From Kordiimonas sp. SCSIO 12603 (GTDB lineage Bacteria > Pseudomonadota > Alphaproteobacteria > Sphingomonadales > Kordiimonadaceae), in assembly GCF_024398035.1 (NCBI RefSeq), contig NZ_CP073748.1, forward strand, positions 1,773,520-1,837,519: a stretch of DNA of 64,000 bases, written 5' to 3'. The notes under the pieces are model-generated. The model searched no databases. It had not been told where the DNA came from and worked only from the letters and a program-made list of their open reading frames with translations. Made by a program: the position numbers and the translations under genes. Positions 1 through 64,000 of the stretch are shown piece after piece. Positions within the stretch are counted from its first letter, which is position 1. Each line of letters starts with the position of its first letter.

Positions 1-2
1 TG

Positions 3-824
3 TTAAATGCGGCTGGTAACTGGGCTTTTGGTGGTGGTCATCTGGTTGTTGCAGGTGATATGTTTGACCGTGGCAGGTATGTGTATGATCTTCTCTGGTT
101 CCTGTATGATCTGGAACAGCAGGCAGAAGCTTATGGCGGTAAGGTACATATCCTCCTCGGTAACCACGAGCAATATGCGTTCATTGGGCTTATCAAAAGT
201 GTTGAAGCAGAGCACCTGTGGGCGATTGAACAGATGATGCCGTACCCCTTGGCTCTCCGTGATGCCACGGTTCTAGGGCAGTGGTTGCGGACCAAGCCAG
301 TGATGACGAAAATCAATAACGTGCTTTATATGCACGGCGGCATTAGTGAGCTTGTACTCAGTAGTGGTAAAACCATTGAGGAACTGAACGCGATGAACCG
401 CGAAGCACTGGATAATTATTCTGAAATTTCGGATGATGTTTTTGCCCTTACACACGGCAATCACTCCCTGACCCAATACCGTGGTTATGCGCACGCCATG
501 GATTATTACCCGGAGGCTGATCAAGGCTTGATCGACCGCACGAAACAGCAATTTGGCGTGGATTATCTCGTTGTGGGTCATAGTCAGGCGGAAACATTAG
601 CTCCAAAGTTCGGCGGTGATGTTTATATCGTGGAAAATACCCATTTCTCAAAGGAAGCTTTGGTGTTTGAAGATGGTCAGCCTGTTATTAAACCGCTCTC
701 GCTCCTCAAGGAACGATTTGAAGATAAAGCTTATCAAATCCGCTCCTTCAGCCTTTTCAATATGAGTGATTTGAAAGCCTTTTTCGGGCTATTCTCCGCC
801 GCATCTCGAGTGCCGAACAGGTAG
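3..824 (+). CDS. Calcineurin-like metallophosphatase, 5' end cut by window edge
   Basis: The frame is open from the left edge, so the true start lies outside the window; at least 273 residues are visible. The motifs of the PPP-type metallophosphatase fold appear in order: GDMFDRG at the left end, GNHEQ about 30 residues later, HGGIS in the middle and GHS near the C-terminus. These supply the ligands for the two catalytic metals. The layout resembles the Shewanella-like bacterial Ser/Thr phosphatase group, but the substrate cannot be told from sequence and a nucleotide or small-molecule phosphoesterase remains possible. An internal ATG at 60 falls inside the metal-binding motif and is not a credible start. 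A short gap and an unrelated small membrane gene follow. Confidence 0.85.
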   Translation, partial: LNAAGNWAFGGGHLVVAGDMFDRGRYVYDLLWFLYDLEQQAEAYGGKVHILLGNHEQYAFIGLIKSVEAEHLWAIEQMMPYPLALRDATVLGQWLRTKPVMTKINNVLYMHGGISELVLSSGKTIEELNAMNREALDNYSEISDDVFALTHGNHSLTQYRGYAHAMDYYPEADQGLIDRTKQQFGVDYLVVGHSQAETLAPKFGGDVYIVENTHFSKEALVFEDGQPVIKPLSLLKERFEDKAYQIRSFSLFNMSDLKAFFGLFSAASRVPNR

Positions 825-867
825 ATAGTAATTATAAAGAGAGGTTTCGTAGCTGATTGGGGTTAAG

Positions 868-1113
868 GTGAAGCAGTTTATCAAAAAATGTATTCGTTTT
901 GGAAAGCGTTGGCCATGCAGTGCTAGGTGGACAGTCATCGCAACTATTCTTAGTAGTATATTGGGGGTATATGGTTTTCTTGTCTATGAGGCATTTATTG
1001 TTGAGGAATACATCGTATATTTAATACAGGTATATCTTTTCCCTATTCCCATATTGGTTGCATTAGATATGTTTCTTTTCTCCAAAAGAAGTACTAGCAG
1101 TTTACCAAAATAA
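868..1113 (+). CDS. Small hypothetical membrane protein
   Basis: This is an 81-residue ORF with a GTG start and only a weak ribosome binding site. A basic N-terminus is followed by two hydrophobic stretches, about residues 20-43 and 48-70, consistent with two transmembrane helices, and a short polar tail. I do not recognise a family. It stands alone between the phosphatase and another unrecognised membrane protein. Its reality rests on the membrane-protein composition and the lack of a competing frame, so it is a modest-confidence call. Confidence 0.4.
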   Translation: MKQFIKKCIRFGKRWPCSARWTVIATILSSILGVYGFLVYEAFIVEEYIVYLIQVYLFPIPILVALDMFLFSKRSTSSLPK

Positions 1114-1263
1114 AAATAGTTCGAACGCTGTGATTGAAGGGTGGTTTATCCGTATGTATAGGCGTTAGCCTAATACGAGTATCAGCTAAACACTTTTCTC
1201 CGAGTGTTCTCGCAGGATGGTTTGTACTAAAAGGGCAATAAAGTGCGAGGGGGAATTGAATAT

Positions 1264-1779
1264 ATGTGGCTAAGATATTTTAGCATTGTTGGGTCAGTAT
1301 ATGGGGTCTCTTTTCTTGGAGTGCCAATTGTCCTCATAATTGGATTAGTGACCACAATGGGCTTGGTCGAGCTCCAGGATGGCGTCAACTTTATGCTCGT
1401 AATGATGATTATCAGATCATTGTATGGTTTAAAGAGTGGGATAGATTCGTATCAATTAGTTTCCGAACCCAACAAAGGTCAGTTGCCTAAATTATATTCT
1501 GCTGTTCGCAATAGGTTTGATGAATTAATTGATCTTGGTGGATATAGGGGGCTGCTCTGGAAGCTATGTATCATGTTGGGGCCATTTATTGTCGGAGCAG
1601 TCATTAGCTTGATACTTGTTGCTCTTGAAGGAATGTTTTTGCTCTTTTTGCTTGGTGATTTAGATATTCCTCAAATAATTATTGTGATTTCTGTAGCGTT
1701 TGCATCAATTGGTTTATCAGTTGTATTTTCATTGATGAATTGGCGTATTTATAAGGGGGGCTTCAAGGTTATTCAATAA
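1264..1779 (+). CDS. Hypothetical multi-pass membrane protein
   Basis: The protein has 171 residues. The ATG at 1264 is chosen over the upstream GTG at 1243 because a GAGGGGG ribosome binding site sits about 8 bases before it. There are hydrophobic segments near residues 5-30, 38-52, 98-125 and 130-155, so three to four transmembrane helices are likely, with a polar loop (about 55-90) between the halves. No family motif is recognised. The region is visibly more AT-rich than the metabolic genes to the right. Confidence 0.55.
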   Translation: MWLRYFSIVGSVYGVSFLGVPIVLIIGLVTTMGLVELQDGVNFMLVMMIIRSLYGLKSGIDSYQLVSEPNKGQLPKLYSAVRNRFDELIDLGGYRGLLWKLCIMLGPFIVGAVISLILVALEGMFLLFLLGDLDIPQIIIVISVAFASIGLSVVFSLMNWRIYKGGFKVIQ

Positions 1780-1823
1780 ACTGCCACTTTGCCTTATCGC
1801 TTCCCTTTGTTATACCCACGCTT

Positions 1824-2591
1824 ATGTATGAAATTATCCTTCTTTTTGCCGCAGGGTTCTTTGGCGGTATTTTAAACAGCCTTGCGGGTGGTGGCAGCTT
1901 TATCACTTTCCCGGCACTTTTATCGGTTGGGGTGCCGCCAATTATCGCGGGTGCGACCAACACTTATGCTTCTATGTCAGGCTATATCAGCGGGGCATTT
2001 GCTTACCGGCATGATATGATCCGCTACAGAAAAGAACTACCTAAATATATTGGGTTTGCGCTGATTGGCGGTGCTATGGGCGCGTGGCTGCTGTTGCAAA
2101 CACCACCAACGGTTTTTGAGGAAGTGATCCCGTGGCTGATGCTGTTTGCCACTGTGCTGTTTATTTTTGGCGGGAAAATCAACAAGCGCCTTATGGGAGC
2201 CGGGAACGGTGAACGCACTTTCATCAGCAGTGCGCTGATTATCCTGTTTCTTCTGGCGATTAACACTTACGGCGGTTTCTTTAACGCGGGGCAAGGTATC
2301 TTGTTTCTCGCCTATCTGGTGCTGGCCGGTTACACCAATATCAATTCCATGAACGGGTTGAAGCTGGTGGTTTCCAGTTGTGTGGCGATTATTGCAGTGG
2401 TGCTGTTTGCTGTACAGGGAGCAATCGCATGGTATGAAGGCAGTGTTATGCTGCTAGGTACGCTCACGGGCGGTTATGTGGCAGCGCGGATTGCCCGCAA
2501 GCTGCCAGACAAGTATGTGCGCACGTTTGTAACTTTGATGTGCATTGTGATCACGGCTTACTTCTTCTTCGATGTATATTATCGCAGCTAA
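1824..2591 (+). CDS. TauE/SafE (TSUP) family membrane permease
   Basis: This 255-residue protein has about eight hydrophobic segments. The N-terminal half carries the family's glycine-rich signature (LAGGGSFITFPAL, residues about 21-33), followed by a conserved Asn/Thr-rich stretch, and the pattern is echoed weakly in the C-terminal half around GGFFNAGQG, as expected from the internal duplication of TSUP proteins. Members export or import small organic or sulfur-containing anions such as sulfite, sulfoacetate or taurine-derived compounds. The substrate here is unknown. No operon partner is evident; the M1 peptidase starts 114 bases downstream. Confidence 0.85.
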   Translation: MYEIILLFAAGFFGGILNSLAGGGSFITFPALLSVGVPPIIAGATNTYASMSGYISGAFAYRHDMIRYRKELPKYIGFALIGGAMGAWLLLQTPPTVFEEVIPWLMLFATVLFIFGGKINKRLMGAGNGERTFISSALIILFLLAINTYGGFFNAGQGILFLAYLVLAGYTNINSMNGLKLVVSSCVAIIAVVLFAVQGAIAWYEGSVMLLGTLTGGYVAARIARKLPDKYVRTFVTLMCIVITAYFFFDVYYRS

Positions 2592-2705
2592 ACTTCGGTT
2601 CACCGCATAAGATTGTAATCTTGAAATTCTCCCGATAGGGTGCATGCTCGAGTTATTGGGCATGCCTTAGGCCAACACCAAGGGCATAATTTAGGGGAGA
2701 ACAGT

Positions 2706-5054
2706 ATGTTCAAGGGTTTCTTGCAGGCCTGTGTGCTTGCAGTGGGAGTATTCTCCTTCACGCATGCGCCCGCGTATGCGCAGATCAAACAATCAAAACA
2801 ACCAGGCCAAGAAGATAAGTTTCGTCAGCTTGATGAAAGCCTGCCAACACCAAATGACCAGCGGATTGCCTCGGGCCATCCTGGGCCGGAATATTGGCAG
2901 CAGCGTGCGGATTATAAAATCCGTGTAACGCTGAATGATGATAATCAAAGCATCACGGGTTCAGAGAAAATCACTTACACAAACAATTCACCGCATACGC
3001 TGAGTTATATTTGGGTAAGGCTTGATCAGAACCGTTTTGCAAAACATTCGGATGATCATCTAACCACACCAAATAATCCAACCAAGCGCATGAGTTTCAC
3101 GAACCTTGAGCGCATGAAATACCGCGAGAACTTCGATGGTGGTTTCAAAATTGGTTCGGTAACAGGTAAGGGCGGTAAAGCACTGCCGTACAGTATCGTG
3201 CGCACTATGATGCGGATTGATCTGCCAAAGCCGCTTAAGCCAGGCGCAAGCCATGAGCTGAACATCACGTGGTCTTACAATATTGTGGAAAGTAAGCAGA
3301 TTGCCATTAAGCGTTCTGGTTTCCACCATTTTGAAAAAGACGGTAACAAGATTTATAACCTTGGCCAGTGGTACCCGCGTGTTGCAGGCTATACCGATAA
3401 TGGCGCATGGAATAACCGCACTTTTTACGGCCTTGGTGAATTCCAGACAGAGTTTGGCGATTATGATGTAGAAATCACTGTACCGTCAGATCATATCATC
3501 TCCGCGACTGGTGAACTTGCAAACGGTAAAGATGTTCTAACATCAGAACAGCGCAAACGTCTTGAGACAGCAAAAACAGCTAAACGTCCTGTTTTCATCG
3601 TAACCAAGGAAGAAGCGCTTGAAGCCCAAAAAGGCAAAGCGACTGATACAAAAACATGGAATTTCCGCGCCGAAAACGTGCGTGATTTTGCGTGGGCTTC
3701 CTCGCGTAAGTTTGTGTGGGATGCAATGGGCCACTATCAGGCGGAAGATGACCGCACTATCATGGCGATGTCATTCTACCCTGAAGAAGGTATGCCGCTT
3801 TGGGATAAATATTCCACAGAAGCGATCGTTCACACGCTGGAAGTATATTCCAAATATACATTCCCGTACCCATACCCAACAGCGCAGTCTGTAAATTCTG
3901 CAACAAGCGGTATGGAATACCCGATGATCAGCTTTAACCCGCCACGTCCGACAGAGCATGCAGACGGTTCACGCACATATAGCCGCCGTACAAAATACGG
4001 TCTGATTGGTGTGATTATCCACGAAGTTGGCCACAACTATTTCCCAATGATCGTAAACACGCCTGAGCGTGACTGGTTCTGGATGGATGAAGGTTTCAAC
4101 ACTTTCCTTCAGGGTCTTGCACACCGGGAATGGGAAGAAGGCTGGCCGGGTAACAGTGGTGCTCCACACACAATCGTCCGTTTCATGACAAGCAAGAACC
4201 AGATGCCTGTGATGACAGATCCTGAATCTCTCATCCAGTTTGGTGCTAATGCTTACCAGAAGCCTGCGGTGGCGTTTAATATTCTTCGTGAAACTGTGAT
4301 GGGCCGCGAAGCATTCGATCACGCGTTCAAAGAGTATGCACGCCGCTGGAAATTCAAGCGCCCGTACCCGGCTGATTTCTTCCGTACGATGGAAGATGCC
4401 TCTGGTTATGATCTTGATTGGTTCTGGCGCGGTTGGTTCTACACCACTGATCATGTGGATATCTCACTTGATAAAGTGACATGGGGCACGGTGAACACCA
4501 AAAACCCTGATGTGGAAGCAGCTTATAATGCCGAGCGTGAAGCAGAGAAGGGCACACCGCTTGTAGTAGAGCGCCACAAAGATGTGCGCCGCCGTGTGCT
4601 TGAGCGCCCTGAACTGCAGGATTTCTATAATGAGCATCCTCAAACAGCTGTGCTTGAGGCTGACCGCAACGCGTACCAGCGCCTGCTTGATGGCCTGTCT
4701 GATTGGGAAAAAGAAGCGCTGAATTCGGCAGAAAACTTCTATTTCCTTGAGTTCACCAACAAAGGCGGCCTTGTGATGCCAGTGATTGTTGAAATCGAAT
4801 ATACAGACGGCACAAAGGAAATGAAGCGCTGGCCTGCTGAGCTGTGGCGTCGTAACCCGAATAAAGTTTCGAAGCTTGTGATGACTGAAAAGGAAATTAA
4901 GTCCATCACGCTTGATCCGAAACGGGAAACAGCGGATGCAGACCTTGAGAACAACTACTGGCCACGTCGCCCTGTGCGCAGCCGTGTTGAACTCTTTAAG
5001 CGCCGCGGTGGCAGAAAGACCATGATGGAACGTGCTGGCGAAACCGCTCAGTAA
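2706..5054 (+). CDS. Secreted M1-family (gluzincin) metallopeptidase
   Basis: A 782-residue zinc peptidase. The start is the ATG at 2706, which follows a GGGGAGA ribosome binding site and opens a signal peptide (MFKGFL... ending near AYAQ, residue about 26). An in-frame GTG upstream at 2640 would bury this signal. The zinc site HEVGH (residues 439-443) is followed after exactly 18 residues by the third ligand in WMDEGFN, the HEXXH-X18-E pattern of family M1. The exopeptidase-type motif normally written GxMEN appears as GMEYPM near residue 402, a variant that may alter aminopeptidase specificity. An N-terminal beta-sandwich and a helical C-terminal part flank the catalytic domain. It probably trims peptides in the periplasm or at the surface. 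A strong terminator follows. Confidence 0.9.
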   Translation: MFKGFLQACVLAVGVFSFTHAPAYAQIKQSKQPGQEDKFRQLDESLPTPNDQRIASGHPGPEYWQQRADYKIRVTLNDDNQSITGSEKITYTNNSPHTLSYIWVRLDQNRFAKHSDDHLTTPNNPTKRMSFTNLERMKYRENFDGGFKIGSVTGKGGKALPYSIVRTMMRIDLPKPLKPGASHELNITWSYNIVESKQIAIKRSGFHHFEKDGNKIYNLGQWYPRVAGYTDNGAWNNRTFYGLGEFQTEFGDYDVEITVPSDHIISATGELANGKDVLTSEQRKRLETAKTAKRPVFIVTKEEALEAQKGKATDTKTWNFRAENVRDFAWASSRKFVWDAMGHYQAEDDRTIMAMSFYPEEGMPLWDKYSTEAIVHTLEVYSKYTFPYPYPTAQSVNSATSGMEYPMISFNPPRPTEHADGSRTYSRRTKYGLIGVIIHEVGHNYFPMIVNTPERDWFWMDEGFNTFLQGLAHREWEEGWPGNSGAPHTIVRFMTSKNQMPVMTDPESLIQFGANAYQKPAVAFNILRETVMGREAFDHAFKEYARRWKFKRPYPADFFRTMEDASGYDLDWFWRGWFYTTDHVDISLDKVTWGTVNTKNPDVEAAYNAEREAEKGTPLVVERHKDVRRRVLERPELQDFYNEHPQTAVLEADRNAYQRLLDGLSDWEKEALNSAENFYFLEFTNKGGLVMPVIVEIEYTDGTKEMKRWPAELWRRNPNKVSKLVMTEKEIKSITLDPKRETADADLENNYWPRRPVRSRVELFKRRGGRKTMMERAGETAQ

Positions 5055-5080
5055 GTTTCTACTGCATTAGAAAAACAAAA

Positions 5081-5107
5081 GGCGAAGCTTCACGGCTTCG
5101 CCTTTTT
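5081..5107 (+). terminator. Rho-independent terminator after the M1 peptidase
   Basis: An 8-bp perfect stem (GGCGAAGC with GCTTCGCC) around a 6-base loop is followed directly by five T residues. It lies 26 bases after the peptidase stop codon. Confidence 0.85.
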
Positions 5108-5138
5108 ATGTAAAGGCTTGAAAGAGTGGGGGGAGAAT

Positions 5139-5477
5139 ATGGAGATTAATGAATCTAATCTGGCTTGGTTGCCTCTGAAGATCATTTTAATACTGGTTGG
5201 TATCAGTTTGGTCTGGGTTTTATTTATAAACTTTATTGTAAATGGCTTTGATATCAGCGCTTATAACTGGATTAGGTCATTTGGTTATTGGGTGTTCTTT
5301 TTTGGAATAAATTATTTTGTATATGGAAAGCCAAATATCACGGCTCATAGAGAGCTGTTGAATTCAGATGCTGATCAATATTTGAATGATTTAAACAAGA
5401 GCCTGTCAGAACGAGGTTTGTATAAGTTAGTTCTTAGCAAATGGTTTCTGACTCACAAGGATAAAACTGCTCAGTAA
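5139..5477 (+). CDS. Hypothetical membrane protein
   Basis: A 112-residue protein. The ATG at 5139 is preferred over the TTG at 5118 because a GGGGGGAG ribosome binding site lies a few bases upstream. Two hydrophobic segments (about residues 12-38 and 47-65) suggest two transmembrane helices, followed by a polar C-terminal tail of about 45 residues that is probably cytoplasmic. No family is recognised. It is an isolated gene between a terminator and a hairpin-rich, AT-rich stretch. Confidence 0.5.
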   Translation: MEINESNLAWLPLKIILILVGISLVWVLFINFIVNGFDISAYNWIRSFGYWVFFFGINYFVYGKPNITAHRELLNSDADQYLNDLNKSLSERGLYKLVLSKWFLTHKDKTAQ

Positions 5478-5482
5478 AATAC

Positions 5483-5521
5483 CACTATACATCCTATGGC
5501 TTGAGCTTGGGGTGTATAGTG
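5483..5521. repeat. Long inverted repeat (hairpin) after the small membrane gene
   Basis: Arms CACTATACATCC and GGGTGTATAGTG pair over 12 positions with one G-T wobble around a loop of about 15 bases. There is no clean T-tract, so it may be a weak terminator for the upstream gene or a boundary element of the AT-rich segment that follows. Confidence 0.5.
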
Positions 5522-5573
5522 ATATTTAGTCAATAGAAATAGATATCGAATTGTTAAAAGATAGGTGGTTAAT

Positions 5574-5597
5574 TAGAAGATCAATATTGATCTTCTA
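5574..5597. repeat. Perfect 24-bp palindrome
   Basis: The half-site TAGAAGATCAAT is followed immediately by its exact reverse complement with no spacer. It lies just past the stop codon of the minus-strand orphan gene ending at 5600. It could be a transcription-ending hairpin without a T-tract, a dimeric regulator site, or a scar of an inserted segment. Confidence 0.6.
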
Positions 5598-5599
5598 TT

Positions 5600-5968
5600 C
5601 TATAGATGTTGCAACCAATTATACTCTTTGCATTTAGAAAGTTGTTCTTGCCACCACTCAACCCAATTGTCTTCCTTTGGGTTGATACCATACAATTTGT
5701 AAAACCCTCCACCTGGTAATAGTGTCCCTTCACTGACAATTAGCCCTGTAATTGCTGGAAGATTATGCAATTTAGTCCATTCTCCTAAATTATCTAATCC
5801 TTGGGGTTGAAGGCTTTCTCCCCAAGTTTTCCCTAACTGACGTAAGCCCAGTTCATCATGAGTTTGTTTATATTGAGGAAACAGATCAGGGCGATGGACT
5901 TGTATTTGAGGGAGTTTTTGAACTAGATATTTGAGTAAGTTTTTACCATTAGCGTCTAAAGAAATCAT
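5600..5968 (-). CDS. Orphan hypothetical protein, AT-rich
   Basis: A 122-residue product if translation starts at the ATG at 5968, which has a GGGGA ribosome binding site about 6 bases upstream. A longer frame to 6067 would overlap the nitroreductase 3' end and lacks such a site. The composition is protein-like: rich in Trp, Gln and Leu, with a segment LPAITGLIVSEG followed by LPGGGFYKLYG near residues 79-102 and a WVEWWQEQL segment after it. No transmembrane or signal sequence is seen. I do not recognise the family. Its base composition is clearly lower in GC than that of the nitroreductase upstream, and palindromes flank its 3' end, so recent acquisition is plausible. Confidence 0.55.
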   Translation of the reverse strand: MISLDANGKNLLKYLVQKLPQIQVHRPDLFPQYKQTHDELGLRQLGKTWGESLQPQGLDNLGEWTKLHNLPAITGLIVSEGTLLPGGGFYKLYGINPKEDNWVEWWQEQLSKCKEYNWLQHL

Positions 5969-6035
5969 AGAATGTCCCCAATGAAATAAAGATTTTGCAA
6001 TATTTATCTTATTGGGGTGAAATACAACTATTAAT

Positions 6036-6710
6036 TTAATACCCTTTGAAGCTGGTGAACTCCTCAATGGGTGCGCGGTCGGTTTTAAGCTGATTTACCT
6101 CTGCTTCATTATCCGCAAAGCCAAGTGCCATACCGCAGTATAGGATATCAGTTTCAGGCAGTTCGAAATGCTTGTGAAGTGAAGTGCGAGCCATGCCCCA
6201 TGCTTCCTGCATGCAGGTGGCGAGGCCCATTTCCGCAGCGACGAGGGCGATAGACTGCATAAACATACCAAGGTGTGCGAATTGGCCTTTGCCCATACAT
6301 TCGTCCATCACGAAAAACAGGCCAACAGGGGCGCCGAAGAAATCAAAGTTGTTCACGAGCCACTGAAAACGTGCCGCTTTATCTTCACGCGGAATACCAA
6401 GAAGCGCATACATATCTTCACCTACCTTATAGCGGCGGCTTCTGTATGGTTCTTTCAGATCAGCAGGGTAAATGGAAAGATCGCCTTCTGCTTCACCTTT
6501 CGGATTATTCGCCAGCGCCATTTTTGCGGCCATGGAGGCAGCTTCTTTTTCCTCGCCCGCTACCACAATCACCTTCCAAGGTTGGAGGTTACCGCCTGAA
6601 GGCGAACGGCTCGCGCGCTCAAGAAGGTCTGTAATGGTTTCCTTGCTTACCGGTGTATCCAGAAATGCGCGTGTGGAAATGCGGCTATTGAGTGCGTCTG
6701 TTACTTTCAT
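6036..6710 (-). CDS. FMN-dependent nitroreductase family oxidoreductase
   Basis: A 224-residue protein of the NfnB/PnbA-like nitroreductase fold. The N-terminus has the typical RISTRAF motif at about residues 9-15 (FMN phosphate binding), followed by the SPSGGNLQPW segment near 36-45 that is conserved in this family. The C-terminal part carries the usual flavin-contacting and dimer-interface stretches (MALGFAD). Members reduce nitroaromatics, quinones or flavins using NAD(P)H; the physiological substrate is unknown. It is a monocistronic gene on the minus strand, upstream of the orphan gene at 5600-5968 and divergent from the bkd operon. Confidence 0.85.
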   Translation of the reverse strand: MKVTDALNSRISTRAFLDTPVSKETITDLLERASRSPSGGNLQPWKVIVVAGEEKEAASMAAKMALANNPKGEAEGDLSIYPADLKEPYRSRRYKVGEDMYALLGIPREDKAARFQWLVNNFDFFGAPVGLFFVMDECMGKGQFAHLGMFMQSIALVAAEMGLATCMQEAWGMARTSLHKHFELPETDILYCGMALGFADNEAEVNQLKTDRAPIEEFTSFKGY

Positions 6711-6994
6711 ATTCCATCCCTCGTTTATCGTTTAACTGTATCTAGGGTAGCGAGCGCCACAAACAAGAGCACTTAAGATTAGACGACTATCTGTTCTTTA
6801 TCTGTGGTATGATGCCGCGCCAAATTGGGGTGTAACCGGGTGCAATTGTTGTTTTTTCTGCTGTGTTGGCACTGTGCCTGTTGGTAACCAGCCCGTGAAC
6901 ACAAATGATTCCCCTTGTAATTCGCGAAAAAAAATTGCATTCTCGGCGAAAATTAAGTCAGTATTGCTGACGTATTGTCACAGAAACAGTCTAG

Positions 6995-8233
<1,239 letters not shown>

Positions 8234-8236
8234 CCA

Positions 8237-9253
8237 ATGCCGCAAATGTCTATGATTGAAGCCATTCGCGATGCAATGGATGTGAAAATGGCTGAAGACG
8301 ACAATGTAGTCGTGTTTGGTGAAGATGTTGGTTATTTCGGTGGTGTATTCCGCTGTACGCACGGCCTTCAGGATAAATACGGCAAGAACCGCGTGTTCGA
8401 TAGCCCGATTAATGAAAGCGGTATCGTAGGTGCAGCTATTGGTATGGCTGCTTACGGCCTGCGTCCATGTGTGGAAATCCAGTTCGCAGATTATATCTAT
8501 CCTGCTTATGACCAGATTGTATCAGAGGCAGCACGCCTTCGTTACCGTTCTGGTGAGCAGTTTACAGCGCCGATTACGATCCGTACTCCAGTTGGAGGTG
8601 GTATCTTTGGCGGGCAGACACACAGCCAGAGCCCGGAATCACTTTTCACCCACGTAGCTGGTGTGAAATCGGTTATTCCGTCAAACCCATATGATGCCAA
8701 AGGCCTGTTGATTGCAGCGATGGAAGATCCTGATCCTGTAATCGTATTTGAGCCAAAGCGCCTGTATAACGGTCCGTTCGATGGGCACCATGATCGCCCT
8801 GCGAGCAACTGGTCCAAGCACCCGCTTGGTGATGTGCCTGAAGGCCACTACACTGTGGAAATCGGTAAAGCTTCTACTTTCCGTGAAGGTAAAGCTGTTA
8901 CCATCCTTACATACGGCACGATGGTTTATGTTGCAGAAGCTGCGGTGAAAGAGACGGGCATTGATGCTGAAATCATTGACCTGCGTTCACTACTACCACT
9001 TGATGTGGATGCGATTGTTGAATCTGTGAAGAAAACAGGCCGCTGCATGGTGCTTCATGAAGCGACACAAACATCTGGTTTTGGTGCTGAGCTTGCTGCT
9101 CAGGTTCAGGAGCGCTGCTTCTATCACCTTGAAAGCCCAGTTGTTCGTGTAGCCGGTTACGACACACCATACCCACACGCACAGGAATGGGATTATTTCC
9201 CTGGTCCAGCACGTGTTGGCCGTGAACTCAAAGCTATGATGGAGGCGGTATAA
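8237..9253 (+). CDS. bkdA2: Branched-chain 2-oxoacid dehydrogenase E1 beta subunit
   Basis: A 338-residue transketolase-like beta chain. It starts MPQMSMIEAIRDAMDVKM and shows the conserved GEDVGYFGGVF segment (residues about 28-38), the IQFADYI and RTPVGGGIFGGQTHSQSPE stretches of the pyrimidine domain, and a C-terminal transketolase domain with HEATQTSGFGAE. It pairs with E1 alpha to build the heterotetrameric decarboxylase. The stop codon overlaps the start of the E2 gene (TAATG), indicating translational coupling. Confidence 0.93.
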   Translation: MPQMSMIEAIRDAMDVKMAEDDNVVVFGEDVGYFGGVFRCTHGLQDKYGKNRVFDSPINESGIVGAAIGMAAYGLRPCVEIQFADYIYPAYDQIVSEAARLRYRSGEQFTAPITIRTPVGGGIFGGQTHSQSPESLFTHVAGVKSVIPSNPYDAKGLLIAAMEDPDPVIVFEPKRLYNGPFDGHHDRPASNWSKHPLGDVPEGHYTVEIGKASTFREGKAVTILTYGTMVYVAEAAVKETGIDAEIIDLRSLLPLDVDAIVESVKKTGRCMVLHEATQTSGFGAELAAQVQERCFYHLESPVVRVAGYDTPYPHAQEWDYFPGPARVGRELKAMMEAV

Positions 9254-10560
9254 TGGGACTGCATAAAATCCAGATGCCAGATGTTGGTGAAGGTATTACC
9301 GAAGCTGAAATCGTAGAATGGAACGTAAGCGCTGGTGACGTTGTCAAAGAGGATGACGTTCTCGCTGCTGTAATGACAGACAAAGCAACGGTTGAAATCC
9401 CAAGCCCGGTTGATGGTGTGGTGAAAGAAATCTCTGGCACTATTGGTGATATGACACCGGTTGGCGCCGTGATCATCACACTTGAAGTTGAAGGTGAAGG
9501 CAACGAAGCGATGATTTCAGCTGAGGCTGACGCGCCAGCACCTGCCGCTGAAGAAGCGCCGAAAGAAGAAGCAAAACCGGAAGCGAAAGCTGAGCCGGCT
9601 CCAGCACCTGCGCCAAAGAAAACAGCTGTTGTGAAAAAGCCAGTTGCTTCTGCGAAGAAAGCAACATCTGGCGCACCGCGTAAAGAAGGTGAGAAGCCAA
9701 TTGCTTCTCCTGCTGTGCGCAAACGTGCTGCAGATGCTGGTGTGAAACTACAGTATGTATTTGGTACTGGCCCTGCAGGCCGTATCACGCACGAAGATCT
9801 TGAAGATTATATCTCTGGCGCTTCTGCACCGGTTGGTGGTTCATCAAAGCGTGCTGATACATCTGTTGAAGAAACAAAAGTTATCGGCTTGCGCCGTAAA
9901 ATTGCTGAGCGTATGCAGGATGCCAAGCAGCGTATCCCGCACATCACTTATGTTGATGAGATTGATGTAACGGCGCTTGAAGAACTACGTGAGCATATGA
10001 ATGCGACACGCAAAGAAGATGATCCGAAGCTAACAATCCTGCCTTTCATTATGAAGGCGATGGTTATGGCGATTAAAGATTATCCAAAGCTGAACAGCCA
10101 CTATGATGACGGCAATGACATGCTGTACACATATGGCGGCGTTCATATTGGTATGGCTGCGCAAACACCGGGTGGCCTTATGGTGCCAGTGTTGAACCAC
10201 TGTGAAGCAATGGAAATCAATGATTTTGCGAACGAAGCAAAACGCCTTGCAAACGCTGCACGTGATGGTTCTATCTCTCGCGAGGAATTGACAGGTTCAA
10301 CAATCACGCTTTCAAGCCTTGGTAAGATGGGCGGCATTGTTTCCACACCTGTGATGAACAGCCCGGAAGTTGCGATTGTTGGCGTGAACAAAGTAGCGAT
10401 CCGCCCAGAATGGCGTGATGGTGGTTTTGTACCGCGTAAGATGATGAACCTTTCTTCATCGTTTGATCACCGCATTATCGATGGTTGGGATGCTGCTGAA
10501 TTTATCCAGCGTATCAAACAGCTGCTTGAAAACCCAGCAACTCTCTTCATGGAGCGCTAA
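9253..10560 (+). CDS. bkdB: Dihydrolipoamide acyltransferase E2 of the branched-chain complex
   Basis: A 435-residue E2 with the standard order of domains. One lipoyl domain (residues 1-80) carries the lipoyl lysine K44 in the DKA motif. An Ala/Pro/Glu/Lys-rich linker follows (about 90-140). The peripheral subunit-binding domain starts ASPAVRKRAADAG near 155. The catalytic acyltransferase domain covers about 205-435 and contains the HRIIDGWDAAEF active-site motif. It accepts the acyl group from E1 and passes it to CoA. The single lipoyl domain matches typical BkdB. It overlaps the E1 beta stop by one base and is followed 2 bases later by the E3 gene. Confidence 0.93.
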   Translation: MGLHKIQMPDVGEGITEAEIVEWNVSAGDVVKEDDVLAAVMTDKATVEIPSPVDGVVKEISGTIGDMTPVGAVIITLEVEGEGNEAMISAEADAPAPAAEEAPKEEAKPEAKAEPAPAPAPKKTAVVKKPVASAKKATSGAPRKEGEKPIASPAVRKRAADAGVKLQYVFGTGPAGRITHEDLEDYISGASAPVGGSSKRADTSVEETKVIGLRRKIAERMQDAKQRIPHITYVDEIDVTALEELREHMNATRKEDDPKLTILPFIMKAMVMAIKDYPKLNSHYDDGNDMLYTYGGVHIGMAAQTPGGLMVPVLNHCEAMEINDFANEAKRLANAARDGSISREELTGSTITLSSLGKMGGIVSTPVMNSPEVAIVGVNKVAIRPEWRDGGFVPRKMMNLSSSFDHRIIDGWDAAEFIQRIKQLLENPATLFMER

Positions 10561-10562
10561 TT

Positions 10563-11954
10563 ATGAAAACGATTAACTGTAAAGTTCTCGTGCTTGGCGC
10601 GGGGCCGGGTGGCTATGTTGCTGCTATTCGTGCGGGACAGCTTGGTCTTGATACTGTGATTGTAGATGGGCAGGCACCGGGCGGCACATGCCTGAATGTT
10701 GGCTGTATTCCATCTAAAGCACTTATCCATGCTGCTGATGAATTTGAAAAATCCATGCATTTTACTGGCGAGAATGTTCTGGGCATCAGCGTTCAAACGC
10801 CGTCTATTGATCTGTCTAAAACCATTGAATGGAAAGACAGCATCGTAAAACGCCTGAACAGCGGTGTTACTGGCCTGCTCAAAAAGAATAAAGCACAGCT
10901 TGTTAAAGGCTGGGGCAAGATGGTTGACGGTAAAACTTGTTTGGTGGCAACCGATGAAGGCGACGTAACTATCAAGGCTGAGAATGTAATCTTGGCAACT
11001 GGTAGTGTGCCTGTTGAAATCCCGAGCCTACCATTTGGCGGTAATATTATTTCTTCTACAGAAGCACTGTCACTTGATGGTGTGCCTGAGAAGTTGGTTG
11101 TTATCGGCGGTGGTTATATCGGGCTTGAACTAGGTACAGCATACGCGAAAATGGGTGCGAAAGTTACAGTTGTTGAAGCTGCTGAGCGTATCTTGCCGCA
11201 GTATGATGCTGATCTATCCAAGCCGATTATGGCGAGCCTTAAGGATCTTGGTATCGAAGTGCTTCTGAATACAAAAGCTAAAGCAGCTAACGAAGACGGC
11301 ACAGCGCTTACTGTTGAAACAGCTGATGGTGATAAAACACTGGAAGCGAGCAAAATCCTCGTAACCGTTGGTCGCCGTGCGAAAACAGAAGGCTTTGGTC
11401 TCGAAGAGCTTGATCTAACCATGAATGGCCGCGTTGTTGCGATTAACGACAAATGCGAAACATCCATGACAGGCGTTTATGCGATTGGTGACCTTACAGG
11501 CGAGCCAATGCTGGCCCACCGTGCGATGGCACAAGGTGAAATGGTTGCTGAGATTATCTCTGGCATGAACCGTACGTTCGATAAAGTTTCTATCCCAGCC
11601 GTTTGTTTCACTGACCCTGAAATCGTGACAGCTGGTCTGTCGCCTGAAGAAGCGGAAGCTGCGGGTTATGAAACCAAAATTGGTGTCTTCCCGTTCGCAG
11701 CCAATGGCCGCGCGATGACTATGGAAGCTGAAACTGGTTTTGTTCGCATTGTAGCGCGCAAAGATAACCATCTTGTGCTTGGTATTCAGGCTGTGGGTAA
11801 AGGCGTTGCTGAACTTTCAGCTGCCTTCTCACTTGCCCTTGAAATGGGAGCATGCCTAGAAGATGTTGCGGGCACAATTCACGCGCATCCGACACAAAGT
11901 GAAGGTTTCCAGGAAGCAGCGCTTAAAGCCCTTGGACACGCTCTGCATATCTAA
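10563..11954 (+). CDS. lpd: Dihydrolipoyl dehydrogenase (E3)
   Basis: A 463-residue FAD disulfide oxidoreductase. The FAD-binding GAGPGGYVAAIRAGQLG is at residues 12-28, and the redox-active disulfide lies in GGTCLNVGC (C43/C48). The NAD-binding GGGYIGLELG lies in the middle, the second FAD motif GVYAIGDLTGEPMLAHRA follows, and the C-terminal active-site base is in HAHPTQSE. It reoxidises the lipoyl group of BkdB using NAD+. As the last gene of the bkd operon it probably corresponds to LpdV, the E3 dedicated to the branched-chain complex, though sharing with pyruvate or 2-oxoglutarate dehydrogenase cannot be excluded. A strong terminator follows. Confidence 0.94.
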   Translation: MKTINCKVLVLGAGPGGYVAAIRAGQLGLDTVIVDGQAPGGTCLNVGCIPSKALIHAADEFEKSMHFTGENVLGISVQTPSIDLSKTIEWKDSIVKRLNSGVTGLLKKNKAQLVKGWGKMVDGKTCLVATDEGDVTIKAENVILATGSVPVEIPSLPFGGNIISSTEALSLDGVPEKLVVIGGGYIGLELGTAYAKMGAKVTVVEAAERILPQYDADLSKPIMASLKDLGIEVLLNTKAKAANEDGTALTVETADGDKTLEASKILVTVGRRAKTEGFGLEELDLTMNGRVVAINDKCETSMTGVYAIGDLTGEPMLAHRAMAQGEMVAEIISGMNRTFDKVSIPAVCFTDPEIVTAGLSPEEAEAAGYETKIGVFPFAANGRAMTMEAETGFVRIVARKDNHLVLGIQAVGKGVAELSAAFSLALEMGACLEDVAGTIHAHPTQSEGFQEAALKALGHALHI

Positions 11955-11976
11955 GATTTGGCGCTCCTTAAATTCC

Positions 11977-12006
11977 AAAGCCGGGCACTTAGGTGCTCGG
12001 CTTTTT
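11977..12006 (+). terminator. Terminator of the bkd operon
   Basis: The stem AAAGCCGGGCAC / GTGCTCGGCTTT has 12 pairs with one wobble and a 4-base loop, and runs into a T-tract. It lies 22 bases after the lpd stop codon. Confidence 0.85.
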
Positions 12007-12170
12007 GTATTTCTAACCTAATAATTTTTGTTTGATAGAATGTAGTTAAAAATAATTTCTAAAATACAGTGTTGGTATTTCACAAAACTGTTGTTTTTTA
12101 TGTTTTTTCTTGCGTTTAAGGCTGCTCTGTAAGAGCTTGCTACTAATTTACCGAGTTTTGGGAGGCAAAC

Positions 12171-13430
12171 ATGGCAGGTAAAAAAGCGGCGATGAATATT
12201 TCACGCAGAAAGCTGTTGTTGGGGGGCGTTGGTTCCGCTGCTTTTATGTTTGGTACGAATATTCCGTTCCTTAAAAACATGCCTAAAGGCCTATTGCCTG
12301 TCGCTTATGCGAATGACGATGTTCGGCTGGATGATGATGCGCTTATCGCTCGCAAAGATGGCCTCACGCTCCTCAATGCTCGCCCGATTAATATGGAAAC
12401 ACCAGCGCATTTATTGGATGATGCTATCACGCCTGCAAGCCGGTTGTTTGTGCGCAATAATGGTATTGTGCCGGATTATGAAGAGCACCCAGCTGATAGT
12501 TGGACAATCACTATTGATGGTGAAGTGGAAACGCCCCTCACGTTGTCGATTGCAGACCTAAAACGTGATTTTGAGGTGGTTACTAAACAGCTGTGGATAG
12601 AATGCGGCGGCAATGGCCGTAAGTTCTATGAGCCGGGCGCTTCTGGGAACCAGTGGTCGTTAGGAGCTATCGGTTGCCCTCAGTGGACAGGGGTTCGTCT
12701 TCGTGATGTGCTGAAGAAAGCTGGCGTTAAAGATACTGCCGTTTACACGGCCCATCACAGCGTGGATATGCACTTGTCTGGTGATCCCGAGAAAGCGCCA
12801 ATTTCGCGAGGTGTTCCAATCTCGAAAGCCTTAGAAGAAGATAGCATCATTGCGTTCGAGATGAACGGCGAACCGCTCCCTGTGCTGAATGGTTTTCCGG
12901 TGCGTTTAGTGGTGCCGGGCTGGCCAGGATCATGCTCACAGAAATGGCTTAAGCGCATTGAAATCAGAGATCAAATCCATGATGGTCCGAAGATGACAGG
13001 TACTGCCTACCGTATGCCTGCATATCCTGTTAGTCCGGGTACGGAAGTGCCCAAAGAAGATATGGTTATCATCCACGAAATGCCTGTGAAATCACTGGTT
13101 ACATACCCTGTAACGGGTAGCCGTGTGAAGCTGGGTGAAAAGGTGGAATTCAGGGGGCATGCATGGTCAGGGCAGGGTGATGTATCTGAGATGGAAGTCT
13201 CCATTGATTTCGGGGCTACATGGCAAAAAGCAAAGCTGGATAAACCAGTGAACAAATTCGCGTGGCAGCACTGGAAGGCGATGCTTACCTTCCCGAAAGC
13301 TGGATATTATGAAGTGTGGGCACGGGCCACAGATCATACCGGAACAAGCCAGCCTTCTGTGGTGCCTGGCTGGAACCCTAAAGGGTATCTGAATAACATG
13401 CAGCACCGCGTTGCTGTATTTGCGGTTTAG
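12171..13430 (+). CDS. Tat-exported molybdenum sulfite dehydrogenase (SorA/SorT-like)
   Basis: A 419-residue protein. The N-terminus has a twin-arginine signal (SRRKLLLGG at about residues 10-18) ending near AYAND. The sulfite-oxidase fold follows: the molybdopterin domain has the cofactor-ligand cysteine C145 in WIECGGNGRKFYEP, then the GVPISKAL, FPVRLVVPGW and CSQKWLKRIEI segments, and a C-terminal Mo-co dimerisation domain (about 295-419). It should oxidise sulfite to sulfate in the periplasm. The cytochrome c gene 8 bases downstream is the likely electron acceptor, as in SorAB or SorTU systems. SoxC is the main alternative, but no other sox genes are nearby. Confidence 0.85.
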   Translation: MAGKKAAMNISRRKLLLGGVGSAAFMFGTNIPFLKNMPKGLLPVAYANDDVRLDDDALIARKDGLTLLNARPINMETPAHLLDDAITPASRLFVRNNGIVPDYEEHPADSWTITIDGEVETPLTLSIADLKRDFEVVTKQLWIECGGNGRKFYEPGASGNQWSLGAIGCPQWTGVRLRDVLKKAGVKDTAVYTAHHSVDMHLSGDPEKAPISRGVPISKALEEDSIIAFEMNGEPLPVLNGFPVRLVVPGWPGSCSQKWLKRIEIRDQIHDGPKMTGTAYRMPAYPVSPGTEVPKEDMVIIHEMPVKSLVTYPVTGSRVKLGEKVEFRGHAWSGQGDVSEMEVSIDFGATWQKAKLDKPVNKFAWQHWKAMLTFPKAGYYEVWARATDHTGTSQPSVVPGWNPKGYLNNMQHRVAVFAV

Positions 13431-13438
13431 GTGCTTTG

Positions 13439-13882
13439 ATGCGTGCTGTTATAATCAGTGTGTTGATGCTTGCTGCTTGTAGTGAAGCAGAAATGCCGGA
13501 AGTGGATCAAGAATTGCAAGAGCGCCGAAGTGCGCGCGTAGAAGCTATGGCCGCTGCCTATGATGGTTCTATCCGATACAAAGATACCTTTAACGCCCTT
13601 GATCCCTTGATTAAACGCTCTGCTATCGCGCGTGGTAGCAAGTTTGACCCCAATGATGATTATTGGGGCTTACCGCGTACAGAAGGGTATGAAGAGGTGG
13701 CTGCTTACTGTGCTTCTTGTCATAGTTTGGCGATCGTGATGCAGCAGCGAGTAACGCCAGAACGGTGGGATTATCTTCTCGATTGGATGGTTGAAAAGCA
13801 GAATATGCCTGAACTGGAAGCAGAAGAGCGTGCGCTTATCCATCGTTATCTCATAGAACATTTTTCTTCAAATAAGGAATAG
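13439..13882 (+). CDS. Lipoprotein monohaem cytochrome c, partner of the sulfite dehydrogenase
   Basis: A 147-residue product from the ATG at 13439; the preceding TTG is less likely. The N-terminus is a lipoprotein signal with the lipobox LAAC at about residues 12-15, so the protein should be anchored to a membrane from the periplasmic side. One haem c motif, CASCH (C91, C94, H95), is present, and a Met in the C-terminal third (NMPELEAEE) can serve as the axial ligand. Its position directly after the sulfite dehydrogenase gene indicates that it carries electrons from sulfite to the respiratory chain, in the role of SorB/SorU. Lipid anchoring is less common than a soluble partner. Confidence 0.82.
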   Translation: MRAVIISVLMLAACSEAEMPEVDQELQERRSARVEAMAAAYDGSIRYKDTFNALDPLIKRSAIARGSKFDPNDDYWGLPRTEGYEEVAAYCASCHSLAIVMQQRVTPERWDYLLDWMVEKQNMPELEAEERALIHRYLIEHFSSNKE

Positions 13883-13902
13883 TGTTCCAAATTTTGGAAC
13901 AC
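13882..13902. promoter_or_regulatory. Perfect inverted repeat downstream of the sulfite-oxidation genes
   Basis: GTGTTCCAAA, one central T, then TTTGGAACAC: a perfect 10-bp inverted repeat starting at the last base of the cytochrome stop codon. There is no T-tract, so it looks more like a dimeric regulator site or a 3' stabilising hairpin than a standard terminator. The downstream yceI operon starts 200 bases later. Confidence 0.45.
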
Positions 13903-14103
13903 ATTGTCGCAAAAATCGCGCTTTTGTGAGCAGAAAAATCTCCCTAAGTTTGTAATGTGAAAATTTGCAGGTTTGTCGGTGTTGAGTATTCGAGCCTGTC
14001 GTTTGTCAATAAAATCAGAATGTTGATACATTTTTTGTAGGTTCTCGTGATTGAATTCGCACTGTGAGAGTATGCAAAACACATTCAGACGAGGAGTTTT
14101 ATA

Positions 14104-14721
14104 ATGAAGTTACTAAAAACGGCTGTAATTGGTGCATCTCTCGCACTTGGTTCAATCGCAGCGCCTGTAATTGCAGCTGATGTAGCGGCGCCATCAGGTG
14201 TTTATAAAGTTGATCCAACACACGCGAGTGTAACATGGAAAATCAGCCACCTGGGCCTCTCAGTTTATAATGCACGTTTTACAAAGTTTGATATTGATCT
14301 TAACCTTGATGTGGATGATGTAAGCAAATCATCTGTGAAGGCAGTGATTGATGTGACATCTGTTGAAACAGATTATCCGGGCGAGACAGATTTCAACGGT
14401 GAAATCGCGAACGATCCTAAATTTTTGAACAGCAGCAAGTTCCCGAAGATTGAATTTGTTTCCAAGTCTGTTGAAAAAACAGGCGATAAAACAGCGAAAA
14501 TCCACGGCACAGTAACAATGCTTGGTGTTTCTAAAGATATGACGCTTGATGCAACGCTTATTGGCGCAACAGATGCTCATCCATTTGCGAAAGTACCTGC
14601 GGTTGGTTTTAACGCAACAGGTACATTGAAGCGTTCTGAATTTGGTTTCACACACCTTGTGCCTTACATTGGTGATGAAGTTACCTTCAACATCGACGCT
14701 GAATTCCAGAAAGCTAAGTAA
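14104..14721 (+). CDS. YceI-family periplasmic lipid-binding protein (first copy)
   Basis: A 205-residue protein with a clear Sec signal (MKLLKTAVIGASLALG... cleaved near VIAAD, residue about 25). The mature part is a YceI lipocalin-like domain: it begins with the typical GVYKVDPTHASVTWKISHLG, followed by the conserved TSVETDYPGETDFNGE and SKFPKIEFVSKS stretches and GTVTMLGVSKDMTL. YceI proteins bind polyisoprenoid or fatty-acid-like ligands in a beta-barrel. It is the first gene of a YceI / cytochrome b561 / YceI operon, with 2 bases to the next start. This suggests a role with quinone-like isoprenoids in the periplasm. Confidence 0.9.
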   Translation: MKLLKTAVIGASLALGSIAAPVIAADVAAPSGVYKVDPTHASVTWKISHLGLSVYNARFTKFDIDLNLDVDDVSKSSVKAVIDVTSVETDYPGETDFNGEIANDPKFLNSSKFPKIEFVSKSVEKTGDKTAKIHGTVTMLGVSKDMTLDATLIGATDAHPFAKVPAVGFNATGTLKRSEFGFTHLVPYIGDEVTFNIDAEFQKAK

Positions 14722-14723
14722 TT

Positions 14724-15335
14724 ATGAACGCGGCGAATAATACAGAGCGTTACACTAAAGTTGCCATCCTTCTGCACTGGTTGATTGCTTTTGCGATTAT
14801 TGGTTTGATGGCGGCCGGTATCTGGATGACAGGCGCGATTAAGGAAAAGGAAACACAGGCAACTGCGTTTGAGGTTTACCAAATCCATAAATCAATCGGC
14901 CTTACAGTGTTGGTGCTCAGTGTTGTTCGCCTTATCTGGCGTTTTACCCATAAGGTGCCAGCGATGTCCTCAGGCATGGTTGCATGGGAACGTATGGCGG
15001 CACACACCACTCATTTTCTGTTTTATGCCTTGATGATTGGCCTTCCCATTACGGGTTGGTTGATGGTTTCTGCAAGCCCATGGGGGCTGCCGACCATGTA
15101 TTTCAACCAGTTTGAAGTTCCGCATCTGCATGCGCTTTCAAGCCTTGATATGGCAGGTAAACAGGAATGGGAAGGTGTGTTTAAGGAAATGCATGAAGTG
15201 ATTGCATATGGCGGTATCGCACTTATCGTTCTGCATATTGGTGCAGCACTGAAGCATCATGTAATTGCAAAAGATAATACGCTTGTTCGTATGTTGCCGT
15301 TCCTGAAAGCTCCAGTACAGCGAGAAGAAGAATAA
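14724..15335 (+). CDS. Cytochrome b561 family membrane protein
   Basis: A 203-residue protein with four transmembrane helices and haem-ligating histidines in the expected places: LLHWLIAF in helix 1, QIHKSIG before helix 2, and MHEVIAYGG and LHIGAALKHH towards the C-terminus. This is the prokaryotic b561 pattern (CybB-like), which shuttles electrons between quinones and periplasmic acceptors or oxygen species. It is sandwiched between two yceI genes; its stop codon overlaps the next start (TAATG), so the three are co-translated. Association of b561 with YceI is recurrent in proteobacteria. Confidence 0.9.
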   Translation: MNAANNTERYTKVAILLHWLIAFAIIGLMAAGIWMTGAIKEKETQATAFEVYQIHKSIGLTVLVLSVVRLIWRFTHKVPAMSSGMVAWERMAAHTTHFLFYALMIGLPITGWLMVSASPWGLPTMYFNQFEVPHLHALSSLDMAGKQEWEGVFKEMHEVIAYGGIALIVLHIGAALKHHVIAKDNTLVRMLPFLKAPVQREEE

Positions 15336-15889
15336 TGATGAAAAACCTTATAATTGGTGCCCTTGCATCTGTATTGATTGCTGGCGCTTCTTTTGCGGCG
15401 GATTGGAAAGTCGATCACAGCAAAAGCGAAGTACGTTTTGGTGGTACTCATGCAGGGAATGAATTTACCGGCGTATTTGAAAAATGGCAGGCAGATATCA
15501 ATTTTGATGCGTCTAACCTTTCTGCTTCAAAGGTGAAAGTAACTTTTGATCCATCAACAGCGAAAACAGGCAACGGCCTTTATGATGGTACTTTGAAAGG
15601 TGAGGACTGGTTCAAGGTTGATACGTATAAAATAGCCGTCTTTGAAGCAGTAACTTTCACCCACACAGGCGGGAATGCTTATACGGCTGAAGGAACGCTT
15701 CAAATCCGCGATAAAACTTTGCCTCTTACCCTTGCCTTTACGCTTGATACAAACGGTAATATTGCTGAAATGAACGCAAGCCATTCGATTGATCGTATCG
15801 CTTACGATCTCGGTGTGCAGTCAGATGCTGATGCCGCGTGGGTTTCAAAGAATATTGAGCTGAAAATTAAAGTGGTGGCTTCCCACTAA
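15335..15889 (+). CDS. YceI-family periplasmic protein (second copy)
   Basis: A 184-residue protein. Two ATG codons in a row (15335 and 15338) begin it; either may be used. A signal peptide (MKNLIIGALASVLIAGASFAAD) precedes a YceI domain starting DWKVDHSKSEVRFGGTHAG. It retains the central GLYDGTLKGEDWFKVDTYK and the late LQIRDKTLPLTLAF segments of the family but is clearly diverged from the copy at 14104. The two probably bind different ligands or act at different steps around the b561. It abuts the convergent iron permease gene with no intergenic base. Confidence 0.88.
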   Translation: MMKNLIIGALASVLIAGASFAADWKVDHSKSEVRFGGTHAGNEFTGVFEKWQADINFDASNLSASKVKVTFDPSTAKTGNGLYDGTLKGEDWFKVDTYKIAVFEAVTFTHTGGNAYTAEGTLQIRDKTLPLTLAFTLDTNGNIAEMNASHSIDRIAYDLGVQSDADAAWVSKNIELKIKVVASH

Positions 15890-17521
15890 CTAGTGTTTTC
15901 GGTCTGTCAGCTTATTCAGTGTAAGTACTGGGATCAGGCCAATTAAAACAATAGCGATGGCGGCAGTGGAAGCTTCCGCCAAACGCTCATCTCCCGCCAA
16001 ACGGTAAACCCGTGTTGCCAGCGTTTCAAAGTTAAATGGTCTTAGAAGCAGAGTTGCTGGTAGTTCTCGCATCGTATCCACGAAAATTAAAATACCCGCA
16101 GCTACCACTGAGCGTTGCATTAGGGGGAAATGGATTTCTTTCACTAGTCTGAACGGTTTTGCGCCAAGGCTGCGTGCCGCTTGATCATAAATCGGCGGTA
16201 TCTGTTCAAGCCCGCTTGATGTGGTGTTGTAGGCTACTGTCAGGAAGCGTACTACATAGGCGTAAACCAGTGTTGTCACTGTGCCAGTAAGCAAAAGGCC
16301 AGAGCGCCAATCAAAGGTGGTTTCAAAGAATTCAGCCAACCAGCGATCAAGTTGGGAAAGTGGCGCAAGTAAGCCAATCGCGAGCATCGCGCCTGGAAGC
16401 GCATAACCAAGAGTGGAAATTTGAATGGCACCGGCTGTTGTTTTTGTCGGTGCAATACGCTGTGCATAGGTAAGCATAAGCGCCGCGATGAGCGCGACAC
16501 CAACAGCCATTCCTGCAACTGACACGCTGTTAATGGTAAAATCACTGAAATCATAACCAAGCTTTGGGTCACCCACAGTGATGGCTAGATTGCCGAGAAC
16601 TGCGAGCGGAATTACACATCCAAGAAGCACAGGAAGCGCGCAGATTAAAACAGCACCAAAGGCTTGCATGCCCTTAAGGGGGGCTCGGTTCATGGCAGCA
16701 TCACGGGCATGGGCGCTTTGCGTGGTCCCCTTACGGCTCCATTTCTCCAGCACAACAAGGAAAGCCACGATAATGAACATCACAGCTGCCAGCTTCATGG
16801 CTGCCATTTTCTCCCCCATAGCGAACCATGTTCTGAAAATACCTGTGGAGAAGGTGGGTACGCCGAAGTATTCCACCACGCCAAAATCAGCGAGTGTTTC
16901 CATCAGTACAAGCGCAAGGCCTGCGGCGATTGCGGGGCGCGCAGCAGGCAGAGCGATTTTGAAAAATGCTTTTAGTGGCCGGGCACCAAGCGTGCGTGCG
17001 GCATCAAACAGTGTAGCTGAACGCTGAACAAAGGAAGCTCGCGCCAGCATATAAACATAAGGATAGAGCACCAGGCTCAACATCAGTGCGGCACCCGTTA
17101 ATGACCGAATTTGCGGAAACATATAATCCCCCGCTTCATAGCCAGTGATCGCCCTGAAAGCAGTTTGCACGGGGCCACTGAAATCAAGCAGATCGGTATA
17201 CACATAGGCCACGATATAAGCAGGCGCGGCGAGCGGCAACATAAGCGCCCAGGAAAAGAATTGACGCCCCGGGAACTGAGTTGCTGCAGTTAGCCATGCG
17301 GTGGAAACACCTATAATGGTGGAATAAAGGGCTACTTGCGCCATCAACAGAACTGTGTTGCCAATATAGCTTGGTAGGATTGTTTCCTTCAGGTGGGTCC
17401 ACGCAGGGTCAGCGCCTGAAAACAGGCTTATGATAATAAACACCATTGGCACGGCGATAAGGGCGGAAATCAGCAAACTTGAAAGCTGCCATCCATAACT
17501 TGTGCCACTGAGTTTTTTCAT
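15890..17521 (-). CDS. Ferric-iron ABC transporter permease (FbpB-type)
   Basis: A 543-residue permease from the ATG at 17521; an upstream GTG at 17590 would add 23 polar residues ahead of the first membrane segment. About twelve transmembrane helices form two fused permease halves, each with an EAA-type loop: AARTLGARPLKAFFKIALPAARPAIAAG in the first half and AARSLGAKPFRLVKEIHFPLMQRSVVAAG in the second. This fused architecture is that of FbpB/SfuB/FutB ferric-iron importers. It is divergent from the ATPase gene at 17670 and next to the binding-protein gene, completing the transporter. Thiamine or phosphonate transport is a less likely alternative for the same family. Confidence 0.85.
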   Translation of the reverse strand: MKKLSGTSYGWQLSSLLISALIAVPMVFIIISLFSGADPAWTHLKETILPSYIGNTVLLMAQVALYSTIIGVSTAWLTAATQFPGRQFFSWALMLPLAAPAYIVAYVYTDLLDFSGPVQTAFRAITGYEAGDYMFPQIRSLTGAALMLSLVLYPYVYMLARASFVQRSATLFDAARTLGARPLKAFFKIALPAARPAIAAGLALVLMETLADFGVVEYFGVPTFSTGIFRTWFAMGEKMAAMKLAAVMFIIVAFLVVLEKWSRKGTTQSAHARDAAMNRAPLKGMQAFGAVLICALPVLLGCVIPLAVLGNLAITVGDPKLGYDFSDFTINSVSVAGMAVGVALIAALMLTYAQRIAPTKTTAGAIQISTLGYALPGAMLAIGLLAPLSQLDRWLAEFFETTFDWRSGLLLTGTVTTLVYAYVVRFLTVAYNTTSSGLEQIPPIYDQAARSLGAKPFRLVKEIHFPLMQRSVVAAGILIFVDTMRELPATLLLRPFNFETLATRVYRLAGDERLAEASTAAIAIVLIGLIPVLTLNKLTDRKH

Positions 17522-17669
17522 AAAATAATCCCGAACTAAAAAGCGCCTATCTTCTTGGTGAAATGAATACCCTGTGATAATCCGTCTCACACTATGAAGC
17601 AGGCTTGGAATATCTTCTTCATTAGATTAGGGTTCAATTTCAAGTAAAAAGACAAAGCATTTCCTGTTT

Positions 17670-18719
17670 ATGACCTTAACTTTCCAAAATATTTCTCATG
17701 CTTACGGTGATAACGCCGTTCTGAAGAATGTAAACCTTGAAGCAAAGGCCGGTGAAATCACCTGTCTTTTAGGCCCGTCAGGTGGCGGTAAAAGTACTAT
17801 GTTGCGTTTGGCAGCTGGCCTAGAGCCACTTCAGGCTGGCGAGATTTTGGTGGACGGTGAAACACTGGCTACGCCGGGGGATGAACCCGCACCGGAAGAT
17901 CGCCCTGTTGGTTTAATGTTTCAGGAAAATGCGCTGTTTCCGCATATGACCCTTGCGGAGAATATCGCTTTTGGTCTTGAGGGAAAGACCAGAGCGGAAA
18001 AAGAGGCAATTGCTTCAAGCCTCTTGAAGTCCATCGGGCTGCCGGATTTTGAAAGCAGGTATCCCCACACCCTTTCAGGTGGGCAGCAACAACGTGTAGC
18101 ACTGGCTAGATCACTCGCACCAAAACCGCGCGTTCTGTTGATGGATGAACCATACGCAAGCATTGATAGTACACTCCGTCGTGCGCTCAGGGAATCTGCG
18201 CGCCGTACGCTTAAGGAAAGTGGGACAACCACAATCCTTGTAACGCATGATCCATCAGAAGCGATGGAAATGGCGGATGTGATCGCGGTGCTTGATGCCG
18301 GGAAAATTGTTCAGGCTGCTACGCCTAAGGAACTGTATGAAAACCCGGTTGATCCAACGGTGGCTGGACTGTTTGGGAATGCGCAAACCATTCCCGCACT
18401 TTGCACAGAAACTGGTTACCTCACGGATTACGGCAGCATTGGCTGCCCTAAGGCTGACACATCTGAACGTAAGAATTGTACGCTCGTTGTACGGCCAAGT
18501 GGCCTTAAGTTAGAAAAGGTGGAAGAAGCATCGCTTCGTATTGCGGATATTCGTTTTGTTGGAAGCAGTTGGTTGGTGTTCTTGTTGCCGGTTGAGGCGG
18601 CACCATCCCTTGCCCCACTTCGAGTGTCGGTTCCAAACGCAGATAACCTTTCAGTAGGGGATAATGTTCGTCTCTCTGCTGCTTCGAAGGAATTCTTCGT
18701 TTTCCATCACCAAAAATAA
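17670..18719 (+). CDS. Ferric-iron ABC transporter ATP-binding protein (FbpC-type)
   Basis: A 349-residue ABC ATPase. Walker A GPSGGGKST spans residues 35-43, the Q-loop is in LMFQENALFPHMT, the signature is LSGGQQQRVALARSL, Walker B is VLLMDEP with a downstream switch histidine in LVTHDPSEAMEMAD, and a TOBE-like C-terminal domain (about 240-349) is present as in FbpC. It energises the permease encoded divergently at 15890-17521 with the binding protein at 18792. The start ATG at 17670 gives the canonical N-terminus MTLTFQNISHAYGD. Confidence 0.88.
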   Translation: MTLTFQNISHAYGDNAVLKNVNLEAKAGEITCLLGPSGGGKSTMLRLAAGLEPLQAGEILVDGETLATPGDEPAPEDRPVGLMFQENALFPHMTLAENIAFGLEGKTRAEKEAIASSLLKSIGLPDFESRYPHTLSGGQQQRVALARSLAPKPRVLLMDEPYASIDSTLRRALRESARRTLKESGTTTILVTHDPSEAMEMADVIAVLDAGKIVQAATPKELYENPVDPTVAGLFGNAQTIPALCTETGYLTDYGSIGCPKADTSERKNCTLVVRPSGLKLEKVEEASLRIADIRFVGSSWLVFLLPVEAAPSLAPLRVSVPNADNLSVGDNVRLSAASKEFFVFHHQK

Positions 18720-18747
18720 CCCAGAGGCTGGACAATTAATTTTGTTA

Positions 18748-18764
18748 TTGATAATTACTATCAA
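18748..18764. promoter_or_regulatory. Fur-box-like site upstream of the iron-binding protein gene
   Basis: TTGATA-ATTAC-TATCAA is a perfect 6-bp inverted repeat with a 5-base spacer, matching the core of the GATAAT-type Fur consensus. It ends 27 bases before the start codon at 18792 and lies after the ATPase stop codon, so it should control a promoter private to the binding-protein gene. Fur is the simplest reader; Irr or RirA cannot be excluded in this group. Confidence 0.6.
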
Positions 18765-18791
18765 TAAATATGAAAGAAAATAGGGGATACC

Positions 18792-19811
18792 ATGATTCGC
18801 CAATTTACCAAGACAGCAATGGCCGCAGCGATGGCAGTAACAGGCTTGTTCGCAAGCTCAGCAAATGCGGATGGTGTTGTGAATGTATATAGTGCACGCC
18901 ACTATGATACTGATCTCGCGCTTTACGCTGATTTTGAAAAACAGACAGGCGTTAAAGTTAACCTGATTGAAGCAGCGAGCGATACGCTCATTGAACGTAT
19001 CCTGAATGAAGGTAAATACAGCCCAGCTGATATTCTCATCACTGTGGATGCAGGCCGCCTGTACCGTGCAGAGCAAAAAGGTATTTTTGCGCCGTTTACA
19101 TCAGCTGTTTTGGAAGAGCGTGTGCCAGCACATCTTCGTCATCCAAATGGTCAGTGGTATGGCCTTTCCAAGCGTGCTCGTGTGATTATTTATAATGCCG
19201 CAAAAGGTAAGCCTGAAGGCCTGAACACTTATGAAGATCTGGCGAAGCCTGAGTTCAAAGGTCAGATTTGTGTTCGTTCTTCTTCCAATATTTATAATAT
19301 CTCGCTTCTAGCTGCTATGGTTGGCCGTGTTGGTGAAGAAAAAGCGGAAGAATGGACCAAAGGCGTTGTGGCAAACTTCCGCCGCCGTCCACAAGGGAAT
19401 GACACAGCAAACATCCGTGCGGTGGCTTCTGGTGAGTGTGAACTTTCAATTGTGAACACCTATTATCTGGCACGTTTGCTTGCAAGCGGTAATGAAGTGG
19501 GCAAACAGGTTGGTGTAATCTACCCGAACCAGGAAACTTCTGGTACGCACGTGAACATCAGCGGTGCTGGTGTGCTTAAGTATGCGCCGAACCGTGAAAA
19601 CGCCATTAAGTTCATTGAATATCTGACAGAAAACCGTGCTCAGTACCTGTTTGTTGAAGGTAATAATGAGTACCCGGTTGTTAAGGGCGCGAATGTTACT
19701 GATGTTGTGAAGCAGATGGGCGAGTTCAAGGAAGATACAATTAATGCAAGTGAACTGGGTATAAACCAGGCCGCTGCTGTGCGTATCTTTGACCGTGCCG
19801 GTTGGAACTAA
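18792..19811 (+). CDS. Ferric-iron ABC transporter substrate-binding protein (FbpA/FutA-type)
   Basis: A 339-residue periplasmic protein with a Sec signal peptide (cleavage near ANADG, residue about 27). The mature N-terminus NVYSARHYDTDLALYADFE is typical of the FutA/IdiA group, and the tyrosine pair in NTYYLARLL (about residue 220) matches the iron-binding tyrosines of this family. It should capture Fe3+ in the periplasm and deliver it to the permease/ATPase pair next door. A Fur-like box lies just upstream, supporting iron repression, and a strong terminator follows. Confidence 0.9.
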   Translation: MIRQFTKTAMAAAMAVTGLFASSANADGVVNVYSARHYDTDLALYADFEKQTGVKVNLIEAASDTLIERILNEGKYSPADILITVDAGRLYRAEQKGIFAPFTSAVLEERVPAHLRHPNGQWYGLSKRARVIIYNAAKGKPEGLNTYEDLAKPEFKGQICVRSSSNIYNISLLAAMVGRVGEEKAEEWTKGVVANFRRRPQGNDTANIRAVASGECELSIVNTYYLARLLASGNEVGKQVGVIYPNQETSGTHVNISGAGVLKYAPNRENAIKFIEYLTENRAQYLFVEGNNEYPVVKGANVTDVVKQMGEFKEDTINASELGINQAAAVRIFDRAGWN

Positions 19812-19835
19812 GTTTTAAACGCCATAGAGTGATTT

Positions 19836-19861
19836 AAGGGAGCTATTTAGCTCCCTTTTTT
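19836..19861 (+). terminator. Terminator between the convergent iron-uptake and piuC genes
   Basis: AAGGGAGCT / AGCTCCCTT stem around ATTT, followed by T residues. It lies 25 bases after the binding-protein stop codon and just before the convergent end of piuC, so it may serve the plus strand mainly. Confidence 0.85.
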
Positions 19862-19867
19862 ATTTGC

Positions 19868-20530
19868 CTAATCTGCCCAGATGCGGGTGAGATTGCTTTT
19901 TGCTTTGAGAATTTGCATGCGAGCGTTGAGGTTTTCGTCTGTGTCTGGCAGCTGCGCGAGCGCTGTATGCAGGTCAAACAGAATTTCTCTGTGCTCAGCA
20001 AGGCGAACACGACTTTGAACCCAGCCGACAGCGGCTAATCGTGTCCCTTCTGTTACCTCAGCTACATGGTGAAGTGTGGTGGAAGGATAGAGGGTAAGCG
20101 CACCCTTAGGCAGTTTTACCTTTTCTTCCCCATCATGCTTGCAGAGCACCAGCTCACCACCTTCATATGTTTCCGGATCAGACAGGAACAAGGTGAAAGA
20201 AAGATCAGTGCGCGTACCAGCGATGATTGGGTCATCCACATGCGTCCCATACTGCATACCAGGGCCGTACCGGTTGATCATGAGTTTCGCGAATTTCTGA
20301 GGGAGTGCGGCTGCTTTGAATACAGGATGATTCATCAGCGCTTTCTCAATAAGTTTTAAGGCCCCTTTAACTTCAACAGCATCAGGGCGAGCCTGAAGGT
20401 TTGATTTCACCCGGCGCGCGGTGCGGCCTGCGGTTTTCTTTCCGTCTTCATAAAGCGCATCATTTGATAAAGAATCTGTAATGGCCTTGAGTGTGTGGGA
20501 ATCTAAGATATTATCGAGAAAAATTTGCAT
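19868..20530 (-). CDS. piuC: Fe(II)/2-oxoglutarate-dependent hydroxylase, PiuC/YbiX family
   Basis: A 220-residue protein when started at the ATG at 20530; a longer frame to 20593 would run through the Fur-like box and palindrome of the promoter and adds residues foreign to the family. It shows TAGRTARRVKSNLQ near the N-terminus and the iron ligands HVD in GTHVDDPI and the distal His in TLHHVAEV, with the 2-oxoglutarate-binding Arg in GTRLAAVGW. PiuC proteins are iron-repressed and accompany siderophore or iron uptake genes; their substrate is not settled. It lies next to the ferric-iron transporter and is divergent from a Gly-Glu repeat lipoprotein. Confidence 0.88.
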   Translation of the reverse strand: MQIFLDNILDSHTLKAITDSLSNDALYEDGKKTAGRTARRVKSNLQARPDAVEVKGALKLIEKALMNHPVFKAAALPQKFAKLMINRYGPGMQYGTHVDDPIIAGTRTDLSFTLFLSDPETYEGGELVLCKHDGEEKVKLPKGALTLYPSTTLHHVAEVTEGTRLAAVGWVQSRVRLAEHREILFDLHTALAQLPDTDENLNARMQILKAKSNLTRIWAD

Positions 20531-20540
20531 GATCTTTTGT

Positions 20541-20559
20541 AATAATGAGAATTGTTTGC
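20541..20559. promoter_or_regulatory. Fur-box-like site in the piuC / lipoprotein divergent promoter
   Basis: AATAATGAGAATTGTTTGC matches 13 of 19 positions of the classical E. coli Fur consensus by my count, including the run ATAATGA. It begins 10 bases upstream of the piuC start and about 85 bases from the opposite gene, so it could repress both. Confidence 0.55.
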
Positions 20560-20564
20560 AAAAT

Positions 20565-20584
20565 AGATTAATCATGATTAATCT
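20565..20584. promoter_or_regulatory. Perfect 20-bp palindrome in the divergent promoter
   Basis: AGATTAATCA followed directly by TGATTAATCT, with no spacer and no mismatch. It lies between the Fur-like site and the lipoprotein gene. It is probably an operator for a second dimeric regulator or overlaps the promoter core; the identity of the reader is unknown. Confidence 0.5.
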
Positions 20585-20642
20585 GCCGATCAACTAAATT
20601 AAACCCGCATGTTTTTTTGTCAATTTTGAAGGGGTAGGATCA

Positions 20643-21572
20643 ATGGAAAAGCGTACCAAGCTTTGGACGAATATGAGCGCTATTGCCTTTGCTAGTGTTA
20701 CAGCGCTGAGCGGCTGTGCCACAGGCGGCGAAGGTGAAGGCGAGGGGGAAGGTGAAGGCGAAGGCCATCAGGTTGTTGTCGACGGTTCCCAAACATCACA
20801 AGTTGCTTCTTCTGGCGGTGAAGGCGAAGGAGAAGGTGAGGGCGAGGGAGAAGGCGAAGGTAACGCTGCCCCTGCTGGTGAAGGCGAGGGAGAAGGTGAA
20901 GGAGAGGGCGAAGGCGCTGCTTCTGATGCTGAACTCGCGAAAGATGATCTAGCATACCTAACACAACTTGGCCTTATGCGCGGCCACCTATTTGTGGGTA
21001 ATGAGCTTTATAAAGCAGGCCATATTGATCACGCTAAAATGCATATGAAGCACCCAAAGAGTGAGCTTTATGCTGAAGTTGTACCTGCGTTTGAAGCGCG
21101 CGGCTCTAAAGGATTTGCTGAAGAGCTTGAAATGCTTGCAACAGCTGTAGAGGGCGAAAAAGGTGATGCTGCCGTGGCTGCTGGTTATGCGGCCGTAACT
21201 GCCGCCATTGCGAAGAATGAAGGCTTTGTATCTGCCGCAAGCGGCACTGCTGCTGAAAAGCTGAAACTTGCTGTTGCGCTTCTCCGCACAGCTGGTGAAG
21301 AGTATGCGATCGCTGTTGTAGACGGTAAAATGCAGAATGCACACGAATATCAAGATGCGTTCGGTTTCACAAACATCGCGAAGGCTATCCTTGAAACATC
21401 TTCTAAATCTACTGCTGCTGAAGCAGAGGTTGTTGGTAAAGCGGTAGCTATCATTGAAGGTTTGAAACCACTTTGGCCGGGCATTATGCCTCCAGAAACG
21501 CTGACAACAGAAGCTGGCCAGCTTTATGGCGCCGCTTCACAGATTGAGCTCTTGGCGCTTGGTCTAGAATAA
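20643..21572 (+). CDS. Gly-Glu repeat lipoprotein, divergent from piuC
   Basis: A 309-residue protein. The signal peptide ends in the lipobox LSGC (Cys at about residue 25), predicting a lipid-anchored envelope protein. Three blocks of alternating Gly-Glu (residues about 29-41, 59-73 and 79-91) form a flexible, strongly acidic tether. The globular C-terminal part (about 100-309) is helical and Ala-rich, and begins with a His/Met-rich stretch: GHLFVGNELYKAGHIDHAKMHMKHP. I do not recognise a named family. The acidic blocks and the His/Met stretch could bind metal, which would fit its place beside piuC and the Fe3+ transporter and the Fur-like box in the shared promoter, but this is inference. 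The gene is monocistronic with its own terminator. Confidence 0.8.
   Translation: MEKRTKLWTNMSAIAFASVTALSGCATGGEGEGEGEGEGEGHQVVVDGSQTSQVASSGGEGEGEGEGEGEGEGNAAPAGEGEGEGEGEGEGAASDAELAKDDLAYLTQLGLMRGHLFVGNELYKAGHIDHAKMHMKHPKSELYAEVVPAFEARGSKGFAEELEMLATAVEGEKGDAAVAAGYAAVTAAIAKNEGFVSAASGTAAEKLKLAVALLRTAGEEYAIAVVDGKMQNAHEYQDAFGFTNIAKAILETSSKSTAAEAEVVGKAVAIIEGLKPLWPGIMPPETLTTEAGQLYGAASQIELLALGLE
20727..20915 (+). repeat. Three hexanucleotide (GGNGAR) repeat blocks coding Gly-Glu
   Basis: Blocks at 20727-20765, 20817-20861 and 20877-20915 consist of GGN-GAR codons encoding 6, 7 and 6 Gly-Glu pairs. Codon third positions vary between units, so the repeats are not identical, but the structure is prone to slippage in steps of 6 bases, which would change length without shifting the frame. 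Confidence 0.85.
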
Positions 21573-21595
21573 ATCTACAAAAGCATAGAAAAGAC

Positions 21596-21623
21596 AAAGC
21601 CTCGGTTTTTCCGGGGCTTTTTT
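21596..21623 (+). terminator. Terminator of the Gly-Glu lipoprotein gene
   Basis: The stem AAAGCCTCGG / CCGGGGCTTT (one wobble) with a TTTTT loop is followed by further T residues, starting 24 bases after the stop codon. Confidence 0.8.
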
Positions 21624-21781
21624 ATGCCGAACAGTATAAATCTTGGTTTTGTTCACATATTCGCAATAAAATCTCTGCAACTACTTTCTAAATATGGTAG
21701 GCAAATATCCAATCGTATAAGTGAAGGTGTTAAACCTTTAGGGGTGTTGGCCTTGTATAAATTAAAGACTATGGATGTGTG

Positions 21782-22252
21782 ATGAGTAAGCAGGACATAT
21801 ATCAAACCACAGAAAGCCAGATTTTGGCGGTTCTTGAAGGCGAAGAGAATGTAACAGCGCAAATGGCAACTGTTTCTTGTCTGTTATCGCTCGCATTCCC
21901 GGAAACTTATTTCTGGACTGGCTTTTATGTGGTTGATCCGGTGCAGGAACGCATGCTGGTGGTTGGACCTTATCAAGGTACACTTGGGTGTTTGCGCATT
22001 CCATTTGGTCGCGGTGTATGTGGTACAGCTGCTGAAACCGGCGAAACTCAGGTGGTTGAAGATGTGCATGCATTAGCAAACCATATTGCCTGTGATAGCC
22101 GCTCCAACAGTGAAATTGTTGTGCCAGTGACAAACACAGCTGGTGAGCTGATCGCTGTGTTTGATGTGGATTCAGAACAGCACGCAGCATTTGATGAAAC
22201 AGATAAAGAATGGCTTGAGCGCATTCTTGGTAAAGTTTTCTCAGGAAAATAA
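21782..22252 (+). CDS. msrC: Free methionine-(R)-sulfoxide reductase (GAF domain)
   Basis: A 156-residue single GAF-domain protein. The ATG at 21782 is used; a GTG immediately upstream is in frame but unnecessary. The three cysteines of the fRMsr family are in place: C70 in GCLRIPFGRG, C80 in GVCGTAA and C104 in HIACDSRSNSEIV, with the conserved VEDVHA between them. The enzyme reduces free methionine-R-sulfoxide using a disulfide relay, so it protects the methionine pool from oxidation. The gloA gene begins one base after its stop codon, suggesting a small detoxification operon. Confidence 0.92.
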   Translation: MSKQDIYQTTESQILAVLEGEENVTAQMATVSCLLSLAFPETYFWTGFYVVDPVQERMLVVGPYQGTLGCLRIPFGRGVCGTAAETGETQVVEDVHALANHIACDSRSNSEIVVPVTNTAGELIAVFDVDSEQHAAFDETDKEWLERILGKVFSGK

Positions 22253-22253
22253 G

Positions 22254-22673
22254 ATGAAATATCTCCATACAATGGTTCGGGTAACGAACCTTGAAGAATC
22301 TATGGATTTCTACTGTAACAAGCTTGGGCTTAAGGAAGTAGGCCGGAAAGAAGTGGAAGCAGGGCGTTTCACGCTTGTTTTCCTCGCGGCTGAAGACAAC
22401 GAGGATGCTCAGGTAGAGCTTACTTATAACTGGGACCCGGAAGAATATGATGAGGGCCGTAACTTTGGCCATCTAGCTTACGCGGTGGATGATATTTACG
22501 AAACCTGTCAGCGTTTGATGGATAAAGGCGTGGTTATTAATCGCCCTCCGCGCGATGGATATATGGCCTTTATCAGGAGTCCGGATAATATTTCTATCGA
22601 GCTATTACAAAAAGGTGGACGCCTAGAACCGCAGGAACCGTGGGCTTCGATGAAAAATATTGGCAAGTGGTAA
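22254..22673 (+). CDS. gloA: Lactoylglutathione lyase (glyoxalase I)
   Basis: A 139-residue protein of the vicinal-oxygen-chelate fold, starting one base after the msrC stop codon. The four metal ligands are recognisable: H5 in MKYLHTMVRV, a Glu in VELTYNW, a His in NFGHLAYAV and a Glu in SIELLQK. It converts the methylglyoxal-glutathione hemithioacetal to S-lactoylglutathione in the cytoplasm. The length and the EYDEGRNFGHLAYAVDD stretch match the short bacterial (Ni-type) enzymes. Confidence 0.92.
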   Translation: MKYLHTMVRVTNLEESMDFYCNKLGLKEVGRKEVEAGRFTLVFLAAEDNEDAQVELTYNWDPEEYDEGRNFGHLAYAVDDIYETCQRLMDKGVVINRPPRDGYMAFIRSPDNISIELLQKGGRLEPQEPWASMKNIGKW

Positions 22674-22787
22674 AAAAAAATACCGTTTTTTTTGTCAATA
22701 GGCGAGATTATCGGTTTCTGTAAACCGAATATTTAGGGTTGTTCACCAAGGTATAATGTTAAGAGTGGAATCGCAGGGGATTTTTTC

Positions 22788-24365
22788 TTGAAACTGCATT
22801 GGTCAGACAGATTATCGTTTAAGCTAGCGCGTACAGCAGTAATTATTGCATTTGTTGTAGGTTTAATCTTATCCGCCGGTCAGGTGTATCTTGATTATCT
22901 TGAAGAAGGTGATCTTCTTGATCAGAAGGTGAACAAAAGTTTGGCGGTGGCGCAAAAAGCTGCGACACGGGCTGTACTTATTCTTGATTCTGATTTGGCG
23001 ACAGAGGTTGTCTCTGGTCTGATGGAATATGATTATATCGCGGAAGCGGCTATCCTCGATGATCACGGAGCCGTACTTTCTGCAGACCAGCAGGATACCT
23101 CGGGTTTCGGCACAAATAGTGTACGGGTCGCCAGGCAGTTAATCACAGATATTTCCACCTACGAACGTGAACTTGAACTACCAGATACCATGGCGGATCA
23201 GCCAGGCAGCTTGCGCGTTGTAGTTGACCGAGCTGTGGGTTTGCAGCCTTTCTTCTCGCGTGCTGTAACAACCTTTATGTCAGGGCTAGTACGCAACCTT
23301 TTGCTCGTACTTCTCCTTTATTTTGCGTTCCACCAAGGGCTTACAAAATCCCTTGTTCAGATTGTGGAAAAGATTTCTGCGATTAATCCTGAACAGCCGA
23401 GAGAGCAAAGAATTGCGGTTCATAAAAAACATCGCAAAGATGAGCTTGGCCTTCTTGCGAGCCAGATTAACCTGTCTTTTGATGCGGTGCAGGTGCTTAT
23501 TGATAACCTTAGATCAACAAACAAAGCGCTTTCATCTTCTGAGGAAACACTACGGAAGCGGTCCTGGGAACTTGAGCAGGAAGTTGAGCGTACCAAGAAA
23601 ACCACCATGGAGCTTTTGGTTACTAAAGAGCAGGCCGAAGCTGCGAACCGTGCAAAAAGTGTGTTCCTTGCAAACGTGAGCCACGAACTCCGTACACCGC
23701 TTAATGCGATTATTGGTTTCTCAAGCATTATGGCTGATCAGATGTTCGGGCCAATTGGCCATGAAAAATACCGCGAGTATCTTCAGGACATTCGAAACTC
23801 CAGTGAACATCTCTCCGATATTCTGGGTGAGGTGCTTGATTTGGCTAAAATTGAAGCTGGTCAGTTCAACATGGAAGAAGAAACTGTTGATGTGGTGAAA
23901 ATGTTCCATGAAAGCCTTGCGCTTATTGGTGGACAGGCGCTGCAAAAAGGTTTCCAGATCGACCTGAAGTTACCACCAAATGAAGACCTGCCTAAAGTTA
24001 ACGGGGACCGTTTACGTCTTAAGCAGTCTGTTCTTAATCTTCTGTCTAATGCAGTGAAGTTTACTCCGGCAGGTGGTAATAATGTGCAAATCGCCTCTTG
24101 GGTTACAGATAGTGGTGAGTTAGCAATTAACGTTAAAGACAGCGGTATTGGTATTCCGAAAGAAGATCAGGAATTGGTTTTCTCACCATTTGTAAGAGCG
24201 GCATCAGCGCTTAGTAAAAACCATGAAGGCACAGGCCTTGGTCTTGCTTTGGTGAAGGTTTTTGTTGATATGCATGATGGCCGGGTTGAGCTTGAAAGCA
24301 CCATGGATATCGGCTCTAGCTTTACCATTTATCTTCCAAATGAACGTATTATCGAAGAGGCTTAA
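22788..24365 (+). CDS. Membrane-bound sensor histidine kinase
   Basis: A 525-residue kinase with a TTG start preceded by a CAGGGGA ribosome binding site. An N-terminal transmembrane helix (about 14-36), a periplasmic sensor region of about 130 residues and a second helix (about 165-185) are followed by a HAMP-like linker and a coiled coil (about 240-290). The HisKA domain carries the phospho-acceptor H299 in FLANVSHELRTPLNAIIGF. The ATPase domain has the N-box NLLSNAVKFTP, the G1 box DSGIGIP and the G2 box GTGLGLALV. The DHp sequence (with FGPIG..KYREYLQDI) is that of the alphaproteobacterial PleC/PdhS/DivJ-like group. No response regulator gene is adjacent, so it is an orphan. Confidence 0.9.
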   Translation: MKLHWSDRLSFKLARTAVIIAFVVGLILSAGQVYLDYLEEGDLLDQKVNKSLAVAQKAATRAVLILDSDLATEVVSGLMEYDYIAEAAILDDHGAVLSADQQDTSGFGTNSVRVARQLITDISTYERELELPDTMADQPGSLRVVVDRAVGLQPFFSRAVTTFMSGLVRNLLLVLLLYFAFHQGLTKSLVQIVEKISAINPEQPREQRIAVHKKHRKDELGLLASQINLSFDAVQVLIDNLRSTNKALSSSEETLRKRSWELEQEVERTKKTTMELLVTKEQAEAANRAKSVFLANVSHELRTPLNAIIGFSSIMADQMFGPIGHEKYREYLQDIRNSSEHLSDILGEVLDLAKIEAGQFNMEEETVDVVKMFHESLALIGGQALQKGFQIDLKLPPNEDLPKVNGDRLRLKQSVLNLLSNAVKFTPAGGNNVQIASWVTDSGELAINVKDSGIGIPKEDQELVFSPFVRAASALSKNHEGTGLGLALVKVFVDMHDGRVELESTMDIGSSFTIYLPNERIIEEA

Positions 24366-24457
24366 GCCGTTTTAACCTTCGTTTAGCAAGGAATAATATC
24401 GCTTTTGTTTCGCTCGTTCTTTCTATATCGGTGAATGTGGAACTGAGGGGAAATACG

Positions 24458-24925
24458 GTGATTAAGAAACATGTAATGGTTGGGGCACTTATGGCTCTTT
24501 CATCAACTGCTACAGGGGCAAGTGACGTAAGCCCTGAAGATATGGTTATCAAACTTTTTGATGCGATGCGCGCCGGTAATGGCGGTGCTATCCGCGAAAT
24601 GGTGGTGGCAGACGCACGGCTTGACCGTTTGAAGCCAGATGGCACGTTACAGCAAGGCACTTTTGAACGCTGGATCAGTTGGGTTGATGCGCAGGAAGAT
24701 GGCGATGCTGATGAACAGGTGTTTGGTGTGAAAACACTTTCTGCATCACCAGAACTGGCGACTGTTTGGGCGCCGTTTGAGCTTACTTATAAAGGTAAGT
24801 TTGTTGGATGCGGTATTAACCAGTTCACACTGGCGAAATCGAAGGATGGTTGGAAATTCTTGTACGGCATCGATATGCACCATGATGGTGATTGCGCCGA
24901 GTTTAAGAAAGAAATTATGAAGTAG
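24458..24925 (+). CDS. Secreted NTF2/SnoaL-like hypothetical protein
   Basis: A 155-residue product when begun at the GTG at 24458, 7 bases after a GAGGGG ribosome binding site. The N-terminus is a short signal peptide (MIKKHVMVGALMALSS... to about residue 22). The mature part has the alpha-then-beta order of SnoaL/DUF4440-like proteins: a helix SPEDMVIKLFDAMRAGNGGAI, then strands ending in KDGWKFLYGIDMHH. Two Cys near the C-terminus (CGIN and DCAEF) could form a disulfide. Members act as small-molecule enzymes or binding domains; no function is assigned. Monocistronic, closed by a strong terminator. Confidence 0.7.
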   Translation: MIKKHVMVGALMALSSTATGASDVSPEDMVIKLFDAMRAGNGGAIREMVVADARLDRLKPDGTLQQGTFERWISWVDAQEDGDADEQVFGVKTLSASPELATVWAPFELTYKGKFVGCGINQFTLAKSKDGWKFLYGIDMHHDGDCAEFKKEIMK

Positions 24926-24950
24926 CCCGAGGAAAACGGGCGAGGGTAGA

Positions 24951-24986
24951 AAAGGGAAGCAAGCGGTGGGCTTGCTTCCCTTTTTT
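24951..24986 (+). terminator. Strong terminator between convergent genes
   Basis: The stem AAGGGAAGCAAGC / GCTTGCTTCCCTT with a GGTGG loop is followed by a T-run. A-residues on the left side may let it serve the convergent PLP-enzyme gene as well. Confidence 0.88.
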
Positions 24987-24988
24987 AA

Positions 24989-26272
24989 TTACATTGCGTC
25001 TAGCGCTTGAGATAGATCTGCGATCAGATCATCAGCGTTTTCAACACCAACTGAAATGCGGAGCATGGACTCTGTGATGCCGAGGCGTTCTTTTACGTCA
25101 TCAGGTACATCAGAGTGTGTCATGGCGAATGGGTGTTCCATAAGGCTTTCTGTACCGCCTAGACTTACCGCAAGTTTGATAACCTGGAGTGCATCAAGCA
25201 CACGGAATGCTGCTGCTTCATCACCGTTTACATCAAAGGCAAATGTTGCACCTGCGTGGCCACCACATTGCTCTTTGAAAATACGGTAACATGGGTGGTT
25301 TTCTTCAAGGAAACCAAGGTAATGAACTTTACCTACCTTAGGATGATCTCGAAGGAATTCAGCAATCTTTTTCGCATTTTCAGAGGCAGCTGACATACGT
25401 AGTTTAAGCGTTTCAAGAGAGCGCATAATCAGCCAGCCAGTATGTGGATCACACATTGTGCCGAGGATTGTACGGAAGCCTGCGACAGGGCCCATACGTT
25501 CAGCGCTACCCACAGCCGCACCAGCTACAACATCAGAGTGGCCAGCCACATATTTTGTAAGTGAGTAGATAACAATATCCGCACCATGCTCAAGCGGGTG
25601 CTGCCATACTGGGCCAAGGAAGGTGTTATCTGTCATAATAACAGGGCGTGTGCCTGTTTCTTCACCAAGTTTATCGGCAGCGTCACGGCAGGCATTCAGA
25701 TCAACAAGGCCATTCGTTGGGTTGGCTGGGGTTTCCGTATAAATTACTGCAACACGACCAAGCTTTTTCGCTTCTTCGATAGCTGGTTCAAGTGTTGGCT
25801 CTGTGCCGCCAGATTCAAATTCAACAGCTTTGATGCCGTATTCCGGTAGAATATTACGGATAAGATATTCTGTACCGCCATAGATTGGCGCAGAATATAC
25901 GATCACATCACCAGGGCGAAGGTGCGCCCAAAGACAAGTAGAAATCGCCGCCATGCCGCTTGAGAAAGTAAGGCCTTTGTCAGCGTTTTCCCACAGTGCC
26001 AAACGGTCCTCGAGAACTTCCAGATTTGGGTTGTTGATACGGGAATAAATCAGGCCTGGCTCTTCACCTTGTTCTGCTTCACGTTTGCCGTATGCAAGTT
26101 CAAAGAACTCTTTACCATCTTGTGCTTTATCAAACACGAACGTGGATGTCATAAATACCGGTGGCTTAAGAGAGCCTTCCGAGAGTTTTGGGTCATAGCC
26201 ATAACCCATCATTTGTGTTTCGGGGCTCAGGCGGTGGTTACCGATTGATTTTTTACGGTAATCTTTTGTCAT
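24989..26272 (-). CDS. Cys/Met metabolism PLP-dependent enzyme (cystathionine gamma-synthase family)
   Basis: A 427-residue protein from the ATG at 26272, chosen because AGAGGG lies about 8 bases upstream; the frame extends further but into the preceding gene. It has the fold-type I features of the family: the N-terminal substrate/PLP segment with YSRINNPNLEVLE, TFSSGMAAIST, and the PLP-binding lysine in YSLTKYVAGHSDVVAG. Family members catalyse gamma-replacement or gamma-elimination on cystathionine, O-acyl-homoserine or methionine. Methionine gamma-lyase or cystathionine gamma-synthase are both possible. The membrane-protein gene 25 bases upstream is probably co-transcribed. Confidence 0.88.
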   Translation of the reverse strand: MTKDYRKKSIGNHRLSPETQMMGYGYDPKLSEGSLKPPVFMTSTFVFDKAQDGKEFFELAYGKREAEQGEEPGLIYSRINNPNLEVLEDRLALWENADKGLTFSSGMAAISTCLWAHLRPGDVIVYSAPIYGGTEYLIRNILPEYGIKAVEFESGGTEPTLEPAIEEAKKLGRVAVIYTETPANPTNGLVDLNACRDAADKLGEETGTRPVIMTDNTFLGPVWQHPLEHGADIVIYSLTKYVAGHSDVVAGAAVGSAERMGPVAGFRTILGTMCDPHTGWLIMRSLETLKLRMSAASENAKKIAEFLRDHPKVGKVHYLGFLEENHPCYRIFKEQCGGHAGATFAFDVNGDEAAAFRVLDALQVIKLAVSLGGTESLMEHPFAMTHSDVPDDVKERLGITESMLRISVGVENADDLIADLSQALDAM

Positions 26273-26297
26273 TGGGATATCCCTCTGTTGGATTTTA

Positions 26298-26717
26298 TTA
26301 TTGTTCTTCGGTTGTTTCTTTAGGTGCAAACTTTGCTTTTAGAATATCAAGGTTTTGGCTGAATACGTAGGTGGAAAGTGCATATGTCGCGATCGCGGGA
26401 ATTGCTTCTGCAACACTGTCGTATATCAAATGAAAACCAATGGCGCCGATAGATGTGATCATAATGCCCAAGGCACCATATGAAGCAATCCAGTGTCTGC
26501 GGTACAACACCAAGGTAACCGCACTGAAGGTTTCAATAGCGCCGACTATTGCCATAAGTTCACGGTTCAGGCCAAAACGCTCGAAATAGCCAAGGAAGTT
26601 CTGTGTCATTTCCACATGCCAGCCAACGAATTTGATACTACCAACAAATCCGAAAAAGATAATAAGAATGATGGCAGCAACCCAGCCTAATACTGAAAAG
26701 AAAGTGGACCTGTTCAT
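26298..26717 (-). CDS. DoxX-like small membrane protein
   Basis: A 139-residue protein with four predicted transmembrane helices (about residues 7-28, 50-70, 78-100 and 104-120). The spacing and the sequence of the first two helices (GSIKFVGWHVEMTQNF..FGL) resemble the DoxX-like/DUF4870-size families, and I would place it there only tentatively. It starts the transcription unit that continues with the Cys/Met PLP enzyme 25 bases downstream. Confidence 0.6.
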   Translation of the reverse strand: MNRSTFFSVLGWVAAIILIIFFGFVGSIKFVGWHVEMTQNFLGYFERFGLNRELMAIVGAIETFSAVTLVLYRRHWIASYGALGIMITSIGAIGFHLIYDSVAEAIPAIATYALSTYVFSQNLDILKAKFAPKETTEEQ

Positions 26718-26934
26718 AAGCGTTATTTCCCTGACGTTTAGAAATCTTTGTCGGTGAAAAAAGTTTCCTTTGCAACTGAAATCTGCACTTGTGGGCTAAT
26801 TAATGGAATCCCTTAATTTGTGCGGGTTTTCAGCACTTAATGGAAAGTGTTATAGGGCTTTGGGCGAATTTGTTTGCGCAATCAGCCACTAATGTTTAGC
26901 CATTGAATATTCAATAATTCAGAGAGTTTTACGC

Positions 26935-28137
26935 GTGCTTCAGAATAGAAATGTTTTTTTACTTTTGTTTGCCCAAGCTTGTTTTCTAGCCGTGTCCATG
27001 ACAGCGGTAACCTTCTCTGGTCTTGCCGGGAAATTATTGGCTGCTGACCCAAAGTTTGCCACGCTCCCAACATCGCTGGTAATTGCAGCTACAGCACTTT
27101 CAACCGGGCCTATGTCAATGCTCATGCAGCGGTATTCTAGGCGGTTTGGTTTTCGGCTTGGTGCTGGGTTTGGTTTACTCGCGGGCCTTGTTGCTTCAGC
27201 GTCTCTGTATTTTGGTGATTTTTATATGCTCTGTGCAGCGATGGCACTGTTGGGACCATTTCAGTCAAGTGCGCAGTATTACCGTTTTGCTGCTGCTGAG
27301 AGTGTTCCTGCGACCCATGCACCACGTGCGCTTTCTCTGGTGCTTGTTGGCGGACTTATTGCTGCGGTACTTGCTCCGTCAGCAACACTTTATCTAAATG
27401 ATAGTTTTGCACCGTACAGTTTTATGGGCGCGTTTGTTTTTGTTGTGATGATGACAACACTGGTTTTTGTGCCTATTGCTTTTCTCAAGCCTCTGGATAA
27501 ACCGTTAACTGTTCAGGACGCTGAAGATAAAGGGGAAGCTCGGCCGCTATCAAAAATTGTCAGAACACCCAAATTTATTGTGGCCGTTATAAACGGCGCA
27601 CTAGGCTTCGCGATGATGAGTTTTGTGATGACAGCAACCCCACTTGCTATTGAGGCTTGTGGGTTTGGCACAAATGTGAGCGCCAGAGTTATTCAAGGGC
27701 ATGTTATTGCCATGTTTCTGCCAAGTCTCTTTACGGGGCACTTAATCAGTCGCTTCGGACTGGTTCCAATTTTGTTATTGGGGCATGTGATGTTTGCGAT
27801 CGCGTTTATAACGGCGCTTTCTGGTATTCAAATTTGGCAGTTCTCTGTTGCACTTATCGCACTTGGGCTTGGATGGAACTTCTGTTTTATCGGCGGTAGT
27901 AGTTTACTCACTCAAGTGCATTCAGATGCCGAGAAAGGAAGAGTGCAAGGGCTTAATGAATTTCTCGTGTTCGGCATGTCTGCGGTTGCATCCTTCGCTG
28001 CGGGCATTATCTTGGATACATATGATTGGAGCCTCGTTAATCAGGCCGCGTTTGTGATGCTGGTAATAGCCGCACTGGTAACGCTCTGGTGGGCTTTGTG
28101 GTCAGAGCCTCGTAAGGCAGCGTCATTAGTTAATTAA
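26935..28137 (+). CDS. Major facilitator superfamily transporter
   Basis: A 400-residue protein with a GTG start and about twelve hydrophobic segments. The loop between helices 2 and 3 has the MFS-type basic motif as MQRYSRRFGFRLGAG (residues about 63-77), and the second half repeats it weakly (SRFGLVPILLLGH). A charged central loop (about 185-205) separates the halves. The overall look is of the small drug/metabolite exporters of the YnfM-like type. Substrate unknown. Divergent from the DoxX-like gene with 217 bases between starts; yaaA follows 14 bases after the stop. Confidence 0.85.
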   Translation: MLQNRNVFLLLFAQACFLAVSMTAVTFSGLAGKLLAADPKFATLPTSLVIAATALSTGPMSMLMQRYSRRFGFRLGAGFGLLAGLVASASLYFGDFYMLCAAMALLGPFQSSAQYYRFAAAESVPATHAPRALSLVLVGGLIAAVLAPSATLYLNDSFAPYSFMGAFVFVVMMTTLVFVPIAFLKPLDKPLTVQDAEDKGEARPLSKIVRTPKFIVAVINGALGFAMMSFVMTATPLAIEACGFGTNVSARVIQGHVIAMFLPSLFTGHLISRFGLVPILLLGHVMFAIAFITALSGIQIWQFSVALIALGLGWNFCFIGGSSLLTQVHSDAEKGRVQGLNEFLVFGMSAVASFAAGIILDTYDWSLVNQAAFVMLVIAALVTLWWALWSEPRKAASLVN

Positions 28138-28151
28138 AGTGGAAATTCATC

Positions 28152-28925
28152 ATGCTTATTGTTCTTTCACCTGCAAAGAAACTTGATTTTGAAAGCGAAA
28201 ACCTCCGTACGGATGCAGATACACCTGCAATGCTTACGCAGGCCAAGAAGCTGGTGAAGGTAGCTAAAACGCTGAAGGCTGAAGACCTCAAGGCGATGAT
28301 GGGAATTTCGGATAATCTCGCGGAGCTGAATGTGCAGCGGTTTAAGGCTTTTAAAACGCCCTTTACACCAACTAATGCTCGCCCAGCCATCGATGCATTT
28401 CAGGGTGATGTTTATGTTGGCCTTGATGCTGCAACATTGAACGACGAAGACCGTGAGTACGCAAATAGCCGTATTCGTATTCTGTCTGGCCTTTACGGGC
28501 TATTGAAGCCGCTTGATTTGATGCAGGCCTACAGGCTTGAGATGGGCACCAAGTTTGCCAGTGAGCGCGGCGCTAATCTATATGCTTTCTGGGGCGATTT
28601 GATTTCAAAGGCACTGAATAAGGATATGGCAGGCTTAGAGCACCAAGTGCTGATCAATCTGGCATCTAATGAATATTTTAAGGCTGTAGATCAAAAGGCT
28701 CTAAAGGCCGAGATCATTACGCCCGTGTTTCAGGATGTAAAAGATGGTAAAGCACGTGTGGTATCTTTCCTTGCCAAAAAGGCCCGGGGTATGATGGCTC
28801 GCTATGTAATTGATAACCGCATTGATAACCCTGAAGCACTAAAAGCTTTCAATGAAGGCGGGTATACATTCCAGCCTGATTTGTCTGACGGTAAAAAATG
28901 GGTATTCCAGCGCCTACAGCCATAG
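28152..28925 (+). CDS. yaaA: Peroxide stress protein YaaA (DUF328)
   Basis: A 257-residue protein beginning with the family hallmark MLIVLSPAKKLDFES. Further conserved blocks are FQGDVYVGLDAATL, RILSGLYGLLKPLDLMQAYRLEMG and the NLASNEYFKAVD stretch; the C-terminus contains FLAKKARGMMARYVI. YaaA lowers intracellular free iron and limits Fenton damage under peroxide stress; its fold contains a DNA-binding helix-hairpin-helix-like element. The gene starts 14 bases after the MFS transporter and probably shares its transcript. Confidence 0.95.
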   Translation: MLIVLSPAKKLDFESENLRTDADTPAMLTQAKKLVKVAKTLKAEDLKAMMGISDNLAELNVQRFKAFKTPFTPTNARPAIDAFQGDVYVGLDAATLNDEDREYANSRIRILSGLYGLLKPLDLMQAYRLEMGTKFASERGANLYAFWGDLISKALNKDMAGLEHQVLINLASNEYFKAVDQKALKAEIITPVFQDVKDGKARVVSFLAKKARGMMARYVIDNRIDNPEALKAFNEGGYTFQPDLSDGKKWVFQRLQP

Positions 28926-29166
28926 AGCTTTAAAAAAACACGAGCTCCTCGGTAACGAGGGGCGCGCATTGAAATCATATTGAATTATTTACTTCGTGTC
29001 AGTTCTAGATACTAAGAGATCCTGTGATCGCATGTACTTTATGTGTGATGCTGCTTTAACTATTTTTAATACAATTAAAGCGGGTTTAGTGCTGGTGTAA
29101 ACCAAATTTATATAATAACATTACATTAGTCGTAAACTTTCACTTGATTGGCTGGGGAGGGTCGTG

Positions 29167-29616
29167 ATGAAGCGTATCCTGATGATAACGGGAACAATTC
29201 TAGTTGTGTTAAGTGGTGTCGTATATGCAATGCAGCGAGATAATCCTGCACCGTACAGTGAAGAGGAATATATTCAGTTTCTCGCCATTGAAGAATTGTA
29301 TGCTGGTAGAGGCAATGTGGGAGAGACCACAGGAATGCCGATTGTGTGGTTTAAGGTGCGCAATAATGGGGTATCTACCATTGAGCATATTCAGGTAACC
29401 GTTGAGTTTCTTGATAAAAATAACAATGTGGTGTTTGAAAAGAAGCTACATCCTGTACACCAGGGAAGGGAGTCTGGTGAACCTGTACAGCCTCTTGAGC
29501 CAAATGAAGTTTGGCAAATGTCTGCTATACGGTACTATATTGTTAGACAAGTGCCACATACATGGCAATTGGGCAATGTAAGAGCAAAGATTACCGAGAT
29601 TGAATTCAAAACATAA
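29167..29616 (+). CDS. Membrane-anchored or secreted hypothetical protein (FxLYD-like)
   Basis: A 149-residue protein with the ATG at 29167, preceded by a GGGAGG ribosome binding site. A hydrophobic N-terminus (about 5-22) acts as a signal peptide or anchor. The rest is a beta-rich domain with the pattern VWFKVRNNGVSTIEHIQVTVEFLDKNNNVV, as in FxLYD-type domains that support interactions on the outer face of the membrane. Function unknown. The upstream gap of about 240 bases is AT-rich and holds nothing I can name. A terminator follows. Confidence 0.65.
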   Translation: MKRILMITGTILVVLSGVVYAMQRDNPAPYSEEEYIQFLAIEELYAGRGNVGETTGMPIVWFKVRNNGVSTIEHIQVTVEFLDKNNNVVFEKKLHPVHQGRESGEPVQPLEPNEVWQMSAIRYYIVRQVPHTWQLGNVRAKITEIEFKT

Positions 29617-29618
29617 AA

Positions 29619-29642
29619 AAAAGCCCGGTTCACGGGCTTTTT
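29619..29642. terminator. Bidirectional terminator
   Basis: AAAGCCCG / CGGGCTTT stem with a 5-base loop, flanked by an A-run on the left and a T-run on the right, so it can end both the plus-strand gene before it and the minus-strand PEP-CTERM gene after it. Confidence 0.85.
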
Positions 29643-29654
29643 CATTCATTAACT

Positions 29655-30335
29655 CTAAGCGCTTTTGCGTCTACGGCGGGCTATAACCATTCCCATCACC
29701 GGTAGCAGTAATAGTGCTGCACTTGGCTCAGGAATTGTGGCCGGATTGATCGTTAGAAATGTAGAGGCAAAGCCCGTATTTCTGTGGCCGTTAATGTTCG
29801 GGGAGAAGCTAAGGCTACATGTGGGGTTTGTACCATATGTAATACCGTCAATCCGAATACCAGCATCACACTGTGAAAAACCGATGTTTGTATCTGGAAG
29901 AACAAAGCTTGCTGCTGTACTTGGAATATCAACAATCAAGCCTAGCTGATAAGTGCCAGGTGCTGTGAAAAGTGACCCAATACCCGTATTTACAGCCACA
30001 TTCAGAACATTTGCTGCATTAGAACCAGATCCTGAAGCAATGATTTGCGTAACGTTATTGATGGTAAGATTCCACGTAATTGTAAAATCTGTCAGGTCGT
30101 CAAGTGTACAAAGACCATATATTCTATTAGAAGCAGGTGTTGAGCCGCCACGTACTGACTGCCGAACATCAGACCCACATGCGCTAAGATTAAATGTCTC
30201 GCCTAAAGCTACAGGACCGTATGTTCCTGGATCGGAAAATACGTCGATACCAATGTTGAAGGTAGCATTTGCACCATTCAAACCTAAAAGTGCAACTGAT
30301 ACTGCTGCCGCAAGTCGCTTAACAAACTTATACAT
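29655..30335 (-). CDS. PEP-CTERM sorting-domain protein (paralogue A)
   Basis: A 226-residue exported protein. The signal peptide ends near NGANA (residue about 24). The C-terminus is a textbook PEP-CTERM tail: IPEP, then a hydrophobic stretch SAALLLLPVMGMVIA and the basic end RRRRKSA, which exosortase would recognise and cleave. The central domain (about 25-200) is beta-rich with paired cysteines in NLSACGS and YGLCTLDDL. It is a clear paralogue of the protein at 30547-31200. Exosortase-type genes are not in the window. The role is probably surface or matrix display, inferred from the sorting tail only. Confidence 0.85.
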   Translation of the reverse strand: MYKFVKRLAAAVSVALLGLNGANATFNIGIDVFSDPGTYGPVALGETFNLSACGSDVRQSVRGGSTPASNRIYGLCTLDDLTDFTITWNLTINNVTQIIASGSGSNAANVLNVAVNTGIGSLFTAPGTYQLGLIVDIPSTAASFVLPDTNIGFSQCDAGIRIDGITYGTNPTCSLSFSPNINGHRNTGFASTFLTINPATIPEPSAALLLLPVMGMVIARRRRKSA

Positions 30336-30493
30336 ACTATATTCCTAAAAAAGGAACGACCCCTACAACGCGCATAATTCAATACGATTCTGTTCATATG
30401 TAACTAAAAGTAGTGATTATAGCAATAATGACTTTATCAAAGCTTTGTGAGTTTTTGAGAGGTTGTTAGAAAGCGGCATGATATAATGCAAGC

Positions 30494-30521
30494 AAAAAGC
30501 CCCATAAACAGATGGGGCTTT
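30494..30521 (-). terminator. Terminator of PEP-CTERM paralogue B
   Basis: Read on the minus strand: AAAGCCCCA / TGGGGCTTT with an 8-base loop and a following T-run. It lies 26 bases past the stop codon of the 30547-31200 gene. Confidence 0.8.
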
Positions 30522-30546
30522 GAAATATTTCTAAGGCTTGAAGGGG

Positions 30547-31200
30547 TTACTTGCTGCTCTTTCTTCTACGCCGCGCTGCAATGGCTGCGAAAGCTGGCAA
30601 TAGGAGTAAGGCTGCGCTTGGTTCAGGAATTGTAGCTGGGTTTATCGTCAGCTCAGAAAAGGCAACACCAGTATTACGCAAGCCGTTGATATTTGGAGAG
30701 CCACTGGAATACCCACTGTAGTTTCCGTATGTAACGCCATTGATGATAATCCCAGAATCGCTACCTGCACGGTACCAATAGTTATTTGGCAGCAAAATCC
30801 AGTCATAACTATCGGGGATGTCAATAATCAGGCCTAAAGTATATGTGCCGGCAACCGTGATGGCTGTGCCTGCCCCTGTAGCAATAGTATGATTCAAACC
30901 ATTAACAGCATTTGAACCAGAATAGGTGGTGGTCGAAACCACAGTATTATTCAATGACAACTGCCAGGTAAGTGAGAATTCACCAAGATAAGAAAGTGTA
31001 CAAAGGCCGTAACTGCCGCCATAGGTCACATCATTTACTGATGAACCACATGCTGAAACATTAACATCATCACCTAATGTAACTGGGTTATATGTACCCG
31101 GGTCGGATTCAACATCAATATACCCATATGTTGCTTGAGCTGCTGTACTGCACATAGCAATGCCGCAGATAACCCCTATCTTCTTCAGCAAGTTATTCAT
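30547..31200 (-). CDS. PEP-CTERM sorting-domain protein (paralogue B)
   Basis: A 217-residue exported protein with a signal peptide ending near AAQA (about residue 23). The C-terminal tail is IPEPSAALLLLPAFAAIAA followed by RRRRKSSK, the PEP-CTERM exosortase signal. Conserved features shared with paralogue A include SDPGTYNPVTLGDDVNVSACGS, YGLCTLSYLGEFSLTW and the NINGLRNTGVAFSELTINPA stretch before the tail. Many Tyr and Ser residues suggest a surface-exposed, possibly glycosylated protein. The tandem arrangement points to duplication; each has its own terminator. Confidence 0.85.
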   Translation of the reverse strand: MNNLLKKIGVICGIAMCSTAAQATYGYIDVESDPGTYNPVTLGDDVNVSACGSSVNDVTYGGSYGLCTLSYLGEFSLTWQLSLNNTVVSTTTYSGSNAVNGLNHTIATGAGTAITVAGTYTLGLIIDIPDSYDWILLPNNYWYRAGSDSGIIINGVTYGNYSGYSSGSPNINGLRNTGVAFSELTINPATIPEPSAALLLLPAFAAIAARRRRKSSK

Positions 31201-31424
31201 GTTTAATGTGCCTTTTTATCACACAAATTTTACGTTCTTTGGATTACACCAAGAACAATGTACGCGTAGATTGTTAACAATAATGTAAATATACTAAATT
31301 TGCGAGAAAAAAGCGTTTTTAATGCTTCACTGTTCCTCCGTGATAAACATAAGTTGTTTAGACATACGGTGCTTTTGATATATAGTAACGGCTCTTAGGA
31401 AGACAATTCAGAGGGGAAATCTCC

Positions 31425-31874
31425 ATGGACTTTAAAGTCAATGGTAAGACCGTGTCATATGATGGTGATGCGGAAATGCCGCTTCTTTGGTATTTACGAG
31501 ACATTGCTGGCATGACTGGAACCAAGTTTGGGTGTGGTGAAGGGCTGTGTGGTGCTTGTACTGTGCATGTTGATGGAGCTGCTGTACGTTCCTGCCAAAC
31601 GCTAATGGAAGATGTCGAAGGTTCAAACATTACGACGATTGAAGGGTTGGCTAACGGAGATAAGCTAACGGAACTTCAAAAAGCATGGGCGGAAAATGAT
31701 GTGCCGCAATGTGGGTATTGTCAGGCTGGCCAGTTAATGCAGGCCGCGTCTCTTCTGAACGAAAACCCGAATCCAAGCGATGAAGAAATTGTTGATGCGA
31801 TGGAAGGTAACATCTGTCGCTGTGGTACCTATGAGCGTATCAAAAAAGCAATTCGTCAAGTAGCGGAGGCATAA
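31425..31874 (+). CDS. 2Fe-2S subunit of a molybdenum hydroxylase (IorA-like)
   Basis: A 149-residue protein with two [2Fe-2S] clusters. The plant-ferredoxin-type cluster is in GCGEGLCGACTVH with a further Cys in VRSCQT (residues about 40-64). The second, helical cluster is in QCGYCQAGQ and GNICRCGTYERI (residues about 97-137). It passes electrons from the molybdenum centre of the large subunit encoded 2 bases downstream. The organisation (small Fe-S plus large Mo subunit without a FAD subunit) matches isoquinoline 1-oxidoreductase-type and related periplasmic aldehyde dehydrogenases. Confidence 0.88.
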   Translation: MDFKVNGKTVSYDGDAEMPLLWYLRDIAGMTGTKFGCGEGLCGACTVHVDGAAVRSCQTLMEDVEGSNITTIEGLANGDKLTELQKAWAENDVPQCGYCQAGQLMQAASLLNENPNPSDEEIVDAMEGNICRCGTYERIKKAIRQVAEA

Positions 31875-31876
31875 GC

Positions 31877-34138
31877 ATGAGCAGGCATCTTGAAAATGTA
31901 TCGCGCCGCGGCTTTTTGAAAACAGCTGGTGTTACTTCCGGTTTGATTCTCGCTGCACCGATGTTGTCTAACCATGTTATGGCAGCTGCCCGTAGTGAGG
32001 AAGAATTGGTTTCTTCCGGATATCTGGCAATCAAACCTGATGGTACGGCCCATGTTTTCGTACACCGCGTAGAAATGGGGCAAGGTAGCCGTACAGGTTT
32101 GCCACAAGTAGTAGCCGATGAGCTTGAGGCTGATTGGGGTCGTCTTCATATTGAAGCTGCTTTTGGTGATAAGGCTCGTTTTGGTGACCAGAACACTGAT
32201 GGTTCTACATCAATCCGGAAGTTTTATGACGCCTTTCGTCAGGCAGGTGCCGCTGCACGAATGATGATTGAGCAGGCCGCCGCCAATGAATGGGGTGTTT
32301 CAGTTTCTGATGTGGAAGCTAAAAACCACAGAGTGATAAACAAGACCACAGGTAAATCTGAAGATTTTTCAAAGTTTGTTGTCGCTGCTTCAAAACTTGA
32401 AGTGCCAAAAGATGTAAAGCTAAAGAAAAAGGTAGATCGTACGTTCATTGGTAAACCTCAGCGTAACATTTACATGAAGCAGATTGTAACCGGGGATACC
32501 CAGTTCGGTCAGGATACCATTCGCCCAAATATGGTGTTTGCCGTTGCAGCGCGCCCGCCAGTTGTAGGGGGTAAGGTAACGTCATACGATAAAGCGGCGG
32601 CTATGGCTGTGGACGGTGTACTGGATGTGGTTGAGCTTCCGGCACTTGAAATGCCTGCACTCTTTAAACCGGTTGGCGGTGTTGCTGTTGTGGCTTCAAA
32701 TACATGGGCTGCGATGAAGGGGCGCGAGGCACTGAATGCACAGTTTGAAGGCGGGGCAAACGCTTCTTATGATTCCGCTGAATATGAAAAACAACTTTGG
32801 AAATCCATTGATGGTGATAGCGTAACACATATGAAACGCGGTGATGTGGATGCAGCCCTTGAGGGAGCATCAAAAACATATAGCGCCGATTATTATGTAC
32901 CGCACCAACACCATATCCCTATGGAGCCGCCAGCTGCGACTGCTGAATGGAATGGTGATGATCTGAAGATGTGGGTTTGCTGTCAGGATCCAACATCTGT
33001 ACAGGAAACAGTTGCTGCATTCGTTGGCAAAAAACCTGAAGAAATTTATGTGGAAGCAACACTGCTTGGTGGTGCGTTTGGCCGTAAATCTAAGCCTGAT
33101 TTCGCCGTTGAAGCAGCGCTTGTTGCTAAAGCTGTTGGACGCCCGGTTAAAATGGTGTGGAGCCGTGAAGATGATGTTCGCCACGGCTATTATCACACCG
33201 TTGCAGCACAGCGTGTGAATGTTGGTGTGAAAGACGGCAAGGTAACCGCTTGGAAGCATAAAGCCGCGTATCCATCTATTGGTGCCACCTTTAACCCTGC
33301 AGCTGACCAGCCAGGTGCTTTCGAACTTGGCCTTGGTCTTCTTGATATGCCATTTGATACAGCGAATATGCAGGTGGATACTGGTAAAGCACCAGCTCAT
33401 GTGCGTATTGGCTGGATGCGATCAGTAGCTAATATTCAGCAGGCATTCGCCGTAGGTTCAATGGTAGATGAAATTGCACAAGGCGAAGGCAAAAACACTG
33501 CTGATATGTGGATGGAATTGATTGGTTCTGACCGCAAGATCAACCCAAGTGTTGATCTGGTGAAACAACCTGGCGCCCCACGTGATCCTCAATACAGCAA
33601 CTATGGTGAAAGCCTGGAGCGCCATCCTGTTGATACAGCCCGCTTGAAAGCTGTGCTTGATAAAGTGGTGCAGATGTCTGGTTACGGCAAAGATATGCCA
33701 GAAGGTAAAGGTATTGGCATTAGTGTGCACCGTAGTTTCGTTTCTTATGTTGCTTGTGCTGCTGAAGTTGAGGTGACTGACGGTGAGCTAAAGGTAACAA
33801 ATGCCTGGATGGCGGTTGATTGTGGTGTTGCAGTGAATCCGGACCGTGTGAAAGCGCAGATGGAAGGGGCTGTCCTCTTCGGTATGTCTATTGCGATGCA
33901 CGGTGAGATTACAGCGAAAGATGGCGCTATCGTTGAAGGAAACTTTGATGGTTACCCTGTGTGCCGCATGAGTGAATGCCCGCCAGTAGAAACAGCGATT
34001 ATCGAAAGCGATGCAGTTCCGGGTGGTGTAGGTGAGCCAGGGGTGCCGCCAGTGGCACCAGCCATTACTAATGCGATCTTTGCGGCCACTGGTAAGCGTA
34101 TTCGCAGGCTGCCAATCAAGGATCAGTTAAGCGCTTAA
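31877..34138 (+). CDS. Molybdopterin-binding subunit of a molybdenum hydroxylase (IorB-like)
   Basis: A 753-residue subunit of the xanthine dehydrogenase family. A twin-arginine signal ([14 protein letters not shown], residues about 9-22) indicates export with its small partner as a folded complex. Motifs of the family: [31 protein letters not shown], and the C-terminal [15 protein letters not shown], where the Glu is the catalytic base. It hydroxylates an aldehyde or N-heterocycle with water as oxygen donor; the substrate cannot be assigned. The electron acceptor is probably a periplasmic cytochrome, not encoded here. Confidence 0.88.
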
Positions 34139-34160
34139 GCTGGCTGGCTTCTGGAAATAG

Positions 34161-34192
34161 AAAAACGCCGCCTTGGAAAGGGCGGCGTTTTT
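34161..34192 (+). terminator. Terminator of the IorAB-like operon
   Basis: AAACGCCGCC / GGCGGCGTTT stem with a short A/T/G loop, followed by T residues; 22 bases after the stop codon. Confidence 0.88.
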
Positions 34193-34218
34193 GTTTGGAA
34201 AAAGATATGTAAATTAGC

Positions 34219-34630
34219 TTAGCTGGTGGCTGCTTTTCTTCTGCGAATATATGCCATTCCACCCAAACCACTTAGTAGTAAAAAAGCAGATGTAGGTTCT
34301 GGTACGGGGGCTGCTGCACGGAGTGCGCTAAAGTTGTTCACATTGCGGGTATTACCCTCAGCGATAGCAATTTACAGTAGTCCAGGACCGCCTTGATCGA
34401 AGTGCTCGAGTGTAAAATGATTAAGACCCGCAGAAAGTTCAACAGTATGGAACGTGATGCCAAAATTGGTTTGCGTTAGTGTGCGTTGCCCATTGTTAAT
34501 GTTAAAGCGGGTGGAATCATCTGAACGGAAAAGCAAAGAATAGGTTCCTGCGTCCGCCACATTAAAATACCCACTGGTGCGTGAAACAAAAGCATTTGAT
34601 GTATTGCTAGGCAAAACCACAGGTGGGCCC
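34219..34630 (-). pseudogene. Remnant of a PEP-CTERM protein (broken)
   Basis: Reading the minus strand, one frame encodes a beta-rich PA14-like segment (SGYFNVADAGTYSLLFRSDD... to FDQGGPGLL), then an in-frame TAA at 34372-34374, then continues IAIAEGNTRNVNNF and ends with a full PEP-CTERM tail: PVPEP, hydrophobic SAFLLLSGLGGMAY, basic RRRK, stop at 34219. There is no start codon or signal peptide: the frame only resumes just after the mlaA terminator. So the gene has lost its 5' part and gained a nonsense codon. The two intact PEP-CTERM genes lie 3-4 kb away. Confidence 0.8.
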
Positions 34631-34653
34631 AAAAAAGGGGCATGATGCCCCTT
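34631..34653 (-). terminator. Terminator of mlaA
   Basis: Read on the minus strand: AAGGGGC / GCCCCTT stem with an ATCAT loop, then a run of T. It lies 10 bases after the mlaA stop codon and marks the junction with the PEP-CTERM remnant. Confidence 0.82.
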
Positions 34654-34663
34654 GATGTATTCT

Positions 34664-35434
34664 TTATTTACCGTCTTCGTCGGATGTTTCATCATCATCA
34701 AGTTCATCAAATAGATCATCGTCCTCTGATGGAGGGTTGCCATCATGGATTTCAAACAGGCGATTCTGACGATATGCCGAACGCATTAGTTCATACCCAT
34801 TTTCATCTTCATAAATGGAATTAATTACGTTATGAGCACGTGCGCGCTGATCAAGCGCATCTACGCCAGTACGTGTCAGGTTCAGGCCTTTCACATTAAG
34901 TTTTGCGATACCGATTGTAACGGGATCTGCAAAAACATAGGTGCCGAAACCGATTGCATCTCTACCATTTGATGGACCTACAAATGGGATGATGAAATAT
35001 GGGCCATCACCAACACCCCAAGCTGCTAGCGTTTGGCCAAGGTCTTCTGAGTGGTATGGAATGCCCATACTTTCAGAAATTTTGAAAATACCGCCGAGAC
35101 CAATTGTTGTGTTTACAACTAAACGGCTCAGTGTTGTGCCTGCACGCTTAAACTTAAACTGAAGAATGTCATTCACCAAAACCCAAGGTTCGCGAAGGTT
35201 GCGCATAATATTGCTTATACCTTGACGTGGTGGCTCTGGGATAACTGTCTGGTAAACGGAGGCAACAGGGCGATAGATGTTTTGATCAACAGCCTTATTG
35301 AAACCATAAGCCGCACGGTTATAGCCTTCCCATGGGTCATTCGGATCAGTCGTTCCTTGGGTGGAAGCACAAGCGCTGGTGAGAGCGATTAATGCAGCGG
35401 CAGCCAACTTTTTAGGGGAAAAAATAGTGGGCAT
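34664..35434 (-). CDS. mlaA: MlaA (VacJ) family outer-membrane lipoprotein
   Basis: A 256-residue lipoprotein. The start at 35434 follows a GAGGAA ribosome binding site, five codons inside the longest frame. The signal peptide ends in a lipobox with Cys in LTSACAS (about residue 21). The MlaA domain shows DPWEGYNRAAYGFNKAVDQ, PPRQGISNIMRNLREPWVLVNDILQ, VNTTIGLGGIFKISESMGI and GPYFIIPFVGPSNGRDAIG. It would remove mislocalised phospholipids from the outer leaflet and pass them to the Mla system. The acidic C-terminal tail (DDDLFDELDDDETSDEDGK) is an unusual addition. Other mla genes are not in the window. Confidence 0.93.
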   Translation of the reverse strand: MPTIFSPKKLAAAALIALTSACASTQGTTDPNDPWEGYNRAAYGFNKAVDQNIYRPVASVYQTVIPEPPRQGISNIMRNLREPWVLVNDILQFKFKRAGTTLSRLVVNTTIGLGGIFKISESMGIPYHSEDLGQTLAAWGVGDGPYFIIPFVGPSNGRDAIGFGTYVFADPVTIGIAKLNVKGLNLTRTGVDALDQRARAHNVINSIYEDENGYELMRSAYRQNRLFEIHDGNPPSEDDDLFDELDDDETSDEDGK

Positions 35435-35610
35435 AGTTTCCTCATACATTCTTCATATATTTATCGATACTTAAAACAGGTGCAGTAGCCGTACAATATG
35501 GCTAAGGTGTGACGCACTTTAAAGTCTCTTTATCATCCTTTGACGAAAAGCTTCATTCACAAAAAGATGAAGTGTGGTTAATGGATAGTTAATAAAATAA
35601 AGCTTTACTT

Positions 35611-35630
35611 ATATAAAGAAACCTTTATAT
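35611..35630. promoter_or_regulatory. Inverted repeat upstream of the ArsR-methyltransferase / metF operon
   Basis: ATATAAAG-AAAC-CTTTATAT is a perfect 8-bp inverted repeat with a 4-base spacer, ending 29 bases before the start codon at 35660. Its position suits an operator for the winged-helix regulator encoded by the first gene. Confidence 0.5.
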
Positions 35631-35659
35631 TGATTCTTGTTGGAAAATGAGGGTCATGT

Positions 35660-36601
35660 ATGGAACTGCTTTTATCAGCTCTGCGAGCCGCGGCCGAGGC
35701 TACTCGCCTTAGGATATTGGCGTTGCTTGCTAAAGGTGAACTTACTGTTGGTGAGCTTGTTAATATTCTTGATCAAAGCCAGCCTCGAGTATCTCGTCAT
35801 TTAAAGCTTATGTGTGAAGCAGGTGTGCTTGATCGTTTTCAGGAAGGCACCACAGTTTTTTACCGTTTGGCAGACCAGGGTAAAAATGGTGCTTTGAATA
35901 AGGCCATTATTGATTTGGTGCCTTCGGAAGATCCCGAGTTTTCAAAAGATTTACTGGCACTTGCTGATATCCGTGAAGAGCGTTTTGAAAAGGCACAGTC
36001 TTATTTCAGGGAAAATGCAGCAAGTTGGGGCGAAATTCGTTCTCTTCATGTTGCAGAGGGGCAGGTTGAAGAAGCGCTGATAGAACTTCAGGGGAAAAAA
36101 CAGGTTTCCCGTCTGCTTGATGTTGGAACAGGTACAGGGCGGATGCTTGAATTATTCGCGCCTTACGCATCTCAAGGGCTAGGGCTGGATGTTTCCCGAG
36201 AAATGTTGGCGGTGGCACGTGGTAACCTTGCTAATAAAGGGCTTGAGAACAGCCAGGTTCGCCAAGGTGATATGTATGAACTGGGTGTTGGGGATGCTAG
36301 TCAGGATCTCGTGGTTTTTCATCAGGTGCTTCATTTCGCTGATGAGCCATCAAAAGCCATTAAGGAAGCTGCAAGAGCGTTGGCGCACAATGGTGAGCTG
36401 TTGATTGCAGATTTTGCACCACATCAGGAAGAATTTTTGCGTGAGGATCATGCGCACCGCAGGCTTGGTTTTGCGGAAGAGGAAATGATCCAAATGGGGG
36501 AACAGGCTGGGCTGGCCTGTAAAGCAGTGAAGCATCTGGATGGTGGTAAACTGCGCGTTACACTTTGGCAATTTGGGCAAGCATCATCAGGTGAGGAGTA
36601 G
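35660..36601 (+). CDS. ArsR-type regulator fused to a SAM-dependent methyltransferase
   Basis: A 313-residue two-domain protein. The N-terminal ArsR/SmtB winged helix (about 1-85) has the recognition-helix region LDQSQPRVSRHLKLMCEAGVL; no metal-binding Cys pair is evident. The C-terminal Rossmann methyltransferase (about 125-300) has the AdoMet motif LLDVGTGTGRMLELF and a later MLAVARGNL and DLVVFHQVLHF. It is first in the operon with metF and the two metH genes, so it is likely to sense AdoMet or S-adenosylhomocysteine through the methyltransferase domain and control methionine synthesis. Whether it methylates anything is unknown. It is followed after 4 bases by metF. Confidence 0.87.
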   Translation: MELLLSALRAAAEATRLRILALLAKGELTVGELVNILDQSQPRVSRHLKLMCEAGVLDRFQEGTTVFYRLADQGKNGALNKAIIDLVPSEDPEFSKDLLALADIREERFEKAQSYFRENAASWGEIRSLHVAEGQVEEALIELQGKKQVSRLLDVGTGTGRMLELFAPYASQGLGLDVSREMLAVARGNLANKGLENSQVRQGDMYELGVGDASQDLVVFHQVLHFADEPSKAIKEAARALAHNGELLIADFAPHQEEFLREDHAHRRLGFAEEEMIQMGEQAGLACKAVKHLDGGKLRVTLWQFGQASSGEE

Positions 36602-36605
36602 GCCA

Positions 36606-37526
36606 GTGGCCCCTATTAATGACCCATACGGACGTGCGAGTTCGCTTTTCGCTGAACCCGTGAAAGACGTGAATGTTTCTTTTGAATTTTTTCCACCTAA
36701 AACGGAGAAAATGGAAGAAACATTATGGGCTTCTGTGAAAAAACTTGAGGAACTTAACCCAAGCTTTGTTTCCGTTACATATGGTGCAGGCGGTTCTACT
36801 CGTGAGCGTACCCACAAAACAGTGAAACGTATTCTTGATGAAACATCTCTAAAGCCGGCAGCCCATCTCACTTGTGTTGGTGCGTCCAAAAGTGAAGTGG
36901 ATGAAGTTATTCAGGACTATTGGGATGCTGGTGTTCGTCATATTGTGGCGCTGCGTGGTGACCCGGAAGAAGGTGCTGATAAATATGTGCCGCATCCAGA
37001 TGGATACCAAAACGCAGCGGACCTTATTTCAGGCATCAAGAAAATTGGTGATTTTGATATCTCCGTTGGAGCTTACCCTGAAATCCACCCGGATAGTCCC
37101 AACTTGGCGGCTGATCTTGATAATTTGAAACGTAAAATTGATGCTGGTGCTACGCGTGCGATCACCCAGTTTTTCTTCGAAGCTGATAGCTATTTCCGTT
37201 TTGTGGATCACTGCCAATCTTTCGGGATAGATGTGCCGATCGTGCCTGGCATTCTACCAGTAACAAATTTCAAAACACTGAAGAACTTTGCTGGTGCATG
37301 CGGGGCAAACGTTCCAGCATGGCTTGGTGATATTTTTGAAGGGCTTGATGATCGCCCGCAAACCAGAAACCTAGTAGCTGCGAGTGTAGCCAGTGAGATG
37401 TGCCGCCGCCTATATGCTGGCGGTGTGAGAGATTTCCATTTCTACACACTTAATCGCGCAGAACTAACATACGCTATATGCCATATGCTGGGGCTTAGGC
37501 CTCCAGTTGGGTCAGGAACTGAATAA
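36606..37526 (+). CDS. metF: 5,10-methylenetetrahydrofolate reductase
   Basis: A 306-residue flavoprotein starting at the GTG at 36606, 7 bases after a GAGGAG ribosome binding site. Key stretches: [15 protein letters not shown] (residues about 22-36, containing the catalytic Glu), [36 protein letters not shown] and [17 protein letters not shown]. It reduces 5,10-methylene-THF to 5-methyl-THF, the methyl donor for MetH. Its stop codon overlaps the ATG of the homocysteine-methyltransferase gene by one base, so the two should be coupled. Confidence 0.95.
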
Positions 37527-38599
37527 TGAGTAAAGTAACAGAAACACTTACGAAGCTTGCTAAAGAACGTATTCTTATAATGGATGGTGCCATGGGCACA
37601 ATGATCCAGAAGGAAGGGCTTGAGGAAGCAGATTATCGTGGTGAACGCTTTAAAGATTATCATCTTGATCTGAAAGGTAATAACGACCTGCTCGTTATCA
37701 CAAAGCCTGATGTGATTGCGAAAATTCACGGTGAGTTCTTAGCTGCCGGCGCTGATATTATTGAAACCGATACCTTTAACGCCACAAGCGTTTCTATGGC
37801 AGACTATGATATGCAGTCGCTTGCCAAAGAAATTAACGTTGAGGGCGCGAAGCTTGCACGCCGTGTAGCGGATGAGTGGACTGCTAAAACCCCAGAAAAA
37901 CCTCGTTTTGTAGCAGGCTCTATCGGGCCAATGAATCAGTCGCTTTCCGTATCACCAGATGTGAATAACCCAGGGTACCGTTCTGTTACCTTTGATGAGG
38001 TGGCTGCTGCTTATAAAGAGCAGATTGAAGGTTTGATTGAAGGCGGTGTGGATATCATTCTTATTGAAACAGTGTTTGATACCTTGAATTCAAAAGCTGC
38101 TATTTTCGCGACAGAAGAAGTGTTCGAAGAACAAGGCGTTCGCCTGCCGATGATGCTTTCCTGCACAATCACGGACATGTCTGGCAGGAACCTTTCAGGG
38201 CAGACTATAGAAGCTTACTGGAACAGTGTTCGTCATGCAAAACCGTGGTCTATTGGCCTTAACTGTGCCTTTGGCGCAGAGCAACTAAGGCCACATGCGG
38301 TAACTATTTCAGATATCGCCGATACACTAGTGTGCGTGTATCCGAATGCAGGTCTGCCAAACGAGATGGGTGAGTATGATGAAACGCCTGAGATTACGGG
38401 CGGTTTGCTTGGTGGATGGGCTGAAGAAGGTTTGTTGAACATCACTGGCGGGTGTTGCGGCACTACACCGGATCATATTGCAGCTATCGCGAAGGCGGTG
38501 GAAGGTAAAGCCCCGCGCAAGGTACCGGTATTTGAACCTGTTATGAAACTTTCAGGTATTGATCCTGTTAAAATTAACTGCATGGAACCAGCTGAGTAA
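37526..38599 (+). CDS. metH: Methionine synthase, homocysteine-binding module (split MetH)
   Basis: A 357-residue protein equal to the N-terminal module of MetH. It starts [28 protein letters not shown] and carries the zinc ligands C247 ([10 protein letters not shown]) and C310/C311 ([11 protein letters not shown]). It activates homocysteine as a zinc thiolate for methylation by methylcobalamin on the partner protein. In E. coli this module is fused to the rest of MetH (about 1227 residues); here a stop codon and a 5-base gap separate it from the gene at 38605, and the sum of both lengths (1232) matches the fused enzyme. Confidence 0.93.
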
Positions 38600-38604
38600 C
38601 CGTT

Positions 38605-41232
<2,628 letters not shown>

Positions 41233-41236
41233 ATTC

Positions 41237-41268
41237 AAAAAAGCCGCTTCATATTGGAGCGGCTTTTT
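41237..41268 (+). terminator. Terminator of the methionine operon
   Basis: AAAAAGCCGCT / AGCGGCTTTTT stem with a 9-base loop, right after the metH stop codon. The A/T symmetry lets it act for the convergent glycosyltransferase gene too. Confidence 0.87.
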
Positions 41269-41270
41269 GT

Positions 41271-42314
41271 TTAAGGCTTTAACTCTGGAAAATCTTTGAA
41301 CAGGCGTTCATTAATCATGTGCCGGTTTTTCCATAGGTGCTGGTACCACTCTACGCGTTTATGAGCGTGCTGCATAAGCATGCGACTGCTGGTCACATAG
41401 TGTTTCGCGTTGCGGCCTAGCATTTCGCGGAAATTTTTGTCCTTTACCAAGCGGCGAAAGCCGTTTTCCCACTCTTTTGGCGTTCTGGCTATAAGGCCGG
41501 TTTGCTCATGGCGAATGGTATCTGCGTAAACGGTTGGGCTTGCAATCATAGCTGCCCCTCCTGACGAAGCTTCAAGGAATTTTATGTCGCTTTTGTACTG
41601 ATTGAACACAGTATCATCGAGTGGAGTTAATACGATGTCGCAGCTGTTGATAATGCGGAGATATTCATCATATTGGACAAGTGGACTGAATTTCTTCTTT
41701 GGGCTTTCGATAGCATCGAAAAACTCTTTATCAAACAGAATAATCGGTTCAATTTCAGGATGTTCAGCTATAATCTTATTATATACTTTGATAAGAGGTT
41801 TCCATGCGTTCTTCCGGTTTAGAGCGCCAAAGAAAACCCGGATACTATCCTGCGATTTAGGTACAGGAGCAGGCATACGCATTAGCTGGTTTTCAAAAAG
41901 TGCTACCTCGCTATTGTGGGCGAGAAATGCGTCAGCCAGTGGTTTTGTGCTGCACTGAACACCATGACACATCTGGAAACGTACCCAATCAAGCGATGCA
42001 GCACGCTTTGCTGCGTTAAAAGGGTTTTCGGGATAGTCATCATATTCTACCACAAATAACCAATCTTTCTCTATGCAGCTTTTTACAGCCTTAGGCCAAT
42101 CGGTTTTGCTAAGGAACGAGCGCTGCAGTACTAGTACCTTTGGTTCTTCGCGGGGAACATTGCTGATGAATTTCAGAGCGTTTTCATTCAACTGTACATT
42201 TGCGCCTAATTGCCTAAGTGCCTCAACTGGCTGACCAACACGAACATCCATCGCCGTTACCGCATATGCACAGAAGGAGATATGGATGTTGTTATTATAA
42301 TCGCTTGAGTACAT
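41271..42314 (-). CDS. Glycosyltransferase-like protein (GT4/CgeB type)
   Basis: A 347-residue cytosolic protein. The C-terminal half has the GT-B features of retaining glycosyltransferases: DIVLTPLDDTVFNQYKSDIKFLEASSGGAAMIASPTVY, with the sugar-nucleotide-binding loop around SDIKFLEASSGGAA, and the following helix with VYADTIRHEQTGLIA. The N-terminal half is more divergent (NIHISFCAYAVTAMDVRVGQP). No membrane segments. Donor and acceptor are unknown. A GGGGGAA ribosome binding site precedes the ATG at 42314. It is a lone gene, not in a polysaccharide cluster. Confidence 0.72.
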   Translation of the reverse strand: MYSSDYNNNIHISFCAYAVTAMDVRVGQPVEALRQLGANVQLNENALKFISNVPREEPKVLVLQRSFLSKTDWPKAVKSCIEKDWLFVVEYDDYPENPFNAAKRAASLDWVRFQMCHGVQCSTKPLADAFLAHNSEVALFENQLMRMPAPVPKSQDSIRVFFGALNRKNAWKPLIKVYNKIIAEHPEIEPIILFDKEFFDAIESPKKKFSPLVQYDEYLRIINSCDIVLTPLDDTVFNQYKSDIKFLEASSGGAAMIASPTVYADTIRHEQTGLIARTPKEWENGFRRLVKDKNFREMLGRNAKHYVTSSRMLMQHAHKRVEWYQHLWKNRHMINERLFKDFPELKP

Positions 42315-42408
42315 GTATAAAATTCCCCCGGAAAACCAGCGGCACCTTACACGGAGAAAAACTAGCCGCCAAGGTACAATTCACAGCCTGGGAAACCTCT
42401 TCTATTTT

Positions 42409-43245
42409 TTACTGTGTCTTTCTGATTATCCAGTCGGTCACGGTATTAAATGTTTCGGTCATGTTATTGTGCCCTAGGTTTGAGAATAGAGCATATTCAT
42501 AAGGCTTGCCTGTGTGGATCAATTTTTTCAGACGTGATACTGAGAGATCAATTGGGACGCTGCCGTCTTGTTCACCGAATACCCAAAGTCCAGGAATGTT
42601 AAGGTGTGCTAAATTGTCAGAGGGATTGCTATCTGTACCAAGGAAATCAGGCCAGATGTATTCGCTGGTTCTGGCATTTAATGCCTCTGCGTAACTAGGT
42701 ACACGCTTACTATCTAAATCGCGTGTGTACTTGCTGTAGATATCTTCTTCGCTGACTTTGCAAACTGGCCCGCTCCACAGCACCATAAAATCCACATCGC
42801 CGGCTTTTTCAGCGGCAATAGGCACAATCCAGCCTGCTTGGCTTATCCCGGTTAGGCCCGTGGGGGCAGTGTTGGTTTTTGGGTGTGCTTGAACTGCCTT
42901 TAGTGCGGCGGCAGCATCATCTGCAAGCAAGGCAATGTTTGGCCCGCTTACGCTTTGGTTACTTTCATAGAAGCCGCCAGATTTACCTGCTCCGCGTTTA
43001 TCATAAACGAGTGCGGCAATGCCGGTATCAGCAAAACGTTTGGCCCAGTGCAGGCTCCGAGTTTGTTTACCTGAGCCATGAACAAATACAACAGCAGCTT
43101 TTATGGGTTTATCGGTGGGCAACACCAGCGAACCAGAAAGCTGTATGTCATGGCTGGGGAATGTGATTTCTTCAATGAGATAATCATCAGCATAGATTGG
43201 CGCGCTAAAGAACAGCATTACAGCTGCAAGCAGAAGCTTTTTCAT
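42409..43245 (-). CDS. Secreted alpha/beta hydrolase
   Basis: A 278-residue protein from one of two adjacent ATGs (43248 or 43245), both after a GAGGA ribosome binding site. A signal peptide (MKKLLLAAVMLFFSAPIYA) is followed by the alpha/beta-hydrolase fold: oxyanion HGSGKQTR, nucleophile Ser in GISQAGW, acid Asp in GEQDGSVP and the catalytic His in NLGHNNM. It resembles the S9/dienelactone-hydrolase-like esterases. The substrate is unknown; it acts in the periplasm or outside. Confidence 0.82.
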   Translation of the reverse strand: MKKLLLAAVMLFFSAPIYADDYLIEEITFPSHDIQLSGSLVLPTDKPIKAAVVFVHGSGKQTRSLHWAKRFADTGIAALVYDKRGAGKSGGFYESNQSVSGPNIALLADDAAAALKAVQAHPKTNTAPTGLTGISQAGWIVPIAAEKAGDVDFMVLWSGPVCKVSEEDIYSKYTRDLDSKRVPSYAEALNARTSEYIWPDFLGTDSNPSDNLAHLNIPGLWVFGEQDGSVPIDLSVSRLKKLIHTGKPYEYALFSNLGHNNMTETFNTVTDWIIRKTQ

Positions 43246-43383
43246 CATTATATCCTCGCTATATTTTATATTTTTATAAAACCAGCTTAAAGACTGAGTT
43301 GAAAAGCTCAACTATGAATTTGAATAGATGTCTAAGCACACTACAGCTAAGTGCAAATTATCGAGGATAGTTTCTTAGGAAAG

Positions 43384-43459
<76 letters not shown>

Positions 43460-43488
43460 ATGCTTGAATAAGCATCTCTGTTTCAGGA

Positions 43489-43564
43489 TGGTGCCCGCAC
43501 ACGGACTCGAACCGCGGGCCTGATGATTACAAATCAACTGCTCTACCAACTGAGCTATACGGGC
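43489..43564 (-). tRNA. tRNA-Thr (anticodon TGT), copy 2
   Basis: A 76-base tRNA gene with encoded CCA, 29 bases upstream (in transcription) of copy 1. It has the same acceptor, D and anticodon arms; it differs from copy 1 in the variable loop (AGGCC versus AGGTC) and the T-loop (TTCGAGT versus TTCAAGT). Confidence 0.92.
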
Positions 43565-43808
43565 ATGTAACCATCCCAAACAGGGTGCTTCCTGCGGAAG
43601 CGAGCTAGGGTATAATCCGAACATTTCCTATGCGCAAGAGAAAACGTCAAAAAAATTACACTAATATTGTCTCATCAAACAAGGCGGGCGGATTTCCTTA
43701 AGTTTTGTGAGGTTTAGAGGCAAAAAATCTGTCTGAATGAAAGCATGAATAGCCAGAACACAAAGGTGAAAAATACCTTGTGTGGGTTTAAGGATTGAAT
43801 CAACCGTC

Positions 43809-45038
43809 TCAGCTGTTGGATTTTAGGTATTTTATAGCACCGTGGGCTGCTTGCCTGCCTTGTGCCATGCAGGCCGTTAGAAGGTAACCACCAGTAGGCG
43901 CATCCCAATCCAGCATTTCTCCAGCACAGAAAGTGCCAGGTATAGCTTTCAACATTAGATCTTTATCCACACTGTTCCACATCACACCGCCAGCTGTACT
44001 GATAGCCTCTTCGATAGGTCGGGGGGCCTCAAGTTGAATGGGGAGGGCTTTAATAGCGGCAGCTAATAATGCTGGATCGTTTCGGGTGGTTTCATCCAGA
44101 CATTCACGTATCAATGCAGCTTTAACACCGCTGAGGCCGGTTGTGCGTTTGAGGTGTGTGGAAAAGCTTTTTTTTCCCTTAGGCTTGCTGAGTGAAGCTC
44201 TTAAGCGTTCGAGACTGCGGTCTGGTGTTAGGTCTAATGTTAAAACCGCTGGCTGTGCACTAGAGGTAATAGCTCTGCGGATATGGGAAGAAAGAGCATA
44301 GATTGCGCTGCCTTCCAAACCGTATCCACTTATCACAAAATCGCCCTGAACCTGGTCGGGGCCAAAGCTTAAAATAGTATTCTTAATTGGTTCACCTGCA
44401 TTACGTTCCTTGAAGTGATCAGACCAGTTCACCTCGAAGCCACAGTTAGATGGCTGAAATTCAGTGGTATTTGCGCCATGTTGTTGGAGTTGCGGAAACC
44501 AACTGCCATCAGCACCAAGTTTAGGCCAACTGCTACCGCCAAGCGCGAGAATAGTAGCTTTTGCCTTTACATATTGGGGGGCTTCACTGGTGTTAAAATG
44601 GAGTGCTCCGTCGTTCCAGCCCTGCCAATGACAGCGTGTGTGAAGTGTCGTACCAAGGTTTTCCAGTTTTTTTAGCCACGCGCGTAGAAGTGGGGAGGCC
44701 TTCATAACCTTTGGGAACACTCTACCAGAGGAGCCAACGAAGGTTTCTGTACCCAGTTCGTCAGCCCAAACTCTCATATCACTGGGGGTAAAAGCTTTAA
44801 TTGCAAGTTTAATTTCTTCTGAGCCTTCTGAATAGCGTGTTAGAAATTTTTCTAGTGGCTCGCCGTGAGTGATATTAAGGCCAGACTTCCCAGCCATAAG
44901 GAATTTGCGGGCTGGCGTAGGCATGCGTTCAAAAATATGCGGTTTAAAGCCAACTTCAGCACAAACTTCTGCCGCCATAAGGCCTGCTGGGCCGCCGCCA
45001 ATAATAGCAATTTCGACTTCACTTGGCAGCGACGGCAT
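43809..45038 (-). CDS. FAD-dependent oxidoreductase, HI0933/YhiN family
   Basis: A 409-residue flavoprotein. The N-terminal dinucleotide-binding motif is EVEIAIIGGGPAGLMAAEVC (residues about 7-26), followed by RKFLMAGKSGLNITHGEP and the SSGRVFPKVMKAS segment typical of the HI0933-like family (short subgroup, about 400 residues). The C-terminal GTFCAGEMLDWDAPTGGYLLTACMAQG binds the flavin again. Proteins of this family are poorly characterised; some act as NAD(P)H:flavin or bile-acid-type reductases. It is a lone minus-strand gene. Confidence 0.87.
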   Translation of the reverse strand: MPSLPSEVEIAIIGGGPAGLMAAEVCAEVGFKPHIFERMPTPARKFLMAGKSGLNITHGEPLEKFLTRYSEGSEEIKLAIKAFTPSDMRVWADELGTETFVGSSGRVFPKVMKASPLLRAWLKKLENLGTTLHTRCHWQGWNDGALHFNTSEAPQYVKAKATILALGGSSWPKLGADGSWFPQLQQHGANTTEFQPSNCGFEVNWSDHFKERNAGEPIKNTILSFGPDQVQGDFVISGYGLEGSAIYALSSHIRRAITSSAQPAVLTLDLTPDRSLERLRASLSKPKGKKSFSTHLKRTTGLSGVKAALIRECLDETTRNDPALLAAAIKALPIQLEAPRPIEEAISTAGGVMWNSVDKDLMLKAIPGTFCAGEMLDWDAPTGGYLLTACMAQGRQAAHGAIKYLKSNS

Positions 45039-45051
45039 TTCTGTTTCCTGT

Positions 45052-45086
45052 CATTAGGGTGCGTTCAGGCGCACCCTAATGTTTTT
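45052..45086 (+). terminator. Perfect hairpin with T-tract, reading opposite to the flanking genes
   Basis: A 12-bp perfect stem (CATTAGGGTGCG / CGCACCCTAATG) with a TTCAGG loop is followed by TTTTT on the plus strand. Both neighbouring genes are on the minus strand, for which the hairpin has no T-tract. It might still act as the 3' end of the MacB-like operon or end an antisense transcript. Confidence 0.5.
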
Positions 45087-45109
45087 GCTTTCAGGCAGCA
45101 AGTGTTTGC

Positions 45110-46342
45110 TTATTCGGTCCTGAGTGCATCAATCGGATCAAGTTGGGATGCTCGACGGGCAGGGTAGAAACCAAAAAAAACGCCCACAAAGGCGGCTGCC
45201 CCAACAGCTATCAAAATTGTGGTACTTTTGATGAGTACAGGCCATTCGCCAAGTGAACCAATAAGCTCTGTTAGACCAAAGCCAATGCCAATACCAATCA
45301 CACTGCCTACAAGGCAGAGTACAACAGATTCCACTAGGAACTGATTTAGAATATCAATGCCCCTCGCACCTACAGCCATCCTGAGGCCAATTTCTTTGGT
45401 ACGTTCCGTTACCGATACCAGCATGATGTTCATGATGCCGATGCCGCCAACTACGAGAGAAATCGCAGCGGTCGCAGCAAGTAAAACGCCCAGTGTTCGT
45501 TGGGTAGCTGAACGAGCTTCAATAAACTCAGATAGATTTCTTACCGAAAAATTATCTTCTGAACCCGGTGAGATTTTGCGTTTGTCTCGCATCACATATT
45601 TAATTTCTTCTTCAGCTTCAGAGATATCAAACCCCGGATCGACCGTAAGAGATATTGAGCCAACAGAATTAACGGAAGCGCTAGATCTACGACCGCTTAC
45701 CCGCATTCGGTGAGTTGAAATAGGCACCATGACAATATCATCCTGGTCTTGACCCCAAGAAGATTGCCCTTTGCCTTTCAGGGTGCCAACCACAGTAAAA
45801 GGGATGTTTTTGATGCGGAAACGTTGGCCGATGGGATCATTACCACTGAAAAGTTCGTTAATGATGGTTTGGCCCACTAGAGCAACCTTGCCGCCCGTTT
45901 TTACCTCTCGTTCAGTAAAGTTTCGGCCTTCTTCGATTTCCCACTGGCGAACATCAATATAATCTGGGTGAATACCCGCAACTTCTGCCTGCCAGTTGGT
46001 GCCGGAAAATACCATAGCGCCACTTGAACGTAGATAGCCTGATACACCTTCAACAAAGTTTAGTTCCTTTAGTACTGAAACATCGGTTTCCGTCATCGGA
46101 GGGGCAGAACCGGCGCCGCCTCTTCGCCCACCAAAGAAACTGGAGCCCGGGCGTACCATCAGCATGTTAGTGCCAAGGCTGTTGATGCGTTCGTCAATTT
46201 GCTGTTGGGCACCATCTGAAATTGATACCATTACAATAACAGACGCGATGCCGATGATAATGCCGAGCATGGTTAATAAGCTGCGGAGTGCGTTCAGGCG
46301 CAGTGCAATAAACGCGATCTGGAAGCATTTGATAATACTCAT
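45110..46342 (-). CDS. MacB-type ABC transporter permease
   Basis: A 410-residue permease with the MacB/FtsX topology: one N-terminal transmembrane helix (about 17-45, starting ALNALRSLLTMLGIIIGIASVIVMVS), a large periplasmic domain of about 230 residues (containing LMVRPGSSFFGGRRGG), then three helices (about 285-310, 330-360, 375-400) with the conserved TERTKEIGLRMAVGARGIDILNQFL. It is the membrane part of a three-gene MacAB-like efflux system, with its start overlapping the ATPase stop by 4 bases. Unlike E. coli MacB the ATPase is a separate protein. Confidence 0.9.
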   Translation of the reverse strand: MSIIKCFQIAFIALRLNALRSLLTMLGIIIGIASVIVMVSISDGAQQQIDERINSLGTNMLMVRPGSSFFGGRRGGAGSAPPMTETDVSVLKELNFVEGVSGYLRSSGAMVFSGTNWQAEVAGIHPDYIDVRQWEIEEGRNFTEREVKTGGKVALVGQTIINELFSGNDPIGQRFRIKNIPFTVVGTLKGKGQSSWGQDQDDIVMVPISTHRMRVSGRRSSASVNSVGSISLTVDPGFDISEAEEEIKYVMRDKRKISPGSEDNFSVRNLSEFIEARSATQRTLGVLLAATAAISLVVGGIGIMNIMLVSVTERTKEIGLRMAVGARGIDILNQFLVESVVLCLVGSVIGIGIGFGLTELIGSLGEWPVLIKSTTILIAVGAAAFVGVFFGFYPARRASQLDPIDALRTE

Positions 46343-47076
46343 TCTGCGGCTCCCATGCTCTGTAGGTTATTACTGTCCGATAGGAGTTTCCCATCACGAA
46401 AAACAAGCTGACGATCGCAGAATTCGCCTACTTCCTGATCGTGGGTAACAATAATCATGGTGATCCCGCTCTCATTCAGCTTCCTGAACAGTTGAAGAAT
46501 TTCCTTGCCGGTTTTGTAATCAAGTGCACCAGTTGGTTCATCGGCAAGAATAATGCGTGGGCCATTCACGAGTGCGCGTGCAATGGCAACCCGTTGTTGT
46601 TGACCGCCCGAAAGCTGGTTTGGATGGTGGTCCATTCTGTCACCAAGGCCGACTAACTCTAGGCATTCTTTTGCTCGTTCATCGGCGTTAAAACCATGAA
46701 GGTTGCCGTACATAAGTGGCAGTTTCACATTTTCAACTGCTGATGTGCGAGGTAACAGATTGAAGTTTTGAAATACAAAACCGAGTGTGTGATTTCTGAG
46801 GCGGGCGAGATCATCACGATTCATTTTTGCAATATCATTCCCTTCAATATGAAGACCACCGGATGTTGGTGTATCAAGTACGCCAAGCATGTTCATAAGG
46901 GTTGATTTCCCGGAACCGGATGCTCCCATAATGGAAATAAGTTCACCTTCGCCAATGTCGAAGCTTACGCCGTCCAGCGCATGAACAACCTCTGATCCCA
47001 TCCGGTATTCTTTTCTAAGATCATTGCAGGCAATGAGCGGTGCGCCAGTGCTTACCTGTATTGCTGAGGGACTCAT
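46339..47076 (-). CDS. MacB/LolD-type ABC transporter ATP-binding protein
   Basis: A 245-residue ABC ATPase with Walker A GASGSGKST, the Q-loop in FVFQNFNLLPRTSA, signature LSGGQQQRVAIARAL, Walker B IILADEP with TGALD, and the H-loop in IVTHDQEVGEF. These are the features of the MacB/LolD/FtsE group of mechanotransmission ATPases. It drives the permease encoded immediately downstream, and the adaptor gene immediately upstream overlaps its start by one base, forming a three-gene efflux operon. Confidence 0.92.
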   Translation of the reverse strand: MSPSAIQVSTGAPLIACNDLRKEYRMGSEVVHALDGVSFDIGEGELISIMGASGSGKSTLMNMLGVLDTPTSGGLHIEGNDIAKMNRDDLARLRNHTLGFVFQNFNLLPRTSAVENVKLPLMYGNLHGFNADERAKECLELVGLGDRMDHHPNQLSGGQQQRVAIARALVNGPRIILADEPTGALDYKTGKEILQLFRKLNESGITMIIVTHDQEVGEFCDRQLVFRDGKLLSDSNNLQSMGAAE

Positions 47077-48548
47077 TATTGGGTTGCCTTACGAACGCGG
47101 GTGATTACCTCGGCACCTTCTGGCAGATTATCACCGATCACTTCCGTATGGCTGCTATCAGCAATGCCAATACGAACAGGAACAGCTTTGATTGCACCGT
47201 TTTCTTCCTTTACCCAAACAGTAGCACGGCGAATTTCAGCTCTTTGGCGCTGAAGTTCTTCATATTTCTTATATTGTTCATCGGTAAGGTGGCGCTTAAG
47301 AACTGCTGAAGAACGTGCACGGAACAAATCACGCATTGCGCTTCTATCACCACCATTTTGCATTTGAGCTCTCAGGCTTTGCATTGCCTGTTGCATATCA
47401 GCCTGTATGGCAGACCGCTGTTCATCACTAGCTCCAATCGCTTCAAACATTTGTGCAAAACGTGCGCCGCCACGACCGCCGCGTTGTCCTTGTGGTCTTG
47501 CTGCTTCTTGCGCTGCTTGTTGGGCAGCCTTCATTTCATCAGAAGCACGTACCCGGAGCGCTGTATTTGGAATTCTGAGTACATCAGAACGCTGTCCGGT
47601 TTTAATTTCCATATTCGCTGTCATGCCCGGGAGCAGAAGTTGACGGTCATTCCGGGCATTGATGATAACAGTGTAGGTTACTACGTTATTTAGCTCCAGT
47701 GGTGATAGGCGAACCTGAGCCACGGTACCGGTGAATTCTGTACCTTCATGTGCATCTACTTGGAATGTAACCTCGTTGCCTTCGCGCACGCGGCCGATAT
47801 CAGATTCGTCAACGCTGGCTTCAATCTGTATTTGTTTCAGGTCTTGCGCGATTTTGAATAGTACTGGGGCTGAAAAGCTTGCGGCAACAGTTTGTCCCTG
47901 ATCCACATTTCGTTCAATGATAACCCCATCTATCGGAGAACGAATGTCAGTACGCTCAAGGTCAATTTGGGCATTTGCTAGAGATGCCTCACGCTGTTTA
48001 ATGGATGCTTTGGCGCTGATCACCTGAGCTTCTGCAATCTGAACGCCTGCCTTAGCACTTTCCAGAGCTGCTCGGGTAGCATCAAGGGCGGCTTCCGATA
48101 TGGCTCCATCTTTCTGAAGAGGAAGCTGTCGATCATAATCACGTTGTGCTTGCACAAGAGTGGCATTTGCGCGGAGAACAGTTGCTTCCTGAACAGCTAA
48201 ATTCGCTCTTGCTGCTTCAAGGTCTGCTTGGGATTGGTGTACCCTCTGCTGAAAGGTTTGCGGATCAATTTTGGCGACTAGCTGGCCTTTTTTTACTTCA
48301 TCGTTAAAGTCAGCATGGAGTTCTTCAATATTACCTGAAAGCTGAGAGCCAACTTCAACAGTGACCAGCGCTTCTACTCGACCTGTAGAAGCAATTGAAC
48401 GAGTGATGTCACCTCTGTTGGTTGGCGATGTTTCGTAAGTGGTACCAGTTGCGACTGCTTCTGTGGATGATGATTGAAAGGCATATGCGCTGCCTGCAAC
48501 AATACATACGCCTATCCATAAATATTTGTTTTTTATTAGTTTTTTCAT
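47076..48548 (-). CDS. MacA-like periplasmic adaptor with inserted Spy/CpxP-like helical region
   Basis: A 490-residue membrane-fusion protein; the ATG at 48548 lies 9 bases after GAGGAA. An N-terminal membrane anchor (about 8-24) is followed by the half-lipoyl motif (SQLSGNIEELHADFNDEVKKGQ), a long helical hairpin with heptad repeats (about 90-190), the second half-lipoyl (DIRSPIDGVIIERNVDQGQTV) and a beta-barrel domain. Between the barrel and the C-terminal domain is an extra segment of about 115 residues (about 325-440), Gln/Arg/Ala-rich, with LTDEQYKKYEELQ, resembling LTXXQ proteins of the Spy/CpxP type. It links the inner-membrane transporter to an outer-membrane channel, not encoded here. 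Confidence 0.88.
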   Translation of the reverse strand: MKKLIKNKYLWIGVCIVAGSAYAFQSSSTEAVATGTTYETSPTNRGDITRSIASTGRVEALVTVEVGSQLSGNIEELHADFNDEVKKGQLVAKIDPQTFQQRVHQSQADLEAARANLAVQEATVLRANATLVQAQRDYDRQLPLQKDGAISEAALDATRAALESAKAGVQIAEAQVISAKASIKQREASLANAQIDLERTDIRSPIDGVIIERNVDQGQTVAASFSAPVLFKIAQDLKQIQIEASVDESDIGRVREGNEVTFQVDAHEGTEFTGTVAQVRLSPLELNNVVTYTVIINARNDRQLLLPGMTANMEIKTGQRSDVLRIPNTALRVRASDEMKAAQQAAQEAARPQGQRGGRGGARFAQMFEAIGASDEQRSAIQADMQQAMQSLRAQMQNGGDRSAMRDLFRARSSAVLKRHLTDEQYKKYEELQRQRAEIRRATVWVKEENGAIKAVPVRIGIADSSHTEVIGDNLPEGAEVITRVRKATQ

Positions 48549-48666
48549 TGGCCCCATTTCCTCAAAGCAAGTTTAGAAGCGCGCTTTTAGAAGCGCTGCC
48601 GTTATTCTCTATTAGTTTGTACGTAAGAGAAGGCTAAACCATTCACTAAAATATGCTTTTTAAAAA

Positions 48667-49410
48667 TTATGTGATTGAGGAAGCCATAAGTTTCAGGCCG
48701 ATAACGAAGGCAGCGGCATAGATAATTCTGTAAAATATTGCCTCTGGAACACGTTTGTTCATCCACACTCCAAGGAAAAAACCTATTGGTACTAACGGTA
48801 TAAGTGATGCTGATATAGCCAGAGTTTCGATATTTATTTGCGATGCTAGAAAATATGCGGGCAGTTTTACCAAGTTTACAATTGCGAAAAACCAAACTGC
48901 TGTGGCTGTGAGCATGCGGGGCGATAGCCGTTTCGGGAGGATATATACGTGAAAGGGCGGAGAACCAGCATGAGCAATAAAACTGGTATAACCAGCGATG
49001 CCACCCCAAAAAATTCCTAAAGGTGTTGGAGCATCGGAACCATCAGTATTCTTTTGTTTGGGCCACCAGCGGTAGAGTACGAACACAACTGCTATGACGC
49101 CAACAATAAACTGGATGATCTGATCATTTACAAAAGAAGCAGTGAGGGTACCAACTATGATGCCAATGATGGCGCCGGGCAAAAGTAGTTTTAGGTGGCC
49201 CCAGTCAGCCTCGCGTCGATATTCCCAGATACCTAAGGCATCCATAGCGAGAAGAAGAGGGAGCATAACAGCGGCAGCGGTAGTTGCAGGCATTACAAGC
49301 GCTAATAGGGGCACTGCCAACAGAGCAACACCACCAAACCCACCTTTTGATATACCGGTAAAAATAACTGCAATAGCAGCTACCAGATAGAATGTAGTAT
49401 CAGTTTCCAC
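48667..49410 (-). CDS. TauE/SafE (TSUP) family membrane permease (second)
   Basis: A 247-residue protein when begun at the GTG at 49410, 8 bases after a GGAG; the frame is open further upstream but only with non-membrane residues. About seven to eight hydrophobic helices; the N-terminal signature is FTGISKGGFGGVALLAVPLLAL, and the second half has IAGYTSFIAHAGSPPFHVYILPK, the conserved TSUP stretch. It probably exports a small organic anion. It differs clearly from the TauE/SafE protein at 1824. It sits upstream of the MacA-like operon but separated from it by 118 bases. Confidence 0.87.
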   Translation of the reverse strand: METDTTFYLVAAIAVIFTGISKGGFGGVALLAVPLLALVMPATTAAAVMLPLLLAMDALGIWEYRREADWGHLKLLLPGAIIGIIVGTLTASFVNDQIIQFIVGVIAVVFVLYRWWPKQKNTDGSDAPTPLGIFWGGIAGYTSFIAHAGSPPFHVYILPKRLSPRMLTATAVWFFAIVNLVKLPAYFLASQINIETLAISASLIPLVPIGFFLGVWMNKRVPEAIFYRIIYAAAFVIGLKLMASSIT

Positions 49411-49524
49411 GCAACATGCTCCAAAATTTAGGAAGCCACCATACACGCTATTTAGTGTGGACGTGTTGCAAATTATGAAACGTAATGTGTGGTAAAAGCG
49501 TGATTGGTAGCGCGACAAATAATA

Positions 49525-49553
49525 CAGGCCTCCGAGGAGCTAGCGGAGGCCTG
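49525..49553 (-). terminator. Terminator of the hydroxyproline operon
   Basis: A 10-bp perfect stem (CAGGCCTCCG / CGGAGGCCTG) with a 9-base loop; on the minus strand it is followed by TATTATTT. It lies 21 bases past the aldehyde dehydrogenase stop codon. Confidence 0.78.
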
Positions 49554-49574
49554 ATAGTGCTTACAGGCTTGTGC

Positions 49575-51011
49575 CTAAGCAAGCGAGTAAGCAGTTTTTA
49601 CAGTTGTGTAAAACTCTGCGGCATAGCGGCCTTGTTCTCTGGAACCGTAGCTTGAGCCTTTAGTGCCGCCAAATGGAACATGGTAATCAACACCAGCTGT
49701 TGGCAGGTTCACCATCACCATGCCGGCGCGGCTCATTTGCTTGAAATGGTTCGACGATTTTAAGGATGTGGTGCAAATACCTGCAGATAGACCGAAGTCG
49801 GTATCGTTTGCGAGGGATATTGCTTCATCTAGATTGTTTGCTTTTAGTACTGTCGCGACTGGGCCGAAGATTTCTTCGCGGTTAATCCGCATATCATTGT
49901 TTGTATCTGCAAAGAGAGCTGGCGCCATATAGAAGCCTGGTGTTTCTTTTTCAAGCAGCTCACCACCACAAAGAAGGTTTGCGCCTTCCTGTTTTCCGAT
50001 ATCGACATATTTCTGGTTCTGATCAAGTTGACGTTGGTCAACAACTGGGCCAATCTGTGTGCTTTCTGCCAGTGCATCACCTACTTTAAGGCCTGCTACC
50101 TGAGCGTGGAGTTTTTCTGTGAATTCATCATAAACGGATGCTTCAACGATCAGTCGTGAAGAGGCGGTACAGCGCTGACCTGTGGAGAAGAAGGCACCGT
50201 TGAGTGCACATCCAAGTGCGTTATCAATATCAGCGTCATTCAGCACAATAAGTGGGTTTTTACCTCCCATTTCAAGCTGATACTTTGCGTTTCGTGCGCT
50301 ACATGCAGCTGCAACGCGAGAGCCTGTACCAACTGAACCAGTGAAAGAAACCGCATTCACACGCGGGTCATCAAGTAGTGTTTGGCCCACTTCGCGGCCT
50401 GCGCCCATTACCATGTTGAAAACACCGTTAGGTAGGCCTGCGCGAGAAATAATTTCTGTAAGTGCCCATGTGCTGCCAGGTACGAGCTCAGCAGGCTTGA
50501 TAACCACTGTGTTGCCGTATGCGAGAGCTGGCGCGATTTTCCATGCAGGGATGGCGATAGGGAAGTTCCACGGTGTGATAATACCCACAACACCAACAGC
50601 CTCGCGGGTTACATCAACAGTAACACCCGGACGGACGGAAGCCAGCATATCACCTTGGATACGAAGTGTTTCACCCGCGAAAAATTTGAATATCTGGCCA
50701 GCACGAGCTACTTCGCCAATCGCCTCTGGAAGAGTTTTACCTTCTTCACGAGCAAGAAGTTCACCTAGTTCAGCCTTGCGGGCAAGGATTTCAGAACCAA
50801 TGAAATCTAGTGCATCGAAACGTGCCTGAATATTGCTGTAACGCCATGTCTTGCTGGCTTCTTCTGCTGCAGCAATTGCATCAAGTGTCTGCGATTGGCC
50901 AGCACGCGCATATTCACCAACAATGTCATTTGTATTTGATGGGTTGATGTTTGAGATAGCATTATCAGCGGCTACCCATTCACCGTTGATATAGTTTTTA
51001 AAAATCGACAT
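49575..51011 (-). CDS. 2-oxoglutarate semialdehyde dehydrogenase (hydroxyproline pathway)
   Basis: A 478-residue aldehyde dehydrogenase from the ATG at 51011, after a GGAG. Active-site residues: N149 in TPWNFP, E247 in LEMGGKNP and the nucleophile C281 in GQRCTASSR. The NAD(P)-binding FTGSVGTG is also present. It is the last gene of an operon with hydroxyproline epimerase, an FAD oxidase and a deaminase, so it should oxidise 2,5-dioxopentanoate (2-oxoglutarate semialdehyde) to 2-oxoglutarate, the final step of hydroxyproline catabolism. The family alone would not fix the substrate; the context does. Confidence 0.88.
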   Translation of the reverse strand: MSIFKNYINGEWVAADNAISNINPSNTNDIVGEYARAGQSQTLDAIAAAEEASKTWRYSNIQARFDALDFIGSEILARKAELGELLAREEGKTLPEAIGEVARAGQIFKFFAGETLRIQGDMLASVRPGVTVDVTREAVGVVGIITPWNFPIAIPAWKIAPALAYGNTVVIKPAELVPGSTWALTEIISRAGLPNGVFNMVMGAGREVGQTLLDDPRVNAVSFTGSVGTGSRVAAACSARNAKYQLEMGGKNPLIVLNDADIDNALGCALNGAFFSTGQRCTASSRLIVEASVYDEFTEKLHAQVAGLKVGDALAESTQIGPVVDQRQLDQNQKYVDIGKQEGANLLCGGELLEKETPGFYMAPALFADTNNDMRINREEIFGPVATVLKANNLDEAISLANDTDFGLSAGICTTSLKSSNHFKQMSRAGMVMVNLPTAGVDYHVPFGGTKGSSYGSREQGRYAAEFYTTVKTAYSLA

Positions 51012-51055
51012 GGTTTTATCTCCGTTCAAATATCTTTATCTGCGCCAGAAGCTGT

Positions 51056-52318
51056 TTACCCAAAGCGAGCAGGGCAATAGGGGGCTTCTGGGATGTGGCG
51101 TTCTTTCTCGGTCATAATTTCAGCAATTAATCGGCCTGTTGCAGGAGCAAGCATTACCCCCATCATACCGTGACCCGTTGCGATGCATGTGTTTTCTAAA
51201 CCCGGTAATCGTCCAATCATCGGTAAGCTATCCCATGTCATGGGACGCCATCCGTACCATTGTTTTTCTTCAAGGCTAGAAATGTCTGACAGCAGGTAAT
51301 CATCAACACTTGTGCGTAGTTGTTCTATCCGGTGAGCAGGCACTGTGCGGTCAAAGCCTACAAATTCCATCATGGAACCTATCCGTAATTCATTCTTAAA
51401 AGGCGTTATAGCCACATTCTTTTCTGGTATGATCAATGATGTTCTTGGGGATACTTCAGGTTTTGGTAAGGTTATGGAATACCCTTTGCCCGGTAGAACT
51501 GGGATCGAGCATTTGAGATCACGCGCGAAACTATTTGATAACGCTCCTGATGCGATAACAAGTTGCCCGACATCAAGAACGCCTGAGGAAGTTTTTAGTC
51601 TGCTTGCAACCCTGCCATTGAGTTCAATCCCTAAAACCTCGCAATTCTCAATAAAGGAAACACCACGCTTTTTGAGGTGTTGTGCCCATGATAATGTTAG
51701 GTTTTCTGGCTCCAGCAAGGCATCGTCTTTATAGAAAAAGCCTCCTGCGAGGTCTTCTTTTAAAGCAGGGTCATATTGCTTTAAATTATTTCCATCGTAC
51801 CTTTCGGCTTTAAGCCCAAAAATCTTATTGAGAAGGTCATCTGTTTTAGCAAAACCATCCAGAGCTTTTTGATTTTTAAAAGCATACATTAAGCCGGATT
51901 TATGCCAGTTGCAGTCAAAAACTTTAGCTGCGATTAATTGTTCATATTCAGCAAAAGCGGTGTCTAAAATAGTCTTCAAATGGCTTGCTGTATCCAGCAT
52001 TTTATCAGTTTTGCAGTTTATGGCGAACTGAAACATCCAGTTTAAGAAAGATGGTTTTAGCTGTGGTTTTATCCTGAATGGAGATTTGCTGTTAAAAAGT
52101 GATAGCAGGCCAGTTTTTAAGGCTTCCGGTGAGTTAAGTGGCAGGATGTGGCTGGGGATAATATGGCCACAGTTGCCAGCTGAACAACCAGAAGCAATAG
52201 TGCCGCTATCAAGCACAAGAACTTTATGGCCTTCGGCAGATAGATAATGTGCACAAGCGAGGCCAATGATACCAGCCCCGATTATGATGGTAGGTCTATC
52301 TGATAGCTCTTGTGTCAT
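51056..52318 (-). CDS. D-amino-acid oxidase family flavoprotein, probable cis-4-hydroxy-D-proline oxidase
   Basis: A 420-residue DadA/DAAO-type flavoprotein. The FAD motif GAGIIGLACAHYLSAEGHKVLVLD covers about residues 13-36; the CSAGNCGHIIPSHILPL stretch follows as in DadA homologues; the C-terminus has GWRPMTWDSLPMIGRLPGLENTCIATGHGMMGVMLAPATG. It would oxidise cis-4-hydroxy-D-proline, made by the epimerase next door, to 1-pyrroline-4-hydroxy-2-carboxylate. Its start overlaps the epimerase stop by 4 bases. A single-subunit oxidase is used here in place of the multi-subunit D-hydroxyproline dehydrogenase known in Pseudomonas. Confidence 0.85.
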   Translation of the reverse strand: MTQELSDRPTIIIGAGIIGLACAHYLSAEGHKVLVLDSGTIASGCSAGNCGHIIPSHILPLNSPEALKTGLLSLFNSKSPFRIKPQLKPSFLNWMFQFAINCKTDKMLDTASHLKTILDTAFAEYEQLIAAKVFDCNWHKSGLMYAFKNQKALDGFAKTDDLLNKIFGLKAERYDGNNLKQYDPALKEDLAGGFFYKDDALLEPENLTLSWAQHLKKRGVSFIENCEVLGIELNGRVASRLKTSSGVLDVGQLVIASGALSNSFARDLKCSIPVLPGKGYSITLPKPEVSPRTSLIIPEKNVAITPFKNELRIGSMMEFVGFDRTVPAHRIEQLRTSVDDYLLSDISSLEEKQWYGWRPMTWDSLPMIGRLPGLENTCIATGHGMMGVMLAPATGRLIAEIMTEKERHIPEAPYCPARFG

Positions 52319-53244
52319 GGCATTCCCAAGTGGAATGGATCGTTCTCATCAAAAATTAATCTTGTTTCGCCGCAGATATAGGCACTGCCAGTGATGGAAG
52401 GGATGATCTCGCCAGCACTGTTTTTTCTATATGAGGCCTCAAATACACTGCCTACAATACTTTCCTGTAGCCAGCTTTCGCCTTCATTTAATTTACCATC
52501 ATCAGCAAGGCAGGCCACCTTGGCGCTGGTGCCTGTGCCGCATGGAGATCTGTCATAAGCGCCGCCGGGGCACATAACAAAGTTCTTGCTGTTAACACCG
52601 TCAAGTTTTGAGGGGGCAAAAAATTCAATATGATCAATTTCCGCACCGTTTTTGCCGGTAATGTTATTGGCTGCTAAAGCACGTCGGACACAGAGCGATT
52701 TGTACGTAAGATCAATGATGTTATCGGTGATCAGCTCTACAGGGCTATCCTGTACCAGGAAAAACCAGTTGCCTCCCCAGGCAATATCTCCCGTTACGTC
52801 ACCTATTTCAGGTACACGGACAGTTACATTTTTCCTGAACCGGTAGCTGGCAATATTTTCGAGGCGCACTTTGTTATCAGAGAGAAGCTCAGCTTGCACG
52901 ACGCCAACTGGCGTCTCTATATCGTGAATGCCCTCACTAATTTTCCCTAGATATGCCAGTGTGTTGATAAGGCCAATAGTGCCATGACCACACATCCCAA
53001 GAAACCCTGCGGTATTGAAGAAAATCACACCAGCCGTATTCTTTGGATCGACCGGTTCGCACAAAAGGGCACCAACCGCCGCGTCAGAGCTTCGCGGTTC
53101 ACGGATGGATTTCGTGCGGAAATCATCAAATTCGCGTGCGAATAATTTGCGGCGTTCTGCCATAGAGTTGTGGCCCAAATCTGGGCCACCTTCAATAATA
53201 ACGCGGGTGGGCTCACCCCCGGTATGTGAATCTATAACTCGCAT
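52315..53244 (-). CDS. 4-hydroxyproline 2-epimerase (proline racemase family)
   Basis: A 309-residue protein of the proline racemase fold. Both catalytic cysteines are present: C85 in GMCGHGTIGL and C235 in RSPCGTGTSA, which is the epimerase configuration (dehydratase relatives have Thr or Ser instead of one). The N-terminus MRVIDSHTGGEPTRVI is typical. It interconverts trans-4-hydroxy-L-proline and cis-4-hydroxy-D-proline, the entry step of the pathway encoded by the operon. Eight bases separate it from the deaminase gene upstream. Confidence 0.92.
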   Translation of the reverse strand: MRVIDSHTGGEPTRVIIEGGPDLGHNSMAERRKLFAREFDDFRTKSIREPRSSDAAVGALLCEPVDPKNTAGVIFFNTAGFLGMCGHGTIGLINTLAYLGKISEGIHDIETPVGVVQAELLSDNKVRLENIASYRFRKNVTVRVPEIGDVTGDIAWGGNWFFLVQDSPVELITDNIIDLTYKSLCVRRALAANNITGKNGAEIDHIEFFAPSKLDGVNSKNFVMCPGGAYDRSPCGTGTSAKVACLADDGKLNEGESWLQESIVGSVFEASYRKNSAGEIIPSITGSAYICGETRLIFDENDPFHLGMP

Positions 53245-53252
53245 TTAAGGTA

Positions 53253-54197
53253 TTATCCTACCTTACCTGGCCAGCTATCCCACCAGTTTCTGAACTGTTG
53301 CCATGCTTGCTCAATAAAAGCTTTTTGAGAACTGGAAAGCTGGTCAAAATCATTTAATTGGTGCGTATATTCAGGGTTGCCTTCCAGCACCATCAAATGT
53401 TTGTAGTAGAGAACCAGATCAGGGCCTTCATCGAAGGTAGCTAATACCTGCAAAGCGGAATCAAGTTCATAGGCAAGTCGGCGCGCTTCTGCATCGCCCT
53501 TCGCTGCCCTCTGACAAAGCTCAACAAGACGTAAGACTTCAGTCGGTAGAGCGTTACCAACACCGGTAATCGCGCCACCTGCTCCACAGTTTACAAACCC
53601 GTGGAATGCCTGAGTATCTACACCTACCATGAGAATGAGATTGTTATCACCTGAAGTGATATTCTCTGCTGCATAAGTAAGGGATTGAGCACCACCAAAT
53701 TCCTTGAAGCCAACAAGATTTGAGTTTTCTTCTCTTAGTTTAAAGAAGAGGTCAGCTTTGGTTTCATAGCCATAATAAGGGCTATTATAAATAACAGCAG
53801 GAAGTTCAGGCGCTGCCTTTAGTACAGCCGAGAAATGATGATACTGTGCGGTGGGAGAAATCCCTCGGGATAGAACCCGAGGGATAACCATTAGGCCCGC
53901 GGCGCCAACGTCAGCCCCGTGTGCGGCTAGGGCTGCCGCACGTTTAGTGTTTTGGGCGCCAGTGCCTACAATAACCGGTACACCTGCGTCACAAAGGGCT
54001 TCCACCCCTTGCATTCGCTCTTCATCAGTGAGAAGCGGCCAATCCCCCATCGATCCGCAGTAAACAACAGCACTCATGCCAGCGTCGATCTGCTCACGAC
54101 CCTTCTGCGCCAAAGCAGCGAAATCGGGCGTTCCGCTATTGTCGCAGGGTGTCATCAACGCCGGCATACAGCCAGAAAAAATACTGTTGTTTGTCAT
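53253..54197 (-). CDS. 1-pyrroline-4-hydroxy-2-carboxylate deaminase (DHDPS/NAL family)
   Basis: A 314-residue Schiff-base class I aldolase-fold protein. The catalytic lysine is K165 in LVGFKEFGGA and the conserved tyrosine Y137 is in VIYNSPYYG; GSMGDWPLLTDEE replaces the GTTGE motif of classical DapA, as in members that act on hydroxyproline intermediates. It should convert 1-pyrroline-4-hydroxy-2-carboxylate to 2,5-dioxopentanoate with loss of ammonia. It is the first gene of the four-gene hydroxyproline operon, divergent from an AraC-type regulator with 143 bases between starts. Confidence 0.88.
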   Translation of the reverse strand: MTNNSIFSGCMPALMTPCDNSGTPDFAALAQKGREQIDAGMSAVVYCGSMGDWPLLTDEERMQGVEALCDAGVPVIVGTGAQNTKRAAALAAHGADVGAAGLMVIPRVLSRGISPTAQYHHFSAVLKAAPELPAVIYNSPYYGYETKADLFFKLREENSNLVGFKEFGGAQSLTYAAENITSGDNNLILMVGVDTQAFHGFVNCGAGGAITGVGNALPTEVLRLVELCQRAAKGDAEARRLAYELDSALQVLATFDEGPDLVLYYKHLMVLEGNPEYTHQLNDFDQLSSSQKAFIEQAWQQFRNWWDSWPGKVG

Positions 54198-54340
54198 AGT
54201 AAACGTCCTCTTGACTACCGTGTTATTGCAGGATTGATAATATCACCGGGGTTCTTTTACGTCTTGGCAATTATCTTGATATAAACTTGATTTTTTGCAT
54301 AAAATGAATTTCTTAAACTGCCAAAAAACAGGTTTTATGT

Positions 54341-55051
54341 ATGGTTGATAAGCGTTATTGCCCGACAGAGGAATTATTTGATTGTTTGCCAGATACTGTG
54401 TTTTTCATCAAAAACACAGCTGGACAATATGCTGTGGTGAATGAAACGCTTGTTAAAAGATGTGGCCTCCGCAGAAAGAGCGAACTTATAGGAAAAAAGC
54501 CGTCAGAGGTGCAGGGACGTTCGCTTGGGGCTGATTATGAAAAGCAAGACCTGAAGGTTTTATCTAGCGGTCAACCCATCGTAAACCAGCTGGAACTTCA
54601 TACTTATCCGGATCGTTCTCTTGGATGGTGTATGACCAACAAGTATGCAGTTTATGATGATGAGGGTATCCTGTTGGGGCTCGCTGGAGTTTCACAGGAT
54701 TTGCGTGCTCCTGATGAAAATCATGCAGATTATGCTCAATTGCAATCAGTTATTGAGTATACGGAAAATCATCTATACTTGCCACCGGACGTGAAAAGTT
54801 TGTCGGAAAGAGCCGGGTTTTCTCCTTATCAACTGGATCGCCGTATCCGTGATATCTTTGGTCTTTCCACGGGGCAATGGATACTTAAATTGAGATTGGA
54901 CCTCGCTCGAAAACAGTTGCTTACAACAAAACTTCCCATTGCGGAAATCGCGAATAATGTTGGCTATGCAGACCAGAGCGCATTTAGCCGGCAGTTTTAT
55001 CGAGCAACCGGTTTCTCTCCGCTTGCTTTCAGGAAAACTGGGAAATACTAA
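54341..55051 (+). CDS. PAS-AraC family transcriptional regulator of the hydroxyproline operon
   Basis: A 236-residue regulator. The N-terminal half (about 10-112) is a PAS-like sensor domain (LPDTVFFIKNTAGQYAVVNETLV; GLAGVSQDL). The C-terminal half (about 130-232) is an AraC DNA-binding domain with two helix-turn-helices; the second has NNVGYADQSAFSRQFYRATGFSPLAFR. The arrangement is unusual compared with AraC proteins that use a cupin sensor. Its divergent position relative to the deaminase-first operon suggests that it controls hydroxyproline catabolism, sensing hydroxyproline or an intermediate by the PAS domain; this is inference. Confidence 0.85.
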   Translation: MVDKRYCPTEELFDCLPDTVFFIKNTAGQYAVVNETLVKRCGLRRKSELIGKKPSEVQGRSLGADYEKQDLKVLSSGQPIVNQLELHTYPDRSLGWCMTNKYAVYDDEGILLGLAGVSQDLRAPDENHADYAQLQSVIEYTENHLYLPPDVKSLSERAGFSPYQLDRRIRDIFGLSTGQWILKLRLDLARKQLLTTKLPIAEIANNVGYADQSAFSRQFYRATGFSPLAFRKTGKY

Positions 55052-55169
55052 GCACGTTTAAAGTATCTAATGTTGCATTTTTTGGAACGCTAAGTGTCAG
55101 TTATCGCTGCTTGTGCCTAGTCCTCTAACGCCTATTTCTTCAACATGTTTAAGAATAAGGAGATGCGAA

Positions 55170-55865
55170 ATGCTGACAGTGAGAAGAAGCGAGGATCGTG
55201 GTTATTTTGATCATGGCTGGCTTAAGAGCCATCACAGTTTTTCCTTTGGTGATTATTATGACCCACAGTTTATGGGGTTTGGTTCCCTACGTGTGATTAA
55301 TGATGATATTATTGCCCCGAATATGGGGTTTCCAACCCATCCCCATCAGGAGATGGAGATTGTTTCCTATGTGGTGCGTGGTGGTTTGAAGCACAAAGAC
55401 ACGCTGGGGAATGGTTCAATTATCAAGGCGGGTGATGTACAGCGCATGACAGCAGGTACGGGTATTCGCCATAGCGAGTTTGCTGGTGATGAAGAAGTTC
55501 ATCTCTATCAAATATGGATATTGCCGGGCACAAAGGGCCTTGAACCATCCTATGAGCAAAAACAGTTTTCAGCGTTGGAAAAGCAAGGCGCTTGGAAACT
55601 TGTTGGTAGTGAGGATGGGCGGCATGGTTCTGTGACTATTCACCAAGATATAGCAATGTACTCAACGTTGGTGGATGCCGGGGATACGGTTTCCTATGCT
55701 CCCGAAGATAATAGAAAGCTCTGGCTACAAATGGTTTCGGGTGAAGCGGAGGTAAATGGCGAAGTTCTCTTCGCGGGCGATGCAGTAGCGATTGCTTTCG
55801 AAGATGAGATCAGTTTTAAAGCGCTACAAGACAGTGAAGCTTTGTTGTTTGATATGGCGATGTAA
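55170..55865 (+). CDS. Pirin-family protein (YhhW-like quercetin dioxygenase type)
   Basis: A 231-residue bicupin. The ATG at 55170 follows an AAGGAG ribosome binding site, 19 codons inside the longest frame. The metal ligands of the YhhW group are present and at the same numbers: H57 and H59 in THPHQEMEIVSY, H101 and E103 in IRHSEF. YhhW has quercetin 2,3-dioxygenase activity in vitro; the physiological role of bacterial pirins is uncertain. The gene is monocistronic, with a strong terminator after it. Confidence 0.92.
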   Translation: MLTVRRSEDRGYFDHGWLKSHHSFSFGDYYDPQFMGFGSLRVINDDIIAPNMGFPTHPHQEMEIVSYVVRGGLKHKDTLGNGSIIKAGDVQRMTAGTGIRHSEFAGDEEVHLYQIWILPGTKGLEPSYEQKQFSALEKQGAWKLVGSEDGRHGSVTIHQDIAMYSTLVDAGDTVSYAPEDNRKLWLQMVSGEAEVNGEVLFAGDAVAIAFEDEISFKALQDSEALLFDMAM

Positions 55866-55868
55866 ATG

Positions 55869-55896
55869 AAAAAGCCCCGTATTGTACGGGGCTTTT
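55869..55896. terminator. Bidirectional terminator between pirin and speA
   Basis: AAAAGCCCCGT / ACGGGGCTTTT stem with an ATTGT loop; A-run and T-run on either side allow use by the convergent genes. Confidence 0.88.
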
Positions 55897-55897
55897 A

Positions 55898-57811
55898 TTA
55901 TTTTGTTTTAAGGTAAGTATAACCCTTAAGGCAATTCTCATAAAAGTCAGTAAGCTTCACGCCTTGCCTTGATTTAATAGTGCCTGCTGCAATTTCCTGA
56001 TCAATGGCATCTTTCACACGGTCAGCCATAGCGCCCGGGTTATACTGCATGATCTTCAGGACCTGTGCGGCGGAGGAACCCTCTACTACTTCTTCGATAT
56101 AAAAATCGTTAGGATCATCATCATCGCAGGAAACATGTACCTCATTCAGGCGACCAAAGAGATTATGCATATCGCCCATCACGTCTTGGTAGGCACCAGT
56201 TAGGAATAAGCCGATATAATATGGTTCTTCCTCGTTAAGCGCGTGAAGAGGCAGGGTGCTATTGGTAACAGTATCACCTATGAACTGTGCAATTTTACCG
56301 TCGCTGTCACAGGTGATATCCACGAGCGAGCAGTTTTTTGTCGGTTCTTCATTCAAGCGGCTGATGGGCACAACAGGGAGTACCTGATCAATCGCCCAGC
56401 TATCAGCTGCAGATTGGAAAACAGAGAAATTACAGAGATATTGGCTTGATAAGCGCTCAGTAAGGCTGGTGCTTTCTTCCGCCATACTGTCGTGGGTATC
56501 CAGATTACCTTCCACCCGGCGCATTACAGTCCAATACATGGTTTCAATGCGGCCAAGTTCCTTAAGGCCGATCACGCCCAGTTTGAAACCAGCTTCCGCA
56601 TCTTCCTTGATTTTCTGAGCTTCGTTATGAGCAGCCTGATAGTTTTGAAGGTCATGCAGATTTTCAACCAAATCACGCATGTTGGTTACAAGAATATGTT
56701 CATCTTCAACAGCTGCAGTTGGCACAAGGCCGGTATCGTTTTTAATCTCACCGATCACTTTGGTTACAACGCAGCTATGATGTGCGGTGATAGCGCGGCC
56801 GCTTTCGCTAACGAGTGTCGGGTGCGGTGCGCCTTCAAGGTCACATACCTGTTTGGTACCGTAAACCACAGATTCTACATATTCCTGCAGGGAATAGTTG
56901 CGAGAGCTTTCGCTGGTAGAACGGGTGCCGTCATAATCAATGCCGAGGCCGCCACCTACATCAAGATATTTGAGCGGTACACCAAGTTTATAGAGCTTGG
57001 CATAAATGCGTGCAGCTTCGTCTATAGCATCCTGTACGGAACGAATATCAGTGAGCTGGCTACCGATATGGAAATGAAGCAGGGAGATACAATCCAGATA
57101 TCCCTCAGCTTCGATCAGCTCAACGGCATTCAGGATTTCAGAAATACTGAGGCCGAATTTAGCGCGTTCTCCGCTGGAGCTTTCCCATTTACCGCGGCCT
57201 GTAACGCGCATTTTCGTGCGAAGGCCGATAATTGGCTTCACTTTCATCTCATTTGCGAGATCCAAAAGCGGCTTGATTTCAGAAAACTTCTCGATCACTA
57301 CCACTGTATTACGGCGAAGTTTATTACCAAGCAGGGCAAGGCGCAGGAACTCTTCATCTTTATAACCGTTGCAGATGGTAAGTGCTTCAGAACTGGTTTT
57401 GTAGGCAAGAACAGAAAGGAGTTCGGCTTTTGAACCAGCTTCCAAGCCAAAATGGAAGGATGCGCCAGCGCGGGTGATTTCATCCACCACTTCGCGCATT
57501 TGGTTCACTTTGATCGGGTAAACACCGCGGTAGGGTGCGTCGTATTTTGCTTCTTCGATTACTTCACCAAAGGTGCGGTTCAAACGTTCTACCTGACTGC
57601 GGAGAATGTCATGGAATCTGAGTACTACGGGAAATTGGATACCTTCCTGAACAATCTCATCGAGCACAGCACGCATATCAATACGAACGCTGTGATCTGT
57701 TTCAACGGGCAAAACATGCATATTGCCGTTTTCGCCAATATCAAAGAATGTGCCACCCCACCGACTTACACGGTAGATGTCTTCAGATTGTTCAATAGTC
57801 CAGTTTTCCAA
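55898..57811 (-). CDS. speA: Biosynthetic arginine decarboxylase
   Basis: A 637-residue PLP enzyme of the alanine-racemase-like fold (fold III). The PLP lysine is K101 in GVYPIKVNQ; the barrel then has ALTICNGYKDEEFLRLAL, IGLRTKMRVTGRGKWESSSGERAKFGLS, ISLLHFHIGSQLTDIRSV, LDVGGGLGIDYDGT and VSESGRAITAHHSCVV, all conserved in SpeA. It decarboxylates arginine to agmatine, the first step of polyamine synthesis. The agmatinase gene is 12 bases upstream, so the two form one transcript and cover arginine to putrescine. Confidence 0.96.
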   Translation of the reverse strand: MENWTIEQSEDIYRVSRWGGTFFDIGENGNMHVLPVETDHSVRIDMRAVLDEIVQEGIQFPVVLRFHDILRSQVERLNRTFGEVIEEAKYDAPYRGVYPIKVNQMREVVDEITRAGASFHFGLEAGSKAELLSVLAYKTSSEALTICNGYKDEEFLRLALLGNKLRRNTVVVIEKFSEIKPLLDLANEMKVKPIIGLRTKMRVTGRGKWESSSGERAKFGLSISEILNAVELIEAEGYLDCISLLHFHIGSQLTDIRSVQDAIDEAARIYAKLYKLGVPLKYLDVGGGLGIDYDGTRSTSESSRNYSLQEYVESVVYGTKQVCDLEGAPHPTLVSESGRAITAHHSCVVTKVIGEIKNDTGLVPTAAVEDEHILVTNMRDLVENLHDLQNYQAAHNEAQKIKEDAEAGFKLGVIGLKELGRIETMYWTVMRRVEGNLDTHDSMAEESTSLTERLSSQYLCNFSVFQSAADSWAIDQVLPVVPISRLNEEPTKNCSLVDITCDSDGKIAQFIGDTVTNSTLPLHALNEEEPYYIGLFLTGAYQDVMGDMHNLFGRLNEVHVSCDDDDPNDFYIEEVVEGSSAAQVLKIMQYNPGAMADRVKDAIDQEIAAGTIKSRQGVKLTDFYENCLKGYTYLKTK

Positions 57812-57823
57812 TTCAGATAATCC

Positions 57824-58735
57824 TTACTTATCAAGAACAAGAATAAGTTCACGTACCACTTTTGCAGCAAATACTTCGCTGTTGCCAGTGCTGTCGATGG
57901 GCGGTGATAATTCAACTACATCCGCACCTACAAGGTTTTTCTCGCGGAGAATTTTTACAAGACTGATAAATGAGTGGAAATCCTCACCGCCCGGTTCTGG
58001 CGTACCTGTGCCCGGGAAAATGCCCGGGTCAAAATAATCCAGATCAAGGGTCAGGTAAATTGGGCGTTCAGCAGGAATAGCTTTCACTCGTTCTAAAAAC
58101 TCGTCACGGCTGGTGGCGATAGTTTTGTGCTCACGCATATATTCATATTCTTCACGGGTGCCTGAACGGATACCGTACTGAATAAGTTCGTTCTGATCTG
58201 TGAAATGATCAAGCGAGCGGCGGATGATGGATGCGTGGCTATAGTGATAGCCTTCATAACCATCCCGCAGGTCAGCATGAGCATCAAGGTGTAGTAACAC
58301 CATATCAGGGTATGCTTCTAAATGCCGTTTGATAGGCGCATAGGAAATGCTGTGTTCACCACCAATGGTGAGGATTCGCACTTTGTCACCAGCCAGATCA
58401 ATATCCTTGAAGATAGTTTCGAAATCATTGGATGCTGATTTCCACTGTTCTTCAATCCCTGTTGAGGCATCAAGCTTCAGATTGCCAAGGTCATAAAACT
58501 TGTGATCTTCCGTACAGCCGTTCTGGTAGGGTGAAAAGCTTTCAATACCATCTGATACATACCTGAGAGCATCAGGACCAAAGCGGGTTCCCTTGCGAAA
58601 ACAAGCAGTTCCATCAAATCCGAAGCCGATCAAGTGCGTGCTGTTTCGGTATAGGGCACCACCTTCTACGGCGCAGTAATAAAGATCATCCGGTGTGTTC
58701 AGAGCGACAGTGATGTCGCAAATCTTTTCGCTCAT
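57824..58735 (-). CDS. speB: Agmatinase
   Basis: A 303-residue ureohydrolase. The binuclear manganese site motifs are intact: GGEHSIS (H128), HLDAHADLRDGYEG (D151, H153, D155) and LTLDLDYFDPGIFPGTGTPEPGG. The YSHAS loop (H167) is typical of agmatinases. It hydrolyses agmatine to putrescine and urea. First gene of the speB-speA unit; divergent from speD-speE with 120 bases between, which holds a hairpin. Confidence 0.94.
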   Translation of the reverse strand: MSEKICDITVALNTPDDLYYCAVEGGALYRNSTHLIGFGFDGTACFRKGTRFGPDALRYVSDGIESFSPYQNGCTEDHKFYDLGNLKLDASTGIEEQWKSASNDFETIFKDIDLAGDKVRILTIGGEHSISYAPIKRHLEAYPDMVLLHLDAHADLRDGYEGYHYSHASIIRRSLDHFTDQNELIQYGIRSGTREEYEYMREHKTIATSRDEFLERVKAIPAERPIYLTLDLDYFDPGIFPGTGTPEPGGEDFHSFISLVKILREKNLVGADVVELSPPIDSTGNSEVFAAKVVRELILVLDK

Positions 58736-58784
58736 TTTTACTTTCCTAAGCAGAAGAATACTGACAGTATCATTTTCTTGCTCG

Positions 58785-58808
58785 CATACCTTAAAAAGTT
58801 AGGGTATG
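58785..58808. promoter_or_regulatory. Inverted repeat in the speB / speD divergent promoter
   Basis: CATACCTTAA and TTAGGGTATG pair over 10 positions with one wobble around a 4-base loop. It lies midway between the two start codons (49 bases from speB, 47 from speD), where a shared operator would be expected. Confidence 0.45.
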
Positions 58809-58855
58809 TCATCCCCCCAATTTTACCGAGGACTATTTCTTTGTGGAGCTAGGCA

Positions 58856-59818
58856 TTGTTCTTTGAAGGATCAGAAAAAAAAGCTGAAATCATCTTAAGC
58901 AGTAACAAGATTAATCTGCTTGATGATACGTATAACGATTTCTGGGCAGAAATGGTGGAAAAATGCCATGCACAGATACTTTCCAGCACAACAAATGATC
59001 GCTGTAAGGCATTTCTACTGTCGGAATCCAGTTTGTTTGTCTGGTCAGACAGGCTGCTTATTCTTACGTGCGGCACAACACGCCTTGTGAAGGCTGTGGA
59101 ATATTTCCTGCAAAAGTTTGGGACAGATGCGGTAGAGCAGGTGATCTACCAGCGCAAGAATGAGTATTTCAGCCACAAACAACATAGTAATATCCTAGAT
59201 GATGTAGCGCTGCTTAATGAATATGTGCCGGGATCAACCTTCCGTTTCGGAGAGCTTGATAGCCATCATGGGTATCTTTTCAGTGTGGATAATGATTTCC
59301 GTTCGCAGGATAGCGACCGCACGTATGAATTGCTGGCGTATCAGATTGGCCGTGAAGCTTCCACGAAGTTGACAGACCCGTCACTTTCTTGCGCAGATGT
59401 ATTTGAATTCCTTGAGCTCGACGAGATTATCCCAGGTTTTCAGGTAGATGATTTCCTCTTTGAGCCATTCGGTTATTCACTGAATGCTATCAAAGGGGAT
59501 GATTACCTGACCATTCACATTACGCCGCAGGCGAACAGCAGTTATGTGAGCTTTGAAAGTAGTGTGGACCTTATCGAACATGCGCCGCGTATCCTAAGGG
59601 TTCTGCGTCCAGCATCGTTTGATTTGATGACTTATAATGATTTTGATTTTGCTGACCGCATCAGCGAAATGATCCCTGCAGAATATGTAAGCAAGGAGCT
59701 GGTGAGCTATAAAATGCCGTCCGGTTATGATGTGAAATTCGCAAGCTTCCTGCGCCCCCAAACGAAATTTACTGAACCAACCAAGGTTTTTGCCCAAGGA
59801 GAAGATTATGTACTCTGA
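58856..59818 (+). CDS. speD: S-adenosylmethionine decarboxylase, eukaryotic-type
   Basis: A 320-residue pro-enzyme with a TTG start 7 bases after GGAG; an in-frame TAG just upstream rules out a longer product. It resembles the animal/plant class rather than the short bacterial class: MFFEGSEKKAEI at the N-terminus, the self-cleavage motif LSESSLF (cleavage expected between E57 and S58, S58 becoming the pyruvoyl group), TCGTTRLVKA with C72, YQRKNEYF, and GYSLNAIKGDDYLTIHITPQ, where S208 and H221 match the processing residues of human AMD1 (S229, H243). It makes decarboxylated AdoMet for SpeE. The speE start overlaps its end by 11 bases. Confidence 0.92.
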   Translation: MFFEGSEKKAEIILSSNKINLLDDTYNDFWAEMVEKCHAQILSSTTNDRCKAFLLSESSLFVWSDRLLILTCGTTRLVKAVEYFLQKFGTDAVEQVIYQRKNEYFSHKQHSNILDDVALLNEYVPGSTFRFGELDSHHGYLFSVDNDFRSQDSDRTYELLAYQIGREASTKLTDPSLSCADVFEFLELDEIIPGFQVDDFLFEPFGYSLNAIKGDDYLTIHITPQANSSYVSFESSVDLIEHAPRILRVLRPASFDLMTYNDFDFADRISEMIPAEYVSKELVSYKMPSGYDVKFASFLRPQTKFTEPTKVFAQGEDYVL

Positions 59819-60671
59819 TCTATGGATTGAAGAAAAATTTGAAGACTTTCTGGGCCTGCGCCTGAAGGTGGAAAAAGTGCTGTTCTCAGGCAAAAGTGAG
59901 TTCCAGAGCGTGGATGTGGTGGAAACCAAGGGCCACGGTAAAATGCTCTTGAACGACGGCCTGATTATGGTGACGGAAAAAGATGAAATCGCCTACCATG
60001 ATATGATCGCCCACGTGCCGCTTTTCACACACCCAAATCCGAAGAAGGTTTTGGTAATCGGCGGTGGTGATGGTGGTACTGCCCGAGAGGTGATCCGCCA
60101 TAAAGGCGTTGAAAAATGCGTGATGGTGGAAATTGATGCGATGGTGGTTGATGCCTGCAAAGAGCATATCCCGCAAACATCTTCTGCGCTTGATGATCCG
60201 CGTATAGAACTTATCATCGGAGACGGTGTGAAATATGTGAAGGAAACATCAGAGAAGTTTGATGTGATCCTTGTCGATTCAACAGATCCGATTGGCCCAG
60301 CTGCCCCGCTTTTTGGTGCTGAGTTTTATACAGATGTTATGAACTGTCTGTCTGATGATGGTATCGTTGTTTCACAAGGTGAAAACAGTTGGTATGCCCT
60401 TGATGTGCAGCAGTCACTCCTCAAAGTGCTGAACGACGTTTTTGAAAATGTATGGCTTTATAATTTCTCAAACCTTACCTATCCGGGCGGGATGTGGAGC
60501 TTTACGTTCGCTTCAAAGAAATATGACCCTATCAAGGATTTTGATGCGAGCCGTGTGGCGGCTTCTGGCCTTGAGTTTGATTATTATAATGCCCCGCTGC
60601 ATACAGGTGCATTTGCTATCCCAAGCTTTGCCTTGAAAGGCCTTGATGGGCTTATCAAAAACGGTAAGTAG
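59808..60671 (+). CDS. speE: Spermidine synthase
   Basis: A 287-residue aminopropyltransferase from the ATG at 59808, after AAGGAG. The Rossmann dcAdoMet motif is VLVIGGGDGGTAREVIRH, the acidic ribose contact is MVEIDAMVV, and the active-site loop is DVILVDSTDPIGPAAPLF, with QGENSWY after it. It transfers the aminopropyl group from decarboxylated AdoMet to putrescine. It overlaps the speD end, so substrate supply and use are coupled. With speB-speA on the other strand it completes arginine to spermidine. A terminator follows. Confidence 0.95.
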   Translation: MYSDLWIEEKFEDFLGLRLKVEKVLFSGKSEFQSVDVVETKGHGKMLLNDGLIMVTEKDEIAYHDMIAHVPLFTHPNPKKVLVIGGGDGGTAREVIRHKGVEKCVMVEIDAMVVDACKEHIPQTSSALDDPRIELIIGDGVKYVKETSEKFDVILVDSTDPIGPAAPLFGAEFYTDVMNCLSDDGIVVSQGENSWYALDVQQSLLKVLNDVFENVWLYNFSNLTYPGGMWSFTFASKKYDPIKDFDASRVAASGLEFDYYNAPLHTGAFAIPSFALKGLDGLIKNGK

Positions 60672-60697
60672 ATTTTAGCGCCATATAAAGTAAAGCA

Positions 60698-60728
60698 GGG
60701 CTACAGACGAATCTGTAGCCCTTTTTTT
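60698..60728. terminator. Terminator of speDE
   Basis: GGGCTACAGA / TCTGTAGCCC perfect 10-bp stem, 4-base loop, then seven T. It lies 26 bases after the speE stop codon and just before the convergent autotransporter gene. Confidence 0.9.
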
Positions 60729-60757
60729 AGCTTCTGTAGAACAAGGAGCGCTGCGTT

Positions 60758-63700
60758 TTAGAAACGGAAGCGTGCCCGGATTGTGGCTGCGTGACTATCA
60801 AAGCCAGACCGGAACTCCCCATCGTAGCCGAGGGAAATTGTAGTGCCGCGCTCGGCGAGCAGCGCAACAGAAGCATCCACTTCAAAACTTGATTGGCTAG
60901 GGTCAGCACCAATCAGGTTGAAGTTGTTGGAGCCGGCGAAAGAAGCACCCAATGTGCGCTCATCACCAGCAAAGTCGTAGTAATATCCAACAGAAAGTTG
61001 AGGCAGGAGCTTGTAGCTGCCGAAGTCAGTCGGAGCAGCGAATTTCACGCCCACACCACCTTCGAAGTAGCTTACGCTATCTGCTTCAATATTAAGGCCA
61101 AGGCCGCCTGCTTCCTGATAATCATCCTGATCAACAGACGCATACTGAAGGCTTGCAAATGGTGTTACCTCAATGCCTGAGAAATCAGTTTTGATACCAC
61201 CAACAACCTTTGCGGAGAATTCGTTCACATCAAACTCACCACGGATAGTTTCATCAAATGTGCTAAGGCGTGCGCTGTCTGCATTACCAAACACATAAGA
61301 AAGTGAGCTGTTCAGGAAGGATGTGCCGTCATCATAGCCTGCGTAAGCGTTGATGCTGTAGCTGTCGATGCCAGTTACTTCACCAGCACCGCCTACCTCA
61401 TCGATATCAATATCTGAGTATGAGAAAGCTACACCAGCGCGAACATCATCACTAACTGCGGTATCAAGACCAATCACAAAACCATATGCATCAGCATCAT
61501 AACCAGTTTGGGAAAGGTTGTTTTCACCATCTTGGTCCGCTGTACGGCCAAATGCCTGACCCCAAAGACCAAAGCCTGCGTTTTCACCGAAACCAGAGAA
61601 ACGATCTTCGATTAGAGATAGAACCTGGTTTTGTGTTTCATACACTTCACGTACGATACCAGCATTCAATGTTGGTAGAAGGCTTTCAGTTGCACCAGTG
61701 AACTGATCGTTGCTTGTGAAGCCGTTTACAGCGTTTGCGATTGTGCCAAAAGCGGTATTCCCTGAGCCTGATGTAAGCGCGCCAGTGAAAGCAGAAGCGA
61801 AGCCGTTGATGTTTGCATCTGAAGATACGTTGCTTAGGTTAGCAACTGTTGGTGTAAGCGTGATGCTGTTCCCTGTCGTTGCCAAGGCAAAATCAACAAG
61901 GAAGCTGTTATCCCCGGTGAAGTTTGCTGAACCTGTTAGGTCACCAGTTGCTGTAAGCAGTGTTTGTGTTGTACCGAAGTTCACTTGCGTTACATCAGCA
62001 ATATCTTGCGCAATTGTGCTGTTAGCACCAAGAGCCACATCACCAGTTACTGCTAGCGTACCGTCCTGTGTGAAATTCAGGCCACCGTTTACTGCAACAT
62101 CACTGTTGATAGTGCGTGCCGCATCAACAACAAGGTTTGCTGCATTGATGTTTACCTGATTATCACCAGTGCCTAGATCAATGTTACCGTTGATCGCGCC
62201 ACCCGTGATGTTTAGAACATCATTACCGCTACCTGTTAGAACGTCACCGTTCAGTGCACCACCAGTTTGGTTGATGATTACATTACCTAGAGATGTACGT
62301 GTATCAATCGCTGCTGTTGCACCGCTGATGGTACCAGAGTTTGTGATGGAACCCGTGAACGTGATGTTTTCAAGCAAGATACCTGCTGAAGTTTCAGAAG
62401 CAACTGCGCCTGAGTTATCAATTGTTAGGTCCACTTCAGGGCGCATCATGTTCGGCGGGTAGAAAGCACGGATACCAGCAGAAGCACCAGACGCCAGAGC
62501 ATCACCACGGCCCTGAATTGTGCCTGAGTTAGTGATTGTGTGCGTGCGAGTACCAGCTAGTGCCTGAATGGATACACCAGAACCGTTATTGCCAGCGCCT
62601 GCATCAATAGTACCAGTGTTATTCAGTGTGATGTTGTTTGCTGTACCGTCAAAGTAAACAGTACCATTACGCTGGTCACCAGTACCGAGAATGGAGCCTG
62701 AGTTATTAACAACAAGGCCTGTACCGTCGATGTTCAGTGCGCGGCTATCTGATGAAATCGTACCAGCGTTGTTTACAACACCGCCTGTGTGATCAGCACC
62801 GCCAGCAGGAACTGGGTTGCCAAAGTATAGGCCATTGTTCACGCCAGAGATAACACCACCAGCTTCGTTGGTAAGTGTACCTTGGAAGCTAACGCCGTTC
62901 ACGAAGCGGATACCAGCTGTTGTGCCAGCCGTTGCCTCGCTGTTGATCAGGCCGGAGTTAGTAATTGTACCAGTGAACAGGCCAGTTGTTGAACCGTCCA
63001 GCGCGCCATCAACACGTGTACGTTCAAAACGGATACCGTCACCCGCAGTTGCAGCACCCGCGCTTGCCTGACCGCGGCCCTGGATTGTGCCTGAGTTTGT
63101 AATGGTGAAATCGTTACCATCTGCAGAAAGCTGGGCAGAGAAACCTGCACCTTCGTTGCCTGCGCCGGCATCGATTGTGCCGCTGTTGTTCAGGTTGAAA
63201 TCCTGAGCAGTGATGTCAGCATACACAGTACCGTTACGCTGGTTGCCTGTACCAAGGATGTTGCCTGAGTTAACGACTGAAAGATTTGTACCGTCAATGT
63301 TCAGTGCGCGGCTGTCAGATGAGATCGTGCCACGGTTGGTGAGACCACCACCAAAATCTACACCATCAACCAAACCACCATCGTGGTTACCTGTACCGAA
63401 ATACACACCGTTATTAACGCCAGAGATCGTGCCGCCCTCTTCGTTTACAAGTGCGCCTTGGAAGTTAACACCATTCACCGCTCTGAAGCCGCCAGTTGTG
63501 CCAGCTGTTGCTTCACTGTTGATTGTGCCAGAGTTCGTGATAACACCAGTGAATGTACCTGTTGAGGAGCCGTCGAATGCACCATCAACACGGGTGCGCT
63601 CTAGCCTGATACCATCACCAGCCGTTGCTGTGCCTGCGCTGGCTTGGCCGCGGCCTTGGATTGTACCTGAATTATCGATCACAAAGTTGCTGCCATCAGC

Positions 63701-64000
63701 AGATAACTGTGCAGAGAACCCAGCACCTTCGTTGCCCTCACCAGCATCAATTGTACCGCTGTTGTTCAGCGTGAAGCTTTGTGCAGTAATATCGCTATAT
63801 ACAGTACCATTACGTTGGTTGCCTGTACCAACGATGTTGCCTGAGTTGTTTACAACAAGACCTGTACCGTCGATGTTCAGCGCGCGGCTATCAGAAGAGA
63901 TAGTACCAGCGTTGTTTACAACACCACCTGTGTGGTCTGCACCGCCAGTTGGAACCGCGTTACCGAAGTATAGGCCGTTGTTCACACCAGAGATTGTGCC
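60758..64000 (-). CDS. Autotransporter (type V secretion) with repeat-rich passenger, 5' end beyond window
   Basis: An open frame from the right edge to the stop at 60758; at least 1080 residues. The C-terminal 280 or so residues form an autotransporter beta-barrel (GFGLWGQAFGRTADQDG, alternating hydrophobic strands, and the final ATIRARFRF ending in Phe as required for outer-membrane assembly). A linker with YETQNQVLSLIEDRFSGFG precedes it. The passenger is a beta-helix of short NSGTI- and NNxGxI-type rungs, arranged in long tandem repeats of about 190 residues, then a distinct stretch (INQTGGALNGDVLTGSGNDVLNITGGAING). It is a surface protein, perhaps an adhesin. The signal peptide and start lie outside the window. 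Confidence 0.9.
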   Translation of the reverse strand, partial: GTISGVNNGLYFGNAVPTGGADHTGGVVNNAGTISSDSRALNIDGTGLVVNNSGNIVGTGNQRNGTVYSDITAQSFTLNNSGTIDAGEGNEGAGFSAQLSADGSNFVIDNSGTIQGRGQASAGTATAGDGIRLERTRVDGAFDGSSTGTFTGVITNSGTINSEATAGTTGGFRAVNGVNFQGALVNEEGGTISGVNNGVYFGTGNHDGGLVDGVDFGGGLTNRGTISSDSRALNIDGTNLSVVNSGNILGTGNQRNGTVYADITAQDFNLNNSGTIDAGAGNEGAGFSAQLSADGNDFTITNSGTIQGRGQASAGAATAGDGIRFERTRVDGALDGSTTGLFTGTITNSGLINSEATAGTTAGIRFVNGVSFQGTLTNEAGGVISGVNNGLYFGNPVPAGGADHTGGVVNNAGTISSDSRALNIDGTGLVVNNSGSILGTGDQRNGTVYFDGTANNITLNNTGTIDAGAGNNGSGVSIQALAGTRTHTITNSGTIQGRGDALASGASAGIRAFYPPNMMRPEVDLTIDNSGAVASETSAGILLENITFTGSITNSGTISGATAAIDTRTSLGNVIINQTGGALNGDVLTGSGNDVLNITGGAINGNIDLGTGDNQVNINAANLVVDAARTINSDVAVNGGLNFTQDGTLAVTGDVALGANSTIAQDIADVTQVNFGTTQTLLTATGDLTGSANFTGDNSFLVDFALATTGNSITLTPTVANLSNVSSDANINGFASAFTGALTSGSGNTAFGTIANAVNGFTSNDQFTGATESLLPTLNAGIVREVYETQNQVLSLIEDRFSGFGENAGFGLWGQAFGRTADQDGENNLSQTGYDADAYGFVIGLDTAVSDDVRAGVAFSYSDIDIDEVGGAGEVTGIDSYSINAYAGYDDGTSFLNSSLSYVFGNADSARLSTFDETIRGEFDVNEFSAKVVGGIKTDFSGIEVTPFASLQYASVDQDDYQEAGGLGLNIEADSVSYFEGGVGVKFAAPTDFGSYKLLPQLSVGYYYDFAGDERTLGASFAGSNNFNLIGADPSQSSFEVDASVALLAERGTTISLGYDGEFRSGFDSHAATIRARFRF
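62845..64000 (-). repeat. Long tandem repeats in the autotransporter passenger
   Basis: The same landmark (CAGAGAT within the SGVNNG codons) recurs at 62845, 63421 and 63988, giving unit lengths of 576 and 567 bases (192 and 189 residues), with the first unit running off the window. Units differ by point changes and a few short insertions. Confidence 0.85.

What the first reader, a model, noticed from the sequence alone, without database searches (positions are those of the whole stretch)
58856..59818. Eukaryotic-type AdoMet decarboxylase in a bacterial polyamine cluster
Most bacterial SpeD proteins are short; this 320-residue protein has the architecture and the diagnostic motifs of the animal/plant enzyme: MFFEG near the start, LSESS cleavage site, TCGTT, and processing Ser and His at the expected places. 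One position next to the processing serine is changed (human PCGYSMN becomes PFGYSLN). It is embedded with speE and divergent from speB-speA, so it is functional in context. It raises the question of gene transfer from eukaryotes or an ancient bacterial origin of this class.
Basis: partly seen in the sequence, partly recalled or inferred. Interest (0 to 1): 0.75.

Follow-up and report, generated by a model that had tools for sequence, protein, structure and literature searches.

The report
Animal-type spermidine enzyme in a bacterium
This marine bacterium makes spermidine with the two-domain enzyme type normally seen in animals, plants and fungi, but the gene belongs to an already reported bacterial branch and sits in a spermidine gene cassette shared with other marine bacteria, so it is a new member of a known kind rather than a surprise.

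Summary
Window 58856-59818 encodes a full-length class 2 (eukaryotic-type) S-adenosylmethionine decarboxylase: PF01536 194.5 bits (cut-off 22.2); AlphaFold2 model pLDDT 93.1 with human AMD1 as best PDB match (TM 0.83-0.86); the self-cleavage and proton-transfer residues are all present. It lies in a complete arginine-to-spermidine cassette (speA-speB divergent from speD-speE). No class 1 SpeD and no second SpeE matched in this genome.

The suggested surprise is mostly explained. Bacterial class 2 enzymes are in print (PMC10407285, passages). In my tree the gene falls in a bacterial clade apart from the four eukaryotes tested (99/94). PF01536 occurs in 67 of 290 Bdellovibrionota genomes, 39 of 147 genomes drawn around a Colwellia, and 2 of 19 genomes of its own genus. 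The cassette, with the same 11-base speD/speE overlap, recurs in Colwelliaceae and Kangiella, so Kordiimonas most likely got it from bacteria. "PFGYSLN" is clade variation: 11 of 58 bacterial rows keep PCGYS.

Open: whether class 2 arose in eukaryotes (published view) or bacteria; four eukaryotes cannot root the tree.

The parts
58856..59818 (+). speD2: class 2 (eukaryotic-type) S-adenosylmethionine decarboxylase proenzyme, 320 aa, TTG start
   Evidence: PF01536 E 3.5e-57; AF2 model and Foldseek to human AMD1; residues
59024..59029 (+). codons of E57 and S58, the predicted self-cleavage site; S58 would become the pyruvoyl group
   Evidence: aligned to human E67/S68, invariant in 58 of 58 bacterial rows; cleavage itself not tested
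58845..58858 (+). GGAG ribosome-binding-like site and TTG start codon; in-frame TAG at 58850-58852 forces the TTG
   Evidence: sequence; other loci with TTG/GTG at the same place
59808..60671 (+). speE: spermidine synthase, 287 aa, overlaps speD2 by 11 bases
   Evidence: TIGR00417 and NF002010 above cut-off; same overlap in 27 of 80 relatives' loci
57824..58735 (-). speB: agmatinase
   Evidence: PF00491; TIGR01230 above cut-off
55898..57811 (-). speA: biosynthetic arginine decarboxylase
   Evidence: TIGR01273 and NF003763 above cut-off
58736..58855 (.). 120-base intergenic region between the divergent gene pairs, presumably holding both promoters
   Evidence: sequence only; promoters not tested

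Best explanation
The gene encodes a working class 2 AdoMet decarboxylase. The proenzyme cuts itself between E57 and S58, S58 becomes the pyruvoyl cofactor at the start of the alpha chain, and the enzyme turns S-adenosylmethionine into decarboxylated AdoMet. The overlapping speE uses that to make spermidine from putrescine, which speA and speB make from arginine through agmatine. It appears to be this genome's only AdoMet decarboxylase. The four genes are a cassette that this Kordiimonas lineage acquired from other bacteria: from the pool in Colwelliaceae-like Gammaproteobacteria and Bacteriovorax-like Bdellovibrionota, not directly from a eukaryote. Shown by computation: homology, fold match, residue conservation, gene order, clade. 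Inferred: self-cleavage, activity, transfer, and probable stimulation by putrescine.
For: Family and fold. Residues: F7, E11, E15, E67, S68, C82, F223, S229, H243 and E256 invariant in 58 of 58 bacterial rows; D174, T176 and E178 in 55, 57 and 56 of 58. Pathway: speE, speB, speA above an equivalog cut-off. Sole enzyme: PF02675 (class 1) absent from G000; only one SpeE match in G000. Cassette: speD2-speE adjacent in 44 of the 80 best loci, with divergent speB and speA too in 23, same overlap in 27. Patchiness: 2 of 19 in the genus, 0 of 40 others in family and order, 1 of 385 in the class sample, which is the window's own genome. The window's SpeE is 76-82% identical to that of the gammaproteobacterial cassettes but only 31-38% to the SpeE matches of four other Kordiimonas genomes. 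Bacterial clade.
Against: The four gene trees do not agree on the nearest donor: SpeD and SpeE put Kordiimonas with the Gammaproteobacteria, SpeA leaves it outside the Colwelliaceae/Kangiella group (98), SpeB is unresolved (quick trees). The cassette's GC (0.460) does not differ from the window's (0.466), so the transfer is not recent or came from a donor of like composition. No empty site was found: three other Kordiimonas regions share only the pirin gene. E247 to Q and K80 to L have untested effects. The protein is below the cut-off of TIGR00535 (152.2 against 233.15).
Confidence: 0.9

Rival explanations
1. Direct transfer of an AMD1-like gene from a eukaryote into Kordiimonas.
For: Only 2 of 19 genomes of the genus have it.
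Against: 52-59% identity to most gammaproteobacterial cassette copies against 33% to human; nested in a bacterial clade; arrives with a bacterial-type SpeE, SpeB and SpeA in the same order.
Confidence: 0.02
2. Class 2 arose in bacteria, perhaps in or near the Bdellovibrionota, and eukaryotes received it, the reverse of the published direction.
For: Bacterial rows form one clade beside, not inside, the four eukaryotes tested (99/94); Bdellovibrionota hold deep, patchy diversity (67 of 290) and members that keep PCGYS (11 of 30).
Against: Four eukaryotes cannot root the tree and their inner order is not firm (AU p 0.149 and 0.091). Bacterial class 2 is not nearer to class 1b than eukaryotic class 2: profile E-values 8.5e-4 and 1.6e-4 against 3.2e-5. 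PMC10407285 states the opposite direction from a phylogeny I could not see.
Confidence: 0.12
3. The enzyme feeds a polyamine-independent reaction, as reported for AdoMet decarboxylases beside MFS-spermidine-synthase fusions.
For: Such roles are reported (title of Li 2019; PMC11237479 passages). 36 of the 80 best loci have no adjacent cassette-type speE, so some relatives may do something else.
Against: Here the overlapping partner is an ordinary spermidine synthase above its equivalog cut-off, beside speA and speB.
Confidence: 0.04
4. The protein has changed substrate and decarboxylates arginine or ornithine, as reported for some class 1b relatives.
For: Such changes are widespread in class 1b (PMC10407285 abstract).
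Against: The genome has speA for arginine and speE needs decarboxylated AdoMet; no other AdoMet decarboxylase was found; the residues checked match AMD1.
Confidence: 0.03

Closest known systems
Human AMD1 (PDB 1jl0, 1msv), class 2 AdoMet decarboxylase
   Same: Two-domain fold (TM 0.83-0.86), single processing serine in the N-terminal half, the self-cleavage and proton-transfer residues, and the acidic putrescine-site residues D174, E178, E256
   Different: About 33% identity; shorter; C226 to F, E247 to Q, K80 to L; TTG start; encoded in an operon
Bacterial class 2 AdoMet decarboxylases (Li et al. 2019, cited as reference 46 in PMC10407285)
   Same: Same class in bacteria; reported functional (2019 abstract, recalled) and of eukaryotic source (statement in PMC10407285)
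   Different: The 2019 paper is not held, so I cannot say which species it covers. An alphaproteobacterial copy in a speA-speB/speD-speE cassette may or may not be in it
Colwellia/Thalassotalea/Kangiella speA-speB/speD2-speE cassettes (such as L012, L014, L021)
   Same: Same four genes, orientation and 11-base overlap
   Different: Different class of Pseudomonadota; SpeD 52-59% and SpeE 76-82% identical
Bacteriovorax-type Bdellovibrionota speD2-speE pairs (such as L054, L056)
   Same: speD2 next to speE of the same type in all 17 such loci among the 80
   Different: No overlap; speA and speB, where found, lie downstream
Class 1b SpeD (Thermotoga maritima 1tlu, 1vr7)
   Same: One-domain relative; Foldseek E 7e-5 to 5e-4; profile match in the C-terminal domain
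   Different: About 120 residues, processing serine in a different sequence context, works as a dimer (recalled)

Membership tests
Class 2 AdoMet decarboxylase (PF01536) | Pfam model above its gathering score | tested here: met
   194.5 bits against 22.2
Class 2 AdoMet decarboxylase (PF01536) | Fused two-domain fold | tested here: met
   AF2 pLDDT 93.1; Foldseek 1jl0_A E 8.9e-28 over 318 columns. The model is a prediction whose alignment held 52 bacterial rows and no eukaryote
Class 2 AdoMet decarboxylase (PF01536) | Single processing Glu-Ser in the N-terminal half; Cys82, Ser229, His243 equivalents | tested here: met
   E57/S58, C72, S208, H221 (human roles recalled)
Class 2 AdoMet decarboxylase (PF01536) | Self-cleavage and AdoMet decarboxylation | not testable with these tools
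   needs expression and assay
Class 2 AdoMet decarboxylase (PF01536) | Putrescine-activation site, as in human (not shared by all class 2) | tested here: inconclusive
   D174, T176, E178, E256 and E15 kept; K80 is Leu
TIGR00535 equivalog (NCBIfam) | Score above 233.15 | tested here: not met
   152.2. Four other bacterial members tested also fail (128.9-156.3), while a yeast sequence recalled from memory scores 552.3; the cut-off seems set on eukaryotes. I therefore file it as class 2, not as a TIGR00535 member
Class 1 SpeD (PF02675) | Match to the class 1 model | tested here: not met
   Pfam scan of the protein gave PF01536 alone at E up to 0.001; no PF02675 match in G000
Polyamine-independent MFS/SpdSyn system | MFS-spermidine-synthase fusion as neighbour | tested here: not met
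   The neighbour is a free-standing speE
Gene taken directly from a eukaryote | Branches within eukaryotes | tested here: not met
   Bacterial clade, 100/99 and 99/94, with only 3 and 4 eukaryotes

The most novel reading that the evidence does not exclude
Class 2 AdoMet decarboxylase is a bacterial invention, kept in predatory Bdellovibrionota, that was passed to the stem of eukaryotes and, at least twice, to marine Gammaproteobacteria and from that pool to Kordiimonas; human AMD1 would then be of bacterial origin.
Probability: 0.12. Interest if true: 0.75.

Novelty: new member of a known kind. Interest (0 to 1): 0.3.

Why it matters
Taken alone the gene is an ordinary working enzyme in an unusual host. 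Its value is as a pointer: the bacterial class 2 branch is larger and deeper than a few stray transfers would suggest (67 of 290 Bdellovibrionota genomes; 296 relatives in one genome-collection scan, of which 80 were seen). A tree that combines this branch with broad eukaryote sampling would directly test whether the human drug target AMD1 is a eukaryotic invention, as published, or came from bacteria. It also gives a compact bacterial AMD1 homologue for studying self-cleavage and putrescine activation.

Tried and rejected
Mobile-element origin: no relative was found in viral contigs, plasmids or phages, at those searches' sensitivity. Compositional sign of recent transfer: none. Empty insertion site: not found, since pirin neighbourhoods in three other Kordiimonas genomes are not syntenic. 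Co-transfer of a eukaryotic SpeE: rejected; the window's SpeE is nearest to 1inl and 1iy9 (bacterial by recall) at 273 and 267 bits, ahead of plant and animal enzymes at 235 or less (organisms recalled), and the Shewanella partner is nearest to 3o4f (E. coli by recall). That bacterial class 2 might be nearer to class 1b: not supported. A single origin of all Pseudomonadota copies: rejected by AU test, p 0.0094. Resolving the eukaryote root: failed (p 0.149 and 0.091). A weak class 1b hit of the bacterial profile in the PDB (2iii, E 0.44) is not evidence alone. Literature: the key 2019 paper is not held; searches for a Bdellovibrio, Shewanella or Kordiimonas report listed none, but they list only 12, 10 and 8 of the papers that matched.

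Full report
What is there. The ORF at 58856-59818 is open for 320 codons and starts with TTG, forced by an in-frame TAG two codons upstream. It matches PF01536 along its length (E 3.5e-57, 194.5 bits) and human AMD1 in the PDB (E 1.1e-30). AlphaFold2 with 52 bacterial sequences gives pLDDT 93.1 and pTM 0.92. The first four Foldseek hits are full-length human AMD1 chains at TM 0.83-0.86; potato and T. brucei enzymes follow, and class 1b SpeD of Thermotoga matches one domain.

Residues. In an alignment of 58 bacterial rows, human AMD1, potato, T. brucei and a recalled yeast sequence, the window has the equivalents of F7, E11, E15, E67, S68, C82, F223, S229, H243 and E256, all invariant in 58 of 58 bacterial rows. 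The putrescine-site residues D174, T176 and E178 are present here and in 55, 57 and 56 of 58. Their human roles are recalled, though the PDB titles name D174N, E178Q and E256Q putrescine mutants. Differences: K80 is Leu (I or L in all 58 bacterial rows), E247 is Gln (44 of 58), and C226 is Phe.

Context. speE overlaps speD2 by 11 bases; speB and speA run the other way. Each is above the cut-off of an equivalog model. Own-genome searches found no class 1 SpeD and one SpeE match only. The simplest reading is a full route from arginine to spermidine with this enzyme as the only AdoMet decarboxylase.

Host. The genome's nearest relative with the gene, G016, has a contig of the same length, and a class 2 gene 98% identical at the protein level, as Kordiimonas laminariae NZ_JAKQZA010000007.1, and it is of the same genus, so the window is from a Kordiimonas. 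The two agree at 94.9% over 13,116 bases through the cassette and its flanks.

Distribution. PF01536 matched 2 of 19 genomes of the genus and 0 of 40 others in family and order, 1 of 385 in the class sample (the window's own genome), and 10 of 398 in the phylum sample, the window's own and G016 included. A scan of the GTDB genome contigs found 296 loci encoding a relative; only the best 80 were kept and seen. They are Colwelliaceae, Psychrosphaera, Kangiella, Shewanella, Ferrimonas, Marinomonas, Endozoicomonas, Bdellovibrionota and a few others. Bdellovibrionota: 67 of 290 genomes, two of them with short matches only; one search resampled the same phylum and is not independent. Around Colwellia hornerae: 39 of 147. 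None of the 14 control genomes matched.

Trees. With 87 bacterial rows and 3 eukaryotes the two sides separate at 100/99; the window and K. laminariae fall in a 49-row clade (100/99) otherwise of Gammaproteobacteria. With 58 bacterial rows (30 from Bdellovibrionota) and 4 eukaryotes the split is 99/94; the window's 9-row group is joined by Bacteriovorax-type rows (100/95, 91/73, 97/92), and the Shewanella/Ferrimonas/Marinomonas/Endozoicomonas group by another Bdellovibrionota row (100/98). Holding all Pseudomonadota rows together is rejected (p-AU 0.0094). Read with eukaryotes as outgroup, the gene moved from Bdellovibrionota into Pseudomonadota at least twice. Many deep forks in Bdellovibrionota are unresolved, and several rows have long branches.

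Cassette. Of the 80 loci, 44 have speE next to speD2, 23 also have divergent speB and speA, 4 more have speB only, and 36 have no adjacent cassette-type speE; 27 share the 11-base overlap. Trees of SpeE, SpeB and SpeA (quick method) all put Kordiimonas with the cassette-type genes and far from the Shewanella type, but differ on its nearest kin: SpeE inside the Gammaproteobacteria (82), SpeA outside Colwelliaceae and Kangiella (98), SpeB open. The donor is therefore not pinned. In Shewanella the same class 2 enzyme sits with E. coli-like SpeE and SpeA, so the decarboxylase has been paired with more than one partner.

What is known. PMC10407285 (outline, abstract, passages and part of the reference list seen) says some bacteria encode a class 2 AdoMetDC acquired from a eukaryotic source, citing Li et al. 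2019, which is not held. I recall its abstract as reporting functional but phylogenetically limited bacterial class 2 enzymes. PMC9992855 (passages) found no class 2 in viruses, in line. So the kind is known; what I add is this cassette in an alphaproteobacterium, the Bdellovibrionota count, the two-entry pattern and the start codons. I did not find these, but the 2019 paper could hold some of them.

Direction of the first transfer. Not settled. The bacterial clade lies beside the four eukaryotes rather than inside them, which neither view excludes. The order among the eukaryotes is weak (AU p 0.149 and 0.091 for alternatives). Bacterial class 2 is no nearer to class 1b than eukaryotic class 2, which gives the bacterial-origin reading no help.

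Start codons. Of 80 loci, 78 gave a callable start: 42 TTG, 13 GTG, 23 ATG; one GTG (L076) is a bad call in a disrupted frame. Partner speE: 4 of 56 non-ATG. But speA has 16 of 38 and speB 10 of 35 (one further speB start was not a start codon), and in 30 Bdellovibrionota loci, by another calling rule, 13 are non-ATG. The rule picks the nearest ATG, GTG or TTG, so it leans towards finding one.

Verdict. A real class 2 AdoMet decarboxylase in a bacterial spermidine cassette; new member of a known kind. Interest 0.3; the bold reading, bacterial origin of AMD1, 0.12 likely and 0.75 interesting.

Noticed in passing
window 58856; loci L011-L090: Class 2 speD genes near this one often start with TTG or GTG (55 of 78 callable starts, one a bad call), while the partner speE rarely does (4 of 56); speA (16 of 38) and speB (10 of 35) lie between. 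Possible translational damping.
   Followed up: partly
L104:1483-2574 and L105:775-1824 (minus): In two Bdellovibrionota genomes that also hold class 2, a class 1b-like SpeD domain (TIGR03330 72.9 and 56.9 bits, both below the 75.65 cut-off) is fused to the membrane part of a PRK03612-type aminopropyltransferase, beside a multi-span membrane ORF that I did not search.
   Followed up: partly
L036 and L059 (Litorilituus lipolyticus): One genome has two class 2 genes, one in the spe cassette and one without speE. Copies without speE in L027 and L038 lie next to a beta-lactamase-family/DUF3471 gene; their role is unknown.
   Followed up: partly
L018:6973-7149, L019:7238-7417: In two Colwellia loci only about 60 residues of speE match after an intact speD2, which may be a decayed speE.
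   Followed up: no
window 60758-63985 (minus): Repetitive autotransporter-like protein next to the cassette; its C-terminal part is 88.5% identical to the K. laminariae copy, while the spe genes are 98%.
   Followed up: no
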